A stretch of 64,000 nucleotides of DNA from a virus: the IMG/VR virus record IMGVR_UViG_3300034117_000713, positions 87,089 through 151,088 of that record; one strand, written 5' to 3'. The notes below the pieces were generated by a model. That model did not search any database, was not told the DNA's origin, and was given only the letters and a program-made list of their open reading frames with translations. This document shows positions 1-64,000 of the stretch, in pieces (position 1 is the stretch's first letter; each line of letters opens with the position of its first letter). Made by a program: the position numbers and the translations under genes.

Positions 1-63
1 GAAATGTACGATCTACATTATCACATGTTGGCAGAACTCGCTCAATAATTTCAACCAAATAGG

Positions 64-92
64 TTGCAGTGATAAATAAAGCTGTGTATACT
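64..92 (+). promoter_or_regulatory. sigma-70-like promoter before gp32
   Basis: TTGCAG at 64-69 and TATACT at 87-92 are separated by 17 nt. A TAAATA late-type element lies in the spacer at 73-78, so the gp32 operon could be read both early and late. The leader to the ATG at 173 is about 75 nt and holds no gene. An AAGGA ribosome site precedes the ATG. Confidence 0.5.
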
Positions 93-172
93 TAACCGTA
101 TGCACAGTTTTTCTTTTTAGTCAGTGGGCTTTAAAGAAGAGGCATAATAAATCAACATTAAGGAAAAACATT

Positions 173-1192
173 ATGGCAACGTTAGCAGAAATTAGAGCAA
201 AACTTCAAGCATCATCTCAACAAAACACTGGTGGCTCATCCGGTGGAGACAACGCAATTTACCCCCATTGGAACATCGCAGAAGGACAAACCGCAACGGT
301 TCGTTTCTTGCCTGACGCTGATCCAAACAACACCTTCTTCTGGATCGAACGTGCAATGATCAAATTGCCTTTCGCCGGTGTCAAAGGTGAAGCAAATTCC
401 AAGCCCGTGACTGTGCAAGTTCCTTGTATGGAAATGTGGGGCGAGACATGTCCAATTCTTACTGAGGTTCGCCCTTGGTTTAAAGACAAGTCTTTGGAAG
501 ACATGGGTCGTAAGTACTGGAAAAAGAAGTCATACCTGTTCCAAGGTTATGTAGTAGATAGCCAGTACAAAGAAGATGGCAAAACTCCTGAAAATCCAAT
601 TCGTCGATTCATTATCGGCAGTCAAATCTTTAACATTATCAAGGCAGCTTTGCTAGATCCTGATATGGAAGAATTGCCAACTGACACACTTCGCGGTGTG
701 GACTTCCGCATTGTTAAAACTAGCAAGGGCGGATATGCAGACTACTCTACATCACAATGGGCTCGTCGTGAACGTGCTCTAGGTGATGCTGAACAGGCAG
801 CTTTGACACAATACGGTGCGTTTGACTTAAAGTCATTCTTGCCTAAAAAGCCCGGCGATGTTGAACTCAAAGTCATGAAAGAAATGTTTGAAGCGTCAGT
901 AGACGGTGAAGCATTTGACATGGAACGTTGGGGTCAATACTTCAAGCCAGCAGGTTATGGTGGTCGTGACAACGCCTCGGGTACAGCATCTGCTGCCCCA
1001 GCTGCTCGTCCAGCACCGGCGGCTCCAATGGCTGCTACTCCGGTAGCAGAAGCGGCACCGTGGGAAGAAGAAGTTCAAGTAGCTGAAAAGTCATTCACTC
1101 CTGCACCGACTGCACCAGCAGGTGGAAGCGAAGCAAGTTCACGAGCTCAAGATATCTTAGCTAAGATTAAAGCACGTAACGCAACCGCTTAA
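173..1192 (+). CDS. 32: single-stranded DNA-binding protein (T4 gp32-like)
   Basis: Probable phage ssDNA-binding protein that coats single strands during replication and recombination. The 339-residue length and the central OB-fold-like region (about 30-250, rich in aromatic and basic residues) fit the gp32 family, and so does its place directly before UvsX. Only two cysteines (about 85 and 93) lie where T4 gp32 has its His-Cys3 zinc site, so zinc binding may be lost. Residues 260-325 form an Ala/Pro linker with a short acidic patch, followed by a helical basic tail instead of the strongly acidic T4 tail. An AAGGA site precedes the start. Confidence 0.85.
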   Translation: MATLAEIRAKLQASSQQNTGGSSGGDNAIYPHWNIAEGQTATVRFLPDADPNNTFFWIERAMIKLPFAGVKGEANSKPVTVQVPCMEMWGETCPILTEVRPWFKDKSLEDMGRKYWKKKSYLFQGYVVDSQYKEDGKTPENPIRRFIIGSQIFNIIKAALLDPDMEELPTDTLRGVDFRIVKTSKGGYADYSTSQWARRERALGDAEQAALTQYGAFDLKSFLPKKPGDVELKVMKEMFEASVDGEAFDMERWGQYFKPAGYGGRDNASGTASAAPAARPAPAAPMAATPVAEAAPWEEEVQVAEKSFTPAPTAPAGGSEASSRAQDILAKIKARNATA

Positions 1193-1206
1193 TTTAGGAG
1201 ATCATA

Positions 1207-2265
1207 ATGGCAAAATCATTTGATATTTCTAAGTTTCGCAAGTCCATCACTAAGTCTATTGAAGGCTTAGGTATTGGCTTCAACGATCCTACTGACTGGA
1301 TTTCAACTGGCAACTTTGCTCTTAACTACTTGATCTCGGGGGACTTTAATAAAGGGGTCCCCCTTGGTAAAGTTACTGTTTTCGCAGGCGAAAGCGGTGC
1401 AGGTAAGAGTTATATTTGTTCAGGCAACATTATTAAACATGCACAAGAGCAAGACATGTATGTTATCCTAGTTGATAGCGAAAATGCACTTGACGAAGCA
1501 TGGCTACACGCACTTGGTGTTGATACTTCAGAGAAAAAACTTCTAAAACTTAACATGGCTATGATTGACGACGTGGCAAAAACCATTAGTGAATTCATGA
1601 AAGAATATAAAACAATGCCGTTGGAAGAACGTCCAAAAATTTTGTTTGTAATTGATTCTTTAGGCATGTTGTTGACTCCTACTGACGTAAATCAGTTTGA
1701 AGCAGGCGAAATGAAAGGTGACATGGGCCGTAAACCCAAAGCACTTACATCTCTTGTTCGTAATTGTGTCAACATGTTTGGTAGCTATAACGTTGGGTTA
1801 GTTTGTACTAACCACACCTATGCTAGCCAGGATATGTTTGACCCTGATGACAAGATCAGTGGAGGCCAAGGCTTCATTTATGCTAGCTCTATTGTAGTTG
1901 CTATGCGTAAATTGAAATTGAAAACAGACGCAGATGGTAATAAGACTACAACAGTTAACGGTATCCGTTCTGCTTGTAAGATTATGAAAACTCGTTATGC
2001 AAAACCATTTGAGTCAGTACAAGTTGAGATCCCGTATGCAACAGGTATGGCACCGACGTCCGGATTAGTGGACTTATTTGAAGCTAAAAACGTTTTGACA
2101 AAGAGCGGAAATAAGCTACAATATATAAGTAAAGAAACTGGCGAAGTTCATTCTTTTTTCCGAAAAGGTTGGACTGAAGACAAGTTAAAAATTATTATGG
2201 ATGAATGGGACGAAGCTGCAATGGATATTGCGGCAGTAGTTGCTGAAGATACTGAGGAAGCATAA
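1207..2265 (+). CDS. uvsX: UvsX RecA-like recombinase
   Basis: ATP-dependent strand-exchange protein of phage recombination-dependent replication. The Walker A motif GESGAGKS is at residues 61-68. A Walker B-like hydrophobic strand ending in D (LFVIDSLG, about 146-153) follows, then a RecA-like core. The 352-residue length is close to T4 UvsX. It follows gp32 by 14 nt with an AGGAG site, and its stop overlaps the next ATG by one base, so gp32, UvsX and the downstream genes form one operon. Confidence 0.95.
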   Translation: MAKSFDISKFRKSITKSIEGLGIGFNDPTDWISTGNFALNYLISGDFNKGVPLGKVTVFAGESGAGKSYICSGNIIKHAQEQDMYVILVDSENALDEAWLHALGVDTSEKKLLKLNMAMIDDVAKTISEFMKEYKTMPLEERPKILFVIDSLGMLLTPTDVNQFEAGEMKGDMGRKPKALTSLVRNCVNMFGSYNVGLVCTNHTYASQDMFDPDDKISGGQGFIYASSIVVAMRKLKLKTDADGNKTTTVNGIRSACKIMKTRYAKPFESVQVEIPYATGMAPTSGLVDLFEAKNVLTKSGNKLQYISKETGEVHSFFRKGWTEDKLKIIMDEWDEAAMDIAAVVAEDTEEA

Positions 2266-2513
2266 TGGAAGAAGCATTGATTATGGAGGTATGGGATACC
2301 TTCCGAGAATATATCCCAGACAAAAACAAAGAATTGGCTGCTCATCAGTACGTTGATTTCTTGTTAGGCAAGGATGTCGAAATTGCCGCACTTGAAGCTC
2401 TTATGGGATATGATCCTCATCTAGACATTGCTGTTAAGGCAGTGGTTGATGAAGAAAAAGAATTCGAAGACGAAGAAGACGACGGTTATTCCGAAGAAGA
2501 CGAGGACTATTAA
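2265..2513 (+). CDS. small acidic protein, unknown
   Basis: An 82-residue protein with a very acidic C-terminal third (runs of Glu and Asp). It is coupled by one-base overlaps to UvsX upstream and to the UvsY-like gene downstream. No family is recognised. The position suggests a recombination accessory role, but that is inference from context only. Confidence 0.75.
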   Translation: MEEALIMEVWDTFREYIPDKNKELAAHQYVDFLLGKDVEIAALEALMGYDPHLDIAVKAVVDEEKEFEDEEDDGYSEEDEDY

Positions 2514-2968
2514 TGAACTGGTACAGCAAAGTTAGCAATGATATTGCTCACTTACCAGGCTGTATCGATCATTACTATTCCGAATTAGAACAGGCAAGGG
2601 GCGAGGTTAAAGTCTATGGCAACATAGAAAAAACTTCTGCCGCCTTACCAGGAATTGTAGCACATCGATTTAATCAACTTCAAGAAATTGAAGGTATCCT
2701 CGAATACCTGAACATTGAACTTCGCAGAATCAGATCAAAGACCTTTAAAAAATATTTAGAAAACTATGCTAGGGCTCTTAGTTCTAGAGATGTTGAAAAA
2801 TATGTCGACGGCGAAGCAGACGTAGTTGATATGGAAAAGATCATTAATGAGTTTGCACTCTTGCGTAATCAATGGTTGGGTATTATCAAGGGATTAGACA
2901 TAAAACAGTGGCAAGTTAGTAACATCATTAAACTCCGTACCGCCGGTATGGAAGACGTGTCAATATAA
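2513..2968 (+). CDS. uvsY: UvsY-like recombination mediator
   Basis: Probable mediator that loads UvsX onto gp32-covered ssDNA. It is a 151-residue, all-helical basic protein. Its middle (RRIRSKTFKKYLE, then an R-x2-EKY segment) and C-terminal amphipathic helix ending in LRTAGME resemble the T4 UvsY pattern, which ends in MRAFEAG. The position between UvsX and UvsW supports the call. Sequence similarity is weak by eye, so the name rests on layout and pattern together. Confidence 0.7.
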   Translation: MNWYSKVSNDIAHLPGCIDHYYSELEQARGEVKVYGNIEKTSAALPGIVAHRFNQLQEIEGILEYLNIELRRIRSKTFKKYLENYARALSSRDVEKYVDGEADVVDMEKIINEFALLRNQWLGIIKGLDIKQWQVSNIIKLRTAGMEDVSI

Positions 2969-2969
2969 A

Positions 2970-4172
2970 ATGAAACTCTACATTGAAGATCTCATCTGTA
3001 GGCTCGGTAACACCGGAAGCTATCTATTTTCTAATCCAATCTCTTTATGGGCAATGGATGAAAAAGTAGTACACAGCCTTGCGGCCAATCCATCAGCTGG
3101 CCGAGGCTTCACAGAGAAGCAACGATCACTGGTTTTACGTCTTTGTAAAAAATACCAAGGCCAGCTTACCGCTGACCTCGGCACCGCAGTTACCGTGGCC
3201 CTTGATGCTCCTGAGTTTAAATTTAATTTAATAGAACCTGCACTTCAAGAAAAGTCCATTAAAATAGAAGGGAAGGAAATTTTGATAAAATTTCCATTTT
3301 CTGAGGAAATTGTTGAAAAAATTAGAAAATTCAAATCAGAAGTAAAAGTTAAAACTGTGGAGTGGAACGGTGACTCTAAGGCATGGAAGTTTGCCTTAGA
3401 AGAAAATAATGTACTATGGATCACTCAACATATCCTAAATGATAGTTTTATAGTGGATCCTGAATTTCTTGAATTTTCTGGTCAAATTTCCGAAATTCTT
3501 GAAAATATGGAAAACTATGTACCCACAGTGGCTTACGAAAATAACCAGTACTTGTTCAAGAATGTATATCGAACAGTACCTCAACCTGAATCTAATGATC
3601 TAATTGAGACTCTGTTACTGGCCAAGCACTACGGCATTAGTACATGGGACGAAACTGTTGAAAATCTGATAAAAAATGCAAATTTTTCACCAGTTCTGAC
3701 ATCGTTTTTAGAAGAATCGATATCGAATAAGCCAGAATTTGACGTCAATGAAAATAGTATTGATCAGTTTACTGAGCTGTTCAAGCATAATGTTCCCGCA
3801 TTGATCATCATTCCCGGCTACGGCGAATTCTTCACTTTAAAAACATGGACTACCTGGTTAAAATCTCAAGGATTTAAAGAAAAAGACATTAGTGTATTGT
3901 TTAGACTAGACAGTGACACCGGTGGCATGTTTAACGAACTAGTAAAACAGAACAACTTAAACAACCCTATTAACGATAACACTAAAATTGTATTTGTCAG
4001 CCAAAAGATTCCTAAACCATTGATTAAAAGTGGCATAGAATTTAAACTAATTGTAAATCTAGGAAGTCTGTCCGGAGTTCACTATAGTGTTTCTACATAC
4101 TTGGATGGTAGGGCAGACGTAATTAGATATACAGATAAAACTAAATCAGGATACCAGTTTGGCCTATTGTAA
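2970..4172 (+). CDS. helicase-associated protein with a HARP-like segment
   Basis: A 400-residue protein of uncertain function, starting one base after the previous stop and overlapping UvsW by 14 bp. Residues about 98-150 (a strand, FPFSEEIVEKIRKF, then VEWNGDSKAWKF) resemble the HARP-type annealing-helicase motif. The C-terminal 130 residues look like a helicase domain without visible Walker motifs. The overlap with UvsW suggests that the two proteins act together on branched DNA. It could also be an unrelated DNA-binding protein. Confidence 0.65.
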   Translation: MKLYIEDLICRLGNTGSYLFSNPISLWAMDEKVVHSLAANPSAGRGFTEKQRSLVLRLCKKYQGQLTADLGTAVTVALDAPEFKFNLIEPALQEKSIKIEGKEILIKFPFSEEIVEKIRKFKSEVKVKTVEWNGDSKAWKFALEENNVLWITQHILNDSFIVDPEFLEFSGQISEILENMENYVPTVAYENNQYLFKNVYRTVPQPESNDLIETLLLAKHYGISTWDETVENLIKNANFSPVLTSFLEESISNKPEFDVNENSIDQFTELFKHNVPALIIIPGYGEFFTLKTWTTWLKSQGFKEKDISVLFRLDSDTGGMFNELVKQNNLNNPINDNTKIVFVSQKIPKPLIKSGIEFKLIVNLGSLSGVHYSVSTYLDGRADVIRYTDKTKSGYQFGLL

Positions 4173-5616
4173 AATTATAATCAAGGATGAAGTCAATGTA
4201 AAAATTGAAAACTTAGACCTTGACACAAGAAAAAAACTGGTTACAAAATTCAAATATTTTGATCAAAAAGCTCGCTACTTGCCTGCTTATAAATTAGGTC
4301 GTTGGGACGGTTGCACTAGCTTCTTTGGACTTGGTGGCACTACCTATATGAGTATGTTACCTGATGTTATTGAGGAATTAGTACATCAGGGTTACGATCC
4401 TGTACTAGAAGATCATCGTGTTCCTATGGCCTTGAGCTTTGACCTAGTTGCTGAAGATTTTTGGGGTGACCAAACATGGCCTGAAGGTCATCGGTTTGCC
4501 GGATCAAAGATTAGACTGCGTGATGATCAAGTTGAAGTTGTTAACAAGTTTCTAGAAAATCCTCAGTGCATTCAAGAAATTGCCACGGGCTTTGGTAAGA
4601 CAATTACCACAGCCACGTTGGCAAAAATCTGTGAAAAATATGGTCGAACTGTGACCATTGTTCCTAACAAAAGTCTAGTTGAACAAACTGAAGAAGACTT
4701 CATTAACTGCGGATTAGACGTCGGAGTGTACTACGGAGATAGAAAAAATCTTGATAAGACACATACTATCTGTACTTGGCAAAGTTTGAATATTCTTGAC
4801 AAGAGATCTAAAAATACCACCGACGAAGAGTTATTAACACTGGCAGAATTACTTGAAGGTGTTCAAACAGTAATGGTTGATGAGGTGCATATGGCCAAGG
4901 CAGAAGTGTTGAAGAAACTGTTAACCAACAATCTTGCCAATGCACCCATTCGTTGGGGACTAACCGGAACTGTGCCTAAAGAAGATATAGATTTTCAAAA
5001 TATTAAATGTGCATTAGGCGAAGTAGTACACACAGTTAAGGCACATACTCTGCAAGAGGCAGGAGTACTAAGCACCTGCCATGTAAATGTTATCCAAACT
5101 GCTGAGTGGAAAGAATTTGGCAGTTATCCTGAAGAACTAAAGTATCTAGTGACCGATGAAGATCGAGTTGCATGGATTAGTAAACTGGTTGCAGGAATTG
5201 CAGAAAGTGGAAATACGTTAGTACTGGTTGACAGGATTGAAACAGGACGTATAATAGTAGACAACATCCCAGATAGTGTCTTTATCTCGGGAGAAGTAAA
5301 AACTAAAGACCGGAAGACTGAGTATGACGAAGTTAGAACTGCTGATAAAAAGATTATTGTGGCGACTTATGGTGTGGCCGCTGTGGGTCTTAATATCCCC
5401 CGTATTTTTAATTTGGTTATGGTTGAGTCCGGAAAGAGCTTTACAAGGGTTATACAAAGCATTGGGCGAGGCATTAGAAAAGCAGACGACAAAGACTTTG
5501 TACAAATCTGGGATATTACAGCGTCGACGAAGTATGCGAAGAGACACCTTACTGAACGAAAGAAGTTCTACAAAGACGCCAAGTATCCGTTCACAATTGA
5601 AAAGGTAAAATATTAA
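4159..5616 (+). CDS. uvsW: UvsW-like superfamily 2 helicase
   Basis: ATP-dependent DNA helicase that in T4 unwinds recombination intermediates and R-loops. Motifs seen are ATGFGKT (Walker A, about 142-148), DEVH (about 241-244), a GLTGT motif III and QSIGRGIR (motif VI) near the C-terminus. The 485-residue length fits the family. The start is TTG inside the previous gene (14-bp overlap), because the reading frame with its conserved N-terminal KII-KDEV strand begins there. Confidence 0.92.
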   Translation: MAYCKIIIKDEVNVKIENLDLDTRKKLVTKFKYFDQKARYLPAYKLGRWDGCTSFFGLGGTTYMSMLPDVIEELVHQGYDPVLEDHRVPMALSFDLVAEDFWGDQTWPEGHRFAGSKIRLRDDQVEVVNKFLENPQCIQEIATGFGKTITTATLAKICEKYGRTVTIVPNKSLVEQTEEDFINCGLDVGVYYGDRKNLDKTHTICTWQSLNILDKRSKNTTDEELLTLAELLEGVQTVMVDEVHMAKAEVLKKLLTNNLANAPIRWGLTGTVPKEDIDFQNIKCALGEVVHTVKAHTLQEAGVLSTCHVNVIQTAEWKEFGSYPEELKYLVTDEDRVAWISKLVAGIAESGNTLVLVDRIETGRIIVDNIPDSVFISGEVKTKDRKTEYDEVRTADKKIIVATYGVAAVGLNIPRIFNLVMVESGKSFTRVIQSIGRGIRKADDKDFVQIWDITASTKYAKRHLTERKKFYKDAKYPFTIEKVKY

Positions 5617-6119
5617 TGCAAATTCTCACACTTGATAATAAGATTTATCATCTAAACGACCTACCAGATGAGGTTGATGAAGATCTCAGATTCAGTGTTA
5701 TGGACAATAGCGATCCACAAAATCCTGACTATTTTTATATTCCTCTAATATTCTTAGAGTCGTTCACTGCACCTGCTGCGGTACTTAAAGTCGGGCCATA
5801 TACTGTAAACATGCCATTAGATTGGTGTACTATTGTAGGAGACCCAGAGGGTCCCGATATGGAAATTATACCTCTGACTAGTTTGAATGATCGCGGCTTT
5901 AGAACATTTATTTTTAATCCATTGAGCTCATTTAGACCCGAGTTTTACGATATTGATATTGTTGATGTGTATCAAGATGTTCGTTGGTATTTTCCTAAAA
6001 TGAAGCCAGGACAACTGTTATGTACTCCGTTAAACAACGATCCTAAACCTCCGTGTGCATACTTTGTTAAAGAAGTCAGTCGTCAAAGTGAACTAGTAGA
6101 TTACTCAAGGTGCTGGTAA
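5616..6119 (+). CDS. conserved hypothetical protein
   Basis: A 167-residue acidic protein, coupled by a one-base overlap to UvsW. It shows mixed strands and loops with no motif I can name. It sits between the UvsW helicase and clamp-loader genes, so it is likely co-expressed with the replication set. Confidence 0.75.
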   Translation: MQILTLDNKIYHLNDLPDEVDEDLRFSVMDNSDPQNPDYFYIPLIFLESFTAPAAVLKVGPYTVNMPLDWCTIVGDPEGPDMEIIPLTSLNDRGFRTFIFNPLSSFRPEFYDIDIVDVYQDVRWYFPKMKPGQLLCTPLNNDPKPPCAYFVKEVSRQSELVDYSRCW

Positions 6120-6120
6120 T

Positions 6121-6279
6121 ATGCCGTATACTGAACCGCAAATATTTGAAACATTGAATAGACTAATTAGAATCTATTCAGAGAGTTATCCGAATGATCG
6201 AGAAGGATTAGAACGATTTTCTCGCTGGGCACATTCACAATATGGATATACGTATGGGCAGTCTGACTCCGAACGTTAA
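6121..6279 (+). CDS. small protein, unknown
   Basis: A 52-residue frame begins MPYTEPQIFETLNRL and ends ...YGQSDSER. It starts one base after the previous stop and overlaps the following gene. The N-terminal half is predicted helical. Support is the tight packing and the intact frame; no function can be given. Confidence 0.55.
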   Translation: MPYTEPQIFETLNRLIRIYSESYPNDREGLERFSRWAHSQYGYTYGQSDSER

Positions 6280-6541
6280 GCTAATTTACGAACGAGTAGG
6301 CGGCACTGTATATGCCCGCGAACAAGGTAGCACTGAAAGGACCGTTGTGGGATACGACTATCATAGGGATCCGTTAGATCACAGAAATTATATGAGTACG
6401 CCTAGCGAATCTCAGTTATGGCATGATATTAGACAAGCAGCCTTGGACAATAAAGAATTGGAAAACGCCTTAGAACGTGTTAAAATATTGTACTATCTAA
6501 GCAAAGACAAAGAATATAAAGTTCCTCATCATCCGGTATAA
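6254..6541 (+). CDS. conserved small phage protein
   Basis: A protein of 95 residues from the ATG at 6254 (an in-frame ATG at 6242 is possible). The N-terminus LTPNVKLIYERVGG-VYARE matches a small protein I recall from T4-like cyanophages near the clamp-loader genes. No function is known to me. It overlaps the previous small gene and is followed after two bases by gp62. Confidence 0.75.
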   Translation: MGSLTPNVKLIYERVGGTVYAREQGSTERTVVGYDYHRDPLDHRNYMSTPSESQLWHDIRQAALDNKELENALERVKILYYLSKDKEYKVPHHPV

Positions 6542-6543
6542 AC

Positions 6544-7005
6544 ATGGCAGCAAAACTAGACATTGGCAGAGAATTAACAGCGGTAAATCGTAGAGACCAC
6601 GATTTTTATAAGAACTTAACTGACGAAGAGAAGAAAGTTTTTAGTCCGTATATTTTAATGAGATATGTAAGCAATCCTCAAGTTGATCCCGAAACATATC
6701 AGTTCATTCTCGAACGAGTTAATGATCTTGTCAATATCAATCACTGGACTTTAAGTAAAGGTCATAAGCAACTTCTTTGGCAATTATTTGCCAGTTGCGG
6801 AGTTGGTGTGCCTGTCAAATACACATACCTGAAGTCAGGTGCCAAAGGCAAAGCAAACAAGATTGAGAAGCTTCTTGAAGAATTATATCCTGCAATGAAG
6901 TTAAGTGATATCAAAGTGTTAGCATCATTGATGGACGATAAAGACAAACAAGAATTGTTTGATAAAATGGGATTTGATAAGAAACAACGGAAAGAATACG
7001 AGTAA
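6544..7005 (+). CDS. 62: clamp loader small subunit (T4 gp62-like)
   Basis: Probable small subunit of the sliding-clamp loader, which with gp44 loads gp45 onto DNA. The 153-residue protein has the pattern seen in gp62 of marine T4-like phages: a D-x-DFY-NLTDEEKK-FSPYILMRY segment near residues 18-42, then helical repeats and a basic C-terminus. It overlaps the next gene by one base. gp44 and gp45 are not in this window. Confidence 0.8.
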   Translation: MAAKLDIGRELTAVNRRDHDFYKNLTDEEKKVFSPYILMRYVSNPQVDPETYQFILERVNDLVNINHWTLSKGHKQLLWQLFASCGVGVPVKYTYLKSGAKGKANKIEKLLEELYPAMKLSDIKVLASLMDDKDKQELFDKMGFDKKQRKEYE

Positions 7006-7697
7006 TGGAGTTAGTTGACCAACCTTTTACATGTGTGCATTGTAACAAGAGTTTTATGCAAGAGAAAACTCTTGTTGCTCATATGTGTGAACGAAAAAGG
7101 CGAGTGCTACAAAAGGATGAAAAAAGAGTCCAGATGGGATTCTTTGCCTACAACAGATTTTATCAACTTACTCAGGCTGCAAAAAAACAAAAACCCTATA
7201 GTGACTTTTGTAAGAGTGCATACTATAATGCCTTTGTAAAATTTGGTAGCTTTATTAACAATGTAAATCCTTTGTATCCAGAACGATTTATCGACTACGT
7301 AGTTAAGAGCGGAATTAAATTAGATCATTGGTGTAGAGATGATCTGTATGACAAATATCTAAGTGAGCTGATCAAAATAGAGCCTGTAGAAAGTGCTATT
7401 GAAAGAAGCTTGCAATATATGATGGAATGGGGCGAAGAACAAAATGCAAATTTTGCACATTACTTCAAATACGTAAATGTAAATCGTGCAGTACATCATA
7501 TTAGAGATGGAAAAGTCAGTCCCTGGTTAGTTCTAAATTCTGGGAGCGGAGTTGAACTAATGAGAATGTTTAATGACGAGCAATTGGATATGATTAATCA
7601 AACATTAGATTTATCTTTTTGGTCAAAGAAATTTAGAGACTGCCCGGCGGATGTGGCGTTTGTAAAAGAAATTTGTAGGGAGACTGGAATTGCCTGA
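7005..7697 (+). CDS. zinc-finger protein conserved in T4-like phages
   Basis: A 230-residue protein with an N-terminal C-x2-C-x12-H-x-C finger (about residues 10-27, starting FTCVHCNKSF), then a basic stretch and a long helical region. A DNA- or RNA-binding role is likely from the finger. Its family is uncharacterised as far as I know. Its last codons overlap the TTG start of the polymerase-like gene by 8 bp, suggesting coupled translation. Confidence 0.75.
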   Translation: MELVDQPFTCVHCNKSFMQEKTLVAHMCERKRRVLQKDEKRVQMGFFAYNRFYQLTQAAKKQKPYSDFCKSAYYNAFVKFGSFINNVNPLYPERFIDYVVKSGIKLDHWCRDDLYDKYLSELIKIEPVESAIERSLQYMMEWGEEQNANFAHYFKYVNVNRAVHHIRDGKVSPWLVLNSGSGVELMRMFNDEQLDMINQTLDLSFWSKKFRDCPADVAFVKEICRETGIA

Positions 7698-8268
7698 TAT
7701 TGATATAGATTTCTTAAATCGTTCAAATGTGTTGGATATAATTCAGCATGTGCCTGCTTGTCTTGAAGACGGAAAGAAACATAACACAGGTGCGTATTGT
7801 CATGCAATTCCTGTTAACTCATTAACCGGCAATGCCAATATCAATTATAAAGAAGCAGAATCTCGAGGCTACTTTAAAATTGATTTTTTAAATGTTAGTG
7901 CATATGAAGGTGTCCGTAATGAAGAACATCTTAAAGAATTATTAGCAGCTGAGCCGCTTTGGGACTTATTAGAAGATCCGGCGGTATGTGACCAGCTGTT
8001 TCATATCAATGGGTATCATCAATTGATTGCAAAATTAAAGCCTAAGAGCATTGAAGAATTATCCATGTTCCTTGCACTTCTCCGCCCGGGTAAAAAACAT
8101 CTCATCCCAGTATGCGAGAAAGAAGGTTTCCAAGGTATCCAACAGGAGATATGGACTAAAACGGATGATGCTTATTTCTTTAAGAAGGCTCATGCTGTTG
8201 CTTATGCTCACGTTATTGTTGTTCAACTTAACTTGATTTGCGAACGGGTTAGCTACCCTTTTTCTTAA
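7690..8268 (+). CDS. miniature DNA polymerase III alpha (DnaE)-like protein
   Basis: Only 192 residues, yet it carries in the correct order the short signatures of the bacterial C-family polymerase. PDIDIDF is at 2-8 (catalytic Asp pair). HNTGAYCHAIPV resembles the DnaE G-V-H-A-G segment. FKIDFL at about 62-67 matches the third catalytic Asp block. LALLRPG at about 127-133 matches the fingers motif, and FFKKAHAVAYA at about 162-172 matches the FNKSHAxAY block. PHP, beta-binding and OB domains are absent. It may be a polymerase relic with a new role or a minimal catalytic palm. The start is TTG, overlapping the previous gene. Confidence 0.65.
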   Translation: MPDIDIDFLNRSNVLDIIQHVPACLEDGKKHNTGAYCHAIPVNSLTGNANINYKEAESRGYFKIDFLNVSAYEGVRNEEHLKELLAAEPLWDLLEDPAVCDQLFHINGYHQLIAKLKPKSIEELSMFLALLRPGKKHLIPVCEKEGFQGIQQEIWTKTDDAYFFKKAHAVAYAHVIVVQLNLICERVSYPFS

Positions 8269-8632
8269 CACTTCTAACCAGTTGAATGCTCTTGCGTTTG
8301 ACACGCTTTTCAGCAATCTCACCTAGATTAACAATTGGCCCAAAAATAATTTCAACATCTTTGCTGTTGAATGTTTTTATAAAAGGCCTGAAAGCCACCA
8401 TTTCTTGTTTTAGAAAAATGTTGATAGGGATTTTCCTATTACTTTCCCACCACCAAACTTCTCCCATTTCTAAGAACAAGTGTTTATGTTCTTCGTTGCG
8501 TATATCAGCATAGTTGTATATGCTAGTAACGTTATCATCGTGATTTACAATGATACCTATATACTCATTATCTGAGGTTTTGATGCAGGTTATGAATGGA
8601 AACTTTTGTTGAAACTCGTCCTTGTTGGTCAT
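8249..8632 (-). CDS. conserved hypothetical protein
   Basis: A protein of 127 residues from the ATG at 8632 (MTNKDEF...). It contains a beta-rich core with the segment EMGEVWWWESNRKIPINIFLK and a very basic C-terminus. I recall similar small proteins in T4-like cyanophages but know no function. It converges on the polymerase-like gene with a 20-bp tail overlap and diverges from the structural gene at 8647. Confidence 0.7.
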   Translation of the reverse strand: MTNKDEFQQKFPFITCIKTSDNEYIGIIVNHDDNVTSIYNYADIRNEEHKHLFLEMGEVWWWESNRKIPINIFLKQEMVAFRPFIKTFNSKDVEIIFGPIVNLGEIAEKRVKRKSIQLVRSVKKKGS

Positions 8633-8635
8633 TAA

Positions 8636-8641
8636 TAAATA
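8636..8641 (+). promoter_or_regulatory. late promoter element TAAATA
   Basis: AATAAATA ends 5 nt before the ATG at 8647. No Shine-Dalgarno fits between them, so transcription from this T4-type late element would start at or near the ATG. Confidence 0.55.
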
Positions 8642-8646
8642 TATGT

Positions 8647-9765
8647 ATGCAGAAATTACCAATCTATTTATACTCCAATTTGTTCAGTGTACAATTAGAT
8701 CTGGACGACGATATAACAAGGACACATGAAACTATGTACCAACGAGAGTTAAAATTACAAAGAGGACTTAAAAACAAGGTACAGCTACAGTTTAAAAACT
8801 CTGATCAAAAATTAGTTAGAATTTTAGCTGCATCTAGTACTGTTGGGGCTGCAACATCTGCTTCTAATTTACTCACAGTAGCCGATGCTACCAATGTCCA
8901 AGTAGGTATGCTAGTGAACAGTGATAGTGTAACTAACGGCACTTATATTTCTGCAATTAATTCAAATACCCTAACACTTGATAACTTAGATCCACAATAC
9001 GATGCTGATCTAGGACAATTCCTATCACCCATTACTGAAACTATAACATCGGGCACCGCGGTTACTTTCAATCATAATTTTGTATTTTCTATGTTTGATG
9101 CAGAACAAAATAGAATGGTTGTGCAGAAAACACTTGAAGTTATTGACAACGGTGTTACTACTGCAACTCGCGGACTAGCGGTATTATCGTTGACTGAAAA
9201 CGACACTCGAGAACTACATAACGGTTACTATAATTTTTCAGTTACATTGACTGACAATGATGGTTCATCTATCCCTGCATATTCAAACACATATTATAAT
9301 ATTGCCGGAGTTGCAAGATTAACTAGCGAACTTGTACCAGTATTGAAAGACAGTTTAGAAACTGCTGCCTTTAAATATTTTGCAAATAGGGACGTCGAAC
9401 CTAATAGATATGAATTCTATTCTGGAAACTTACGTGCAAATCCTGAAATGAGTCAGGCCACTACAATCGCTATGTATTTTACCAATTACACTGGCACCGT
9501 AGATGTGCAAGCAACCTTGGACAATGCACCTTCTAACTTTGCTAATTATGCAACATTAGAAACTAAAACCTATACAAATTTTACCGGTGTAGATTATGCA
9601 AATGCAGTAGGCATTTGGAGTGATGTTAGAGTAAAATGGTATCCTGATAATTCAAATTTACCAAATCTGTTAAACTTCTACAGTCCTGAAATGCCAGGCA
9701 ATCCTACTCCTGGTTCGGCTTATTATCCAAACGGAAAAATTGACAAAGTACTTGTAAGAAGCTAA
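8647..9765 (+). CDS. virion structural protein, conserved in T4-like phages
   Basis: A protein of 372 residues from the ATG at 8647. The N-terminus QKLPIYLYSN, followed by MYQRELKLQRG and VQLQFKNSDQK, matches a structural-protein family that I recall from T4-like cyanophages. The rest is Ser/Thr/Asn-rich beta sequence typical of virion surface or baseplate proteins. A longer frame exists upstream, but it would overlap the divergent gene. The ATG 5 nt after a late element is preferred. Confidence 0.75.
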   Translation: MQKLPIYLYSNLFSVQLDLDDDITRTHETMYQRELKLQRGLKNKVQLQFKNSDQKLVRILAASSTVGAATSASNLLTVADATNVQVGMLVNSDSVTNGTYISAINSNTLTLDNLDPQYDADLGQFLSPITETITSGTAVTFNHNFVFSMFDAEQNRMVVQKTLEVIDNGVTTATRGLAVLSLTENDTRELHNGYYNFSVTLTDNDGSSIPAYSNTYYNIAGVARLTSELVPVLKDSLETAAFKYFANRDVEPNRYEFYSGNLRANPEMSQATTIAMYFTNYTGTVDVQATLDNAPSNFANYATLETKTYTNFTGVDYANAVGIWSDVRVKWYPDNSNLPNLLNFYSPEMPGNPTPGSAYYPNGKIDKVLVRS

Positions 9766-9774
9766 ACTGTATGT

Positions 9775-10776
9775 ATGAATCTCATACAGGCTTCCGTACA
9801 AACTTTTCTGCCTCCTAAAAGGAAGACAACTCCTAGTGGCTGGATAGGTTTCAACGCAGTCTGTTGCCATCACAATGGAGATCATCAAGACACAAGAAAA
9901 CGTGGTGGTGTGCTGTTCAGTAACGATGGATTCCAATATCATTGTTTCAACTGCGGATTCAAAGCAGGCTGGACACCCGGAAGGTTATTAAGCAAGAATA
10001 CTAAAAATTTGTTTAACTGGATGGGAATGCCTAGTGAGGAAATTAATAAACTAAACCTCGAGGCGTTACGTAGTAAAGAAGATCAACCGGTAGCTGCTCC
10101 TACTATTAATTTTCATCAAGAGCCCAGACCTCTCCCGGAAGACTGTAAGTCAATATTAGAATGGTTAATGGCTGAGCCAAACGATGAAGTATTAGCAGTG
10201 GTTGATTACCTTGCTGGTAGAAGCATGGATTTAGAATGGTACAACTGGATGTGGAGTCCGGAGAACGGATATCGTGATCGAGTTATTATTCCCTTCTATC
10301 AGGACGGTGTGGTAGTGGGGTTTACTGGGCGGAAAATAAAACCCGGTAAACCCAAATACCTTACAGACAGTCAAAGTGGCTATGTGTTCAACATCGATCG
10401 GCAGACCGAAGATAGAGAATATGTAATTGTAGTTGAAGGGCAATTTGATGCGATAGCTGTTGACGGTGTAGCAATTATGACTAACGAACCAAATGCTACG
10501 CAAATTGCTAGAATTAATAAGTTAGGTAAGCGAGTTATCGCGGTGCCTGATCGAGACAAGCCTGGAGCAAAATTAATACAAGCCGCATTAGAAAATAGCT
10601 GGACAGTGAGTATGCCAGAGTGGCAAGACAGCGTCAAAGACTGTGCCGATGCTGTGCATAGATATGGTAGATTGTATACCCTGTTCACAATTCTACAGTA
10701 CGTAGAAGCAAATGAGATAAAAATACAATTACTAAAGAAAAAACTAGAGAACCTGCATGACGATGAACAAACCTAA
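9775..10776 (+). CDS. 61: DNA primase (T4 gp61-like)
   Basis: Primase that makes the RNA primers for lagging-strand synthesis with the gp41 helicase. A zinc-binding N-terminus (CCHHNGD at about 30-36 and HCFNC at about 56-60) is followed by a TOPRIM core. The core has VVEGQFDA (about 219-226, catalytic Glu) and PDRDKPG (about 258-264, metal-binding Asps). At 333 residues it is close to T4 gp61. It overlaps the helicase gene by 20 bp. Confidence 0.9.
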   Translation: MNLIQASVQTFLPPKRKTTPSGWIGFNAVCCHHNGDHQDTRKRGGVLFSNDGFQYHCFNCGFKAGWTPGRLLSKNTKNLFNWMGMPSEEINKLNLEALRSKEDQPVAAPTINFHQEPRPLPEDCKSILEWLMAEPNDEVLAVVDYLAGRSMDLEWYNWMWSPENGYRDRVIIPFYQDGVVVGFTGRKIKPGKPKYLTDSQSGYVFNIDRQTEDREYVIVVEGQFDAIAVDGVAIMTNEPNATQIARINKLGKRVIAVPDRDKPGAKLIQAALENSWTVSMPEWQDSVKDCADAVHRYGRLYTLFTILQYVEANEIKIQLLKKKLENLHDDEQT

Positions 10777-12205
10777 TTATAACGCAGAAATGCAAAAACT
10801 GTATCTGGAGATGTTTCTTTCAGATGCTGAAACTTTTATCCGCTGTCAGAATATCTTTGATGCTGAAAATTTTGACAAACGATATCAGGATTCTGCGGCG
10901 TTTGTTACCAAGTATGTAGACGACTACAAAGTCATGCCTGAGGTTAGTATTGTTAATGCTAGCTGTAGCACAGACTTTCAGGCTATTACATTACCTAAAG
11001 AAAACTATGACTGGTTGATGAATGAATTTGAAACATTTAGTCGACATAAAGGGCTAGAGCGGGCAATTCTTAAATCAGCCGACTTGTTGGAAAAGGGCGA
11101 GTACACTCCGGTCGAAAAGCTGATCAAAGACGCTATCCAGATCAGTTTGAACAAAGACATGGGCACTGACTACTGGTTTGATCCAAGAGCCCGCTTGTTA
11201 TTGTTGAAGGACAATAATGGACAGATCAGCACTGGTTATCCAAGTATTGATCGCAAGCTGTACGGCGGTTTCAAGCGTGGTGAATTGAACATTTTCTGTG
11301 CTGGCTCTGGTGGCGGTAAGAGTTTATTCCTTGCCAACTTAGGTGTAAACTTTTCGCTCGCCGGGTTGAACGTGATCTATTTTACCTTTGAATTGAGTGA
11401 AGGTTTAGTGGGTATGCGTGTGGACAGTATGCTAACTGGTATTGCTTCCAAAGACATCTTTAAGAACTTAGATGACGTTGAAATGAAGGTTAAACTCACT
11501 GGTCGCCGTGCTGGCGGAATGCAGATAAAATACATGCCTTCCGGCAAAAACTGTAACGATTTAAGGTCATATTTAAAAGAATATCAGGTCAAAACAGGCA
11601 AAAAACCTGACATTATTTTAGTGGACTACTTGGACCTTATGATGCCACTAAGTGTTAAAGTTAGCCCAAGTGACTTGTTTGTTAAAGACAAATACGTATC
11701 AGAAGAGCTTCGTAACTTTGCAATGGAAACTCAGTGTGTAGTAGTAACTGCCGCACAGTTGAACCGCAGTGCTGTTGAAGAAATCGAATTTGATCACAGT
11801 CACATCTCAGGTGGTTTAAGTAAGATTCAAACAGCAGATAACGTTATTGGTATCTTTACCAGTAGGGCTATGCGTGAACGTGGACGTTATCAAATTCAAT
11901 TTATGAAGACACGTAGTTCGAGCGGAGTAGGGCAAAAGGTTGACTTAGAATTTGACATCGATAGTCTTAGAATTAAGGACTTAGGTGAAGAAGAAGAGGG
12001 CAGTTTTAGCCAACAACGTAGTGCAGCAAGCAATGCATTAATTGACGGATTAAAGAAAACCAGTGTAGTTACAGCAACTAACGTTGATCCGGAAACTGGT
12101 GAAATCGATCCTACTAGAGGCAGCTCGTTGCCTAAGGCCAAAGTCTCACCGCAACAAAGAAGTGTTAGAGATATCCTGAGTAGTTTTAGTCCGGAAAAGG
12201 ATTAA
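10757..12205 (+). CDS. 41: replicative DNA helicase (T4 gp41, DnaB family)
   Basis: Hexameric 5'-3' helicase that unwinds the fork and recruits primase. The Walker A motif GSGGGKS lies at about 183-189 after a helical N-terminal domain. The DnaB-type IILVDYLDLM Walker B and a conserved TAAQLNRSA segment follow, and then a Q-x-MKTRSS region near residue 380. The 482-residue length fits. The 3' end overlaps the convergent YqgE gene by 4 bp. Confidence 0.93.
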   Translation: MTMNKPNYNAEMQKLYLEMFLSDAETFIRCQNIFDAENFDKRYQDSAAFVTKYVDDYKVMPEVSIVNASCSTDFQAITLPKENYDWLMNEFETFSRHKGLERAILKSADLLEKGEYTPVEKLIKDAIQISLNKDMGTDYWFDPRARLLLLKDNNGQISTGYPSIDRKLYGGFKRGELNIFCAGSGGGKSLFLANLGVNFSLAGLNVIYFTFELSEGLVGMRVDSMLTGIASKDIFKNLDDVEMKVKLTGRRAGGMQIKYMPSGKNCNDLRSYLKEYQVKTGKKPDIILVDYLDLMMPLSVKVSPSDLFVKDKYVSEELRNFAMETQCVVVTAAQLNRSAVEEIEFDHSHISGGLSKIQTADNVIGIFTSRAMRERGRYQIQFMKTRSSSGVGQKVDLEFDIDSLRIKDLGEEEEGSFSQQRSAASNALIDGLKKTSVVTATNVDPETGEIDPTRGSSLPKAKVSPQQRSVRDILSSFSPEKD

Positions 12206-12762
12206 AGCCAATTGGAGATTTTGTTTTGTGCAACTAGTTCTATACTGCGATTCCATTGACCGTCATCGACTAGATTGAAAATTGACTCAATGGTTGCCGG
12301 GGCATCGAGCCATCTATTTTGTGGTTTCCACGGAGGATCTCCCCTAAATTCTCCGTCTAATTGATTAGGTGCCCAACCACAGCTACCTATACATGTTCTA
12401 TAAAGTCCCGGGCCTTCGTCTTTACTAATTGCAGCAAGTATGGCCATTTCGTTAGTGATTCCAATATCTGGCGTAATTTTTATAGTATTAGAACTTTGCC
12501 AATCTAGAGTATGAATAATAAACACTCTGTGCGTATCGACTGGTCCTCCAACAAATACTTTATCTCGTTTTTTTGAATCAATCCCTACTGCCTGCATAAT
12601 TGTACCCAGGGTTAAATTTGCGGCAGGTTTGTTAACCATTAAACCCCAAGACCCGCTAGGACTGTGTTTTGCAACTAATATAACTCCCTTGGTAAAATAG
12701 GGATCCTCGCTTCTAGGCTGCGATACTATAATACTTCCGGTTAAACTTTTTATTTCACTCAT
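12202..12762 (-). CDS. YqgE/AlgH family protein (DUF179)
   Basis: A 186-residue protein with the hallmarks of the bacterial YqgE/AlgH family: LTGSIIVSQPRSEDPYFTKGV near the start, GSWGLMVNKPA at about 38-48, VFVGGPVD at about 69-76, and GSCGWAPNQLDGE late in the chain. In bacteria its role is poorly defined (linked to AlgH regulation and ribosome-related contexts). In a phage it may alter a host process. The gene lies alone between gp41 and a divergent nucleotidyltransferase, with its own late-type element. Confidence 0.85.
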   Translation of the reverse strand: MSEIKSLTGSIIVSQPRSEDPYFTKGVILVAKHSPSGSWGLMVNKPAANLTLGTIMQAVGIDSKKRDKVFVGGPVDTHRVFIIHTLDWQSSNTIKITPDIGITNEMAILAAISKDEGPGLYRTCIGSCGWAPNQLDGEFRGDPPWKPQNRWLDAPATIESIFNLVDDGQWNRSIELVAQNKISNWL

Positions 12763-12767
12763 CGAGA

Positions 12768-12773
12768 TATTTA
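12768..12773 (-). promoter_or_regulatory. late promoter element TAAATA (YqgE gene)
   Basis: On the minus strand TTAAATA stands 5 nt before the ATG at 12762. It forms a back-to-back pair with the plus-strand element at 12780-12785. Confidence 0.55.
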
Positions 12774-12779
12774 ATAAAA

Positions 12780-12785
12780 TAAATA
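12780..12785 (+). promoter_or_regulatory. late promoter element TAAATA (nucleotidyltransferase gene)
   Basis: AATAAAATAAATA ends 6 nt before the ATG at 12792, with no Shine-Dalgarno between. It is the partner of the divergent element at 12768-12773. Confidence 0.5.
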
Positions 12786-12791
12786 ATAGTT

Positions 12792-13478
12792 ATGAGTATT
12801 GCTGAATTTACTGACCCAATTGATCTTAATAAAGAACTCAATCCTGCATTGTGGCAGGGCAGTGATCTAAGAACAGATGTAAGAGTTGCGTTATTAAAAA
12901 TAGCCAAAGCCTACTATAATTTTTTAGACATAGATGTTCCTATTATAGACATACTAGTAACAGGCAGTCAGGCAAACTATAACTATACTCGACATTCAGA
13001 TTTAGATCTGCATCTTATTGTTCCGTATGACAGCGTCGATTGTGATCTTGCAGTTGCAGAATTGTTTGACGCAAAAAGAAGATTATGGAAACAAAATCAC
13101 GATCTATACATTCGTAACGTTCCTGTAGAATTGTACGCAGAAGATTCTAAAGAGCCTGCTGTTTCGTCTACATACTCAGTTCTTAGAGGAGAGTGGATTA
13201 AGAAACCCGGTGCTCCTATTATGGACTATGATCGGAAAGAAGTTAGACGATTGTTTGATATGTGGGAAAATTTAATTCTTAAAGCAGTTAAAACTGGTGA
13301 TCTAGAATTTATGGAAAAACTAAAAGACATGCTGAAGAATTTCAGAAAGGCGGGACTGGCAAAAGATGGCGAATTTGGTCCTGCAAATCTGGCATTCAAA
13401 AGCCTTCGCAACGACGGCTTAGTTGGACATCTTATGTCTGCAATTACTAAAGCAACCGATAAACAATTAAGTATTTGA
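12792..13478 (+). CDS. nucleotidyltransferase-fold protein
   Basis: A 228-residue protein with the polymerase-beta superfamily signature. GSQANYNYTRHSDLDLHLIV (about 58-77) gives the G-S helix turn and the D-x-D metal ligands, and a third acidic residue is plausible near the VELYAED strand (about 115). Such enzymes transfer nucleotides to RNA, proteins or small molecules, and the substrate here cannot be told. It is divergent from YqgE and followed by a deoxyribonucleotidase gene with its own promoter. Confidence 0.75.
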   Translation: MSIAEFTDPIDLNKELNPALWQGSDLRTDVRVALLKIAKAYYNFLDIDVPIIDILVTGSQANYNYTRHSDLDLHLIVPYDSVDCDLAVAELFDAKRRLWKQNHDLYIRNVPVELYAEDSKEPAVSSTYSVLRGEWIKKPGAPIMDYDRKEVRRLFDMWENLILKAVKTGDLEFMEKLKDMLKNFRKAGLAKDGEFGPANLAFKSLRNDGLVGHLMSAITKATDKQLSI

Positions 13479-13503
13479 CATTAGATTGCAAATAGTTTAT
13501 AAT
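13475..13503 (+). promoter_or_regulatory. consensus sigma-70 promoter
   Basis: TTGACA at 13475-13480 and TATAAT at 13498-13503 are spaced by 17 nt. The ATG at 13509 is only 5 nt beyond the -10 box, so the transcript would be leaderless or nearly so. Confidence 0.75.
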
Positions 13504-13508
13504 AAACT

Positions 13509-18895
<5,387 letters not shown>

Positions 18896-18929
18896 TCAAG
18901 GTTATCCTGTTTAGATATGCTAATTTTTA

Positions 18930-18935
18930 TATTTA
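18930..18935 (-). promoter_or_regulatory. candidate late promoter element (fibre gene)
   Basis: Minus-strand CTAAATATAA lies 37 nt before the fibre ATG at 18892. The spacing leaves room for a normal leader. Confidence 0.4.
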
Positions 18936-18951
18936 GCAGGATATTAACAAG

Positions 18952-18957
18952 TAAATA
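18952..18957 (+). promoter_or_regulatory. late promoter element TAAATA
   Basis: AGTAAATA ends 6 nt before the ATG at 18964, with no Shine-Dalgarno between. Confidence 0.5.
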
Positions 18958-18963
18958 CTCTGT

Positions 18964-19905
18964 ATGGTAAACACTGAAATTTTAGAAATCACAGCTAACG
19001 ACCCTGTATTCCAATTGACCTGGAGTATCAACAATATCTGCACCAACCACTGCCGTTACTGCCCTTCAACACTGCATTCTGGAAAAAATCATCACTATGA
19101 ATGGGCACACGCAGAACGTTTTGCCCTGGCCCTGATGGATCGACATGAACATATACAGTTGGCCATAGCAGGTGGTGAACCCACTGTGAGTCCCTGGCTT
19201 AAAGATCTCATTAATCTATTTCTCAGCAGGGGGCATCAGGTAGGAGTGACTTCAAACGGTGTTCGTGCTGCTCATTACTGGAGTGATTGCCGCCCGGACT
19301 ATATCTGTCTCAGCTATCATGCCGAATACGCAGACGATGAGTGGGTTGTTCGTGCTGTGGCTACTAATCAGCTGATACCGCACACCACTGCCAGAATAAT
19401 GATGGATCCCGATCGATGGGATCAATGTGTCAGAGTGTTTAAAATGTTGCAGGCAACTCCCATGGGTGTAGAAGCTGTACGCATATTGGATTGGGGCGGT
19501 GGCAGTCAAACAGTACTGTACACTGAGGAACAGCTAGCATGGTTGGACCAGTGCCGGAACAAAAAGCCCCGTCCTTTTGCCACTGACAAGTTGGAATATT
19601 CTGCCACTGTACACTATCTAGCGGGCCACACTGAATATGCATCGGGTCCCTGGGCAAATCAGCTGATCAGCCAGAATAAACACTATTTCACCGGCTGGCA
19701 ATGTGACATTGGCCTAAACAGCCTATTTGTGCAGTACGACGGCAGCTATCGTAGGGGCAACTGCTCGCAGGGCGGATATATAGGATGGCTGAAAGATCCC
19801 CTGCTGAAATGGCCCACAGAATCCGTGATCTGTGAACTGAACCACTGCCACTGCACCACGGACATATTAACTCCCAAACGCTTGATCCCCATCCGGCAGA
19901 TCTGA
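18964..19905 (+). CDS. radical SAM protein
   Basis: A 313-residue protein with the 4Fe-4S radical SAM motif C-x3-C-x2-C (CTNHCRYC, about residues 22-29), followed by a GGEPTVS segment (about 66-72) typical of SAM contact. The C-terminus has a further cluster of Cys and His (ELNHCHCTTD), possibly an auxiliary metal site. The substrate is unknown. It stands alone between the collagen fibre and small late genes, behind a TAAATA element. Confidence 0.8.
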   Translation: MVNTEILEITANDPVFQLTWSINNICTNHCRYCPSTLHSGKNHHYEWAHAERFALALMDRHEHIQLAIAGGEPTVSPWLKDLINLFLSRGHQVGVTSNGVRAAHYWSDCRPDYICLSYHAEYADDEWVVRAVATNQLIPHTTARIMMDPDRWDQCVRVFKMLQATPMGVEAVRILDWGGGSQTVLYTEEQLAWLDQCRNKKPRPFATDKLEYSATVHYLAGHTEYASGPWANQLISQNKHYFTGWQCDIGLNSLFVQYDGSYRRGNCSQGGYIGWLKDPLLKWPTESVICELNHCHCTTDILTPKRLIPIRQI

Positions 19906-19915
19906 ACATTCCTGT

Positions 19916-19957
19916 TTCTTGCGGCGAAGCCGCGAAGCGGTAACGCAGAAATTTTTC
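19916..19957 (+). terminator. candidate terminator
   Basis: GCGGC-GAA-GCCGC (19921-19933) sits inside a broader TTTCTTGCG/CGCAGAAA pairing and is followed by ATTTTTCT. It lies just after the radical SAM stop codon. Confidence 0.45.
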
Positions 19958-19998
19958 TAACATAAACTACCCAGATAATAATTTAAACCACATTAAAA

Positions 19999-20004
19999 TA
20001 AATA
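19999..20004 (+). promoter_or_regulatory. late promoter element TAAATA
   Basis: AATAAATA ends 4 nt before the ATG at 20009. Confidence 0.5.
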
Positions 20005-20008
20005 CTGG

Positions 20009-20554
20009 ATGCTGCCCTACTATAAACAACTAGACTACGAACATTCAGCTATCCAACAGCAGGCAGCAATGCTGGCATTGAGTTTGGATCTGATTCATAA
20101 CCCCATAACAATCCCATGGCGTGAAATCAGTTTGGACATGCTGTACAATGAAATTCCCACTATACGTCCACTGTTGAGTCTGTATAATTTCACTGTGAAA
20201 ACTGCTAGTCTTACTGTGTTAAAAGAGTTGGACAGTACTGCTATATACTCTGAAATATTGGGCCCGGGTGCTAGATTGGAAATTCCAGTTATAGGCTGTG
20301 AGTATGGATACACTGCTTACTATCCCACAGCTGAAATGCTCAAGTATGATCCCACTGTGACAGCCAACTACTGGAGATATAACAGTGAAAGTGCTGTAGA
20401 AATGGCACGAGTCACTATGAGAAAGCCCACAGTGATCAACACCAAAATTCCACGTGCTACAGTGGTCACAAGACGGCATGTAAGACGTATCAGTCTAATG
20501 CTGGATGTGGGTCCAATAGCATACTCTATGTTGACTAACCCTGAAGCACAATGA
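20009..20554 (+). CDS. possible double-stranded beta-helix (hydroxylase-like) protein
   Basis: A 181-residue protein. Residues 85-165 have the strand order of small cupin or 2-oxoglutarate oxygenase-like folds: GPGARLEIPVIG, then PTVINTKIPRATVVTRRHVRRISLMLDVG. No complete H-x-D/H metal triad is obvious, so enzyme activity is doubtful. Its stop overlaps the next gene by 4 bp. Confidence 0.6.
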   Translation: MLPYYKQLDYEHSAIQQQAAMLALSLDLIHNPITIPWREISLDMLYNEIPTIRPLLSLYNFTVKTASLTVLKELDSTAIYSEILGPGARLEIPVIGCEYGYTAYYPTAEMLKYDPTVTANYWRYNSESAVEMARVTMRKPTVINTKIPRATVVTRRHVRRISLMLDVGPIAYSMLTNPEAQ

Positions 20555-20775
20555 TCTCATTGGTGAGAGTCACTGCACAAACACTGAATCCAAATAGACT
20601 AGACGCTGTTATCAGTGGTCCAAAAGGTACACTACTGTTGAAAGATCTACTGTGGATAGTGGATGAACAGGCAGTATTGGACTGTTACTATTGGTCAGCA
20701 TGGGCCAGTACACAGGGCATGTATCACTGCTGTTGGTCATGGCCCGGTAAAGTTACGCTGTTGCCACCACAGTAG
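20551..20775 (+). CDS. small protein, unknown
   Basis: A 74-residue protein, rich in Trp in its C-terminal half, coupled by a 4-bp ATGA overlap to the preceding gene. Its last 39 bp overlap the end of the opposite-strand membrane protein gene. No family is recognised. Confidence 0.55.
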   Translation: MISLVRVTAQTLNPNRLDAVISGPKGTLLLKDLLWIVDEQAVLDCYYWSAWASTQGMYHCCWSWPGKVTLLPPQ

Positions 20776-20931
20776 CCAAGGTAGAACATGTGCTAGACTC
20801 ATGATAAACCACATGGCAGTCATACTATAGTCAGTGCCGCAGATGGGACTGTGATTAAACAGGCTCCAAATGAAACCTATAAAGAACAAGGGTGCGGGCA
20901 CAAGACTCAACGCAGTGTATAATAGACGCAT
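20737..20931 (-). CDS. small two-span membrane protein
   Basis: A 64-residue protein with two hydrophobic helices (about 5-24 and 38-54) and few charged residues. It is probably an inner-membrane protein. It starts 4 nt after a TAAATA late element, which supports the start. Function unknown. Confidence 0.55.
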   Translation of the reverse strand: MRLLYTALSLVPAPLFFIGFIWSLFNHSPICGTDYSMTAMWFIMSLAHVLPWLLWWQQRNFTGP

Positions 20932-20935
20932 AGTG

Positions 20936-20941
20936 TATTTA
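20936..20941 (-). promoter_or_regulatory. late promoter element TAAATA
   Basis: Minus-strand TAAATA-CACT-ATG lies before the membrane protein gene starting at 20931. Confidence 0.5.
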
Positions 20942-20952
20942 CAGTACCAACA

Positions 20953-21138
20953 CTAGTCAATGTGCTCACAATGCTGACCCCAACGTAGTAAGAACTCTGT
21001 GAGTAGTGGACCTTCGGGAACCCAAAAGCGAGTACGGTTTAGGTGCGGTTCCCACTGTAGGTTATGCTGACCAACCCATTCTAAACAGTAGCGGAAATTG
21101 GGATCTAGAGTGTATATAGCGTATTGTCTTGTGCTCAT
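20953..21138 (-). CDS. small protein, unknown
   Basis: A 61-residue protein (MSTRQYAIYTLDPNFRYCLE...), rich in Trp and aromatic residues and of globular composition. The ATG lies 6 nt after TATAAGTA, a one-base variant of the late element (21145-21152). No family is recognised. Confidence 0.5.
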   Translation of the reverse strand: MSTRQYAIYTLDPNFRYCLEWVGQHNLQWEPHLNRTRFWVPEGPLLTEFLLRWGQHCEHID

Positions 21139-21144
21139 AGTGTG

Positions 21145-21152
21145 TACTTATA
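21145..21152 (-). promoter_or_regulatory. late promoter variant TATAAGTA
   Basis: The element stands on the minus strand, 6 nt before the ATG at 21138. From here to 21389 there is no gene: the stretch holds several A/T runs and no other clear signal. Confidence 0.35.
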
Positions 21153-21389
21153 CAGGCCGAAGTATACAGCGGACAAAAAATTGCGTAAAAAAATTTTCAA
21201 GAGTGCAAAACAGTAGTGGCCGAGAGTTTTACAACCCCGGTCTATATAGCCCGCAAAAAATTACTACGCAGTTAAAAGTATAGAGTGAGAACCGTGGTCC
21301 TGGTGATCTAGTCTAACAGGGGTGGGGATTTTGGAAAAAGTTTGACAAGCAAGCAAAGCTAGCGGGCAAGCGGCAGCAGGGGAGCGACC

Positions 21390-21425
21390 CCCCACCCCAC
21401 CTCAGTGCCCCACCCCACCTCAGTG
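21390..21425. repeat. 18-bp tandem repeat covering a stop codon
   Basis: Two exact copies of CCCCACCCCACCTCAGTG (21390-21407 and 21408-21425) are followed by a degenerate third copy. The second copy contains the TGA stop of the gene at 21420-21725. The first copy lies beyond it and repeats the same stop. Confidence 0.8.
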
Positions 21426-21725
21426 CCCCACCACCACCTGGTCCTCATCAGCCTCGAACTGATTAGTCTTGAGTTCTGATGTGCCGTAGCAGTCAAATCC
21501 TTCTGCTTCCAGCTGTTCGATAGCATCGTTGAACAGTGACTCTACTAGCCTAACCTTCTGTGCGATCAGTTCGTCCTTGCGTCTACGTGTGCCCGAGCCT
21601 ACCTTGTAGACCATTGCGTAGTGCTCTGCACAGTAGCTCTTGCCGGGCAGTGTTGCGTGTCCACAGGCAGTGTTGGTGTGACCCAGGTAGGTACATGCTG
21701 TGATCTGTGTGCTCTGCTGCTTCAT
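21420..21725 (-). CDS. small Cys/His-rich protein
   Basis: A 101-residue protein. Its N-terminal half has C-x9-C-H-x(n)-C-x2-H spacing (CTYLGHTNTACGH, then YCAEHY), resembling a zinc-binding fold. The C-terminal half is helical and acidic. It overlaps the upstream membrane gene by 4 bp and ends in an 18-bp tandem repeat. It is third in the operon led by the AAA ATPase. Confidence 0.7.
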   Translation of the reverse strand: MKQQSTQITACTYLGHTNTACGHATLPGKSYCAEHYAMVYKVGSGTRRRKDELIAQKVRLVESLFNDAIEQLEAEGFDCYGTSELKTNQFEADEDQVVVGH

Positions 21726-21922
21726 GGTGTGTCCTTGTTGTTGTTGTCTGCTCGCATCCGAGCTACTTCTTCAGTGATCTGATCCCACAGTTCCTGTCTG
21801 GTCAAGTGCTCCGATGCCCAGAACAATCCCACCACTGACCAGAACTGCCATGTGTCCAGTGTGGCACCCACAGCACTGAGCACTAGGCCCAATGCGGTGT
21901 ACAGTGCTAGCCTAGTCAACAT
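21722..21922 (-). CDS. small membrane protein
   Basis: A 66-residue protein with hydrophobic N-terminal helices (about 5-35) and a charged C-terminus. It begins one base after the AAA ATPase gene ends and overlaps the next gene by 4 bp. Function unknown; membrane location is inferred. Confidence 0.6.
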   Translation of the reverse strand: MLTRLALYTALGLVLSAVGATLDTWQFWSVVGLFWASEHLTRQELWDQITEEVARMRADNNNKDTP

Positions 21923-21923
21923 G

Positions 21924-22802
21924 TTAGACTCGCTTCATACAGGTTGTCTTGGCCATTGCAGTCCAGCTCTTTGGAAAGCTCTTACGCAGGTCTGCCAACT
22001 TCAGTACCATACGCAGGCTCAGCTCACGAAGCTTGCTCTGGTTCTGCTCTACGAAGGTAACAATCTCGTCTTTCACACACTGCTCGAAATCGTAGCGGTC
22101 CAACATGCCCTTTTCATTTACAACCTGCTTGATACGGAGTATCTTCTCACGATCAGTGTCCATCTGCAGATCGATGTAGTGGCAACGGCTTTCCAATGCA
22201 TCCAAGTGATCACGCAGTCGCTTAGACTTTACGTGCTCGAACTTAATATTAGTGATGAAGATGGCTGCACCTTTGAACTCAAAGCGATCTGGAATGCCTT
22301 CTGAGCGTAGCAAGCGGCTGTCAGTGTTCCAAGCAATGAAACGGCGTTCTGAACTGTCCAAGGCACCCTTAAGGATGTTCAGGCTCAGGTCTTCCATAAG
22401 GATTGAGTCGCAGTCGTCAAACACTACAACGTTACCTGCATCCGAGAACTCGTAGAGTTTAGCGTAGAGACCCAGTGCTGACATAGCACCTTTGACGATC
22501 TCAAACTTGGGCTTCTTCTCTGCTAAGGTATTGAAGAGGTCTGCTTTTTGCAGTACTGCCTCAACACCGTAGCTCTTGCCCACGCCCGGAGGACCCGATA
22601 CGATCATAGCACGGACATCACCTGACTTCACAGCCTTGGTCATCTCGTCCAGAATCTCAAAACGCTCGCCCAATCTGGCCAGGATCTCTTGATCTGTTTC
22701 ACGTGCCACGCGGTTCTCGTTGGCTTTGATAGCCTGTGTGTCAAACTCCAGAACGGTGGTGCCCTTGCTGGGTTTCTGTGCTGCCTTCTTTGCTGTTGCC
22801 AT
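21924..22802 (-). CDS. AAA+ family ATPase
   Basis: A 292-residue ATPase with Walker A GPPGVGKS (about 69-76), a Walker B-like VVFDDCDSIL (about 124-133), a sensor-like FITNIKFEH and a C-terminal helical lid. It resembles MoxR/replication-factor-type single AAA modules of phages. The substrate is unknown. It is first in an operon with two small genes and has a consensus promoter 31 nt upstream. Confidence 0.8.
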   Translation of the reverse strand: MATAKKAAQKPSKGTTVLEFDTQAIKANENRVARETDQEILARLGERFEILDEMTKAVKSGDVRAMIVSGPPGVGKSYGVEAVLQKADLFNTLAEKKPKFEIVKGAMSALGLYAKLYEFSDAGNVVVFDDCDSILMEDLSLNILKGALDSSERRFIAWNTDSRLLRSEGIPDRFEFKGAAIFITNIKFEHVKSKRLRDHLDALESRCHYIDLQMDTDREKILRIKQVVNEKGMLDRYDFEQCVKDEIVTFVEQNQSKLRELSLRMVLKLADLRKSFPKSWTAMAKTTCMKRV

Positions 22803-22832
22803 TTTGCTTCCTTAGTGTGTTGCGAAGTTAGT

Positions 22833-22861
22833 ATTATAACACCAATAGGGCCTAGTGTCAA
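22833..22861 (-). promoter_or_regulatory. sigma-70 promoter (AAA ATPase operon)
   Basis: TTGACA (22856-22861) and TATAAT (22833-22838) are spaced by 17 nt on the minus strand. Confidence 0.85.
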
Positions 22862-22880
22862 GCCCTATCAGTCTTACTTA

Positions 22881-23243
22881 TCAGTCCATACGCGAGCCAG
22901 CGTAGACCTTCTCCAAGCCCAATTTCTCTTTGAGCACCTCTGCGTATGCATAGGCACCTGCTTCCAGAACGTCGATGCTCTGTGCAGCCGCCTTGCCCGG
23001 ATTCCACAATTGCAGTGAACCGGTGTAGTCTTTGCGGAAGCCTGCGGCCAACAGGGCCTTGCCCAGTTTGGAGTTGCTACGGACGCCCCACACGTTAACC
23101 CAAGCAAAGCCACAAGCACCACGGTCGCCACCCATTTGGGCCAGCGTCTGCTTGCAGGCTGTACGAGCTTGGATTGCGGCTTCGTTACATGCGTCTTGGA
23201 CTGCGTCTGCGTTGAAAGTCTCTTTAGCGGCTACTGCGAACAT
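22881..23243 (-). CDS. conserved hypothetical protein
   Basis: A 120-residue protein with a helical N-terminus rich in Ala and Cys. It has the segment GDRGACGFAWVNVWGVRSNSKLGKAL (seen around residues 39-64), which looks like a compact conserved core. Single gene behind its own promoter. No function is recognised. Confidence 0.75.
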   Translation of the reverse strand: MFAVAAKETFNADAVQDACNEAAIQARTACKQTLAQMGGDRGACGFAWVNVWGVRSNSKLGKALLAAGFRKDYTGSLQLWNPGKAAAQSIDVLEAGAYAYAEVLKEKLGLEKVYAGSRMD

Positions 23244-23272
23244 AGTGTTTCCTTTGCGTTGTTTAAGTATGT

Positions 23273-23301
23273 ATTATATGGTAAAACCACAAACCTGTCA
23301 A
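23273..23301 (-). promoter_or_regulatory. sigma-70 promoter, -35 contains upstream stop
   Basis: TTGACA (23296-23301), 17 nt, TATAAT (23273-23278). The TGA stop of the gene at 23298-23552 lies inside TTGACA. The spacer holds GGTAAAACC (23280-23288). Confidence 0.85.
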
Positions 23302-23552
23302 CCTCTTTTGGTGTTGTATTTTCGCAACACACTGTCAGCTTCTTCCATCTCCTGATTGACTCCGTCGTAGCATTGTTCGATGGCCGCCATCTTCATCAGC
23401 TCTACGATGGAGCAAGCTTCGTCACGCAGGGCCTGTGTAGGCAGTGCCTTGATGAACTTCTGAACACCTGCAAAGTCTCGGCAGGCCCAGATGATGTCTG
23501 CTAGGACTCGCTGTTGGGCATTGAGCCCTTGGATTGTGAACTCAACTGACAT
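23298..23552 (-). CDS. small protein, unknown
   Basis: An 84-residue, mostly helical protein, last of a three-gene operon. Its ATG overlaps the preceding stop (TAATG). Its final codons and stop form the -35 region of the next promoter. A 28-bp piece of this gene end recurs at 25393-25420. Confidence 0.65.
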   Translation of the reverse strand: MSVEFTIQGLNAQQRVLADIIWACRDFAGVQKFIKALPTQALRDEACSIVELMKMAAIEQCYDGVNQEMEEADSVLRKYNTKRG

Positions 23553-23635
23553 TAGAACTCTCCCATGATGATCATTGCCAAACCCATAACGATGACGGGC
23601 ATCATAACAATAGCTAGGTTGATGTAGGCCTGCAT
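23552..23635 (-). CDS. 27-residue membrane peptide
   Basis: A short frame, MQAYINLAIVMMPVIVMGLA then MIIMGEF, forms a single transmembrane helix. It is coupled by TAATG to the gene downstream and lies directly behind another tiny membrane peptide. The size is below usual gene-calling limits. Its membrane character and coupling support it. Confidence 0.5.
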   Translation of the reverse strand: MQAYINLAIVMMPVIVMGLAMIIMGEF

Positions 23636-23636
23636 A

Positions 23637-23750
23637 TTAAACTCCTGCGATAAAAGAAAGGGCCAGCATGGTGTAGATTGCAATCAGTTGAGCGATACCA
23701 AAATGGAACATGGCCCAAATCACTGTACACCAACCTATCAATTTTAACAT
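23637..23750 (-). CDS. 37-residue membrane peptide
   Basis: A single hydrophobic helix over most of its length (MLKLIGWCTVIWAMFHFG...). It is the first gene after the promoter at 23777-23805, with an AAGGAG ribosome site 7 nt upstream. A holin-like or membrane-regulatory role is possible, but nothing proves it. Confidence 0.55.
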   Translation of the reverse strand: MLKLIGWCTVIWAMFHFGIAQLIAIYTMLALSFIAGV

Positions 23751-23776
23751 AGTCAACTCCTTGTTGCGATGTATGT

Positions 23777-23805
23777 ATTATAACGCCTTTTGGAAACCCT
23801 GTCAA
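23777..23805 (-). promoter_or_regulatory. sigma-70 promoter
   Basis: TTGACA (23800-23805), 17 nt, TATAAT (23777-23782). The leader ACATACATCGCAACAAGGAG recurs at other promoters of this region. Confidence 0.9.
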
Positions 23806-23813
23806 CTGGCGGG

Positions 23814-24203
23814 TTAATAGCCGTAGCCGTTGTCCTCGTCGTAGAACTCCGACTCTTCGTACTCTTCATCGGTCATCATGTACTCGTCACTGTCTTCAAA
23901 CAGCATGTCGTCCTTGAGCATCTGGTTCACAGCCTTGACGTCGACCTGCTTGGCGAGGTCCTTCCACAGTTGGGCTTCCAACTTGGCCAGTTTCTCATCA
24001 ATGTGAGCTTGGATGGTCTTCATCATAGCGTGATCTTGATTAGTGCCTACATTAGGGGCACACTCTTCGATCATGTCAAAGGTCTCTTGGAAGTTCAGAG
24101 CCTTCTCACCAGAGTTCTTGTTATAGGCTTTGCGGCTGGCACCTAGGAAGTTGATAGCGTGTTGCAGTTCCATAGGGCGGATAAGATCGTGCCAATTATA
24201 CAT
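23814..24203 (-). CDS. acidic protein, unknown
   Basis: A 129-residue protein. The N-terminal two thirds is helical (RPMELQHAINFLGASRKAYN...), and the last 40 residues are very acidic with many Tyr. An acidic tail of this type can mimic DNA or bind basic host proteins, which is inference. Single gene with its own promoter. Confidence 0.7.
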   Translation of the reverse strand: MYNWHDLIRPMELQHAINFLGASRKAYNKNSGEKALNFQETFDMIEECAPNVGTNQDHAMMKTIQAHIDEKLAKLEAQLWKDLAKQVDVKAVNQMLKDDMLFEDSDEYMMTDEEYEESEFYDEDNGYGY

Positions 24204-24232
24204 GTGAGCTCCTTTTGTGTTAGTGTGTATGT

Positions 24233-24261
24233 ATTATAACTTCAATCGATCTGGACGTCAA
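24233..24261 (-). promoter_or_regulatory. sigma-70 promoter inside upstream gene end
   Basis: TTGACG (24256-24261), 17 nt, TATAAT (24233-24238). The -35 lies in the last codons of the gene at 24242-24439. Confidence 0.8.
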
Positions 24262-24439
24262 CCACTTTTCCGTCACGGAATACGAAGTAGAGGTTCATGT
24301 TGCTGTAATAGACCCAGACGCATTCGTTGCCCGGAGTCATTGTATAGTGTGTGACCCGGGGCCAGTGCTTGGTCATGTACTCCTCAACTAGAATCACTTC
24401 TAGTGGGTTCAGCTTAGGGTGAATCGAGATGTCAGCCAT
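24242..24439 (-). CDS. small protein, unknown
   Basis: A protein of 65 residues from the ATG at 24439 (MADISIHPKLNPLEV...). It has a beta-rich C-terminal half (CVWVYYSNMNLYFVFRDGKV). It overlaps the upstream gene by 8 bp. The C-terminal strand pattern resembles that of the 48-residue protein at 31516-31662 (R-x-GKVID), so the two may be distant paralogues. Confidence 0.6.
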   Translation of the reverse strand: MADISIHPKLNPLEVILVEEYMTKHWPRVTHYTMTPGNECVWVYYSNMNLYFVFRDGKVVDVQID

Positions 24440-24644
24440 TCTTGAAATGCTCCATAAATTGATTGTTGATGATGTCCATCTCTTCTTTGAACACATAGAA
24501 GTCTGTAGTAGGATCGTAGTACAGACCTTCCTTGACATCGTAGTACAGAACACGACCGGAGAAGTTGAACGGACCCTCTAGTCCCTTGCGGGCACTGTAC
24601 TTGTCACGCATCATGTCTACGGTGTCCATTACGCGATATCCCAT
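24432..24644 (-). CDS. small protein, unknown
   Basis: A protein of 70 residues from the ATG at 24644 (MGYRVMDTVDMMRDKYSARK...). It is charged and globular. The start follows an AAGGAG site in the standard leader, so the longer upstream frame through the promoter is rejected. First gene of a two-gene operon. Confidence 0.65.
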   Translation of the reverse strand: MGYRVMDTVDMMRDKYSARKGLEGPFNFSGRVLYYDVKEGLYYDPTTDFYVFKEEMDIINNQFMEHFKNG

Positions 24645-24674
24645 GTTCTGCTCCTTGTTGCTGTCTATGTATGT

Positions 24675-24703
24675 ATTATAACGCCTTTTGGATAACCTGT
24701 CAA
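24675..24703 (-). promoter_or_regulatory. sigma-70 promoter
   Basis: TTGACA (24698-24703), 17 nt, TATAAT (24675-24680). The spacer contains CCAAAAGG, like the promoter at 23777. Confidence 0.9.
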
Positions 24704-24712
24704 CCAGTAGGG

Positions 24713-24937
24713 TTATAGCCATTCCTTGTAGTCGCCCATCTCTTCGTTGTCGTTGAAGCCTGCGGTGTAGGCCACGATCTCATCGGGTGTCATGTCCTTG
24801 AGGATGACACGCCCTGAAGCTTTGGTGTCGCCCAGGTAGTAGTGGGGATTGTAGTCCCTGCGGTAGTAGCTGTCTGCCATACCGCGATCATAAGGACCAC
24901 CGTGTCGTGTGTCCATCTCAATGTGCTCTCTTACCAT
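24713..24937 (-). CDS. small protein, unknown
   Basis: A 74-residue protein, rich in Tyr, Arg, His and Asp (YDRGMADSYYRRDYNPHYYLGD). Its C-terminal TPDEIVAYTAGFND segment could be a short helical motif. It overlaps the upstream gene by 7 bp. Last gene of a three-gene operon. Confidence 0.65.
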   Translation of the reverse strand: MVREHIEMDTRHGGPYDRGMADSYYRRDYNPHYYLGDTKASGRVILKDMTPDEIVAYTAGFNDNEEMGDYKEWL

Positions 24938-25248
24938 ACCAACTCCTTAGATGCAAAACGGATCTTACCTTCGTAGTCCAGCTGGCTCTGCTCAAACTCT
25001 GTAAGGTAGTCGTCCTTGACAATGCGGAAGTCGATCACAGTCTCACGGAAGTGATCGTTGTCTGACTCGATCTGTGCTCGCAGGCACATGACCGCCATGG
25101 TAGCATCAGTAGAGCCACCTTTGAACTTCTTGACCACGTAGTCCGAACCGCCTTTGGCTTTCCAGTACTGTGGGCACTCGTTCTTACCGTCCCAATCATG
25201 GGCACCGTAGTTCTCGTAGACCTGGGTTGTGATTAACAGTTTAGCCAT
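24931..25248 (-). CDS. conserved hypothetical protein
   Basis: A 105-residue protein beginning MAKLLITTQVYENYGAHDWDG. It has a beta-strand start and an acidic, charged remainder. The N-terminal block (TQVYENYGAHDW) looks like a conserved motif of a small phage family that I cannot name. Middle gene of the operon from 25370. Confidence 0.7.
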   Translation of the reverse strand: MAKLLITTQVYENYGAHDWDGKNECPQYWKAKGGSDYVVKKFKGGSTDATMAVMCLRAQIESDNDHFRETVIDFRIVKDDYLTEFEQSQLDYEGKIRFASKELVW

Positions 25249-25258
25249 GTCCTGCTCC

Positions 25259-25342
25259 TTAGAGTTTAGTGATGATCCAGCACTTGATAGCGAAGATTGC
25301 CGCTACGATCAGTGTGGTTACGATAATTTCAGTTCCTGTCAT
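25259..25342 (-). CDS. 27-residue membrane peptide
   Basis: MTGTEIIVTTLIVAAIFAIK followed by CWIITKL forms one transmembrane helix. It is the first gene after a consensus promoter with an AAGGAG site 8 nt upstream. It is the third membrane micro-protein in this region. Confidence 0.55.
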   Translation of the reverse strand: MTGTEIIVTTLIVAAIFAIKCWIITKL

Positions 25343-25369
25343 TGTGTGCTCCTTGCTGTCTATGTATGT

Positions 25370-25398
25370 ATTATAGCAAGGTTTTACCACTCTGTCAA
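25370..25398 (-). promoter_or_regulatory. sigma-70 promoter (duplicated cassette)
   Basis: TTGACA (25393-25398), 17 nt, TATAAT (25370-25375). GGTTTTACC lies in the spacer on the plus strand (25380-25388). The 28 bp upstream of and including the -35 match those at 23296. Confidence 0.9.
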
Positions 25399-25431
25399 CC
25401 TCTTTTGGTGTTGTATTTTTACAACAAAGGT

Positions 25432-25465
25432 GAGCCCCGCGATGCTTCACAGCAGGGCGGGGCTC
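25432..25465 (-). terminator. strong hairpin, likely terminator
   Basis: GAGCCCCGC (25432-25440) pairs with GCGGGGCTC (25457-25465), 9 bp perfect. It lies between the HTH gene end and the next promoter. A second CCTGGG/CCCAGG hairpin follows on the right (about 25474-25495). Confidence 0.7.
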
Positions 25466-25513
25466 GGGGGTTTGCCTGGGACACTACCCCCAGGACTTAG
25501 GAGCGAGCTCTCT

Positions 25514-25783
25514 TTAAACTAGGCCGAGAGCCATAGCCTTATAACCTGCGGCAATCAACTTGCGGCTTGGTTGACCCATCACATACTCTGTGACTGCAAC
25601 ACCGTTACCGGCTTTGCGGTTGTTTGCATACACTGCAAAACCGCTTTGACGAATGCGACTGACTTCAGCTGTGACATTCTTAATACCGAAACGCTTTGCA
25701 GCCTGAGCAGGAGTTACTGCTTCGCCTGACTTCAATGCTGTGAATAGCTTACCGGTTTTGGTTTCTGGGTTAATTGTTTTCAT
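25514..25783 (-). CDS. small helix-turn-helix DNA-binding protein
   Basis: An 89-residue protein. Residues 22-50 (AVTPAQAAKRFGIKNVTAEVSRIRQSG, seen as helix-turn-helix) resemble a winged-helix or MarR-like recognition unit, followed by a short wing with basic residues. It is a candidate phage transcription regulator in the early region. It is transcribed from a weaker promoter (TTGATT-17-TATACT). Confidence 0.7.
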   Translation of the reverse strand: MKTINPETKTGKLFTALKSGEAVTPAQAAKRFGIKNVTAEVSRIRQSGFAVYANNRKAGNGVAVTEYVMGQPSRKLIAAGYKAMALGLV

Positions 25784-25823
25784 AATAGTTTCCTTGTTTT
25801 AGACTGCTGTGCAGTTAATAACA

Positions 25824-25852
25824 AGTATACATAACCTAGACTGGTAAATCAA
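25824..25852 (-). promoter_or_regulatory. weaker sigma-70-like promoter (HTH gene)
   Basis: TTGATT (25847-25852), 17 nt, TATACT (25824-25829). It departs from the consensus used by its neighbours. Confidence 0.5.
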
Positions 25853-26067
25853 CCACGAATTTTGCCAAACTCTCTGCCCACATAGTGTGCAATCAGTTCT
25901 CGTTGGATTTGGGTAATGAGATCACCGTGATCATCGTTAACCACAAACCTTACAGGGCAACGGCCCCATTTGGCTGTACGATTAAACTCGGCAAACCATT
26001 TGCGATGTTCTTTATCTTTGGCGTCAAACACTACCCAGGGACGCCCGTGCAGTTGTAAGCGGCTCAT
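25849..26067 (-). CDS. small protein, unknown
   Basis: A 72-residue basic protein with the segment GRPWVVFDAKDKEHRKWFAEF followed by WGRCPVRFVV. It overlaps the upstream membrane protein gene by 4 bp. Its end overlaps the -35 region of the HTH promoter. Function unknown. Confidence 0.65.
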   Translation of the reverse strand: MSRLQLHGRPWVVFDAKDKEHRKWFAEFNRTAKWGRCPVRFVVNDDHGDLITQIQRELIAHYVGREFGKIRG

Positions 26068-26294
26068 TTGGTGCTCGAAGTGTTTGTAGACTTGAAGAAA
26101 CTACCAACGAAGCCCAAGACCGCACCCATATCAAATGCGTCAAGTGCCAGGCCAGTAACCTGATTCAGCGTTACATTGACCACAGGGAACAACAAGTTCA
26201 CACACCAGCCAACAATGCCGCCGACCAGCGTGGTCAGGATCACTACAAAGAACAGCGTGGCCAGCACGCCAGCAATTGCTAAAAATGCTTTCAT
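26064..26294 (-). CDS. membrane protein, unknown
   Basis: A 76-residue protein with a hydrophobic N-terminal segment (about 3-38) and a second, weaker one (about 50-68). A signal-like start could also mean export. It has no clear promoter of its own and follows a hairpin at 26320-26362, so it may be read by partial read-through. Confidence 0.6.
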   Translation of the reverse strand: MKAFLAIAGVLATLFFVVILTTLVGGIVGWCVNLLFPVVNVTLNQVTGLALDAFDMGAVLGFVGSFFKSTNTSSTK

Positions 26295-26319
26295 TTCAAA
26301 CTCCTAAGTGTAAAAAGAC

Positions 26320-26362
26320 TGTGGGATCCAGTTTTCTGACCGAGTACTAAGACCCCACAGTA
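26320..26362 (-). terminator. hairpin, possible attenuator
   Basis: CTGTGGG pairs with CCCACAG at the two ends of a 43-bp stretch between the stop at 26365 and the start at 26294. It may terminate or attenuate transcription from 26814. Confidence 0.5.
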
Positions 26363-26364
26363 AA

Positions 26365-26757
26365 TCAGAACGGTGCGTCTTCGCTCTCAACAACCTTTGC
26401 AGGCACTTTGGCCTTGGCCTTGATAGACTCCAGCGTAGGCTTGACTGCCTTCTTTGCAGTGGCTTTGACTGCCTTGACCTTCTCAACCTTGCCAGTTGAC
26501 TTAGGTGCCTTGGGCTCACGCTTGCCCTGCTCTGCTTCTAGTGCAGCTCGGACTTCTTTGTTACCGTTGTCGAAGTTGATGCTCAACAGGTAAGTGACCA
26601 CATCCTCTTTGATCATAGGATGCTTCAACTCCAAGATATCAATATCAGTGTGACCGTTCTTGATCAGCACCTTGGTACGAAGGCTATCATTGCAATAGCG
26701 AACTTTGAACTTACCGTCCAGTTTAGAAACACCAGCGTGGGTAAAAGATTTAGACAT
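26365..26757 (-). CDS. protein with a Lys/Ala-rich histone-like tail
   Basis: A 130-residue protein. The N-terminal 80 residues form a small globular domain (MSKSFTHAGVSKLDGKFKVR...). The rest is a Lys/Ala/Pro-rich tail like bacterial histone H1-like proteins, ending in an acidic SEDAPF. DNA or RNA binding is likely from composition. First gene behind its own promoter. Confidence 0.7.
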   Translation of the reverse strand: MSKSFTHAGVSKLDGKFKVRYCNDSLRTKVLIKNGHTDIDILELKHPMIKEDVVTYLLSINFDNGNKEVRAALEAEQGKREPKAPKSTGKVEKVKAVKATAKKAVKPTLESIKAKAKVPAKVVESEDAPF

Positions 26758-26813
26758 GTTAACTCCTTTGTGTATGTGTGTATGTCATCTGCGAACCGTT
26801 TCGCATTAATTAA

Positions 26814-26843
26814 ATTATAACACTGATTGGACGGCAGTGTCAA
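26814..26843 (-). promoter_or_regulatory. sigma-70 promoter, 18-nt spacer
   Basis: TTGACA (26838-26843), 18 nt, TATAAT (26814-26819). The leader to 26757 is longer (about 50 nt) than elsewhere and contains GCGAAACGGTTCGC, a short hairpin. Confidence 0.8.
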
Positions 26844-26855
26844 CCGTTTTTTGGT

Positions 26856-27038
26856 TTAGGCACCGTAGTAGGGGCTATAGATCTCCTCCTCTTGTGGCTT
26901 ATCTGCCACACCCATTTCTGCTAGCTCTCCAAGAACCATTTCGACTGGACAGCCTAACTCGGCTGCAATCTGTTTGGCACTCAGGCCGTCAATGTACAAC
27001 TCTTGAATGTCGTAGCTCAGTTCTGCCATTTTACTCAT
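26856..27038 (-). CDS. small helix-turn-helix-like protein
   Basis: A protein of 60 residues from the ATG at 27038. The segment IDGLSAKQIAAELGCPVEMVLGEL looks like a sigma-factor-type or resolvase-type helix-turn-helix. The 27038 start is chosen because AAGGA lies 7 nt upstream. An in-frame ATG at 27071 would add 11 residues. Confidence 0.6.
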   Translation of the reverse strand: MSKMAELSYDIQELYIDGLSAKQIAAELGCPVEMVLGELAEMGVADKPQEEEIYSPYYGA

Positions 27039-27070
27039 AGCCATTTCCTTTTTACTTTTAAAGCCTGTCA

Positions 27071-27577
27071 TTAATAGTTTTCGCCTTCTGCTACCAATGC
27101 AACAAGGCCCTGGGCCTCATCCATTGTAGCCCAGACGCCGTCTGTAGCATAGCAGCGTACAAACCACGTAGCCACGCCGTCGACGTTGCGGAGGATGTAG
27201 TCGTATTCTTCTTGCTGTGAGCAGTCGAAGTATTCGTCTGCGTTCTTGTACTTGTTGACGCTGATCTCTTCGCCACGGTCACGTGCGTAGAATGTAGTGT
27301 AACCTGCTTCGTTAGCCAAGTCAATTTCTGTTTGGATCTTGGCCCGCTTCAAAGCGTCAGTCTCATTGTAAGCAGGGCTAAAGGGATGCTTCTTGCCAAT
27401 GTTCTTGCCTAGCGAACTAATGCCGCCCATGTCAATCAAGTCACGCAGTTTGAACGGGTCGGAGTAGTGCTCCTGCAGGGTCTTGCCGTTGTAGTCCAAG
27501 TAGCCGTCCCAGTGGCAGTAGACCTGCTCAACTGTGCCGTCTGCGAATTCCAATGCAATAGTGCTTCGTGTTCCCAT
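27071..27577 (-). CDS. conserved phage hypothetical protein
   Basis: A 168-residue protein starting MGTRSTIALEFADGTVEQVY and CHWDGYL. This N-terminal pattern (G-T-R-S-x-I, then VYCHWDGY) marks a widespread phage family without assigned function. The remainder is charged and ends in a beta-rich segment. First gene behind the promoter at 27610, coupled to the small HTH-like gene. Confidence 0.8.
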   Translation of the reverse strand: MGTRSTIALEFADGTVEQVYCHWDGYLDYNGKTLQEHYSDPFKLRDLIDMGGISSLGKNIGKKHPFSPAYNETDALKRAKIQTEIDLANEAGYTTFYARDRGEEISVNKYKNADEYFDCSQQEEYDYILRNVDGVATWFVRCYATDGVWATMDEAQGLVALVAEGENY

Positions 27578-27609
27578 TGTCAGCTCCTAGTGTGTTTGTG
27601 TAAGTGTTA

Positions 27610-27638
27610 ATTATAGCGTCTTTTGGATTGGCTGTCAA
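27610..27638 (-). promoter_or_regulatory. sigma-70 promoter
   Basis: TTGACA (27633-27638), 17 nt, CTATAAT (27610-27615). Confidence 0.85.
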
Positions 27639-27647
27639 TCAATGCCC

Positions 27648-27782
27648 TTACTTCTTGGCGGGCTTCTGTTTAGCTTCTTGAGCGGCGATCTTACCGCTGT
27701 AGGCTTTGCCTGCGGTGTGGATCAGGCCAGTCTTAGTGAAAGTAATAGTGCCGCCGGTGCTTGAAGCGATAGTCTTTTGCAT
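27648..27782 (-). CDS. small basic protein, unknown
   Basis: A 44-residue protein (MQKTIASSTGGTITFTKTGL..., ending KQKPAKK). A beta-like N-terminus is followed by a Lys-rich tail. It has its own consensus promoter and an AGGAC site 8 nt upstream. Too short for confident homology. Confidence 0.55.
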   Translation of the reverse strand: MQKTIASSTGGTITFTKTGLIHTAGKAYSGKIAAQEAKQKPAKK

Positions 27783-27808
27783 TTGAAGTCCTTGTTGTTT
27801 AAGTATGT

Positions 27809-27837
27809 ATTATAACAGGTTTTACCGACTTTGTCAA
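27809..27837 (-). promoter_or_regulatory. sigma-70 promoter, -35 contains upstream stop
   Basis: TTGACA (27832-27837), 17 nt, TATAAT (27809-27814). The TGA of the gene at 27834-28022 lies in the -35. GGTTTTACC is in the spacer (27818-27826). Confidence 0.88.
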
Positions 27838-28022
27838 CCGAAATAATTTTCTACGGCATCCTCAATGCCTTCTTCAAAGGTATCGCCGTAAAAGCCCTCG
27901 ATGTCCTGCTCAAAGAACTTCTCTAGCACTTTTGTAGAAGGAGTCTTGCCATTGAGTTCTTTAACGTAGGCCTTGACTGATTTGACAGCATGTTTTGGAA
28001 CAGTAATCGTGATCTTCATCAT
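27834..28022 (-). CDS. small acidic protein, unknown
   Basis: A 62-residue protein. A beta-strand N-terminus (MMKITITVPKHAVKSVKAYV) is followed by an acidic helix ending VENYFG. The start could be either of two adjacent ATGs, and AAGGAG lies just upstream. Second gene of the operon from 28302. Confidence 0.65.
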   Translation of the reverse strand: MMKITITVPKHAVKSVKAYVKELNGKTPSTKVLEKFFEQDIEGFYGDTFEEGIEDAVENYFG

Positions 28023-28029
28023 TTTCTCC

Positions 28030-28275
28030 TTAACCTAGCACAACAACGCGGCGGACGGACTCTTTGTAGTTGCCCGTTTCTTCGTCGTAGCAGTCCTCGT
28101 CGTCTACCATCTTGTCCATGCGGTGGTAGTCGCTGAACTCCACTACACCTTCGTCAACACGGCTCACGCTAGGAGCGACCTCAGTACGCCAGTGGTCACC
28201 GTAGCAGTAGCTGAAGTGAACTTCTGCTTCGGCATCCATGCATTGCAGTTGCTCGATGAGTTGTGATACTTTCAT
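28030..28275 (-). CDS. conserved small phage protein
   Basis: An 81-residue acidic protein starting MKVSQLIEQLQCMDAEAEVHF. This start (K-V-x-x-L-I-x-x-L-x-x-x-D-x-x-A-E-V) is shared by many small phage proteins of unknown role. The C-terminus is beta-rich and ends in RVVVLG. First gene behind its promoter. Confidence 0.75.
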   Translation of the reverse strand: MKVSQLIEQLQCMDAEAEVHFSYCYGDHWRTEVAPSVSRVDEGVVEFSDYHRMDKMVDDEDCYDEETGNYKESVRRVVVLG

Positions 28276-28301
28276 AGTGTGCTCCTTGTTGCGATATATG
28301 T

Positions 28302-28330
28302 ATTATAACATCAGTCTTTGAAAAACACAA
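28302..28330 (-). promoter_or_regulatory. sigma-70 promoter, weak -35
   Basis: TATAAT (28302-28307) with TTGTGT (28325-28330) at 17 nt. The standard leader and AAGGAG follow. Confidence 0.7.
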
Positions 28331-28580
28331 CCAATACCCGACCATTTTGGTCAAGTACTGCATAGCCTGCATCACTACGATCTGTGTTGCTATTACGCAA
28401 CACTTTGCCTGCTATGATCTTGACACTACGCTCGTTGACACTGTCGCTTACGTCATAGCCCGGGCTGTCTTCTACTGCCCCTTTAGCCGTGTAACTGTAC
28501 TTGCCTGCACAACCGCACATACAGGTCCCGGCCTTGCCCGAGTAAACTTTAGTGATGTTGCTGATGTTGACTGCTTGCAT
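28311..28580 (-). CDS. conserved small protein with a Cys cluster
   Basis: An 89-residue protein. AGTCMCGCAGKYSY (about 17-30) carries three close cysteines that could bind a metal. The C-terminus is a beta strand (GRVLVVFFKD) lying inside the next promoter. Single gene with a consensus promoter. Function unknown. Confidence 0.7.
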   Translation of the reverse strand: MQAVNISNITKVYSGKAGTCMCGCAGKYSYTAKGAVEDSPGYDVSDSVNERSVKIIAGKVLRNSNTDRSDAGYAVLDQNGRVLVVFFKD

Positions 28581-28606
28581 AGTGTGCTCCTTGTTGCGAT
28601 GTATGT

Positions 28607-28635
28607 ATTATAACAAAGATCTGTCCAACTGTCAA
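28607..28635 (-). promoter_or_regulatory. sigma-70 promoter, -35 contains upstream stop
   Basis: TTGACA (28630-28635), 17 nt, TATAAT (28607-28612). The TGA of the gene at 28632-28871 is inside the -35. Confidence 0.9.
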
Positions 28636-28871
28636 CCGATGCTGGCAGTAACCCTATCCGCTGTAGGGTCATATCGCAGGAACATTTTGGCACTGTCACT
28701 GCCGCCTTTGACCTCGTGGACAATGTGATAGCAGAACTCGCTGCCGTTAGTCATGCCCAGGAACTTGACCCCTGTGATAGCATAGCCGCTGATCTTGTTC
28801 TCAACGGCAATGGCTTTCATATGCTCGACAGGGATGTCGATCATGTAGCGAACGTTGGCTGCTGTGATCAT
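28632..28871 (-). CDS. small protein, unknown
   Basis: A 79-residue beta-rich protein (GYAITGVKFLGMTNGSEFCYHIV...). It overlaps the upstream gene by 4 bp and ends inside the next promoter. No family is recognised. Confidence 0.65.
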   Translation of the reverse strand: MITAANVRYMIDIPVEHMKAIAVENKISGYAITGVKFLGMTNGSEFCYHIVHEVKGGSDSAKMFLRYDPTADRVTASIG

Positions 28872-29065
28872 GCCTGCTCCTTTGCCGACATGTCGTCAAA
28901 CTCAATAATGTCTGACACAATGTCGTCAGCAATACTTTGTATTGCAATATGGGTTTCCCAAGTTACATCGCTATCCCCTAGTGCCTGTTGCACTAGTGCG
29001 TCTGCTTCGTTAAGCATGTCTACTGCTTTGTTGAGTAAAGCACTCTTTTCTGCGTTTGACAACAT
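28868..29065 (-). CDS. small acidic helical protein
   Basis: A 65-residue protein, helical and acidic throughout (MLSNAEKSALLNKAVDMLNE...). First gene of a two-gene operon. No function is recognised. Confidence 0.65.
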   Translation of the reverse strand: MLSNAEKSALLNKAVDMLNEADALVQQALGDSDVTWETHIAIQSIADDIVSDIIEFDDMSAKEQA

Positions 29066-29090
29066 GTCTGCTCCTGTTTAGTGTAAGTGT

Positions 29091-29119
29091 ATTATAACGC
29101 AAAAAGGCACTGCTGTCAA
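29091..29119 (-). promoter_or_regulatory. sigma-70 promoter merged with a terminator hairpin
   Basis: TTGACA (29114-29119), 17 nt, TATAAT (29091-29096). The -35 sits in the loop of the hairpin at 29105-29130. Confidence 0.85.
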
Positions 29120-29130
29120 GCAATGCCCTT
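29105..29130 (-). terminator. terminator whose loop is the next -35 box
   Basis: AAGGGCATTGC and GCAGTGCCTT pair around TTGACA, followed by a short T run (TTTTT) on the minus strand. It lies 6 nt past the stop of the gene at 29136-29483. Confidence 0.6.
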
Positions 29131-29135
29131 CCACT

Positions 29136-29483
29136 TTACTCGACTACTAGTACTGTCCCAAACTTAGCTTCCCACAGTTGCAGGAACTTGCCCTCTACGT
29201 CTAAACTAACATAGTCCTCTCCCTGCATACCCTGCTCGCTATACTCCGCAGTTGCAAGACCCTGTGCTACGAGAAACTCGTTAAGCTCTCGCTTAAACTG
29301 TTTGTCTGTATAAATGAGACCCATTGTGTTTACGTCCCATGTGTCTGTGTTAAAGTAAACACACAACTCGCCGAAGCTCTTTTCGTCGTTAATGTAATTA
29401 ATACGCATGTCAACAATCTCTACTGCCTTAGCAGTGCGGCTCCAATAGCCCAGACCGTTTGTGTTAAATGTAACTGCTTGCAT
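29136..29483 (-). CDS. conserved hypothetical protein
   Basis: A protein of 115 residues from the ATG at 29483 (MQAVTFNTNGLGYWSRTAKAV...), with alternating strands and helices. The longer frame upstream runs through the promoter and is rejected. An AAGGAAG site precedes the start. Single gene. Confidence 0.7.
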   Translation of the reverse strand: MQAVTFNTNGLGYWSRTAKAVEIVDMRINYINDEKSFGELCVYFNTDTWDVNTMGLIYTDKQFKRELNEFLVAQGLATAEYSEQGMQGEDYVSLDVEGKFLQLWEAKFGTVLVVE

Positions 29484-29513
29484 GTCGCTTCCTTTGCTGT
29501 TTAGTGTAAGTGT

Positions 29514-29542
29514 ATTATAACAGTAAAACGCACAGTTGTCAA
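29514..29542 (-). promoter_or_regulatory. sigma-70 promoter
   Basis: TTGACA (29537-29542), 17 nt, TATAAT (29514-29519). A small AGCCC/GGGCT hairpin (29547-29560) lies just upstream, after the previous stop. Confidence 0.88.
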
Positions 29543-29566
29543 CCAAAGCCCCTGGGGGCTGTAGGG

Positions 29567-30142
29567 TTATTCTTGATCCTCTTCAGCGTTCTCTGCTTCC
29601 CATTCTGCCGCACTCTCAGAGATGCCAAACGCTTCGTCTAGTTCTGCAGGCAGTGTGTCAGCAATGCCCTTACTGTCTAAGCCACCATACTCGTAATAGT
29701 CATCATTGCCTTCTTCCCAAATGCCGGCAAAGGCCATGCCACCTTCGTAATACATGGCACGGATACGGAAGCCCTGCTCGGTCAACTTCTCATAGGCTGC
29801 ACAAGGAGGGGCCCATGCTGAGTCAAAGCCCAACATCAATCCACCTGGGATGTCCTGTGCAGGGTTGCCATCAGCACCGATGTCCCACTTAGTTCCCCAT
29901 TCGTTTACGCAGTAGTCATACCAGTTGCCGTAGCCGTGGACCTCTAGGTTACGATTGGTATCCTCTATCAACTTGGCCTGCTCTACAGGATCGCCTACTG
30001 AGCCTGCTACAATCTGCAGACTCTCTGGCACTGGGATGAACTCTTGTAGCAGGGCACCCTTGTTGAATGCTTCACGCACTCGTTCAATCATCGCTGGGTC
30101 TTCGTGGTAGATCTCTACCGAGTTGTTGCACCAATTAGGCAT
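29567..30142 (-). CDS. DUF1281/Api92-like protein
   Basis: A protein of 191 residues from the ATG at 30142. The start MPNWCNNSVEIYHEDP matches the widespread MPNWCxN family of plasmid and phage proteins (ferredoxin-like fold, DUF1281/Api92-like). A WDIGADGNPAQDIPGG region and an acidic C-terminus follow. The biochemical role is unknown. It overlaps the upstream gene by 8 bp and is last of a three-gene operon. Confidence 0.8.
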   Translation of the reverse strand: MPNWCNNSVEIYHEDPAMIERVREAFNKGALLQEFIPVPESLQIVAGSVGDPVEQAKLIEDTNRNLEVHGYGNWYDYCVNEWGTKWDIGADGNPAQDIPGGLMLGFDSAWAPPCAAYEKLTEQGFRIRAMYYEGGMAFAGIWEEGNDDYYEYGGLDSKGIADTLPAELDEAFGISESAAEWEAENAEEDQE

Positions 30143-30347
30143 CGTAGCTCTCCTCACCAAGTTCAGTAATCTCTTCTTCCACCACACTGATATCAACAAT
30201 GCGGAACCGTTGTGTCATATCGCTAACACCTAGGAACGCATCAGTGAAACTTTGATTCTCTGCTAGGAACCCTAGCACACTCTCACGATCGGTGCCTTCC
30301 GGCACTTCGATAGTCTGTCGTAGGATGGTTGTTACTTCTGCTTTCAT
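30135..30347 (-). CDS. small protein, unknown
   Basis: A protein of 70 residues from the ATG at 30347 (MKAEVTTILRQTIEVPEGTD...). It is an acidic alpha-beta protein, coupled by TAATG to the previous gene and overlapping the next. No family is recognised. Confidence 0.65.
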   Translation of the reverse strand: MKAEVTTILRQTIEVPEGTDRESVLGFLAENQSFTDAFLGVSDMTQRFRIVDISVVEEEITELGEESYDA

Positions 30348-30616
30348 TAGATGATCTCCTCTTCCCACTCGTAAAAAGAAACAGCAGGGTCAAGTTGCTT
30401 CAACTGCTTGGCCGCTGTGACCAACTCCTTGTAGCGACGATTGACTTCTGCACGGGGCAGTTCGCCATCGCAGGTAAGGTTCTCTGGGCTAAGAGCTGAG
30501 TCAATCATGTCTGCGACACGCTGACGACCCTTGGCACTCTGGATCTCGTATTGCTCGCCTTTGAAGAAACTGTTCCAGTGGTTCTTCTGCTCAATGAACT
30601 TCTGTAGTGCTTTCAT
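30347..30616 (-). CDS. small protein, unknown
   Basis: An 89-residue helical, charged protein (MKALQKFIEQKNHWNSFFKG...). First gene of the operon from the promoter at 30643. Function unknown. Confidence 0.65.
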   Translation of the reverse strand: MKALQKFIEQKNHWNSFFKGEQYEIQSAKGRQRVADMIDSALSPENLTCDGELPRAEVNRRYKELVTAAKQLKQLDPAVSFYEWEEEII

Positions 30617-30642
30617 CTTTGCTCCTTAGTGTGTAAGTGTGT

Positions 30643-30671
30643 ATTATAGCAAGAAAACAGGGGATTGTCAA
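30643..30671 (-). promoter_or_regulatory. sigma-70 promoter
   Basis: TTGACA (30666-30671), 17 nt, CTATAAT (30643-30648). Confidence 0.88.
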
Positions 30672-30853
30672 CTACCCGCTAGTCCGTCTCTAGCGTTCGG
30701 TGTGCCAAACATTACGCCCTAGTTCCCCGTCAGCAACTCGTGTAAACTTTCGTTTACAACTGCCTTCATGCCCCACAGCAACCTGTCCCCGTCGGAACCT
30801 TTCGCTTGCTGTGGGCCCTAACGGACTAGGTAACCCTGTTTATTTCTTGCTAT
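30672..30853 (-). ncRNA. candidate structured non-coding RNA
   Basis: About 180 nt behind a strong minus-strand promoter (30860-30888) with no plausible reading frame but many perfect stems. CTAGTCCGT (30679-30687) pairs with ACGGACTAG (30821-30829) as a closing stem. CCCACAGCAA (30772-30781) pairs with TTGCTGTGGG (30806-30815). TGTAAAC/GTTTACA (30741-30758) closes a loop that reads GAAA only on the minus strand. CGCTAG/CTAGCG (30677-30695) can replace the closing stem. It resembles no RNA family that I know. A regulatory RNA or structured decoy is possible. Confidence 0.65.
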
Positions 30854-30859
30854 GTATCT

Positions 30860-30888
30860 ATTATAATAGGTTTTACCACTCTTGTCAA
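30860..30888 (-). promoter_or_regulatory. sigma-70 promoter of the structured RNA
   Basis: TTGACA (30883-30888), 17 nt, TATAAT (30860-30865). The TGA of the gene at 30885-31115 lies in the -35. GGTTTTACC is in the spacer (30869-30877). Confidence 0.88.
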
Positions 30889-31115
30889 CCAAGTGCTTTG
30901 TATAACCCTATAAGCGTTATGGTTACTCCTGTAACGTTAACAATGGTCTGTTGTCGATTTGCCACACGCAACGACCACACTAAGAACAATGCTCCTCCCA
31001 TGCATCCGGCAATTAATTGCAGGGTATGCAGTTCTTTGAAGAAGCTCATAGTCGTGTACATGACCATGAAGCAGGCAGTCCCTGCCCACTGTAGTACTTC
31101 ATTAATATTACGCAT
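30885..31115 (-). CDS. small two-span membrane protein
   Basis: A protein of 76 residues from the ATG at 31115. Hydrophobic segments lie at about 8-24, 32-48 and 60-74, so two or three spans are likely. It overlaps the upstream gene by 8 bp and ends inside the promoter of the structured RNA. Function unknown. Confidence 0.65.
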   Translation of the reverse strand: MRNINEVLQWAGTACFMVMYTTMSFFKELHTLQLIAGCMGGALFLVWSLRVANRQQTIVNVTGVTITLIGLYKALG

Positions 31116-31506
31116 CAATACCTTCCCGATCAACCATATCACTCAACTCAGCGAACTTCTGCTTGTACTTGTAGACTTCACGTTTGGCTTCTGCCAATGC
31201 TTCGCCGATGCAGTCTTCCGCAGTACCGTCTGTCAATACTTCGCGAGCGTCTTTGTACAGGCACCCTCCCAGGTAGTGCGAGCCCATCTCAAGGCTGTCA
31301 ACCATTACACGTACACGCAGCATGAACCAATCCAAGTTGCCGCTGTCAATGTCCCGGGCCATCTCTTTAAGGTCAAAGAGGGGAACACCGTTCTCGTCCA
31401 AGCTGTCATCAAAACATTGGTCCAGGCTCAGGTCTTCGTAGCTCTTGTCCACGATCACAGTAAAGCCATCACGCTCGTAAGTTGCCAGTTCGTCGTAGTA
31501 TCGCAT
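31108..31506 (-). CDS. conserved hypothetical protein
   Basis: A 132-residue acidic, mostly helical protein (MRYYDELATYERDGFTVIVD...), with a C-terminal coiled-coil-like segment (EALAEAKREVYKYKQKFAEL). Middle gene of the three-gene operon from 31687. No family is recognised. Confidence 0.7.
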   Translation of the reverse strand: MRYYDELATYERDGFTVIVDKSYEDLSLDQCFDDSLDENGVPLFDLKEMARDIDSGNLDWFMLRVRVMVDSLEMGSHYLGGCLYKDAREVLTDGTAEDCIGEALAEAKREVYKYKQKFAELSDMVDREGIDA

Positions 31507-31515
31507 GTTCAGTCC

Positions 31516-31662
31516 TTATCGTGTTGCGGGTTTAACAATGATGTCGCAAGGGTAGCCGTCGTGATTGATCAGGCCGTTGCGTACATACCAAAGATCACAA
31601 TTGCTGTCGTAGAATACAGTGTCAATGACCTTGCCGTTGCGTATAACATCCCATGCTTTCAT
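31516..31662 (-). CDS. small beta-rich protein
   Basis: A protein of 48 residues from the ATG at 31662 (MKAWDVIRNGKVIDTVFYDS...). It looks like a tiny three- to four-stranded sheet, with some resemblance to the C-terminus of the protein at 24242-24439. It follows the standard leader and ribosome site. Confidence 0.6.
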   Translation of the reverse strand: MKAWDVIRNGKVIDTVFYDSNCDLWYVRNGLINHDGYPCDIIVKPATR

Positions 31663-31686
31663 CTCTGCTCCTTGTTGTGTAAGTGT

Positions 31687-31715
31687 ATTATAACACTGAA
31701 CAGCCTCAGTGTCAA
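31687..31715 (-). promoter_or_regulatory. sigma-70 promoter
   Basis: TTGACA (31710-31715), 17 nt, TATAAT (31687-31692). Confidence 0.9.
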
Positions 31716-31760
31716 CCCCTGCGAAGTACCCAGGCGTGTTGCAGGGTCTAGTGGCAGGGG
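31716..31760 (-). terminator. hairpin upstream of promoter
   Basis: CCCCTGC (31716-31722) and GCAGGGG (31754-31760) flank a loop of about 31 nt between the stop at 31769 and the -35 box. Confidence 0.45.
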
Positions 31761-31768
31761 CTGGCACT

Positions 31769-31990
31769 TCAGCAATCTGCGTCGAAGTCTGCCCACTCTT
31801 GGGCTTCGTCGGGCTGGCCGTCATCTTCTTCGTCTTCATCGTAGTCTTCGCCGATCAAAAGATCGTTAGCAAGACACATGTCTTTGACGTCATCTTCGCT
31901 CATGTAGGCCAAGGCCATCTCTGCCACAGCTTCCGCAGAGATCAAGCCCTCATCCATCATAGCAATCAGCTTCGAAGTGTATTCACGCAT
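31769..31990 (-). CDS. very acidic small protein
   Basis: A 73-residue protein. A helical N-terminus (MREYTSKLIAMMDEGLISAE...) is followed by a strongly acidic tail (EDYDEDEEDDGQPDE). DNA mimicry or inhibition of a basic host protein is possible from composition only. Single gene with its own promoter. Confidence 0.7.
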   Translation of the reverse strand: MREYTSKLIAMMDEGLISAEAVAEMALAYMSEDDVKDMCLANDLLIGEDYDEDEEDDGQPDEAQEWADFDADC

Positions 31991-32015
31991 ATCATCTCCT
32001 GTTGAACAAGTATGT

Positions 32016-32044
32016 ATTATAACACGGTTTTACCATTCAGTCAA
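32016..32044 (-). promoter_or_regulatory. sigma-70 promoter
   Basis: TTGACT (32039-32044), 17 nt, TATAAT (32016-32021). GGTTTTACC is in the spacer (32026-32034). Confidence 0.85.
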
Positions 32045-32048
32045 CCAA

Positions 32049-32064
32049 AGACCCTTTCGGGTCT
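32049..32064 (-). terminator. AGACCC-GAAA-GGGTCT hairpin
   Basis: A perfect 6-bp stem with a GAAA tetraloop on the minus strand, followed by TTTGG. It lies 4 nt after the stop at 32069 and 4 nt before the next -35. Confidence 0.65.
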
Positions 32065-32068
32065 AGGG

Positions 32069-32341
32069 TTAAGCCGTTTCTAGCATGTTAGCAGGCACTT
32101 TCCACAAGCCCTGCGGAGTACGCACTGTGACGAACTTGATAGCGATCTTGTCCACAGTGCCCTGCAAGGTCATGCCCGACTTAGTGCTGGTAAACTTCAC
32201 AACACCGCCTAAGCGTAGGCTCCGCTTGTTCTGTTCAGTAAGGCGTGCCCGGGCAAACTTCACAGCATCAATGACGCTGGACAGTTGCTCGTTAGTGAAG
32301 TTGCCTGCGAGGATCTCTGCGTTAACTGTTTGAATAGACAT
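32069..32341 (-). CDS. conserved small basic protein
   Basis: A 90-residue protein. A helical N-terminus (MSIQTVNAEILAGNFTNEQL...) is followed by a beta-barrel-like region (GGVVKFTSTKSGMTLQGTVDKIAIKFVTVRT), which suggests a small nucleic-acid-binding fold. The function is not known. Single gene. Confidence 0.7.
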   Translation of the reverse strand: MSIQTVNAEILAGNFTNEQLSSVIDAVKFARARLTEQNKRSLRLGGVVKFTSTKSGMTLQGTVDKIAIKFVTVRTPQGLWKVPANMLETA

Positions 32342-32368
32342 TCAATGCTCCTTAGTGTGTAAGTGTAT

Positions 32369-32398
32369 ATTATACGGTAAAACCAATAACCTTGTCAA
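32369..32398 (-). promoter_or_regulatory. sigma-70 promoter inside upstream gene
   Basis: TTGACA (32393-32398), 18 nt, TATAAT (32369-32374), wholly within the last codons of the gene at 32370-32531. GGTAAAACC is at 32376-32384. Confidence 0.82.
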
Positions 32399-32531
32399 CC
32401 ATCGGGTTATTGCGAGCCACAGCCCGCCATGCCCGATTGGCCTTGGCGTATTGCTTAGGATCTGTAGTAAAGCCCGGGAAGCGATCCCGTGCCCAGATCA
32501 CGAAGTTCAAGCGTTCAATTTCGTTCTTCAT
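32370..32531 (-). CDS. small basic protein, unknown
   Basis: A protein of 53 residues from the ATG at 32531, coupled by TGATG to the gene upstream. It is basic with several Trp, Arg and Asn (WARDRFPGFTTDPKQYAKAN). Its last 10 codons double as the next promoter. No family is recognised. Confidence 0.6.
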   Translation of the reverse strand: MKNEIERLNFVIWARDRFPGFTTDPKQYAKANRAWRAVARNNPMVDKVIGFTV

Positions 32532-32812
32532 CACATGCTCCAGTAGAGTTCGCTTGAAGGATCGCATGAGCGGGGAGTGTCCGTTGGGATCTGGATCTCT
32601 TTGCCCGACATCAAGTTGCGTACAGTCTTCATTGCAGGGAACCATTCAAAGCGGAAGCCGTCTTCAGGCTTGTACAGGTCAAACATGTCCGCCACAGTTC
32701 GACGCATGCCGTTGTCGTCAGTGCTGGTCCAAACAGTGGTACTGAACAGACGCTCACCAGTCTTGCGACGACGATCTGCTTTGTAGATATACAGTGTGTA
32801 ATCTTGTTTCAT
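32531..32812 (-). CDS. small protein, unknown
   Basis: A 93-residue protein with a beta-rich start (MKQDYTLYIYKADRRRKTGE...) and a helical middle. First gene of a two-gene operon with the standard leader. Function unknown. Confidence 0.65.
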   Translation of the reverse strand: MKQDYTLYIYKADRRRKTGERLFSTTVWTSTDDNGMRRTVADMFDLYKPEDGFRFEWFPAMKTVRNLMSGKEIQIPTDTPRSCDPSSELYWSM

Positions 32813-32838
32813 ATCCTGCTCCTTGTTGCGATGTATGT

Positions 32839-32867
32839 ATTATAACACCAAACGAATAACCTGTCAA
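32839..32867 (-). promoter_or_regulatory. sigma-70 promoter, -35 contains upstream stop
   Basis: TTGACA (32862-32867), 17 nt, TATAAT (32839-32844). The TGA of the gene at 32864-33202 is inside the -35. Confidence 0.9.
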
Positions 32868-33202
32868 TCACCCCGGATATCGCTGTTCAATGCGGGTTGC
32901 AGTTCGCGTCGGATACGAACTTCTTCTTTATGTGCAGGGGCCTTGCCTCGAACCACTGCCAACACTGTCACAACGATCTCGCCCTTGTCGTTGAGTTCAC
33001 GCAATGCTTCGCACAAGAGCCAGTCCTTATTCTCAGTCTTGGCACGATAGAAGTGCTTGGCCGCTCTGGTACGTGCCGACTTCAATGCAGTGCTCTCTGT
33101 CTTTGCAGTGACTCCCACGTATGTGAGTCCCATAACGTTGAGCTCATAGATCACGTGATTGCGATCTACTCTCTTCTTGCGGTGTGTAAGTGTCTGTGTC
33201 AT
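32864..33202 (-). CDS. GIY-YIG-like nuclease domain protein
   Basis: 112 residues. VIYELNVMGLTYVGVT (about 17-32) matches the GIY-YIG core (a Tyr strand, then Y-V-G). A following Arg/His helix and KEEVRIRRELQPALN near the C-terminus match the Glu and 'LQPxLN' elements. It is a stand-alone minimal domain, so it may be a homing-type or DNA-degrading nuclease. The ATG at 33202 is only about 7 nt past the -10 box, so the mRNA seems leaderless, unlike its neighbours. Confidence 0.65.
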   Translation of the reverse strand: MTQTLTHRKKRVDRNHVIYELNVMGLTYVGVTAKTESTALKSARTRAAKHFYRAKTENKDWLLCEALRELNDKGEIVVTVLAVVRGKAPAHKEEVRIRRELQPALNSDIRGD

Positions 33203-33208
33203 GTGTGT

Positions 33209-33237
33209 ATTATAGCATGGTTTTACCACAGTGTCAA
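33209..33237 (-). promoter_or_regulatory. sigma-70 promoter
   Basis: TTGACA (33232-33237), 17 nt, CTATAAT (33209-33214). GGTTTTACC is in the spacer (33219-33227). Confidence 0.88.
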
Positions 33238-33239
33238 CC

Positions 33240-33266
33240 AAAGACCCTAGACCCCGAAGGGTCTTT
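33240..33266 (-). terminator. AAAGACCC/GGGTCTTT hairpin
   Basis: A perfect 8-bp stem lies between the stop at 33271 and the next -35. It is the same family as the hairpins at 32049, 33474 and 33833. Confidence 0.65.
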
Positions 33267-33270
33267 GCAG

Positions 33271-33417
33271 TTAAAACACTGCGTCGTCTAGTTCCATTGC
33301 AAGTGCATTAAAAGCATTTTGTATGCGTTCGTGTTCGTCGAGACCTACGATCTCTAGCATGTCTTGCAACTGTAGCATGAGACTGTCGATTTGCTTTTTA
33401 GCTTGTGTGCTTGTCAT
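33271..33417 (-). CDS. small helical protein, unknown
   Basis: A 48-residue protein (MTSTQAKKQIDSLMLQLQDM...), a heptad-like amphipathic helix ending in an acidic tail. It is probably a small coiled-coil. It has its own consensus promoter and a ribosome site in the leader. Confidence 0.6.
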   Translation of the reverse strand: MTSTQAKKQIDSLMLQLQDMLEIVGLDEHERIQNAFNALAMELDDAVF

Positions 33418-33443
33418 ATAGCTCCTTTTTAGTGTATGTGTGT

Positions 33444-33472
33444 ATTATAGCAAAACTTTGCAACACTGTCAA
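33444..33472 (-). promoter_or_regulatory. sigma-70 promoter
   Basis: TTGACA (33467-33472), 17 nt, CTATAAT (33444-33449). Confidence 0.88.
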
Positions 33473-33473
33473 C

Positions 33474-33502
33474 CAAAGACCCTACACAGTGCAGGGCCTT
33501 TG
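33474..33502 (-). terminator. CAAAG-CCCT/AGGG-CTTTG hairpin
   Basis: A nearly perfect stem with one mismatch between the stop at 33513 and the -35 box. Confidence 0.55.
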
Positions 33503-33512
33503 TGTATTAATA

Positions 33513-33776
33513 TTAAACAAATTCTACATAATCGGTACGCATTGTTTTTTTAGCTTGTGCTATAATGCGTTCTTTATCTGCTTGTAATGTCTCGTAACTA
33601 ATATCTCCGCTAACATAAGCACATTTACTTTGTACAGGGAACATATATACAATATCTCCATTATCTTTTTCTTTTTTATGCACATTAAATGCAAAGATAA
33701 TCTTATAAGTTTCTTTATCTTTATAATAGATAATTTTAGCTTTGGCAGTGTTTGCAGTATAAACAGCTTTAGACAT
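33513..33776 (-). CDS. small protein, unknown
   Basis: An 87-residue basic protein with strands (KIIYYKDKETYKIIFAFNV) and a helical C-terminus. Its base composition is more A/T-rich than its neighbours, which hints at a different history. Single gene with its own promoter. Confidence 0.65.
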   Translation of the reverse strand: MSKAVYTANTAKAKIIYYKDKETYKIIFAFNVHKKEKDNGDIVYMFPVQSKCAYVSGDISYETLQADKERIIAQAKKTMRTDYVEFV

Positions 33777-33803
33777 TGTGTTTCCTTTTGCGTTTAAAAA
33801 TGT

Positions 33804-33832
33804 ATTATAGCGTCTTTACTGCCAACCGTCAA
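33804..33832 (-). promoter_or_regulatory. sigma-70 promoter
   Basis: TTGACG (33827-33832), 17 nt, CTATAAT (33804-33809). Confidence 0.82.
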
Positions 33833-33871
33833 CCAAAGACCCAGAGTCCCGTAGTGTTATAGGGTCTTTGG
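33833..33871 (-). terminator. 10-bp CCAAAGACCC/GGGTCTTTGG hairpin
   Basis: A perfect 10-bp stem next to the promoter at 33804. It closes the tRNA/structured-RNA transcript together with the next hairpin. Confidence 0.65.
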
Positions 33872-33876
33872 TCCAA

Positions 33877-33914
33877 GAGAAAACCCTAAAGCCACAAGGG
33901 TCTTAGGGTTTCTC
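33877..33914 (-). terminator. long hairpin after structured RNA
   Basis: GAGAAAACCCTAA (33877-33889) pairs with TTAGGGTTTCTC (33903-33914) with one unpaired base. The loop is 13 nt. Confidence 0.6.
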
Positions 33915-34131
33915 AGTCGTCAGCTGGGCAGGTCTCCCACTAACGCCCCCTCCAGTTGTCCCTGCAATCTCTCGATCGCGAGCCCTAACACGCTTACTGA
34001 AACGGTCCTGGATTCTCAACAGTTACGGCGATCTATGACAACTACCTCACCAGATCTGCACGGTGCTCCCAGCCAGTAAGAGCCTGCACCAGTTGATTCG
34101 GATTTACCTGCTGTTCTAGGGTTTATCTCTA
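33915..34131 (-). ncRNA. candidate structured RNA co-transcribed with the tRNA
   Basis: About 215 nt between the tRNA 3' end and a hairpin pair, with no good reading frame. Long-range perfect stems nest in order: GCAGGT (33928-33933) with ACCTGC (34106-34111), AGTTGTC (33954-33960) with GACAACT (34037-34043), and GATCGC (33974-33979) with GCGATC (34028-34033). GGTGC (34062-34066) with GCACC (34086-34090) forms a separate arm. The nesting suggests a real fold. It does not look like tmRNA or RNase P RNA to me. Confidence 0.55.
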
Positions 34132-34206
34132 TGGTGCACCAACTTGGAATTGAACCAAGACTCAATCGATTATGAGTCGAACGCTTTACCATTAAGCTAT
34201 TGGTGC
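34132..34206 (-). tRNA. tRNA with CAU anticodon (Met or Ile2)
   Basis: A complete cloverleaf with encoded CCA. The acceptor is GCACCAA/TTGGTGC, the D stem GCTT/AAGC, the anticodon loop CTCATAA (anticodon CAT), and the T arm CTTGG-TTCAATT-CCAAG, with discriminator A. The anticodon stem has one T-T mismatch at its outer pair. CAU can mean elongator Met or, if the C is lysidine-modified, Ile for AUA codons. AUA is used in many genes of the surface-modification island, which fits the second reading. Confidence 0.9.
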
Positions 34207-34218
34207 AGCTCTAACACT

Positions 34219-34247
34219 AGTATAACATCACTTGCCCATGCTTGCAA
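34219..34247 (-). promoter_or_regulatory. sigma-70-like promoter of the tRNA
   Basis: TTGCAA (34242-34247), 17 nt, TATACT (34219-34224), ending 12 nt before the mature tRNA 5' end. Confidence 0.6.
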
Positions 34248-34971
34248 GCGGAAAATATTGCCAGTCTGATAACAGCACAGGCGTTAGATCCATCTTTGAT
34301 CTGCGGATGAACCATTTATTACGATGCATATCCAAGCCGTCTACTAGGTTACTCACACAGCTATCAATTAGATACAGCTCTTCTGCCCCTTCTATTACTG
34401 ACAGCCAGTTGACCACGTTGTCCGTGACACCTTCCCGTATATACACTACCTGATAACCCGCATCTTCAGCTTCTGAAAAGTCTAGATTCAATCGAGTATC
34501 TGATCCTTCTAGATGCACTACTATATAATGATCCTGAGTTACTACCTTACTGTATACAGCACTCTCTGCAACGGGGTCTCTGGTTATACACTCTGGGAGT
34601 CGCTGCTTATGCTTGAATGGCACTCCCGCCTTGGCATACTTGGTCTGATCGAACTTGAGTATGGGAAACAGATCCGGATCAGTCAGTTCGGGCATGTTAC
34701 TCAAGAACTGATACAGGCATATGATGTCCTCGCAGCCTCGGTACTTCAAATTCTTCTCTGCATGATGGTAAAAGAAGCTACCATCACGAGTAGTCTTCAA
34801 CGGGATCCAAGTAACCCAAGGAGCACACTGAGTCATCGTGCTCATAAACTCTTCACAGATGGGCCACAGTACCTCATCATATCCGGATTCTTTATAGTGC
34901 AGTGCAATGGGCAATGCAATAAACAAGTCACCCAATCCACGCGACTGTATAATACCTATAGTTCTTTTCAT
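34228..34971 (-). CDS. glycosyltransferase (GT9-like) protein
   Basis: A protein of 247 residues from the ATG at 34971 (an in-frame TTG lies 9 nt upstream). QSRGLGDLFIALPIALHYKE near the start resembles the glycine-rich N-terminal loop of heptosyltransferase-type (GT9) enzymes. VVHLEGSD and an LYLIDSCVSNLVDGL segment near the end resemble the donor-binding half. At this length it is a short version. It may modify host or phage glycans. Confidence 0.6.
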   Translation of the reverse strand: MKRTIGIIQSRGLGDLFIALPIALHYKESGYDEVLWPICEEFMSTMTQCAPWVTWIPLKTTRDGSFFYHHAEKNLKYRGCEDIICLYQFLSNMPELTDPDLFPILKFDQTKYAKAGVPFKHKQRLPECITRDPVAESAVYSKVVTQDHYIVVHLEGSDTRLNLDFSEAEDAGYQVVYIREGVTDNVVNWLSVIEGAEELYLIDSCVSNLVDGLDMHRNKWFIRRSKMDLTPVLLSDWQYFPLASMGK

Positions 34972-35009
34972 TATTTTCAATCTATTACAACGGGGTCTTT
35001 GTGTATATA

Positions 35010-35135
35010 TTACTTGCGAGTGTTACGTGCGATCTCTTCCATCCAACGATCACGATCACGCTGCTTGTACACATGGCTCTTATAAAAGAACACTGCGAAG
35101 AAGCCTATGAAGAAGCTCTTAAGTATCTGTCCCAT
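35010..35135 (-). CDS. 41-residue membrane-anchored peptide
   Basis: MGQILKSFFIGFFAVFFYKS forms a transmembrane helix, followed by a very basic cytoplasmic-type tail (KQRDRDRWMEEIARNTRK). AAGGA lies 7 nt upstream, and the consensus promoter is at 35174. Function unknown. Confidence 0.6.
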   Translation of the reverse strand: MGQILKSFFIGFFAVFFYKSHVYKQRDRDRWMEEIARNTRK

Positions 35136-35173
35136 TGTGTTATCCTTTCGATTCTACTTAGTGTATATAGTAT

Positions 35174-35202
35174 ATTATACAACGGGGTCTTGGTTTTGTC
35201 AA
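35174..35202 (-). promoter_or_regulatory. sigma-70 promoter with AGACCCCGTTG spacer
   Basis: TTGACA (35197-35202), 17 nt, TATAAT (35174-35179). The spacer contains a copy of the repeat CAACGGGGTCT. Confidence 0.88.
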
Positions 35203-35521
35203 TGGTTACCGTGGCAGAACCGCAACAGATCGGTGGTGATTCGGTGGCAAAATGGTGAAGAAACGGTGGAGTTTTGGTGTGGTTTTGGAGTTTTTCAGGC
35301 GGAAAACTATGGTTTTTCCACTGTGATTTAAGCTAGAATTTTTTAGAATGGCGGCGGGGCTGAGAGGTATAGTTAGAATGGTGCCAACTCTAATCTCACA
35401 ATTCTCACTGTAGACCAAAGGATACCCCACTGTAGATATTGTTTTCTTTGGTTACTCACTGTGCCCAACAATTTCTGGATTGACCCCCACAGTTCTGCCA
35501 TCGGTCTTTACAACGGGGTCT
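35180..35521. repeat. dispersed 11-mer CAACGGGGTCT and the strand-switch region
   Basis: Copies of CAACGGGGTCT are at 35180-35190 and 35511-35521, with further copies at 34988-34998 and 34569-34579. Between 35203 and 35640 there is no supported gene. The stretch holds three CGGTGG boxes (35231, 35242, 35264), A/T runs and the point where coding switches from the minus to the plus strand. Confidence 0.6.
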
Positions 35522-35625
35522 AGTGTATATATACTATAGCTAAGGTTCTTGTATATAGTATTCAAGTTCAGCACAGTGACTAGATCAGTGTTATACGCAC
35601 AGTCAGTTATACACAGTGTTTGACT

Positions 35626-35631
35626 TAAATA
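35626..35631 (+). promoter_or_regulatory. late promoter element TAAATA
   Basis: TTAAATA ends 9 nt before the ATG at 35641. Confidence 0.4.
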
Positions 35632-35640
35632 TCTGTACAT

Positions 35641-35856
35641 ATGAATCGAGCGGAATTTCAACAAGAGTTATTAGCATACACATATAGTCTACTAGTACAG
35701 ACTCAATATGCTGACTCCGAACGATCAGTGCAGTTGTGCTATCAGATGGGAGTTCTTTTGAGATTATTAACTGATCTGGCAGATGCTGACAGTTATAACT
35801 ACAACAGGATCAAATATACTATACATCCGGAACTCAAGCCTAAGTCTAAGAGTTAA
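35641..35856 (+). CDS. small helical protein, unknown
   Basis: A 71-residue helical protein (MNRAEFQQELLAYTYSLLVQ...) with a short basic end. First plus-strand gene after the strand switch, 36 nt before the phosphomannomutase gene. Function unknown. Confidence 0.6.
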   Translation: MNRAEFQQELLAYTYSLLVQTQYADSERSVQLCYQMGVLLRLLTDLADADSYNYNRIKYTIHPELKPKSKS

Positions 35857-35892
35857 TGATAACTATCTGAACTTATTGAGAGAGAACTATAT

Positions 35893-36573
35893 ATGAATTT
35901 TGTTTTTGATGTTGACGGTACATTAACACCGTCGAGAGGTCAGATGGATCCCGAGTTTAAGCTGTGGTTTAAGACGTGGATTAGGCACAAGCCCGTGTAT
36001 CTGGTCACTGGATCTGATTACGCCAAGACTTTGGAGCAGGTTGGAAAGGATCTCTGTGAGTCAGTTACGGGTGTGTATAACTGTGCCGCGAATCAACTGC
36101 ATCGAAGTGGTGTTCAAGAATACTCGCAGGAGTTTACCTTACTGCCCGCTCAGCGGGGGTTCTTAGAAGGACTGTTGGCAGCATCGCAGTGGCCCATACG
36201 CACTGGACAGCACATAGAAGATCGTGGTGCATTGACCAACTTTAGCACTGTGGGGCGTGGTGCTGACCCAGCTCAACGTGCTCTATATTCAGCTTGGGAT
36301 CGATCTGTACAGGAACGCCGCCGACTGGCAGTGCTAATAGAAACTCAGTATCCCGAACTTGCAGCCACAGTAGCAGGTGAAACGGGCATTGACATATACC
36401 CACAGGGCCGGGACAAGAGTCAGATCTGTACAGATATTCGGGGCATTGTGTTCTTTGGAGATCAGACACAGCCCGGGGGCAATGACTATACCATCAGTCA
36501 ACAGGCCCAAACAGTTCACACTGTGTCATCGTGGACAGACACTTGGGAAATATTGCGAACACAATATGCCTAA
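35893..36573 (+). CDS. phosphomannomutase, eukaryotic-type HAD family
   Basis: Probably converts mannose-6-phosphate to mannose-1-phosphate for GDP-sugar synthesis. FDVDGTLTPSRG (about 4-15) is the HAD nucleophile motif of eukaryotic-type PMM. TNFSTVGRGAD (about 116-126), GETGIDIYPQGRDKSQ (about 164-179) and FFGDQTQPGGNDYTI (about 189-203) match the family's later blocks. The 226-residue length is slightly short. It overlaps the radical SAM gene by 8 bp and may feed the glycan island downstream. Confidence 0.85.
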   Translation: MNFVFDVDGTLTPSRGQMDPEFKLWFKTWIRHKPVYLVTGSDYAKTLEQVGKDLCESVTGVYNCAANQLHRSGVQEYSQEFTLLPAQRGFLEGLLAASQWPIRTGQHIEDRGALTNFSTVGRGADPAQRALYSAWDRSVQERRRLAVLIETQYPELAATVAGETGIDIYPQGRDKSQICTDIRGIVFFGDQTQPGGNDYTISQQAQTVHTVSSWTDTWEILRTQYA

Positions 36574-38047
36574 AACTCAGTGTGTGATCTTATGGTCAGA
36601 TCACAGTTGGACAGATCGTGACAATGAGATCAGCAGAGCATTAAATGCGGGCTATCAAAAGAGCCTGGGACCCTATCTGATCAGCAGTGCATTGGCCGCA
36701 CAGGGCTACAGCACTGAAGTGGTCAATATGAGCTACATGACCTGGGATCAGCTGTGGGCACGGGTAGAACCCCTATTGGACCAGGATACACTGTGGGTGG
36801 GTGTCAGTACCACATTTGCCGTTAGGGGCCTGTTCGGACTCATGACCCTGAAATCGGATTGGCGGCAGATCATGCAGTTCATGGCTCGTGTACGCACAGT
36901 GAGCCCCAAGTGCCAGTTTGCGGCCGGTGGTTACTTCTCGGGAGTATGGACTCGACTGGGCTGGTGGGTGTTTAAAAATCACAGTGACGAAAGCATCGTA
37001 GCCTGGACAGATCATCTAGCTGGACGGAATCCCCTTTGGACCCATACTAATCGCATCATAGAGGGCAATCATAACGTGCTGTTCAAAAGTCGTGTACACA
37101 CATGGCGAGGTGTGACTCAGGGTGAAGCCCTACCTCTAGAGATCAGCAGAGGGTGCCGCTTCAAGTGTGCATTCTGTAGGTTCAGCTTGAATGGCCGTGC
37201 CAAGAACGATTATCTACGTGACCCCCAGTGTATTAGGGCAGAGCTAGAAGCCAACTATGCTCAGTGGGGTACTACACGCTATACACTGGCAGATGACACA
37301 TTTAACGAAAGCACAGAAAAACTAGAAAGCATATGGCTGGCTGTGAAAGACCTCAAGTTCAGAGTCAAGTTCTCTGCATACATACGTGTGGACCTATTGG
37401 AAAGCCACCCTGAACAGATACAGTTGTTACGGAACCTGGGCATTGAAAACGCCATGTTTGGCATAGAGAGCCTGAACCCCCGTAATGGCCCCATAATTGG
37501 CAAGGCCCGTGACCCCCAGCGTACCATTGACTTTATTGCAGAGTTGCGAACCCAGCATTGGCCCGGCGTGGGCCTGCATTCAGGATTCATATTGGGCCTG
37601 CCCTGGGATCGACCAGAGTCCTCAGGTGCCGAACTAGCAGACTGGGCTGTGAGCGATCAATGCCCCCTACACAGTGTCAGCATAGAATCACTGAACATCA
37701 TACGCCCTGCATGGCGTAAGTTCTGGAGTGAAAACAATACCCTAAGCCTATTTGATGCTGACGCTGAAAAGTATGGGTATCTGTGGCTAGACCCCCGTGA
37801 ACAAGAGTGGACCAACAGCAATACGGGTATGAGCCTGACCCAGGCCTATCTGGACAGCTATCGGGCTGCGGAGAAGATATTCCATCATGCTGATCAGCAT
37901 AGGGTAGCGGGCTTTGCATTTAACAGGTTCATTAATCTGGGCATACCCGAGTCGGCGTTGACTACCCAGACCATCAAGCAGATTAGCCAGCAGTGGGATT
38001 TACCCGAGCTGACTAGGCAGCGTCACTGGCTCTGCTCTAGCTCTTGA
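36566..38047 (+). CDS. radical SAM protein with B12-binding-like N-terminus
   Basis: A protein of 493 residues from the ATG at 36566. The N-terminal 150 residues (GPYLISSALAAQGYSTEVVN...) resemble the Rossmann cobalamin-binding domain found before many radical SAM cores. CRFKCAFC (about 199-206) is the cluster motif, with LEISRGC just before it. Helical C-terminal domain. Likely a methyltransferase or other modifying enzyme; the substrate is unknown. Its end overlaps a small opposite-strand gene. Confidence 0.8.
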   Translation: MPKTQCVILWSDHSWTDRDNEISRALNAGYQKSLGPYLISSALAAQGYSTEVVNMSYMTWDQLWARVEPLLDQDTLWVGVSTTFAVRGLFGLMTLKSDWRQIMQFMARVRTVSPKCQFAAGGYFSGVWTRLGWWVFKNHSDESIVAWTDHLAGRNPLWTHTNRIIEGNHNVLFKSRVHTWRGVTQGEALPLEISRGCRFKCAFCRFSLNGRAKNDYLRDPQCIRAELEANYAQWGTTRYTLADDTFNESTEKLESIWLAVKDLKFRVKFSAYIRVDLLESHPEQIQLLRNLGIENAMFGIESLNPRNGPIIGKARDPQRTIDFIAELRTQHWPGVGLHSGFILGLPWDRPESSGAELADWAVSDQCPLHSVSIESLNIIRPAWRKFWSENNTLSLFDADAEKYGYLWLDPREQEWTNSNTGMSLTQAYLDSYRAAEKIFHHADQHRVAGFAFNRFINLGIPESALTTQTIKQISQQWDLPELTRQRHWLCSSS

Positions 38048-38172
38048 ATAGCCACTTGCAGTTGAAATATATTGCTCAACAACTCTGCACTGGGCTCTTG
38101 ATTGTATGCTAGTTGCAGTTCGGCTAGATTGCTACGTAACATTAGCAAATGAGTTTGATTTTTTGTATCCAT
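38023..38172 (-). CDS. small helical protein, unknown
   Basis: A 49-residue helical protein (MDTKNQTHLLMLRSNLAELQ...). The ATG lies 5 nt after a minus-strand AATAAATA. Its tail overlaps the radical SAM gene by 25 bp. It is probably a small coiled coil. Confidence 0.55.
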   Translation of the reverse strand: MDTKNQTHLLMLRSNLAELQLAYNQEPSAELLSNIFQLQVAIQELEQSQ

Positions 38173-38177
38173 ACAGA

Positions 38178-38183
38178 TATTTA
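38178..38183 (-). promoter_or_regulatory. late promoter element AATAAATA
   Basis: It lies 5 nt before the ATG at 38172 on the minus strand, back to back with the plus-strand element at 38189-38194. Confidence 0.55.
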
Positions 38184-38188
38184 TTTGG

Positions 38189-38194
38189 TAAATA
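38189..38194 (+). promoter_or_regulatory. late promoter element TAAATA
   Basis: GTAAATA lies 15 nt before the ATG at 38210, with a GGGAG ribosome site between. Confidence 0.5.
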
Positions 38195-38209
38195 TGCAGG
38201 GAGATAATA

Positions 38210-38398
38210 ATGGCAGGATTTTTTGCAGGAACAGGTAACACCAGTGAGTTGGGCAGAGTAGCCAGAGCTCTGTATGGCTACGGCCTAGGCACCCAAGTTG
38301 GCCTATACTCACCTTGCTGGACCTACTACGGTGGCGGTGCCAGCAACGTGGGACTCAGCAGTTCATTTGCCGGCCGCTACTATCCCGGAACTTACTAA
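38210..38398 (+). CDS. small Gly/Tyr-rich protein
   Basis: A 62-residue protein, rich in Gly, Tyr and Ser (GYGLGTQVGLYSPCWTYYGG...), low in charge, with a single Cys. It could be a minor virion protein or a peptide substrate for the neighbouring radical SAM enzyme; the second idea is speculation. Late element and ribosome site upstream. Confidence 0.6.
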   Translation: MAGFFAGTGNTSELGRVARALYGYGLGTQVGLYSPCWTYYGGGASNVGLSSSFAGRYYPGTY

Positions 38399-38429
38399 TC
38401 AAAAACTTATCCCCTAGTTAACTTGGGCG

Positions 38430-38440
38430 TTAAATACGCT
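38430..38440 (+). promoter_or_regulatory. late promoter element TTAAATAC
   Basis: It lies about 20 nt before the ATG at 38457, with AAAGGAG between. Confidence 0.45.
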
Positions 38441-38456
38441 AAAGGAGACTCCGTCC

Positions 38457-38963
38457 ATGGATATGACAATTGTGACTCGACTATTATCGAGTCAATGCAC
38501 CAAACAAAGCCGCTGGGAATTCGTTAATTTTGTTCTAGAAGAACACGGTGAATTTAAGGGCCGTGCTGCCCAGGCAGTATTAGCACGCCGCAGACAACTA
38601 CACGAATTACTCGGCCACACTGCACAAGACAGCCTACGTACTGATCTGGTCAACGAAGCAGCTCAACTAGATGACTGGCTGAATAAACACACAGAATCAG
38701 AACTGGCAGCAATGCTGGCCACTATCGAAGATCAAGAAGCTGACTACTGGGCCGAACGCTTAGGTCGTGAAGCTGCTGTGGATCTAATGAGCCAGGGTAA
38801 AGTCAGCAAAGAAGTAATGACTCGTGCCGTGTTACTCAGTGAAGAGGGCTATCGAAAATTTGCTGAAACTTGCGGCAGCATCAGCTATGTGATCAGCACT
38901 ACTTCTAAAGAAGTAGAAATGTCTCAGGGTTATGCCACTATGCCAGAGGGTATGCCACGATGA
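38457..38963 (+). CDS. conserved hypothetical protein
   Basis: A 168-residue, helical, charged protein (MDMTIVTRLLSSQCTKQSRW...) with a strong AAGGAG site. It overlaps the following glycosyltransferase-like gene by 4 bp. It may be a chaperone or adaptor; no family is recognised. Confidence 0.7.
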   Translation: MDMTIVTRLLSSQCTKQSRWEFVNFVLEEHGEFKGRAAQAVLARRRQLHELLGHTAQDSLRTDLVNEAAQLDDWLNKHTESELAAMLATIEDQEADYWAERLGREAAVDLMSQGKVSKEVMTRAVLLSEEGYRKFAETCGSISYVISTTSKEVEMSQGYATMPEGMPR

Positions 38964-39706
38964 GCTTACTTAAGAAAGCCCTTAAGACTCCGCCACAGCC
39001 CCATACTCCCACAGTTAAGGCAGACCAACCTGATATGCCCGTGGAAACACGTGAGTCAAAGCCTGTATCAGATAAAGAAATTCGATTGGCTGTATGTGTA
39101 CCCTGTAAGGAAATGATGCACTCAGTGTTCAGTCACAACCTGCACAGTCTCTTGAACTATAATTGGAACAAGGGTATCGACACCAAGGTATTCTACAATA
39201 TGGGTACTTTACTACAAAATCAGCGTGAAAGTCTGGTCAGTGCTGCTCGTAGTTGGGCAGCTACTCATATCCTATGGCTAGACTCGGACATGAGCTTTCC
39301 GTTCTATGCAGCATATAAACTGTTAGATCACGATCAACCTATTGTGGCGGGTAACTATGTTACTCGACAGATGCCTTACAAAACTGTGGCCTATACTGAA
39401 ATTGGCGGAAACTGGGACCAGTTCCTCAAACACAACAAAGATACTCCTATTAACAAAGAATTAATAGAAGTAGCAGCAATGGGTATGGGCTGTATGCTGA
39501 CTGATATCACAGTATTTGACAAATTGCAGCATCCTTACTTTCCTGTAACGTGGGCCCCGGAGTCGCAAGATTATCTAGGTGAGGACATCAATTTCTGTAC
39601 TGCTGCTCGCGAAGCAGGCTATAAAATTCAAGTAGATGATATTCTAAGTCGCCAGCTAACACATATTGGTGCATTTGCGTTTGGACACGACCTAGTACAA
39701 AATTAA
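38960..39706 (+). CDS. glycosyltransferase-like protein (GT-A fold)
   Basis: A 248-residue protein. RLAVCVPCKEMMHSVFSHNL (about 44-63) starts a Rossmann-like domain, and HILWLDSDMSFP (about 101-112) gives the D-x-D metal site. A GNYVTRQ acceptor loop and YLGEDINFC (about 209-217), a likely catalytic-acid region, follow. The sugar is unknown. A late promoter follows it. Confidence 0.75.
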   Translation: MSLLKKALKTPPQPHTPTVKADQPDMPVETRESKPVSDKEIRLAVCVPCKEMMHSVFSHNLHSLLNYNWNKGIDTKVFYNMGTLLQNQRESLVSAARSWAATHILWLDSDMSFPFYAAYKLLDHDQPIVAGNYVTRQMPYKTVAYTEIGGNWDQFLKHNKDTPINKELIEVAAMGMGCMLTDITVFDKLQHPYFPVTWAPESQDYLGEDINFCTAAREAGYKIQVDDILSRQLTHIGAFAFGHDLVQN

Positions 39707-39708
39707 AT

Positions 39709-39716
39709 TATAAATA
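39709..39716 (+). promoter_or_regulatory. perfect T4-type late promoter TATAAATA
   Basis: The full 8-bp consensus lies 30 nt before the ATG at 39747, with AGGA between. It drives the glycine-rich fibre gene. Confidence 0.75.
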
Positions 39717-39746
39717 ACAAGTTACATTTAATTTAGGAATTTATCT

Positions 39747-41363
39747 ATGGCCGGCTCAGGAGTCTTTCCAAAAACAGCTACCCTTGACATTATATATCAA
39801 GGTGACTATAACACTATTCAATCTACCATTGCTGGAGTGTTGAGTACTTACTACGGGAAGACTATGTTGAGTAGTCAACTATCACTTCTTCCTGTGATTG
39901 CTGCATCGCAGTGGGACCTATTGCGTCAAGATATCAACAAGTGTTACAAACATATTACCAACGCCGACAGTACTATTCTTGATGTTGATCCTCAAGACAT
40001 TATCCTTGCAGGTGATGCCAATGCTTATAAGGTGGCTGCTGATTATTGCGAAACCAACAAGGCCACAGCAAATGCGGCACAGTTAACATTTAATGTTGAC
40101 TCGGACTCGATAACTGTAGCATGGAACGGTACACGCACATACAAAATGACTTACACCTGGACCAGTTCCGATGTGGCTAATCATTGGTTCAATTTAGGCG
40201 GATATTTTGTTATTGATCTTAGCGGATCTAACGCTGTTAGTAGTAAAGATATTGATTGGCGTGACAATATTTTAAATGCAATTCCTACACAGACATACAC
40301 TAGAGCAAATTGGGTCACTCCTACTAACATTGATGTATACGAGTACGGAAATAATGCAGTCTATTCAGAAAACTATGCAAGAATTGTATGCACCAAAGTC
40401 TCCGACACACAATTAGATATTTCTGTTATTATTAGTGATGTTGACAGCGGTGACCAACAAAATGCTAGTCCAACTCCGGGACTGCCTGTAGACGAAAACG
40501 TCGATACTGATGTATATGCTAGTATCACTAGATATAGCAGTTTTGATGCTATTGTTTCACCAAGTATAGTTGCTACTCCGGTTACGGCATTCGAAAGCAC
40601 AACTCCTGTTGTCGTTGATTTATTAATTGTGGGCGGTGGCGGTGCAGGCGGTACAGGATGGCCCGACCCAATTGGTGGCGGTGGCGGCGGCGGTGGCGGT
40701 GGTGGCGTTAGCTCGTTTTCTACAACACTGCAAGCTGGACTTTCATATCCGGTTGTGGTAGGTGCAGGCGGTATAGGCGTCCCTTATCCTACACCGGGAC
40801 AGGGGGGCAGCGGTGGGAACTCGTCAATTGCAGGTTTTGTTAGTTTTGGCGGCACTGGCGGGTTTACACAAGGCGGCGGATATAGTGCTATTGGTGGTAA
40901 CGCTGGTATTTACACAACAGATGGATGGGTAACAGGACAGGTTGGCGGTACTGGCGGTTCATATAACCAACCAGGTGGTTATCCAGGTGGTGGCGGCGGC
41001 GGATCGGATGATATTCCTGGCGGCAGTGGTGCTGGTGCCAATGGCCGTGCCTGGCCCGTTACTACAGTAGTCTACGGCGGTGGTGGCGGTGGAGGTGCTG
41101 ATTACTCCACTAATCAACCAGGCGGCTTAGGCGGTGGCGGTGCAGGTGGATCTAATGTAGCCGGTGTTGCAGGAACTCCTAACACCGGTGGCGGTGGCGG
41201 AGGTGGTGGGTCAAGCAGCGGTTCTACCTATAGTGGTGACGGAGGTAGCGGTGTTGTCGTTGTTTCTTACTCAAGCGGAAGCCCGTTGTTTAGTGGCGGC
41301 ACAGTAACTACCTCTGGCGGCAGATATTACCATACATTTACCACTAACGGAACACTCAGCTAA
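39747..41363 (+). CDS. glycine-rich tail fibre or adhesin
   Basis: A 538-residue virion protein. Residues 1-260 are globular (FPKTATLDIIYQGDYNTIQS...), typical of a baseplate-bound tail protein. Residues 285-520 are a glycine-rich domain (GGGGAGG and GGGGGGGG tracts with GYPGGGGGG repeats), of the kind that makes polyglycine-II receptor tips. The last strands (YYHTFTTNGTLS) match the closing motif of such domains. It is preceded by a perfect late promoter. Confidence 0.8.
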   Translation: MAGSGVFPKTATLDIIYQGDYNTIQSTIAGVLSTYYGKTMLSSQLSLLPVIAASQWDLLRQDINKCYKHITNADSTILDVDPQDIILAGDANAYKVAADYCETNKATANAAQLTFNVDSDSITVAWNGTRTYKMTYTWTSSDVANHWFNLGGYFVIDLSGSNAVSSKDIDWRDNILNAIPTQTYTRANWVTPTNIDVYEYGNNAVYSENYARIVCTKVSDTQLDISVIISDVDSGDQQNASPTPGLPVDENVDTDVYASITRYSSFDAIVSPSIVATPVTAFESTTPVVVDLLIVGGGGAGGTGWPDPIGGGGGGGGGGGVSSFSTTLQAGLSYPVVVGAGGIGVPYPTPGQGGSGGNSSIAGFVSFGGTGGFTQGGGYSAIGGNAGIYTTDGWVTGQVGGTGGSYNQPGGYPGGGGGGSDDIPGGSGAGANGRAWPVTTVVYGGGGGGGADYSTNQPGGLGGGGAGGSNVAGVAGTPNTGGGGGGGGSSSGSTYSGDGGSGVVVVSYSSGSPLFSGGTVTTSGGRYYHTFTTNGTLS

Positions 41364-41408
41364 TTCAAGATCAGTTACACCTGGCTAATTTTTAAGATAA
41401 TTAGCTGT

Positions 41409-41747
41409 ATGGAAACACTTGATCAACAATTAGAAGCGGCACTGAGTTTTGCCCAATACCAAACAACTCTCAATCAACAACGTCGACTGTTAAAAGAACA
41501 GTTTGAAACAGACACTGTTGTGGCTCACAATGGCGGCCTGTTTAAAGTCACACAAGAATGGCTAGGGGGTTTTGATACAACATCAATCTGGGTATTAGAC
41601 ATGAACGGTAATCCTGTGGTAGTAGCCGACCCTGAAAATCTTTATCAATTAGCAGCAGCTGCCTACAAAGAAGCATTGGCCAAGTATGGTGATGCATATC
41701 AGCAACTACGTCGCCAACGCAGTGTCAAAACCCTAACTGATCTATGA
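41409..41747 (+). CDS. small protein, possible fibre chaperone
   Basis: A 112-residue helical protein (METLDQQLEAALSFAQYQTT...) directly after the fibre gene. Its position and size resemble fibre-assembly chaperones, but no motif proves it. It overlaps the next gene by 4 bp, which starts the long decoration operon. Confidence 0.65.
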   Translation: METLDQQLEAALSFAQYQTTLNQQRRLLKEQFETDTVVAHNGGLFKVTQEWLGGFDTTSIWVLDMNGNPVVVADPENLYQLAAAAYKEALAKYGDAYQQLRRQRSVKTLTDL

Positions 41748-42547
41748 GCAAAGGTGTATTACTTTTTGCACACAATAATGAGCAAGTAGATTACGGGCTC
41801 ATGGCCTATTGGTGTGCTACTAGAATAGCTAAACATTTAGCCGTTGATGTAACATTAGTTACAGACTCAGCTACTACAAATAGTCTTGATAGCACCAATC
41901 CAACCTGGCGTTCAGTATTTGATAAAGTTATATTACAAGACAGCCAGTCTACACAGACTAAGAGATACGGCGATGCTTCTAATCAACTGACTTTCCATAA
42001 CTTAGATCGTATAGATGCCTATGCACTTACACCTTACGATGAAACCATAGTCATGGATACAGATATTGTGATTCAAACATCGGCATTGTCTAAGTTATGG
42101 GGATCTGAGCATGACTTTGTAGTATGCGACCGCAGTAGTGATCTTTATGGCCAAACTCCGGAAGAATTTAAATGGATAAGCGATCGCAGCATTAAATTCT
42201 ATTGGGCTACAGTTTTCTATTTCAAAAAAACTGAATCTACTGAGATATTTTTTAATACCTGCAAGTGGTGCAAGTCAAATTACAGTTGGCTCAGTTATGT
42301 TTATGAACTTCCATCCAGGCCAATCCGAAATGACTTTATTTGGAGTATTGCACTGCATACTTTAAATCATTCAGCTAATACAATACCTTACAATCTATTA
42401 CACAGTAATTTTGAAGATAGATTGTTAGATATGTCAGCTGACGCTGTTAAATTTTTAACACCTTCGGGATTATGCAAGGTTACTACAGACGTACATGTGT
42501 TCAATAAGTTTGATCTATTGGAACAAATTAATAAGGAACTAGTATGA
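41744..42547 (+). CDS. glycosyltransferase-like protein
   Basis: A 267-residue GT-A-type protein. GVLLFAHNNEQVDYGLMAYW opens the Rossmann core, and ETIVMDTDIVIQ (about 99-110) gives D-x-D. FYFKKTESTEIFF and NDFIWSIALHTL segments recur in the next gene, so the two are paralogues. Sugar and acceptor are unknown. ATGA overlap with both neighbours. Confidence 0.75.
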   Translation: MSKGVLLFAHNNEQVDYGLMAYWCATRIAKHLAVDVTLVTDSATTNSLDSTNPTWRSVFDKVILQDSQSTQTKRYGDASNQLTFHNLDRIDAYALTPYDETIVMDTDIVIQTSALSKLWGSEHDFVVCDRSSDLYGQTPEEFKWISDRSIKFYWATVFYFKKTESTEIFFNTCKWCKSNYSWLSYVYELPSRPIRNDFIWSIALHTLNHSANTIPYNLLHSNFEDRLLDMSADAVKFLTPSGLCKVTTDVHVFNKFDLLEQINKELV

Positions 42548-43320
42548 CTAAAGGTTATCTAGTTATGGCACAAGGCGAACAATATGCCAGACAGGCAGAA
42601 GCACTAGCCCGCAGTATATCTTCTACTCAGTCCTGTGTTAGTCGACTAAGTGTAATTACAGATCAAGAAGTTGATCATAGTTTATTTGATCAAGTAATCA
42701 GACTACCGGTAGATCTTGCATCTACCTCTAAGTGGAAAATTGAAAACCGTGTTCAGTTCTATGATCTTACACCTTATAACGAAACAGTTATATTAGATAG
42801 CGATATGTTATTCTTATCGGATGTCAGTCATTGGTGGGCACATTTAGAAAAATATGAATTATTATTAACTGACAAAGTGAAAACATATAGAGGAGAATGG
42901 ATAGGAACAAATAATCCGTATCGATATGCCTTTACAACTCATAAGCTGCCTAATGTATATTCTGCGTTTACATATTTTAAAAAGACTCAGTTAACTGCTG
43001 AGTTCTTTGCATTAGTAAAACAGATTGTGCTAAATTGGGACACATGGGTCTATAGATATACTCCAGATTATATACAGAAATCTCCGTCCATTGATCTTGC
43101 AATGGCCATTGCTGTTGATATCATGGGGATAAACGCAGAAGTTACTAGTAAAGAACAATTTCCAACATTTACTCATATGAAAGGAAAAATACAAGGATGG
43201 AGAAGCGGAGTTGATGAGTGGACAGCGGTTGTTAATTCTCACTGGTCAGCAGATGGACTGCGATTAAACTCGCACCTTCAGACTGGAATATTGCATTATG
43301 TTAAAAAGGATTTTGTATGA
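42544..43320 (+). CDS. glycosyltransferase-like protein (paralogue)
   Basis: A 258-residue protein. GYLVMAQGEQYARQAEALAR opens the fold, NETVILDSDMLFL (about 79-91) gives D-x-D, and TYFKKTQLTAEFFAL matches its upstream neighbour. It probably arose by tandem duplication and adds the next sugar. Overlaps by 4 bp on both sides. Confidence 0.75.
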   Translation: MTKGYLVMAQGEQYARQAEALARSISSTQSCVSRLSVITDQEVDHSLFDQVIRLPVDLASTSKWKIENRVQFYDLTPYNETVILDSDMLFLSDVSHWWAHLEKYELLLTDKVKTYRGEWIGTNNPYRYAFTTHKLPNVYSAFTYFKKTQLTAEFFALVKQIVLNWDTWVYRYTPDYIQKSPSIDLAMAIAVDIMGINAEVTSKEQFPTFTHMKGKIQGWRSGVDEWTAVVNSHWSADGLRLNSHLQTGILHYVKKDFV

Positions 43321-43859
43321 TTGTATACTATAATCCAGAGAATGGTAATCTACTAGGCATGTCCTATAAGATTGATCCTGCAAAAGATCAATACTACTTT
43401 GAAACAAATGATCCTATTGCAGAAAAGATATTTCTAGGACAAGAAAAAATAATCAAGTATTATGCTGTGGTTCGATCTGGTCCTATTCGAGAAGGTTTTT
43501 TAAAACTAAAGCACTCTAATAACTCTGATATTAATAATATTAAGAATCGACTAATTGAAATTAAACAAATTGATTCTGCAGAGTTAACTGTTCAACAGGA
43601 CATTGCAAATAAAACTATAACTGTTAGTATTCAGCCCTCTACTCTTGTATGGTGGGAGTTAGATCAGTTTTATTCTAAAAAAGAATGTATAATAGTTGCG
43701 TGTGCATCAAATAATCCTTATGTACCTTATTGGTCTAGATCTTTTACCTATGTAGATTTACAGCATGAAGTTGTTATACCTTATACATGCACCGATGCTA
43801 TAACATTTTACACTACTAAATTATTTGATTCATATAAACATGAAGTTAAACCTATCTGA
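43317..43859 (+). CDS. hypothetical protein
   Basis: A 180-residue protein, strand-rich and A/T-rich in codons. It could be a beta-sandwich or carbohydrate-binding module, given its place among glycosyltransferase genes; this is inference. Overlaps by 4 bp upstream and 20 bp downstream. Confidence 0.65.
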   Translation: MIVYYNPENGNLLGMSYKIDPAKDQYYFETNDPIAEKIFLGQEKIIKYYAVVRSGPIREGFLKLKHSNNSDINNIKNRLIEIKQIDSAELTVQQDIANKTITVSIQPSTLVWWELDQFYSKKECIIVACASNNPYVPYWSRSFTYVDLQHEVVIPYTCTDAITFYTTKLFDSYKHEVKPI

Positions 43860-44763
43860 AATAGACTGCATCTTTCTAAGCTATGACGAACCTAATGCTG
43901 ATAAAAATTGGGCAGACTTATTAAACAAAGCACCTTGGGCAAAGCGTGTTCACGGTGTCAAAGGCAGTGATGCCGCACACAAAGCCTGTGCTAACCTTAG
44001 CGAAACTGAACACTTTGTCACAGTTGATGCAGACAATATTGTTGATGCAGAATTCTTTAACTTAACAATAGATACTGATAAACTACCCAAGCAAGATCAG
44101 ACACAGCTCAGTTGGGCAGGCCGTAATACTATCAACGGATTGGTATACGGTAACGGTGGATTGAAATGCTGGACTAAAACATTTGTCTTGAATATGCGTA
44201 CACATGAGGATGCAGACTCAAACACTAATCAAGTAGACTTCTGCTGGCAAGACAATTATGTACAAATGGCTGACTGTTATTCCACAGTACATAATAATGC
44301 CAGCACATTGCAGGCATGGAGAGCAGGCTTCCGTGAAGGAGTTAAGATGACACTCAATCGAGGACTACGACAAGAACTATTACATCCAAAACGTCAACTA
44401 GGCGATCGAAACTATCGTAGATTGATAATGTGGTGCTCAGTAGGGCAAGATGTAGCAAATGGACTTTGGGCAATACATGGTGCCAGACTAGGATGTTACA
44501 TGACCAACTGTACTGATTGGAACTATGTACAGGTTAGAGATTTTGAATATCTAACAGAGTATTTTAATAACAATATTGCTAACATGGCCGAAGACATGCT
44601 ACAATCTAGTAGTGTCAGTCTCGGCAACGATCTAAGATCTAAATTGAATTTACCAGTTGCGGATCTAGACGCTACGCAGAGCAAGTTCTTTAAAGAAGTT
44701 TGGATCAATCCTCCTAGAACAAACACTGCACTTACTGAACGAGAAGTCACCTGGGATTTATGA
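43840..44763 (+). CDS. glycosyltransferase-like protein
   Basis: A protein of 307 residues from the ATG at 43840. CIFLSYDEPNADKNW (about 9-23), RVHGVKGSDAAHKAC and HFVTVDADNIVD (about 59-70, D-x-D) define a family repeated in the next gene. A long C-terminal region with WRAGFREGVKM follows. A nucleotide-sugar transferase is likely; the acceptor is unknown. Confidence 0.7.
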   Translation: MKLNLSEIDCIFLSYDEPNADKNWADLLNKAPWAKRVHGVKGSDAAHKACANLSETEHFVTVDADNIVDAEFFNLTIDTDKLPKQDQTQLSWAGRNTINGLVYGNGGLKCWTKTFVLNMRTHEDADSNTNQVDFCWQDNYVQMADCYSTVHNNASTLQAWRAGFREGVKMTLNRGLRQELLHPKRQLGDRNYRRLIMWCSVGQDVANGLWAIHGARLGCYMTNCTDWNYVQVRDFEYLTEYFNNNIANMAEDMLQSSSVSLGNDLRSKLNLPVADLDATQSKFFKEVWINPPRTNTALTEREVTWDL

Positions 44764-45944
44764 TTATAATAGACAAAGATAAAGTACAGTCAGTTACATG
44801 GAAGGATAATCCTGCCACGTATGATCAACGACTGCATCAACTAGGTCAGGGCTTTGATGAATTTATTATTGTTAATCCTATATTTGATGATTGGATACTA
44901 GACTATATCAATACTGACTTATCAGCAGATCATTGTATAATGTGGGTTAAGAAGGACAAATGGATTGCTAAAAAATTTAAAGGAACCTGGACTCCTGCTG
45001 ACGGCTGGCAGGTAATTGAGTGCGACTTTAAAGTCGCAAAGGTAAATGAGTTCGATCTAGTAGAAGAGTTTAATCCTGACATCCCCGCCAACTTGTTCAA
45101 ACCAATCACTCAATCAATTGAGCCAGAGGATTACAATTTAGAGCATGTGTGGTATCTAGATCCTAAGTACTTTGCTGGAGACAAAATTTGGGTTAAGAAG
45201 ATACGTGCATGTGAACACCCTTTAGATATTAAAGACATGGGATATGTTACTCCTGAAATTGTCGATGAACTAGACGTTATCTTTATCAGTTACGATGAAC
45301 CTAACGCAGACAGCAATTGGAATAAGGTATTAAGTCGAGTACCATTTGCCCAACGAGTACACGGAGTTAAAGGAATATTTGAAGCACACAAAGCAGCAGC
45401 CAAATTAGCACAGACAGATATGTTTTGGGTAGTAGATGGTGATGCAACATTATTAGATGATTGGTCCTTTGATTACCAGCCAAATATATTCAATAGGAAT
45501 TGCATACATGTCTGGCCTAGCCGCAACGCAGTTAATGGTTTAGAATACGGATATGGTGGCGTAAAATTATTCCCTAGACAACTATTACTAGATGCACAGA
45601 CTTGGAATGTTGATCTAACCACTGGACTAGGTACTAAGTTAAAAGTAATGAAACAGGTTAGTAACGTTACTGCATTTAATACAGATCCTTTTAGCACATG
45701 GCGTAGTGCGTTTAGGGAATGTGCTAAACTAGCTGCCGGAACTATTAAGAATCAGATAGACGACGAGACTACCTATCGATTAGATATTTGGTGCAACACA
45801 GCATTAGGGGATTTTAGTCAATATGCTGTTCTCGGAGCGGTTGCTGGAAAACAATACGGGGAAGAGAATAAATCAAACTCTTCTGCACTAAGATTAATAA
45901 ATGACCGTGTATGGTTAAAAGAGAAATTTAATGAACAAATTTGA
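44760..45944 (+). CDS. glycosyltransferase-like protein with extra N-terminal domain
   Basis: 394 residues. The C-terminal part (from about 170: VIFISYDEPNADSNW, RVHGVKGIFEAHKAA, FWVVDGDATLLD) copies the previous protein. The first 165 residues are an added domain (IIIDKDKVQSVTWKDNP...). The D-G-D replaces D-A-D, which still allows metal binding. Overlaps by 4 bp upstream and 14 bp downstream. Confidence 0.7.
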   Translation: MIIIDKDKVQSVTWKDNPATYDQRLHQLGQGFDEFIIVNPIFDDWILDYINTDLSADHCIMWVKKDKWIAKKFKGTWTPADGWQVIECDFKVAKVNEFDLVEEFNPDIPANLFKPITQSIEPEDYNLEHVWYLDPKYFAGDKIWVKKIRACEHPLDIKDMGYVTPEIVDELDVIFISYDEPNADSNWNKVLSRVPFAQRVHGVKGIFEAHKAAAKLAQTDMFWVVDGDATLLDDWSFDYQPNIFNRNCIHVWPSRNAVNGLEYGYGGVKLFPRQLLLDAQTWNVDLTTGLGTKLKVMKQVSNVTAFNTDPFSTWRSAFRECAKLAAGTIKNQIDDETTYRLDIWCNTALGDFSQYAVLGAVAGKQYGEENKSNSSALRLINDRVWLKEKFNEQI

Positions 45945-47250
45945 AAAAGATATAGAACAGATAATGCCTACCTTCTGTGCCATACCATTCGTTAGTATGG
46001 TGGTTAATACAGACGCAACTGTGCAACCTTGTTGTATGATGCAACGCAATACACACAGGCTAAAAGATGTTAACGGAAAAGTTCTCACAATAAATGAAAA
46101 ATTATCTGATTCTTGGAATTCTAATGAAATGAAATTCATCAGAACAGAAATGGTATCAGGTAATAAACTAGTAGGATGTAAAGTTTGTTACTTGCAAGAA
46201 AGTAGTGGACGGACCAGCAATCGACAATATGCTAATTCTGAATGGAGTAATAAATTAGGCAGCAAGCATATGTTTGACCTAATTGACAAAGCAGTGTTGA
46301 ACGGTGGCGAACTTGATTATAGTCTTGCTTATCTAGATTTGCGATTAGGAAACTTATGTAATTTAAAATGCAGAATGTGTAGCCCTTTTAATAGCAGTCA
46401 AATTGCAAAAGAGCACATGGAATTAGAAAAGAAAGACGAAGCTTATAAAGTAGTTTGGGCAAAGACATTTGGTAGATTTGACAGCAGAATTAATGATGTT
46501 CAATCGTGGTTTGAAAGAGACTTTTTATGGGATCAAATCATTGACCTAATTCCTTCCTTAAAGAAAGTATATATGACAGGCGGAGAACCTACGCTAATTC
46601 AAAATAACTTTAAGTTCATGAATGAATGTATACGTAAAGGCCGTAGAGATATTGTACTGTTTTTTAACACTAACTGCACTAACGTAAACAAGAAGTTTAC
46701 CAGTTTAATTGGGCAGTTTGGCAGAGTTAATATCAATGCCAGTGTTGATGGTGTGGGTGCAGTTAACGATTACATTAGGAGTCCTAGTCATTGGGAACAG
46801 ATAAGTGCAAACGTAGAAACTTTGGCACAGATGCCTAATGTACATTTGGGATTAACACCTACAGTTCAGGTATATAATGTGTTTAATCTTGTTGACACAC
46901 TAAAATGGGTTGATACACTCAACACCAAATACAGGAAAAATATATTTGTTGACTTTTTAATTAATGTGCATCCTTCACATTTGTCTGTAACAATATTGCC
47001 AGATGAAATTAGAAATAAAGTAGCTAATGATCTAATAGAATACAAAAATACACATTTGACCAGTAGCAGTCCAGAGCTAACTGTTAACAGTGTAAACGGT
47101 ATTATTGGCTTATTGCAAAAGCCTAGGGCAGCAGATTGGCAAGAACAATTAGCACGATTCAAAATTTATACGCACTCGCTAGATGTTGAAAGAAGTCAAA
47201 GTCTTAGATCTATCAGTGCAGAATTAGCGGATTTAATAAATGAAGAGTAA
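45931..47250 (+). CDS. radical SAM/SPASM-type protein
   Basis: 439 residues. An N-terminal FCAIPF...VQPCC segment (about 16-38) and a distal Cys pair (CKVCYLQES, about 83-91) resemble an auxiliary cluster site. The radical SAM motif CNLKCRMC lies at about 144-151, and the GGEPTL segment at about 217-222. Such twitch/SPASM enzymes modify peptides or sugars. Tandem with a paralogue (11-bp overlap). Confidence 0.82.
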   Translation: MNKFEKDIEQIMPTFCAIPFVSMVVNTDATVQPCCMMQRNTHRLKDVNGKVLTINEKLSDSWNSNEMKFIRTEMVSGNKLVGCKVCYLQESSGRTSNRQYANSEWSNKLGSKHMFDLIDKAVLNGGELDYSLAYLDLRLGNLCNLKCRMCSPFNSSQIAKEHMELEKKDEAYKVVWAKTFGRFDSRINDVQSWFERDFLWDQIIDLIPSLKKVYMTGGEPTLIQNNFKFMNECIRKGRRDIVLFFNTNCTNVNKKFTSLIGQFGRVNINASVDGVGAVNDYIRSPSHWEQISANVETLAQMPNVHLGLTPTVQVYNVFNLVDTLKWVDTLNTKYRKNIFVDFLINVHPSHLSVTILPDEIRNKVANDLIEYKNTHLTSSSPELTVNSVNGIIGLLQKPRAADWQEQLARFKIYTHSLDVERSQSLRSISAELADLINEE

Positions 47251-48475
47251 AACATTCTGTATCTTACCGTGGACACATATTGCTACCTACACAGATGGTA
47301 GTGCATTATTGTGCTGTGTATCCGGAAGTGAACATAACCTAAACCTAAACAACATGTCTTTGCAAGAAGTTTGGAATAGTGATCACTTTAAATCAGCAAG
47401 AAAAAATATGCTACAAGGCCTACCTGTTAAAAACTGTTCTGCCTGTTATAAAGAAGAACAGGTAGGCATACACAGTCATAGGCAGATTGAAAATCATATA
47501 TGGAAAGGTAAGTTAGGCGAAGACTATATTGATGAACTAGTTGCCAGTACTAATGAAGACGGGTCACTAGATACTGATTGGATCACTTTAGATCTAAGAC
47601 TAGGTAATACCTGTAACCTGCAATGTGTGATGTGTCGACCTATTGATTCTAGTAAATGGGTCAAACATGCAACTATTTTAAAACAAGAACTTAAGACAGA
47701 AGCCAAGTGGGATTGGAAACATAAAGTTGACAACTACTCTACAAACAACTTTGAATGGTATAAAGACGATAAGTTCTTAGAAGACTTTTATAATTCTGCA
47801 ACAGATATCAAACATATTATATTTGGCGGCGGAGAACCTTTATACATTAAAGAGCACAAGGAGATACTGACTAAGTTAGTAGAATCTGGTGCAAGCAAGA
47901 ATATTGACCTACGATATCATACCAATGGTACAATCTACGATAAAGAAGTTGTTGAACTATGGACTAAGTTTAAGTATGTTGACGTTATGATCAGTATCGA
48001 CGGCGGCAAGGAGATTAACGATTATATTAGATACCCTGCCGACTGGGATACCATTGAACGTAACCTACATTTGTACGACACTACTCCTGCTAATATTGAT
48101 ATTAAAATACTATGCACAGTGCAGGCCTTAAACATTTACTATCTGCCTGAGTTTGCAGATTGGTTGCTGATGCAGAACTATAAAAAGATCAGTAAGCCTA
48201 GACTGGATGGCATCTTTCATACCGGCACTCTACATTATCCTCAATACCTCTGCACTAAAGTATTACCCAAACACACAAAGGACAAAGTTGCCGAAAAGAT
48301 ATATCGCTATGCAGAACAGCATACAGATAATCCCGCTATTCAACGACTAAAGAAAATGATAGACTTTATGAATAGTGAAGACTGGAGCAGTAAGTTAGAT
48401 CAAACTGTTGAATACATTGATAAGTTAGATACTTTACGTTCTACCAACAGCGAGTTTTTCAAGAAGTTACTATGA
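47240..48475 (+). CDS. radical SAM/SPASM-type protein (paralogue)
   Basis: 411 residues with the same order: FCILPWTHIATYTDGSALLC (about 5-24), a Cys pair in NCSACYKEEQ (about 73-82), radical SAM motif CNLQCVMC (about 128-135) and FGGGEPLY (about 194-201). It may act sequentially with, or as a dimer of, the upstream enzyme. Starts inside the upstream gene. Confidence 0.82.
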   Translation: MKSKTFCILPWTHIATYTDGSALLCCVSGSEHNLNLNNMSLQEVWNSDHFKSARKNMLQGLPVKNCSACYKEEQVGIHSHRQIENHIWKGKLGEDYIDELVASTNEDGSLDTDWITLDLRLGNTCNLQCVMCRPIDSSKWVKHATILKQELKTEAKWDWKHKVDNYSTNNFEWYKDDKFLEDFYNSATDIKHIIFGGGEPLYIKEHKEILTKLVESGASKNIDLRYHTNGTIYDKEVVELWTKFKYVDVMISIDGGKEINDYIRYPADWDTIERNLHLYDTTPANIDIKILCTVQALNIYYLPEFADWLLMQNYKKISKPRLDGIFHTGTLHYPQYLCTKVLPKHTKDKVAEKIYRYAEQHTDNPAIQRLKKMIDFMNSEDWSSKLDQTVEYIDKLDTLRSTNSEFFKKLL

Positions 48476-49422
48476 AAGATACATTTTTAGAAGTTAAGAT
48501 CAAAGATAAGTTTGATCAATATCATTATATAACATACAAAGTTCAGAAATCACACCTCGCTGCTCGATGGGTAGGCTTGACTAAATTAAATCTAAAAAAT
48601 CCTAGACATGCATTTACCAGTTCATTCAATAATAGGACAGCATTAGATGTTCCTGAAATAACCCAACAGATTAATCATATTGTTTTAAAGATAAATCAAC
48701 TTTATGATAAGGTACTGCCTACTTACGAAGTAATTGATAATCCCAAGTTAAACTATCTTCACGAAGAATTTGAAATATTTGGAGAACGATATGACGAGCT
48801 AAAGTTGTCTAATAAGTTTAGCTATGAACTTGAGGATCGTTTCTTTGCGTTAAATGAACATATTCACATGTGTGAAGATGCTATGGTTACTGAACCCGGT
48901 ACATGGGGAGGTTTTGGTATTTTATATGATATACAACCTCTTGGCCTACACCTTTCTATAATGGAAATGGATAAGTTATTACTTGAAACTGGATTTTCTT
49001 GGGGACGATTATATTTAGGTTATAATACATTAGGTAAAGATTGGCTAGCTGTGGCTAAGGACAATGATGTAGAAGTAATTGTAAGAGATATGGTCAAGCC
49101 CCAGAAACGATTTGCCGCCGAAACCTGGCTAAACTTTAATATCGACCAAGAAGAGCAGAATAGAGTATCTTCGTTTATTAATTGGTGTAATGCACTGCCA
49201 TTTGATATACGAAAGAAAGTACCTTTCAACAACTTAAATCAATTAACACTAGGACGATTTCCTATAGGTGATATTGTTATTAACGATACATTTTTAAAGA
49301 TTGATCCTAATCCTGATCACTGGAAAACTTATAGACACGACTGTAAACTACAATGGAATCATAAAGTACTAACTACATTTAGATCTGTTGAAGATATTAG
49401 AATATATGAACAAGACAATTGA
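48472..49422 (+). CDS. hypothetical protein
   Basis: A 316-residue protein. A central helical region (LNYLHEEFEIFGERYDELKL) and a C-terminal beta region (SWGRLYLGYNTLGKDWLAVA) are seen, with no named motif. Overlaps of 4 and 17 bp tie it to the radical SAM and hydroxylase-like genes, so it is likely part of the same pathway. Confidence 0.7.
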   Translation: MKDTFLEVKIKDKFDQYHYITYKVQKSHLAARWVGLTKLNLKNPRHAFTSSFNNRTALDVPEITQQINHIVLKINQLYDKVLPTYEVIDNPKLNYLHEEFEIFGERYDELKLSNKFSYELEDRFFALNEHIHMCEDAMVTEPGTWGGFGILYDIQPLGLHLSIMEMDKLLLETGFSWGRLYLGYNTLGKDWLAVAKDNDVEVIVRDMVKPQKRFAAETWLNFNIDQEEQNRVSSFINWCNALPFDIRKKVPFNNLNQLTLGRFPIGDIVINDTFLKIDPNPDHWKTYRHDCKLQWNHKVLTTFRSVEDIRIYEQDN

Positions 49423-50074
49423 AACATTTTTGTTAGAGCACGAGCACAAGGTATGGATGCCAACCGAGTTTCCAAATAATTTATGGAACAGTGATTGGCC
49501 GTGGGCACCTGTATCGGTATCGGTAGATCAAACAAAGATTGCTAACGAGTTAACTAAGATAGAACATTTTTTTGTTCCGCATAGAGATAAAGATAAGATT
49601 AATAGTTACGGACATGAAGGTTGGGCTGCATTAACTTTACACGGGTTAGACTACGACAAGACTGAAAACTACGACAGATATGGACACACAGATGAAAGCA
49701 AATATAGATGGACAGAAGTTTGTGACTACTGCCCTTATATTGTTAATCTAATAAGAACACTACCGTTTTCTAGTTACGGTCGAGTTAGAATAATGAGGCT
49801 ATCCGCAGGCGGATACATTATGCCACACGTAGACGGCCCTGGCAGAATATTTGGCCCTTTAAATTTTGCATTAACACAACCAGAAGGTTGTCGCTTTGTG
49901 TTTAAGGATATAGGAACAGTTCCATTTAAAGTTGGAAGAGGATTTATGTTAGATATAGGCAGAGAACATATAGTGGTTAATGATTCTAATGAAGACCGAT
50001 ATCATATTATTATTCATGGCAAGCCTACACTTGCTATAACTAACTTAATAAAAGAATCTATTAAACAGTTATGA
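49406..50074 (+). CDS. aspartyl/asparaginyl beta-hydroxylase-like protein
   Basis: A protein of 222 residues from the ATG at 49406. RVRIMRLSAGGYIMPHVDGP (about 127-146) contains the H-x-D metal pair. GPLNFALTQPEGCRFVFKD and GRGFMLDIGREHIVVND (distal His) follow in the order of the 2-oxoglutarate/Fe(II) beta-hydroxylase fold. It may hydroxylate a peptide or glycan. A second family member lies at 51972. Confidence 0.75.
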   Translation: MNKTIETFLLEHEHKVWMPTEFPNNLWNSDWPWAPVSVSVDQTKIANELTKIEHFFVPHRDKDKINSYGHEGWAALTLHGLDYDKTENYDRYGHTDESKYRWTEVCDYCPYIVNLIRTLPFSSYGRVRIMRLSAGGYIMPHVDGPGRIFGPLNFALTQPEGCRFVFKDIGTVPFKVGRGFMLDIGREHIVVNDSNEDRYHIIIHGKPTLAITNLIKESIKQL

Positions 50075-51426
50075 ATATAGTACAAGGAAGATTTGAAAAT
50101 GATATAGACCTTGCGGTGTGTATATTTCCGTCTGACATGTTAAAACACGATCAGTTAAAAGATACTATGACTGATTATACAACATTTTATGCACATCGAT
50201 TAGAACAGATAAGTTCTAGATTAGATATTGTATATGCAGACAGCATTGACCAGGGATTAGAAAATTACAGTCAATATAAGCACATACTGTTTATGGCAGC
50301 AGGAGTTAGGATATATGATGCAGGCATTATCTTAGAGATAGTTGAAGAAATTGAAAAACATCCTAACTATCTAGCCGCAGCACATATCTTAGAATGGAAA
50401 GACAATTGGTATGAATTACACCATCAGTTTGTATTAGTTAATACAGATAGCTGGAATAAGATAGGCAAGCCTAAGTTTGGTAACTGGAATTCCGTCACAG
50501 AAGAATTAGTAGTAGTTGAGCGTAGCATAGAAAACTTCCACGACGATTATACACCTTTGTGGATTAAAGATACTGGTCGTCGAGAATTGCAACACCACAA
50601 TAAGCAAGGATGGAATTTTATTGATAAAGGTCTACGTGCAGGTTTAGAAATCATTAACTGGAATCAAAGTATTAGAAATAAACGTACCTATTACTATCCG
50701 GAAACTAATAGTGCATTATTCTTTAAATCATATAAGACTGCAACATTAGATCCCGGTGTTACTAACTTTAATCAGAAAAGATTAATCAGTGAAATGTCTG
50801 CTGGTGTTAGTAATCAAATATGGGCAATTAACAGCGAGCATATGTACATTCGTAATGGTGGCAAAACTTACGATATTGTGGCATTACCGGCTAGCGGGTT
50901 TAAGTATCTTGATATTTTTAAATCAAAGGCATTGTCGTCTTCTGGCGAGATAATCATTTACGATTACAATCAATTATCTCTCAATTGGATCTATCATATA
51001 TACAGTTCTAGTTCGATGGACATTAAGGAATTAGTTACTACCTTCCCACATCGAAAACATCTTAAATGGTTTGGATACAATAACACAAATATAATTGTTA
51101 ATGGAGAATTAGCAGACGGGTTCGTTGAAAGTTTTAAAGTAACTAAAGATTATTTTAATGGTAAGTTTGAGCAATACCTAACGCAGTTTAGAAATAGTCC
51201 TGTTAGATTTATCAAGACTGATCTAATATACAATTACCTTAATCTATTAAATGAAATAGGTGATAGCCATTGCCTATTTCATATTTCTAATATCTATGCA
51301 ACAGACTTTTTGGTCAGTGCAATAGGTCTTAAACAAGCAGATAGGTTATTTGATCGCTTTGCTGCAATCCTGCATCCTAATACAAAGATAATAGGTCATA
51401 CACCCAAAGGAAAGTTTCTAACATGA
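50071..51426 (+). CDS. hypothetical protein of the decoration operon
   Basis: 451 residues. The N-terminal 150 (IVYADSIDQGLENYSQYKHI, then LFMAAGVRIYD) have a GT-A-like strand order with no clear D-x-D. The C-terminal 200 look Rossmann-like. It may be a degenerate or unusual transferase. Overlaps by 4 bp on both sides. Confidence 0.65.
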   Translation: MNIVQGRFENDIDLAVCIFPSDMLKHDQLKDTMTDYTTFYAHRLEQISSRLDIVYADSIDQGLENYSQYKHILFMAAGVRIYDAGIILEIVEEIEKHPNYLAAAHILEWKDNWYELHHQFVLVNTDSWNKIGKPKFGNWNSVTEELVVVERSIENFHDDYTPLWIKDTGRRELQHHNKQGWNFIDKGLRAGLEIINWNQSIRNKRTYYYPETNSALFFKSYKTATLDPGVTNFNQKRLISEMSAGVSNQIWAINSEHMYIRNGGKTYDIVALPASGFKYLDIFKSKALSSSGEIIIYDYNQLSLNWIYHIYSSSSMDIKELVTTFPHRKHLKWFGYNNTNIIVNGELADGFVESFKVTKDYFNGKFEQYLTQFRNSPVRFIKTDLIYNYLNLLNEIGDSHCLFHISNIYATDFLVSAIGLKQADRLFDRFAAILHPNTKIIGHTPKGKFLT

Positions 51427-51968
51427 ATATAGACAAGGACGCATTTAGTAGCGGCCAGATTGGCAGTAAGATTTGGTTATGTGAAGAATTAGAAAAGACT
51501 GGTTGGTTATCTGATTTTACTTACATATACGGAGGCTGGCATGGCGTCACCGCATTTTTATTACTGAGCCGAGGTAAGTTTCAAGTCAATAGGATACGCA
51601 GTATTGACATTGACCCTGCCGCCGAGCCTATTGCCGATATGATTAATGAAAACTGGGTATGGCAGGAGTGGAAGTTTAAGGCATTCACAAATGATTGCAA
51701 TAACTTTGATCCTGTTTACGGAGATCTAATAATCAATACCAGTACAGAACATTTTGATAACATGGATTGGTTTAATAGAATTCCTAAAGGCACTCGAGTT
51801 GTATTGCAGGGCAATAACATGCCGCACGACGATCATGTCATACACTCAGAAACTTTAGCAGACTTTATTGAACAGTATCCATTGAGTGAGTGTGTGTTTG
51901 CAGGAGAAAAAGAATTTGTATATCCTAACTGGAAGTTTACTCGCTATATGATTATAGGAATTAAATAA
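51423..51968 (+). CDS. SAM-dependent methyltransferase-like protein
   Basis: A 181-residue protein. FTYIYGGWHGVTAFLLLSRG (about 36-55) resembles the glycine-rich SAM loop, and RIRSIDIDPAAEPIAD (about 61-76) is an acidic motif II. GDLIINTSTEHF (about 104-115) is motif IV. The target is unknown; a sugar or peptide is likely in this context. Confidence 0.7.
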   Translation: MNIDKDAFSSGQIGSKIWLCEELEKTGWLSDFTYIYGGWHGVTAFLLLSRGKFQVNRIRSIDIDPAAEPIADMINENWVWQEWKFKAFTNDCNNFDPVYGDLIINTSTEHFDNMDWFNRIPKGTRVVLQGNNMPHDDHVIHSETLADFIEQYPLSECVFAGEKEFVYPNWKFTRYMIIGIK

Positions 51969-51971
51969 ATT

Positions 51972-52502
51972 ATGTTTATTAAAAAACTTGAAATAACCGC
52001 CAACGGTGATCTAATTCGTGCAGGATTGGATACTGTGTTAACAATGACTCAGTGGGGTAGCGAAAATCAGATTGGGTTAACTTATCGTAAAAATGCTCAA
52101 AATCTCTGGAAAGACTGTGTGGGCAGTTTGTATGACAGAGAAACAGGACTTGATGTCGCAAACGAGCAAGATTTTACAGAATTAAACCCTGATATGCCTG
52201 ATTATGTAAAGTCTAAATTACATGAACTTGCAATACTTGAAAATATACAATTGGGCAGGATTAGATTTATGCGTCTTATGCCCAAGACTGGACTGTCAGT
52301 ACATGCTGATTCATCAGTTAGATATCATTTTGTTCTAAAAACTAACCCACATGCATATATTGCACACACTTTTCAAGCAGGTGCATTGTGCTTTCATATT
52401 CCTGCAGATGATACCTTTTATAAAGTTGATACTACCAAGCATCATTTTGTATACAACGGTGGCCACGAGCCTAGGATTCACCTAGTAGTTTGTCCTATTT
52501 AA
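51972..52502 (+). CDS. beta-hydroxylase-like protein
   Basis: A 176-residue protein. LGRIRFMRLMPKTGLSVHAD (about 93-112) has the H-x-D pair with the same R-x-R-x-MRL lead as the protein at 49406. RYHFVLKTNP and a distal KHHFVYNGGHEPRIHLVVC follow. It is a second, smaller 2-oxoglutarate oxygenase-like member of the operon. Confidence 0.7.
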   Translation: MFIKKLEITANGDLIRAGLDTVLTMTQWGSENQIGLTYRKNAQNLWKDCVGSLYDRETGLDVANEQDFTELNPDMPDYVKSKLHELAILENIQLGRIRFMRLMPKTGLSVHADSSVRYHFVLKTNPHAYIAHTFQAGALCFHIPADDTFYKVDTTKHHFVYNGGHEPRIHLVVCPI

Positions 52503-52508
52503 TTGCGA

Positions 52509-52514
52509 TAAATA
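52509..52514 (+). promoter_or_regulatory. late promoter element TAAATA
   Basis: GATAAATA ends 5 nt before the ATG at 52520. This is an internal promoter near the end of the decoration operon. Confidence 0.5.
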
Positions 52515-52519
52515 CAAGT

Positions 52520-53008
52520 ATGAATATCTACGCAGTTATTAAAAAATACACTTTATCTGAATTTGCAGATGACACCTATTGGGGAAAATTTAATTTATTA
52601 ACAGGACTACCATTATCCGATGAACAGTTTTTGAAATTAATGAACTTCTATTCTACAATGGATAGTTATAGGAATCGAATTATCAATATATTGTCATTTT
52701 CAGATGGACATGGATATAAATTCGTTGCAGACTCTAACTCGTCGACCGCATACTCTTATTATGCAGTAGCAGATCCTGCTGTTACTTCGTTAATTATAAA
52801 AAGCGGTGATGATTACAACAATTTTGTAACAGCAAGAGATATATTATTTGCAGAATTAGGTTGGGCGAGTTACGAAGAACGTATTGCTGTAGTTGAAACA
52901 ACATTTGACAAAGAAAATAATCAGTTTATCGGTACATCGAACACCTACGAAAATATATCTCAATTATACCAATCATCTCCGTCATTAGAAACATTCTTAG
53001 GAAATTAA
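52520..53008 (+). CDS. hypothetical protein
   Basis: A 162-residue protein from the ATG at 52520 (MNIYAVIKKYTLSEFADDTY...), mixed alpha-beta, with no motif known to me. One base separates its stop from the sulfotransferase-like gene. Confidence 0.65.
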   Translation: MNIYAVIKKYTLSEFADDTYWGKFNLLTGLPLSDEQFLKLMNFYSTMDSYRNRIINILSFSDGHGYKFVADSNSSTAYSYYAVADPAVTSLIIKSGDDYNNFVTARDILFAELGWASYEERIAVVETTFDKENNQFIGTSNTYENISQLYQSSPSLETFLGN

Positions 53009-53009
53009 T

Positions 53010-53687
53010 ATGAGCAGTCCGATATACTTTATTTGTTCAACTCCGGGTAGTTCTGGAAATTTTCTAGTAAGAATTCTTAGAAATCTAGTTGAAGCGTCAA
53101 CAGTGTTGACACCGCCTGCCTTCTTGCAAGAGCCTACTGACCCTATGACTAGAGATTTTTGGTTTGACAATGTAGATCCTGGACAAAATCAAGTTATGCA
53201 TGTTCCGTACAGACCGGATTATACAAAATTAAAATCTAGATTTCCTGGTTGCAAAATAATAGTTTTAACACATTTGGTATCTGAATGCAATAATCTTTCG
53301 TTGAATCTTTGGGAAGATTTTTATACAACCGCTTACGAGTTTGGTGCAGAGCCCTTCTTTAGACAAACGCTAGAAACACATAGTCATCTGTTCTCAAGCA
53401 CTACACTAACTCCTAACCAGCTAACAAAGAAAGAAGTTAACACGTTTATTAAGATAATTGCATATCAGAAATTACTCGACGGATTTCACAATTTAACAAT
53501 TCCAACTGACCCGGACGTTATTGAAATAACACACAGAGATCTTTACTACAACCGAGCACAGGTAAAGAGTCAAATTGAAACCTTTACAGGTTTCACACTT
53601 AGACAAGCAGAAAGTGACATGTACGATCAAATGGCACAGTCACATATCGAAGGATTCTTCGCTAAAGCTTCTGTTTTGATAAATTAA
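53010..53687 (+). CDS. sulfotransferase-like P-loop protein
   Basis: A 225-residue protein. IYFICSTPGSSGNFLVRILR (about 5-24) matches the 5'-PSB loop of sulfotransferases that use PAPS. KIIVLTHLVSECNNLSLN (about 82-99) fits the 3'-phosphate loop region, and ITHRDLYYNR appears near the end. It probably sulfates a glycan or Tyr. Last gene of the decoration run. Confidence 0.65.
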   Translation: MSSPIYFICSTPGSSGNFLVRILRNLVEASTVLTPPAFLQEPTDPMTRDFWFDNVDPGQNQVMHVPYRPDYTKLKSRFPGCKIIVLTHLVSECNNLSLNLWEDFYTTAYEFGAEPFFRQTLETHSHLFSSTTLTPNQLTKKEVNTFIKIIAYQKLLDGFHNLTIPTDPDVIEITHRDLYYNRAQVKSQIETFTGFTLRQAESDMYDQMAQSHIEGFFAKASVLIN

Positions 53688-53725
53688 AATGGTTTTACCA
53701 TAAAATCTGTCAAAATCACCAGATC

Positions 53726-53755
53726 TTGACAGTGTTCTAGCCTTTGTGCTATAAT
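53726..53755 (+). promoter_or_regulatory. sigma-70 promoter of the cell-wall hydrolase
   Basis: TTGACA (53726-53731), 18 nt, TATAAT (53750-53755). A strong AAAGGAGG site follows. Confidence 0.82.
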
Positions 53756-53789
53756 TACTCTTACAACTTTAAAAAAGGAGGGCATACCA

Positions 53790-54392
53790 ATGTCTAAACT
53801 ACTAAACCTAGTAGCTACAACAGTAATAGGCCTGATGTTTTTATCAAGTAGCGTAGCGGCTGCAGACGATATCAGCACCAGCAAAGTGGATCAGAAAGAA
53901 CTCATGTGCCTAGCACGTAACATCTTTTATGAATCCGGAGGTGAATCAGAAAAGGGCAAGATTGCCGTTGGAATGGTCACACTGAACAGAACCGAACATC
54001 CTGCGTTTCCCCGCACAGTATGTGACGTAGTAAAACAGAAAACAGTTTTTGAAAAACCCAGAGAGATTAAAACTATTCGAGAAGTTACAACTGGATGGGG
54101 TATCTGGAAAAAGACTGAGCAACATACCGAAGTGAAGACTGTAGTAGACAAGCGAGTTGTTTGCCAGTTTAGTTGGGTATGTGCGATTACTAAACGTATC
54201 AAAGATACTGATCAACGATGGGTTGAAAGCCTAGCGGTGGCACGTAGCCTACTTACAGGCGAGTACGAACACCACAGGCAAGAAATGGGCGACTGGCTCT
54301 ACTTCCATTCAACTTACGTAAATCCAAGATGGCATAACCTAAAGAGAGAAGCTAAGGTCGGAGGACACATCTTCTATGTCGAGAAACGATAA
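53790..54392 (+). CDS. SleB-family cell-wall hydrolase with signal peptide
   Basis: A 200-residue protein. Residues 1-24 form a Sec signal peptide (MSKLLNLVATTVIGLMFLSS, cleavage after SVAA likely). The mature part has the SleB/Hydrolase_2 motif CLARNIFYESGGES (about 43-56) with its catalytic Glu, then GKIAVGMVTLNR. It probably cleaves peptidoglycan from the periplasm during lysis, a signal-arrest-release-like endolysin candidate. Confidence 0.82.
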   Translation: MSKLLNLVATTVIGLMFLSSSVAAADDISTSKVDQKELMCLARNIFYESGGESEKGKIAVGMVTLNRTEHPAFPRTVCDVVKQKTVFEKPREIKTIREVTTGWGIWKKTEQHTEVKTVVDKRVVCQFSWVCAITKRIKDTDQRWVESLAVARSLLTGEYEHHRQEMGDWLYFHSTYVNPRWHNLKREAKVGGHIFYVEKR

Positions 54393-54395
54393 ATA
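54390..54395 (+). promoter_or_regulatory. late promoter element TAAATA
   Basis: GATAAATA, 5 nt before the ATG at 54401, overlaps the stop of the hydrolase gene. Confidence 0.55.
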
Positions 54396-54400
54396 AGTTG

Positions 54401-54625
54401 ATGCGAGCATTTGAATTTATAACTGAGAAAACAGACCCTAAGGTGTGTCGTAGTCCTAAAAGACTAGGCAGGAGTGATCATAACTCTTGTGTTAGTCAAG
54501 GTCTACGTCCACACCAGTCTAAAGGGAAAGGCCACACTGATGGCCACGGAAACTATACCAAAGGCCGCAAAGCCAAGTCAGTGCATTACGGCGGGGCTGT
54601 AAAAGACTACGACGGTAAGTCTTGA
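54401..54625 (+). CDS. small basic protein with a capsid-targeting-like N-terminus
   Basis: A protein of 74 residues from the ATG at 54401. The start MRAFEFITE resembles the T4 capsid-targeting sequence (MKTYQEFIAE) of internal head proteins, which is cut after a Glu. The rest is very basic with Gly/His/Lys (HQSKGKGHTDGHGNYTKG), suited to packaging with DNA. A late element supports virion expression. Its end overlaps the ACP gene. Confidence 0.55.
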   Translation: MRAFEFITEKTDPKVCRSPKRLGRSDHNSCVSQGLRPHQSKGKGHTDGHGNYTKGRKAKSVHYGGAVKDYDGKS

Positions 54626-54870
54626 GCAGTTTCTTTTCTAATAAGGTCGGCTAGCACAGCCACTGCATCTCCAACTTTAGTGAACTTTATTAGCTCCCTA
54701 TCTTTAACTTCAATCTTGTAAGTATCTTCAATATTGATAACCATTTCAAAAATACTAAGACTATCAACTCCTAAGTCTTTTTCTAATTCGACATGATCTT
54801 CTAATCGTGATCGATCTATCAAGAATGACTTTGCCATAATGTCTTTGATTTGTTCTTCTAAATTTTCCAT
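54607..54870 (-). CDS. acyl carrier protein
   Basis: An 87-residue protein with the ACP core LEKDLGVDSLSIFEMVINIE, whose DSL Ser takes the 4'-phosphopantetheine arm. It may serve lipid or acyl-modification chemistry or compete with host ACP. It starts one base after the IscA-like gene stop, so the two are co-expressed. Confidence 0.88.
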   Translation of the reverse strand: MENLEEQIKDIMAKSFLIDRSRLEDHVELEKDLGVDSLSIFEMVINIEDTYKIEVKDRELIKFTKVGDAVAVLADLIRKETAQDLPS

Positions 54871-54871
54871 A

Positions 54872-55198
54872 TTATATCCTAAATGATTCTCCGCAACCGC
54901 AACGATCTCGTTCGTTTGGGTTTCTAAATTCAAATCCTTCGTTCAATCCGTTGCGTACATAGTCTACAGTCATATTCTGCACATATGGCAGATGTTTTTG
55001 ATCTACCAAAACTACAAAGTCTTTTTGTGCAAAGTTAATTACACCTACTTCGTGAATGTATTCGTCTACATATTCTAACACATAAGCTAGTCCAGAGCAA
55101 CCGGTTGTTTTTGTGCCTATTCTAATACCCTGTCCTTTCCCTCGTTTTTTTAGTTGATCAAGAATTTTCTTGCTCGCCGCTTCTGTTAGTGTTATCAT
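54872..55198 (-). CDS. IscA/HesB-family Fe-S assembly protein
   Basis: A 108-residue A-type Fe-S carrier. Three conserved Cys occur as TTGCSGLAY (about 31-39) and DRCGCGESF (about 98-106), with the expected ITLTEAASKKI start. It may supply clusters to the four radical SAM enzymes in this window. T4-like cyanophages also carry such genes. Confidence 0.9.
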   Translation of the reverse strand: MITLTEAASKKILDQLKKRGKGQGIRIGTKTTGCSGLAYVLEYVDEYIHEVGVINFAQKDFVVLVDQKHLPYVQNMTVDYVRNGLNEGFEFRNPNERDRCGCGESFRI

Positions 55199-55208
55199 AA
55201 TGGTACCA

Positions 55209-55226
55209 TAAATAATCTACTATTTA
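55209..55226. promoter_or_regulatory. divergent late promoter pair
   Basis: Plus-strand CATAAATA (TAAATA at 55209-55214) faces the gene at 55239. Minus-strand TAAATA (55221-55226) faces the IscA-like gene at 55198. Leaders are 24 and 22 nt. Confidence 0.5.
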
Positions 55227-55238
55227 CAGCAAATATAC

Positions 55239-56414
55239 ATGTCATTTAATAAATCAATAGCAACCAAATTTGGTAATTGGGCAGTAGGTACAGAAAAATT
55301 CAACGACAAGATAGATGCTGCAATTTACGCTACAACATCAAAGAAAGATATTACATTTGAGTTTAATAACACTGTGTGGGATACATTTGACAGGTCGCAT
55401 CTAGGAAAAATTAAACTAACAGATCTTTACAGACAACGAGCACAACAACTACGTGACAAATACGATTATTTGGTATTATATTATTCAGGCGGGGCAGATA
55501 GTTCTAATATACTAGATACATTTATTAAAAATAATATTAGATTAGATTGTGTTTACGTGCGTTGGCCATTTGATGTATTAAAAACTTCACTACATACCCC
55601 TAATAAGAAAGACAAGTCTGCATTCAATTTTAACAGTGAATGGGATTATGCAACCAAACCTAGATTAGAATGGTTAGCTAAAAATTATCCAGAAATTAAA
55701 ATAGAACTTAAAGGTGTAGAGGGCTTAACTGACGCTGATAAATTCAACGACGATTCTTTTGTAGGAGTAAACAATAGATACAGCCCTGTAAACATATTAC
55801 GCAAAGGCACTTATAGTGACTTTGAACGGAGTTGTATAGATAAGAATAAGTCTGTAGGGCAAATATCCGGTATTGATAAACCTATGTTAGCACAAAGCCC
55901 GCAAGGTGTTGTATCAATGAAGTTTGTTGACGACTTCTTGCATACATTAAATGTTACACCATTCAATCAGTTGGGGGTAGAATATTTTTATTGGAGTGCA
56001 GACTTACCAGAGCTAGCTTTTGAAATGGCCTACCAAGTATTTCAGTACTATAATCATAACCCGCGTGAACGATATCTAGTACCAGGTAGAGAATACTTAG
56101 CAATGTCAGCGGATATTAAACATGCCTGTAGAGAAAAGTTTTTTATGGACATTAAATCGGTGTGCTATCCTTATTGGGATAACGCAATATTCCAAACTGA
56201 AAAGCCTAGACATAGATTCGGAATTGACAAAGATTTTTGGTTCTTTAAATCTGATGAATTTCTTGACACTAGACAAGTATGGAACTACTATTATAAATCA
56301 AGATTAGATAGTATAGCTGACAAGTTTTGTGAGTTTGATCCGTTAGGCAATAAAACGGGAGTGGCACCTATATCAACTAAATCATTTACAATTGGACAAT
56401 GGATAAAAGAATGA
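55239..56414 (+). CDS. PP-loop ATP pyrophosphatase-like protein
   Basis: 391 residues. YDYLVLYYSGGADSSNILDT (about 75-94) is the SGGxDS PP-loop of asparagine-synthetase/ExsB-type enzymes that adenylate a carbonyl. The rest is helical with a YHNHNPRERYL-like region. It may form an amide or thiolate on a small substrate. It overlaps the binding-protein gene by 4 bp. Confidence 0.75.
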   Translation: MSFNKSIATKFGNWAVGTEKFNDKIDAAIYATTSKKDITFEFNNTVWDTFDRSHLGKIKLTDLYRQRAQQLRDKYDYLVLYYSGGADSSNILDTFIKNNIRLDCVYVRWPFDVLKTSLHTPNKKDKSAFNFNSEWDYATKPRLEWLAKNYPEIKIELKGVEGLTDADKFNDDSFVGVNNRYSPVNILRKGTYSDFERSCIDKNKSVGQISGIDKPMLAQSPQGVVSMKFVDDFLHTLNVTPFNQLGVEYFYWSADLPELAFEMAYQVFQYYNHNPRERYLVPGREYLAMSADIKHACREKFFMDIKSVCYPYWDNAIFQTEKPRHRFGIDKDFWFFKSDEFLDTRQVWNYYYKSRLDSIADKFCEFDPLGNKTGVAPISTKSFTIGQWIKE

Positions 56415-57193
56415 AACAAATTTTAAGTATATTTGCAGGATTGTTGTTAGCAACATCTGCATTGGCATTTCAACCTGCAAACACAGTCAAGGTTATTGTA
56501 CCTTTTCCTCCCGGTGGCGGCGTTGATATCACCTTTAGAAAAATCGAAAGATACGCACAGCAACAAGGTATTAATATGATACCAGAATATCAGCCAGGTG
56601 CCGAAGGTGTTGTCGGAATGAACTCTGCAATGACAGCCCACAAGGACGGCAACACTCTAATAGTAACAACCACCGAAGTAGCAGCATCTAAAGATAGTAC
56701 TGCCAAACGATTTAATTCTTTAACTGATTTTGAATATATTACAGGTATTCGTTCTAGTATATTTTATCTAGTATCAAATAACACTGATAAAAATGTGTTT
56801 GGATTTAACGCACCTACACAAAAAGAATTAATTCAGCAATATATTGAAGAACAAAAGATTAAAGACGCTTTACTTGTTCCGTATAAGAGCTCGGGTCAAA
56901 TGACTACGGATCTTCTCAACGGTACTATTTCTAAGATTATAGTGCCTGGAATAATTATCAACCAACAAGTTGACGCAGGTAAAGTCTTACTAATAAAAAG
57001 AATACCCAACCCTGGAGAGTTTATAGTTATTACACCTAGTGGTATTCCCAGTGAAGCAAAAAGATATTGGGATAACTTTTTTAAAGGTTATTTGACTAGT
57101 GAACAGGCAAAGAAAGATGCAGAAGCTGATCTAACTATACTTAGAACATTTAACTCTGAAAGAGTTAAAAATATTGTAGCAAAACAACTATGA
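56411..57193 (+). CDS. Bug/TctC-family periplasmic substrate-binding protein
   Basis: A protein of 260 residues from the ATG at 56411. A Sec signal peptide (MKQILSIFAGLLLATSALAF) is followed by VKVIVPFPPGGGVDITFR, the diagnostic Bug/TctC motif. TTTEVAASKDSTAK and LLVPYKSSGQMTTDLLNG follow in family order. In bacteria these bind carboxylates for tripartite transporters. In a phage it may enhance host nutrient capture. Such proteins are most abundant in betaproteobacteria. Confidence 0.88.
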   Translation: MKQILSIFAGLLLATSALAFQPANTVKVIVPFPPGGGVDITFRKIERYAQQQGINMIPEYQPGAEGVVGMNSAMTAHKDGNTLIVTTTEVAASKDSTAKRFNSLTDFEYITGIRSSIFYLVSNNTDKNVFGFNAPTQKELIQQYIEEQKIKDALLVPYKSSGQMTTDLLNGTISKIIVPGIIINQQVDAGKVLLIKRIPNPGEFIVITPSGIPSEAKRYWDNFFKGYLTSEQAKKDAEADLTILRTFNSERVKNIVAKQL

Positions 57194-57435
57194 AATACAT
57201 TGCACTCAAACACAAGACGATTAATCTAGGCGGAAAAGGCCAATTTGAAATTGACATAGGTGAGGACAGTGTTATTCTTGTTCCGGAAGAAGGTAGTAAG
57301 ATTTACTTACACTGGAAAACGGACGCAGGCAAGTTAGCGGCCACCTACACAATGACCTTTCCAACCAAAGTTGAGGGCAAAGTCACAATGATCAATGCAT
57401 TAGATAAACCCGCCTCAGTTCGGACAATTTGGTAA
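57190..57435 (+). CDS. small protein, unknown
   Basis: An 81-residue beta-rich protein (MKYIALKHKTINLGGKGQFE...) ending in SVRTIW. It overlaps the binding-protein gene by 4 bp. No family is recognised. Confidence 0.65.
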   Translation: MKYIALKHKTINLGGKGQFEIDIGEDSVILVPEEGSKIYLHWKTDAGKLAATYTMTFPTKVEGKVTMINALDKPASVRTIW

Positions 57436-57443
57436 AATCAGTG

Positions 57444-57472
57444 TTGACAAGCTGACCAAATGGCTGTATAAT
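57444..57472 (+). promoter_or_regulatory. consensus sigma-70 promoter (ligase operon)
   Basis: TTGACA (57444-57449), 17 nt, TATAAT (57467-57472). It drives the SWIM, ligase and IF-1 genes. Confidence 0.88.
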
Positions 57473-57502
57473 TAAACTATTAAACAGCACAGAAAGCCGT
57501 TA

Positions 57503-57829
57503 ATGGAAGCACTTAAAGAAGTTACAAATTGGGGTTCAAGCACTGCCTGCAACCACACGTATCTACTTGATGGCAATAATCTAGTTGCCTACATCAAATA
57601 TGGCGACAAGGCACCTTTCTACTTTAAGAATCCGATTAAAGGATTTGACAAGCGTGGCCGCAAGTTTGAAGCAGTTAAACCCAATCCGTTTATTGTGAAG
57701 AAACAGTCCAATACAATTGCTGTGCAAGGCAGCAAAGGACAAACATATTATCTAGATCCGGAAGCAAAGACCTGCACCTGCTCCGGCTTTCAATTCCGTG
57801 CAAAATGTAAACATTTGGAGACAGTATGA
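57503..57829 (+). CDS. SWIM-type zinc-finger protein
   Basis: A 108-residue protein. The C-terminal CTCSGFQFRAKCKH (C-x-C-x8-C-x-H) is a SWIM zinc finger of the DNA/protein-binding type. The N-terminal part is beta-rich with Lys/Gly. It overlaps the ligase gene by 4 bp, so it may assist ligation or repair. Confidence 0.78.
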   Translation: MEALKEVTNWGSSTACNHTYLLDGNNLVAYIKYGDKAPFYFKNPIKGFDKRGRKFEAVKPNPFIVKKQSNTIAVQGSKGQTYYLDPEAKTCTCSGFQFRAKCKHLETV

Positions 57830-59118
57830 CTAACTGCGATGCAGTAATCCGCAGCTTGGAAGAACACCCAAGCCGCCTAAACAAAGAAGCTATCATTGAA
57901 GCTGAAAAAGACAATACAGAATTGCTTGAAGGCTTTCAACTTGCACTGAGTCCGTTTATCACATTCGGAGTTAAGAAGGTGCCTAGTCACAGCGGCCCAG
58001 ATGGACAGGGATTGCCTTGGGTAGCTTTTAAAGAGCTGTGTGAACTGCTACGCACACGCCAACTTACTGGCGATGATGCACGTACTGCAATTGAACTTGC
58101 ACTCAGTGCCAGCACAGGCAAGCAATGGAATGATTGGTATCGTCGCATTCTTATCAAGGATCTTCGTTGCGGAGTCAGTGAAAAGACTATCAACAAAGTT
58201 GTTAAGAATGCTGTGCCGTTGTTCGAGTGCATGTTGGCACACGATGGTGCTAATCACGAAAGCAAAGTCTCCGGCAAGAAATTGTTAGAGCCAAAGTTGG
58301 ACGGTGTTCGGGTATTGACTATTGTGGACTGCGAAGCTCGTACAGTTGTTCAATACAGCCGCAACGGTAAAGAATTAGTTAACTTCCCTCATATCACAGA
58401 AGGGCTATTAGCACACATTGACGACTTTGATCGTAGCTTTGTATTGGATGGCGAAATCATCAGTACCAGCTTTCAAGCCCTAATGAAACAGGTACATCGT
58501 AAGAGCGATGCCGATGCCAGCGATGCTGTGTTGATGTTATTCGATATGCTGCCTCTTAGCGAATTCAAAGCAGGCAAGAGCACACTTGGACAGAAGCGTA
58601 GGACCGCCTTCTTGAAACAGTTCAAGGGTGTATTTGACAAAGTCAGCAACATTGGACTCGTTCCGCAAGTTGAAGTAGATTTGGACTCTACTGTAGGACA
58701 AATGCAATTTATTGAGTTTAACAAAGATGCTATTGCCAACGGCTACGAAGGCATTATGATCAAAGACCTTGATGCCAAATACGTATGCAAACGTCATGTG
58801 GCCTGGCTCAAGCAAAAACCATTTATTGAAGTATCCTTGGAGGTTACAAATGTTGAAGAAGGTACTGGCCGCAATGAAGGTCGATTGGGAGCGTTGGTCT
58901 GTTCCGGTATTGACGACGGAAAGACAATTGTCGTCAATGTTGGTAGTGGCTTTAGCGATAGTGATCGAATTGAGTTTTGGGCTGATCGTGATAGCGTCAT
59001 TGGTCAAATTGTAGAAGTTCGAGCAGATGCTATTACACAAAATCAAGACGGCACATACAGTTTGAGATTCCCTCGCTTCCTGCGATTCCGTGGATTCAAA
59101 GCAGGAGAAAAGATTTGA
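57826..59118 (+). CDS. 30: ATP-dependent DNA ligase (T4 gp30-like)
   Basis: Seals nicks during phage replication and recombination. EPKLDGVRVL (about 154-163) is motif I with the adenylated Lys. LDGEII (about 207-212, motif III), GYEGIMIKD (about 306-314, motif IV) and VAWLKQKPF (motif V) follow, and then the OB domain. The 430-residue length is near that of T4 ligase. Overlaps by 4 bp on both sides. Confidence 0.93.
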   Translation: MTNCDAVIRSLEEHPSRLNKEAIIEAEKDNTELLEGFQLALSPFITFGVKKVPSHSGPDGQGLPWVAFKELCELLRTRQLTGDDARTAIELALSASTGKQWNDWYRRILIKDLRCGVSEKTINKVVKNAVPLFECMLAHDGANHESKVSGKKLLEPKLDGVRVLTIVDCEARTVVQYSRNGKELVNFPHITEGLLAHIDDFDRSFVLDGEIISTSFQALMKQVHRKSDADASDAVLMLFDMLPLSEFKAGKSTLGQKRRTAFLKQFKGVFDKVSNIGLVPQVEVDLDSTVGQMQFIEFNKDAIANGYEGIMIKDLDAKYVCKRHVAWLKQKPFIEVSLEVTNVEEGTGRNEGRLGALVCSGIDDGKTIVVNVGSGFSDSDRIEFWADRDSVIGQIVEVRADAITQNQDGTYSLRFPRFLRFRGFKAGEKI

Positions 59119-59363
59119 CCTTGCCAGACGAGCGTTATCGTGCAGTAGTAAAGACTCAGGAGTTTTTAGTGGAGATTCTTAATACTCCTCGAGTCCCAAA
59201 GGCAATTAAAGAGCAAGCCCGTTGGTGTCTAAGACATTACCCTAGTGCATGGGATATGAAAGTGGCGGCCGAAAATTGCCCCAGTGTATTTCAAGAACGG
59301 ATGGAGCCATTGTACCGTATGGTTAAACAGTACGATCAAGATAAGGAAAATACAGATGATTAA
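59115..59363 (+). CDS. BPSL0761-like small protein
   Basis: An 82-residue protein starting TLPDERYRAVVKTQEFLVEI, then ARWCLRHYPSAWDM. This resembles the BPSL0761 family found widely in betaproteobacteria; its function is unknown. The start is TTG, overlapping the ligase stop. Confidence 0.65.
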   Translation: MTLPDERYRAVVKTQEFLVEILNTPRVPKAIKEQARWCLRHYPSAWDMKVAAENCPSVFQERMEPLYRMVKQYDQDKENTDD

Positions 59364-59547
59364 AGATGGAAGTAAGTGGGGTGACGGTATCGACAAAGTG
59401 TTCATTGTGCTTCACAGTATAGAACAAAACGGACACACATGGGTTCATTATCGTTCTGAAAAAGTTGACGCAATAACAGGCACTCCGAAAGAATATAGCT
59501 GTTACCAAGAAAGTTTTCTAAGCCGTTTTAGGCCTTTACCAGAATGA
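59356..59547 (+). CDS. small protein, unknown
   Basis: A protein of 63 residues from the ATG at 59356 (MIKDGSKWGDGIDKVFIVLH...), beta-rich. It overlaps by 8 bp upstream and by 4 bp downstream. No family is recognised. Confidence 0.65.
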   Translation: MIKDGSKWGDGIDKVFIVLHSIEQNGHTWVHYRSEKVDAITGTPKEYSCYQESFLSRFRPLPE

Positions 59548-59768
59548 CCTATCACTCGTATAAACATGATGTTAAAACAATTAGGCCCGGAGATCCTTTG
59601 TGGCATATAAAATCCAAATTAGTTATTACGCCCAGAGCTGGATTCGAAATATCCGAGAAGTGCCCAGCAGAGTACAGAGCTATTTTGAACACCTGCATGT
59701 CAAACGGCTGGTTAAAGCCGGTCGCGTACTTGAGAGGGTCAGAAGCAACGATGGAGTACCTAAAATGA
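59544..59768 (+). CDS. small protein, unknown
   Basis: A 74-residue protein with an N-terminal HDVKTIRPGDPLWHIKSKLV and a helical C-terminus. It overlaps both neighbours by 4 bp. Function unknown. Confidence 0.65.
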   Translation: MTYHSYKHDVKTIRPGDPLWHIKSKLVITPRAGFEISEKCPAEYRAILNTCMSNGWLKPVAYLRGSEATMEYLK

Positions 59769-60010
59769 TAGAAAAAGCGGCAATCAAAGATTTGTTCTAT
59801 GGTGGTGTTGTGGAGATTATGAATAATCGAAATTACTACTACAAGAGCAGTGTTGGATCCGAATACAATCATCTTACTGAAGCTGGAATAAAGGTAATGT
59901 CAGACTATATGAATGTCATGGCTGGCATGATAGCCGATGCCGAAGAAGCCAGCTTAAATAAGCGAGCTAAAGATCTAGTGATCAGCGGCCTAAAAGGAGA
60001 GAAAGTTTAA
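59765..60010 (+). CDS. small helical protein, unknown
   Basis: An 81-residue protein from the ATG at 59765 ([20 protein letters not shown]...), helical in the second half. A longer overlapping frame upstream is rejected because the ATGA coupling fits this start. It precedes the IF-1 gene by 2 bp. Confidence 0.6.
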
Positions 60011-60012
60011 TC

Positions 60013-60231
60013 GTGGCAAAAGAAGACCAAATTAGCATGATGGGCAAAGTAGAAGAAGTTCTGCCTAATGCTATGTTCAGAATTAAGTTAGAAAACGACC
60101 ATACGGTCCTTGGACACATCTCAGGCAAGATGCGTCAACACAAAATCCAAATCCTACTTGGTGACACAGTTAGAGTTGAAATGAGCCCATATGATCTAAC
60201 TCGTGCTCGCATCGCATATCGAGAGCGATAA
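60013..60231 (+). CDS. infA: translation initiation factor IF-1
   Basis: 72 residues, the same length as bacterial IF-1, a small OB-fold protein that binds the ribosomal A site. [37 protein letters not shown] and [14 protein letters not shown] are close to bacterial IF-1 and especially to betaproteobacterial forms as I recall them. The start is GTG. It ends the ligase operon, before a bidirectional terminator. It may tune host translation to phage mRNA, possibly leaderless ones. Confidence 0.93.
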
Positions 60232-60254
60232 TGCACTCTTAAAACAAAGACAAT

Positions 60255-60281
60255 AAAAAAGGCCCCGGAGGGCCTTTTTAT
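60255..60281. terminator. bidirectional rho-independent terminator
   Basis: AAAAAGGCCC and GGGCCTTTTT pair around a short loop between the convergent IF-1 and HNH genes, with A and T runs on both sides. Confidence 0.85.
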
Positions 60282-60799
60282 TCTTGTATACCTAAGTATA
60301 TTTTCCAGTCGTCGTGTTTAACGTCGAATGGCATTTTCCTACGGCGGTCAACTAGTTCCCAGTAGGTAGGCTTGTGAGGCTTGTGCTTTGGCACAATCTT
60401 CTTGTTATTACCTTTGTTAGCATTGCAAGTACCACAGGCACAGACAGTATTTTCAAAAGTAGTTTTACCACCGTGTGACGTTGGCAACACGTGATCCAGA
60501 GTAGCTGTTCGCTTGTTTACTTCTGAACCGCAGTATTGGCAAGAATACCCGTCACGCAAGAACACATTCTGCTTAGAAAAGCGGATAGTGCTCTTAGGCT
60601 TCATATATTCAGTCAGCATCAGTACCGAGGGAACATTGGTTTCCCAGTTTGCAGAGTGGACAACCCAATTGTCGTACCAACTCAATACAACGGCTTTTTC
60701 CAAAACCATATATCGAATCGCATCTTGCCAGTTGATAATGCTAACTGGCAAGAGACAAACTGGTTGTGCGTCAGAGTTTAAAAGTAATACATCGCTCAT
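60278..60799 (-). CDS. HNH endonuclease
   Basis: A 173-residue protein. SCQYCGSEVNKRTATLDHVL (about 86-105) holds the Cys pair and the HNH His, and VCACGTCNANKGN (about 118-130) holds the second Cys pair and the Asn. The N-terminal half is a separate domain (LLNSDAQPVCLLPVSIINWQ) shared by many phage and bacterial HNH proteins. Stand-alone and probably a homing or packaging-associated nuclease. Confidence 0.88.
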   Translation of the reverse strand: MSDVLLLNSDAQPVCLLPVSIINWQDAIRYMVLEKAVVLSWYDNWVVHSANWETNVPSVLMLTEYMKPKSTIRFSKQNVFLRDGYSCQYCGSEVNKRTATLDHVLPTSHGGKTTFENTVCACGTCNANKGNNKKIVPKHKPHKPTYWELVDRRRKMPFDVKHDDWKIYLGIQE

Positions 60800-60805
60800 A
60801 ATGAG

Positions 60806-60813
60806 TATTTATA
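60806..60813 (-). promoter_or_regulatory. perfect late promoter TATAAATA (HNH gene)
   Basis: It stands 6 nt before the ATG at 60799 on the minus strand. Confidence 0.7.
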
Positions 60814-60831
60814 GTGGTTTACATAGCATAT

Positions 60832-60860
60832 ATTATAACATTGAATGGTAAAAAATGCAA
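60832..60860 (-). promoter_or_regulatory. sigma-70-like promoter (HNH gene)
   Basis: TTGCAT (60855-60860), 17 nt, TATAAT (60832-60837), upstream of the late promoter of the same gene. Confidence 0.65.
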
Positions 60861-60861
60861 C

Positions 60862-61149
60862 CTATATCTTGCTGACATTTACGTCACTGTCTGCTGACAA
60901 TTTCCAGATTTGCCTACGCTCCACACCTCTCTTTTGTGCAAACTGTTTTGGATTGCAGTTTGAACAGACATGGTAGTAGTCATTGCTAGTTCTCTTCCTG
61001 CTCATTTTACCTTGATCTCTTTCAAACAAGGACTCGCAGCTATCACATTGGATTACCAATATTGTTTTTGTTCTAGTATATGCATGTGACTTATTATGCT
61101 TGCTGGGCCTTGTGTATTCTGTAGAAATTTTTTTAGTTTGTATCAGCAT
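60862..61149 (-). CDS. small protein with two Cys pairs
   Basis: A 95-residue basic protein. CDSC (about 35-38) and CSNC (about 62-65) could hold one zinc ion in a ribbon, so nucleic-acid binding is likely. The ATG is 4 nt after a minus-strand TAAATA. No family is recognised. Confidence 0.65.
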   Translation of the reverse strand: MLIQTKKISTEYTRPSKHNKSHAYTRTKTILVIQCDSCESLFERDQGKMSRKRTSNDYYHVCSNCNPKQFAQKRGVERRQIWKLSADSDVNVSKI

Positions 61150-61153
61150 TGAA

Positions 61154-61159
61154 TATTTA
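61154..61159 (-). promoter_or_regulatory. late promoter element TAAATA
   Basis: TAAATA-TTCA-ATG on the minus strand, before the gene at 61149. Confidence 0.5.
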
Positions 61160-61183
61160 CATTTGGATTATAAAAATCCAAAC

Positions 61184-61189
61184 TAAATA
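61184..61189 (+). promoter_or_regulatory. late promoter element CTAAATAC
   Basis: It precedes the second collagen-like fibre gene by 37 nt and is divergent to the element at 61154. Confidence 0.5.
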
Positions 61190-61226
61190 CCAGTATAACT
61201 AGCTAAGACGCTAACTTGGACAAAAA

Positions 61227-64000
61227 ATGAGCAATATATTCAATTCATTCGGTGCTGTATCCACATTAACTGATGCAACAGTGTTTCCCGTAGTGCAAAA
61301 CGGGCAAACAAAGAAAGCCACCGGTGCAGACCTAAAGAGTTTTATCGGATCTATCGGTGCAAGTGGTGCTGGTGGAGTCGGTGCAACAGGACCTGCAGGA
61401 GTTGACGGTGCAACAGGTGCTACCGGCCCTGCGGGCACAAATGGATCTACGGGTGCAGCAGGAGTTGACGGTGCAACAGGTGCCTCGGGCACAAATGGAT
61501 CTACGGGTGCAACAGGTGCTCAAGGTGCTACTGGTCCAGCAGGCCCAACAAATACAGCAACCACTGCTACTTTAGGTGGGATTATTGTTGGACATAACCT
61601 TGCTGTAACTACAGCAGGGACGCTAAGTGCAATTACCAGTGTAATCAGTGATGTGGCTCCTGCTAATCCAGTATCCGGCGATCAGTGGTGGGACAGTGAA
61701 TTAGGTCGTAGCTTTACTTACTTTAATGGACTTTGGATTGAAACTAGCCCTAACGTGGGTGCAATAGGTCCTGCAGGTGCTACTGGTGCAGGTGCAACCG
61801 GTGCAACCGGTTCTGTTGGTCCAAATGGTAGCACAGGTGCTACTGGATTATTGGGTACAACAGGTTCTACAGGCCCTGTAGGTGCTACAGGCATTCAAGG
61901 TGCTACAGGATTAAGTGGTGCTACCGGACAATTGGGTACAACAGGTGCAACTGGTCCTACAGGTTCTACGGGCATTCAAGGTTCTACGGGCATTCAAGGT
62001 GCGACAGGGTTAGGAGGTGCAACTGGTGCAACTGGTTATCAAGGAACAACAGGAGCAACTGGACCACAGGGTATTAGTCTAGTATTAGTTGGTAGCACAG
62101 ATACTGTTACAACATCTACAGTTGGTATAGGTCAAGTAGGTCAGGGATGGATCAACACCACAGACGGTGATGTTTATTTCTGGAATACATTAACTACACT
62201 TTGGGAAAACATTGGACCTATTGTTGGTCCACAAGGCGGCCCTGGTCCTAATGGTGCTACCGGTAATGATGGTGCTACAGGTGCTACTGGCCCTGCTGGT
62301 GATATTGGTGCAACTGGATTAGATGGTGCTACTGGTTTAGCTGGTAATGATGGTGCTACAGGTGCTACTGGTCCTCAAGGTCTTGTAGGTGCAACTGGAT
62401 TAGATGGTGCTACTGGTTTAGCAGGTGATAATGGTGCTACAGGTGCTACTGGCCCTGCTGGTGATATTGGTGCAACTGGATTAGATGGTGCTACTGGTTT
62501 AGCGGGTGATAATGGAGCTACTGGTGCAACTGGTGTAGGAGCCACTGGTCCTGCTGGTGATATTGGTGCTACCGGAGCAACAGGTAGTGAAATTTACACT
62601 CCAGCCAATGTTCCGGACTGGATAGGAACACCTACTGTAGCCACATTCACACAAGGTCTAGATGAACTTGCTGGTAGAATGGTTGTTGTTGAATCACTGG
62701 ACCTATTGAACTTACCAAGCAGTCTTATTCCTGATACAAACTTAGCATATGACTTAGGTAGTACATCAAGCCAATGGCGTAGTATCTATGTAGGCACAGG
62801 CACAATCTACATTGGTGGAGTAGCACTAGGTGTTAACCAAGACAACTTTGTCACAGTTGACGGCAACCCTATTATCACAATCAACACCGCAGGTAACCTA
62901 ACCTTACAAGGTGATGTTAACATCGGTACTGTTACAATATCAGACACAGCACCTACAGCAACCACAGGCACACAATGGTTTGATACTGTTGAAGGGCGTA
63001 CCTACGTTGCCACTAATGGAGTATGGTTAGACGCAAGTCCAACACAGATTCCAAGTCCAGAAACATACTTAGATGGCTTGGCCATTGACGGCACTGTTAT
63101 CAGTACTGCCAATGTTGACAGCGATGCCATTGTCATAGATGGTGGCGATAATACCAAGTTATCTGTCAGCAACAACAGCGTGACGATACAAGTACCCGGT
63201 AGTGGAGTAATTCGCCCATACTGGGCAGCAGAATTTGGCGGTATAACCACTGCGGTCACTACTTCTAGTTATACCGTAGGCACCGGTGCTTTCTATGACA
63301 GCGTGGGCAATGTCTATGTGCTAGGTGGTGTACTATTTGGTGACGGCATAAATGATGTAGATAGTCTACTGTTAAAATACGATACCAATGGTAATTTATT
63401 ATGGAGTAGAACATGGCATGACAACAGCGGCAATAATTGCGGTGCTGTCAATCAGGCCTTTGCCATAGACAGCAATGATCGAATCTATTGGCTTGCTACA
63501 GACGCCACCAACAATGGTTGCTGGTCCGGCTATATGGACACTGATGGAAATCTTGGACTGGGCGGAATAGCCCAAGGAAGTCTAGGTTTCGTGGATGGGT
63601 ATGTTTCTGCTGTGGATATAGCCTGTGATAATTCTGGAAATTATTATCTAGCAGGTAGTTTCAATGATAACAATGGTAATAATAGTCCGGCAGTGATCAA
63701 AGTTGACGGAGACAGTGGAGTACCAGTCTGGACCGGCAATATCATACCTGAGGATTTTGAAGACCTTCCTACCGAAGGACAATATCGTGCGGTAACTGTC
63801 AACCCTGCCACTGGTGATGTTTGGGCCATAGGTGATTATTATGACGGCGGTTTACGTGCCATGTTATCCAAGTGGGACATCAATGGCATACACCAATGGA
63901 CCAAAGAATTAGTCACTACCACAGGAGATCTAGCCGCTGCGGTGATATACAACGGTGGCTATGTTTATACCATAGTCAACGATGACCCTGATCAAAAGGC
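61227..64000 (+). CDS. collagen-like tail fibre, cut at window end
   Basis: An open frame of at least 924 codons with no stop before the window end. Residues 1-45 form an attachment region ([20 protein letters not shown]...). Two Gly-x-y tracts of [10 protein letters not shown]-type triplets follow to about 450, broken by a globular insert (about 130-175). A later beta region ([20 protein letters not shown]) and a WD/SBBP-like propeller (about 670 on) are seen. It is a likely paralogue of the fibre at 14027-18892. Confidence 0.88.

Follow-up and report, generated by a model that had tools for sequence, protein, structure and literature searches.

Comparison of viral contigs demonstrated that a gene predicted to encode a TctC/Bug-type periplasmic solute-binding protein and a gene for a putative PP-loop enzyme form a pair that recurs, under selection, across many uncultured phages. 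The pair described here is located in the window, that is, the whole stretch of DNA that was analysed, which corresponds to the final 64 kb of an IMG/VR virus record of 151,088 bp. The same record encodes the T4 major capsid protein Gp23 (E 3e-95) as well as a large terminase (E 1e-17), and T4-type replication genes (single-strand binding protein, UvsX, helicase, primase and replicative helicase) are found in the window. Bacterial contamination was ruled out by these genes, which identify the record as that of a genuine large T4-like phage, and the statement of an earlier sequence-only reading that the binding protein is encoded by a phage was confirmed by Gp23 and the terminase. Elsewhere in the window, 14027-18892 on the minus strand encodes a 1621-aa collagen-like protein (Gly-x-x repeats) whose end resembles a chaperone and which probably serves as a tail fibre. 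The features of the pair are the following:

55239-56414, plus strand: putative PP-loop protein of 391 aa (motif SGGADS), repeatedly paired with phage TctC genes
55485-55502, plus strand: nucleotide-binding motif SGGADS, residues 83-88
56399, plus strand: alternative upstream ATG of the TctC gene (open frame 56399-57193, 264 aa)
56411-57193, plus strand: TctC/Bug-type periplasmic solute-binding protein of 260 aa; its ATG overlaps the preceding stop as ATGA
56411-56467, plus strand: putative signal peptide MKQILSIFAGLLLATSALA, classical type by inspection
56501-56527, plus strand: PFPPGGGVD, motif of the first pincer loop; in solved TTT binding proteins it touches the proximal carboxylate (PMC5812351, PMC8556258)
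56801-56827, plus strand: distal-pocket loop GFNAPTQKE at residues 135-143 (264-aa frame), the version seen in the phage clade, G-[FY]-[GN]-A-P-x-Q
57190-57435, plus strand: 81-aa protein, last of the three coupled genes, its start overlapping the TctC stop as ATGA

The binding protein, its partner and their operon

Between the two possible starts of the TctC gene, the one at 56411 is likelier than that at 56399, because its ATG and the PP-loop stop share four bases (ATGA), and the same overlap is present at the inner ATG of a relative (L001, 77% identical), in which the three-gene arrangement is alike within a syntenic stretch of 12.8 kb. Since ATGA overlaps are found at both ends of the TctC gene, the PP-loop gene, the TctC gene and the gene for the 81-aa protein (85% identical in L001, dN/dS 0.09) form one coupled unit. 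The operon with a PP-loop protein that had been proposed is supported, the SGGADS-bearing neighbour being translationally coupled by overlap. No clear promoter of its own was found for the PP-loop/TctC unit, and a T4 late promoter before the operon was rejected, as TATAAATA occurs 3 times in the window, no more often than the 3.8 expected. The unit is flanked, at 53726-53755 and 57444-57472, by two sigma-70 promoters that match the consensus at 12/12 positions (TTGACA, 18 or 17 nt, TATAAT), and none of such strength was found for the unit itself. Divergent from it, an acyl-carrier-like gene overlaps a gene for an IscA/HesB-type Fe-S protein (PHROG 17776, E 6e-36) at 54607-55198 on the minus strand, a gene pair kept in L001. 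The region just upstream (45931-50074) encodes radical SAM proteins and, after them, an oxygenase of the Asp/Arg-hydroxylase type.

As judged from profile matches and the predicted fold, the window protein is a diverged TctC/Bug-type solute-binding protein. Its match to Pfam TctC (PF03401; E 8.8e-6, 25.9 bits) falls just under the curated cut-off of 27, and 26 of 27 phage relatives match the same profile at E <= 0.1, the best at 7e-57. Bug/TctC proteins of the PDB were recovered by sequence with E-values of 1e-12 to 1e-3, and a PHROG search with the window TctC gave no match. The AlphaFold2 model (pLDDT 93, pTM 0.85) resembled TTT-type binding proteins in all 17 top-ranked PDB matches (BugE, terephthalate-binding proteins, BugD, AdpC, MatC, Bug27 and TctC; E 7e-18 to 1.5e-13, TM on query 0.68-0.81), with other periplasmic binding folds appearing first at 3e-8, behind all 17. 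The Pfam, PDB sequence and fold matches bear out the earlier assignment to the Bug/TctC family, and the N-terminus MKQILSIFAGLLLATSALA reads, by inspection, as the signal peptide that had been claimed.

In solved TTT proteins, two loops pincer one ligand carboxylate, the first with the motif PFxAGGxxD and the second with YKG (PMC5812351, PMC8556258). The VPFPPGGGVD motif pointed out in the sequence-only reading is present, PFPPGGGVD occupying residues 35-43 of the 264-aa frame with P in place of the A of P-F-x-A-G-G-x-x-D. In phage clade A, to which the window protein belongs, the first pincer retains G39 and G40 in 23/23 rows and D43 in 21/23, so that ligand-contact residues are not all mutated, and the second retains Tyr162 in all 23 and Lys163 in 21. 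As to the later family blocks, the second pincer is kept in the window protein as VPYK, whereas the Gly of YKG is replaced by Ser164 and two blocks of ~20 aa each are absent, the protein being ~60 aa shorter than its bacterial counterparts (260 vs ~320 aa). Gly is found at position 164 in 18/23 clade A rows and in 31/31 bacterial rows, and it is best described as a conserved, though not strictly defining, residue. The distal-pocket loop reads GSxGxGxxxH in bacterial TctC rows (His in 29/31), in contrast to the G[FY][GN]APxQ of clade A (Pro in 20/23, Gln in 19/23), where Pro183 is invariant. A pincer kept beside a remodelled specificity-determining side argues for a ligand that would be shared within clade A and would differ from known TTT ligands.

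The product of 55239-56414 is probably a PP-loop ATP pyrophosphatase that belongs to no matched family, as suggested by its motif and its modelled core. Across 25 relatives, S83, G85, D87, S88, R67, R72, E134, K214 and D231 are invariant. The window protein has no Pfam (above cut-off), NCBIfam or PHROG match, and only one of the 25 relatives weakly matched ATP_bind_3 (E 0.04). Searches by sequence for a PDB family returned chance-level matches only. The predicted model (pLDDT 90) was matched by Foldseek to LarE, TilS and GMP synthetase over ~155 residues with a probability of ~1.0, but with E-values of 0.004-0.02 and TM-scores of 0.2-0.35.

Recurrence, selection and ancestry of the pair

Relatives of the window TctC were collected by a scan for the pattern PFPPGGG-x-D together with profile scans of viral contigs, which yielded ~30 viral contigs with TctC-like genes. 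All-against-all comparison of their flanks revealed that the PP-loop family accompanies TctC in most of the TctC-bearing viral contigs. In total, 64 adjacent same-strand pairs were found (45 non-redundant), 30 of the latter with the PP-loop gene first and 15 in the reverse order, with gaps of -40 to +68 that are mostly overlaps of a few bases. The PP-loop family itself has at least 519 matches in viral contigs, and its profile matches all 24 viral records examined, one of them weakly (G008, E 2e-5). When the search was started from the PP-loop side, TctC adjoined in 43 of 78 loci, whereas 1000 shuffles of the TctC genes within the same stretches gave 10.7 on average and at most 21; these 78 are the best of the at least 519 matches, those most similar to the window PP-loop protein, so that the frequency does not describe the whole family. 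TctC was located somewhere in the stretch examined at 56 of the 78 loci and was lacking at about a quarter, and after clustering of the focal PP-loop genes at 90% identity a same-strand TctC neighbour was retained in 28/61 and a TctC in the stretch in 48/61. Two loci with the same flanks (L199 and L201) lack and carry TctC, respectively. The existence of PP-loop loci without TctC means that the enzyme cannot always need it.

The divergence of the two partners was also found to be correlated (Mantel r 0.73, 0/2000 permutations; 0.57 among distant pairs only), a correlation for which shared genome history could be an alternative source, and the nearest neighbours of the partners agreed in 18 of the 45 pairs. 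A counterpart of the pair in bacteria was sought and rejected, as none of 80 bacterial TctC neighbourhoods holds a PP-loop family gene, and the family was absent from all of 300 Burkholderiales genomes.

Relative to L001, the mature part of TctC evolves with a dN/dS of 0.09 (82% identity) and the PP-loop protein with 0.12 (63% identity), while the first 24 codons, which cover the putative signal peptide, show 1.25 and a nearby ligase is 95% identical. By these comparisons, the pair is kept functional yet diverges faster than the adjoining genes. With relatives in many phages and a dN/dS of 0.09 in its mature part, the gene is neither absent from related phages nor free of selection.

The phylogeny that had been suggested as a check placed most phage TctC proteins in phage-only clades. 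In a careful tree, where the 31 bacterial rows were taken from the nearest found in 84,980 genomes, two such clades were recovered (11 and 7 rows; support 100/98 and 100/99), which join each other outside the bacteria with 99/95 support. In a larger quick tree (58 phage and 31 bacterial rows), whose deep forks are weakly supported and made unsure by long branches, nearly all phage rows stayed apart, and a paired phage TctC (L143:9137-10099) grouped inside the bacterial rows, so that recruitment would have been repeated, with different TctC genes taken up at different times. The nearest bacterial sequences are betaproteobacterial, Polynucleobacter and its relatives first. A tblastn search of 50,697 deposited phage records gave no match to either the window TctC or its PP-loop partner.

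Several further arrangements were observed. On one contig (L040:2638-12503), a tandem of PP-loop/TctC/PP-loop/TctC precedes a second PP-loop-like family present in five copies, the modules making up a gene array, and three TctC-like genes are found on a 207-kb phage contig (L022:1403-6855). Where no TctC adjoins the PP-loop gene, its neighbour is often an ATP-grasp ligase or a further PP-loop-like protein; at L159 it is coupled to a TRAP-type DctP binding protein. Aspartyl hydroxylases, radical SAM, methyltransferase-like and sulfotransferase-like proteins recur around PP-loop genes. An unannotated phage record from human faeces carries a clade-B-like TctC (MT836965.1:13558-14343; 25% identity, E 2e-21).

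Transport partners, proposed function and alternatives

No TctA was found in the 151-kb record of the window phage, which would consequently depend on a host permease. Members of the family need not be encoded beside TctA or TctB, most Bug proteins being orphans, and TTT binding proteins lacking a neighbouring permease are normal (PMC5812351). Full-length TctA was identified in two of the 24 viral records with the PP-loop family, namely G013 (L157; E 1e-136) and G016 (L171; E 4e-84), and the two TctA proteins are only 24% identical, which suggests that they were acquired separately. In G013, a 56-kb contig classed as viral by IMG/VR and bearing tail-fibre-type genes, with no capsid or terminase gene in the part examined, the ORF before TctA is short and TctB-like (E 5e-4, below cut-off), and the contig also carries TctC and PP-loop genes together with a Gram-negative porin. 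Additionally, TctA, TctC and DctP occur together on a 168-kb contig (L215/G326) with Gp23 (E 5e-86), and in four other loci (L216-L219) TctA is followed by an overlapping TctC-like gene that matches the phage TctC profile (E 7e-11 to 1e-4). The PP-loop family is absent from four of the five TctA-bearing viral contigs examined (G326, G327, G328 and G329), and transport and the PP-loop enzyme are therefore separable.

Other transport genes were noticed on these contigs. At L215:5582-8405, a small membrane-like protein (in the TctB position, with no Pfam match), TctA and a TRAP-type DctP are encoded by overlapping genes, and the TctC of this phage lies on the strand opposite to the TctA/DctP run, so that TTT and TRAP parts are mixed in one phage. 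Porin_4 Gram-negative porin genes are found on viral contigs with TctC and PP-loop genes (L205:3092-4111 in G013; G018:175937-177034). A phage PstS (L209:534-1523; PHROG 5385, E 1e-63) is encoded on the G016 contig with TctA and PP-loop genes, adjoining secreted proteins that by eye resemble a curli-export lipoprotein. A 351-aa SBP-like gene after TctA in L206 was considered as a TctC and is not firmly tied to it (hhalign probability 25%), although the genes in L216-L219 that match the phage TctC profile are its counterparts.

The sequence-only reading had proposed uptake of a carboxylate or polyamine-like compound during infection. The uptake part is strengthened by phage TctA genes beside TctC-like genes, and a carboxylate is reasonable because known TTT ligands are mostly dicarboxylates (PMC5812351), whereas the polyamine part is unsupported. 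The recurrent pairing with the PP-loop gene suggests that the captured compound is processed, being more than simply eaten. On this basis, large T4-like phages may use the pair as a 'capture and activate' module, combining carboxylate capture, TctA-type import and PP-loop adenylation, an interpretation to which we give even chances. During infection, the phage binding protein would be exported, close around a small carboxylate and hand it over to a TctA-type permease, usually that of the host and in a few phages phage-encoded. With less certainty, the PP-loop enzyme would use ATP to adenylate that carboxylate, or a molecule made from it, and the adenylated product would be coupled to an amine or sulfur donor, giving a compound that the phage needs. 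We infer export, carboxylate binding, delivery to a TctA-type permease and use by the PP-loop enzyme, and the last is the weakest step, because PP-loop genes occur without TctC and TctA contigs occur without PP-loop genes.

A broader formulation, possible and more tentative, is that a phage-specific PP-loop adenylating family and phage-evolved TTT (sometimes TRAP) binding proteins, accompanied in some lineages by TctA and a porin, provide an envelope-spanning uptake and activation route for the phage's own use. If so, the compound might modify phage DNA, the virion or an envelope molecule.

Plain nutrient scavenging is a somewhat unlikely explanation, in which TctC, working with the host permease, would raise carbon or nitrogen uptake in the way that PstS raises that of phosphate, the PP-loop gene being merely a frequent neighbour in a busy auxiliary-gene region. 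It is consistent with the phages that have TctC or TctA and no PP-loop gene on the contig examined, with the commonness of PP-loop genes that lack TctC, and with the additional PstS of G016. Nevertheless, adjacency far above that of within-region shuffling (43 vs 10.7), gene overlaps in both orders and the correlated divergence of the partners speak against it. It is quite unlikely that the binding protein, by docking, blocks or misdirects a host sensor or TctA, with the result that carboxylate import continues or carboxylate sensing ceases in the host, while the phage makes no metabolic use of the compound. Such a role would have a precedent in the TctC homologue BctC, which acts in Bordetella signalling (PMC5812351), and would suit both the trimmed and altered pocket of the window lineage and the lack of an encoded permease in most phages, but it leaves the PP-loop partner unexplained, the ligand-contacting pincer residues stay conserved, and phages with their own TctA point to transport. 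A non-transport periplasmic use of the fold, such as excluding competing phages or binding a cell-envelope component, appears very unlikely: the two absent blocks and the altered distal pocket would be compatible with it, but the carboxylate pincer loop is conserved family-wide and TctA lies beside TctC-like genes in other phages. Finally, a recently captured host gene in decay, which the length below that of bacterial homologues and the score just below the Pfam cut-off might evoke, has next to no probability, since the frame is open and the protein belongs to a phage-only clade, and a pseudogene was ruled out by the dN/dS of 0.09 in the mature part and the closed, well-predicted fold.

Comparison with known systems

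The window TctC shares the two-domain fold of BugE (2dvz), AdpC (5oei), BugD (2f5x), Bug27 (2qpq) and TphC (7nds), with a TM-score of ~0.8 on the query. Bacterial TctC/Bug proteins likewise have a signal peptide, putative in the window protein, the PFxxGGxxD pincer loop, the YK of the second pincer and an orphan gene without adjoining permease, whereas the window protein differs in its ~60 missing residues, in Ser for the second-pincer Gly, in G[FY][GN]APxQ replacing GSxGxGxxxH, in the clade-invariant Pro at 183, in the pairing with a PP-loop gene and in being phage-encoded. Its partner shares the SGGxDS motif and probably the core fold (Foldseek probability reaching 1.0) with LarE, TilS, GMP synthetase, NAD synthetase, and asparagine and carbapenam synthetases, but TM-scores to these known PP-loop ATP pyrophosphatases are low and the remainder of the protein is dissimilar. 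A tctA domain has been reported on a SUP05 viral contig (PMC4164917), where a TTT component is likewise viral, but this is a permease domain match only, with no binding protein or PP-loop partner reported. The open-access literature held no report of the phage TctC clades or of the PP-loop pairing, an absence that is weak evidence as subscription papers and preprints lay outside the search.

Being phage-borne, under purifying selection and neither a virion nor a replication gene, the window TctC fits the description of a phage auxiliary metabolic gene. Phage-borne periplasmic binding proteins are already known in PstS, and phosphate is the main compound for which phage genes altering host uptake have been described. 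Phage PstS (PHROG 5385), a phosphate-binding auxiliary gene product, is likewise a phage-borne periplasmic binding protein presumed to use the host permease, but it belongs to another family and ligand class, and phage TctC is in a few phages accompanied by its own TctA. PstS is not known to have an enzyme partner of this kind. What matters most, and what the comparison with PstS drawn in the earlier reading overlooked, is that phage TctC recurs together with a phage-type PP-loop enzyme. A second transporter family, employed by many uncultured phages and tied to phage-type ATP-using enzymes with no assigned function, would show viruses directing the import and processing of particular organic acids, and the pairing offers a testable handle on a large unannotated PP-loop family, with its at least 519 viral matches, and on what these phages make during infection.
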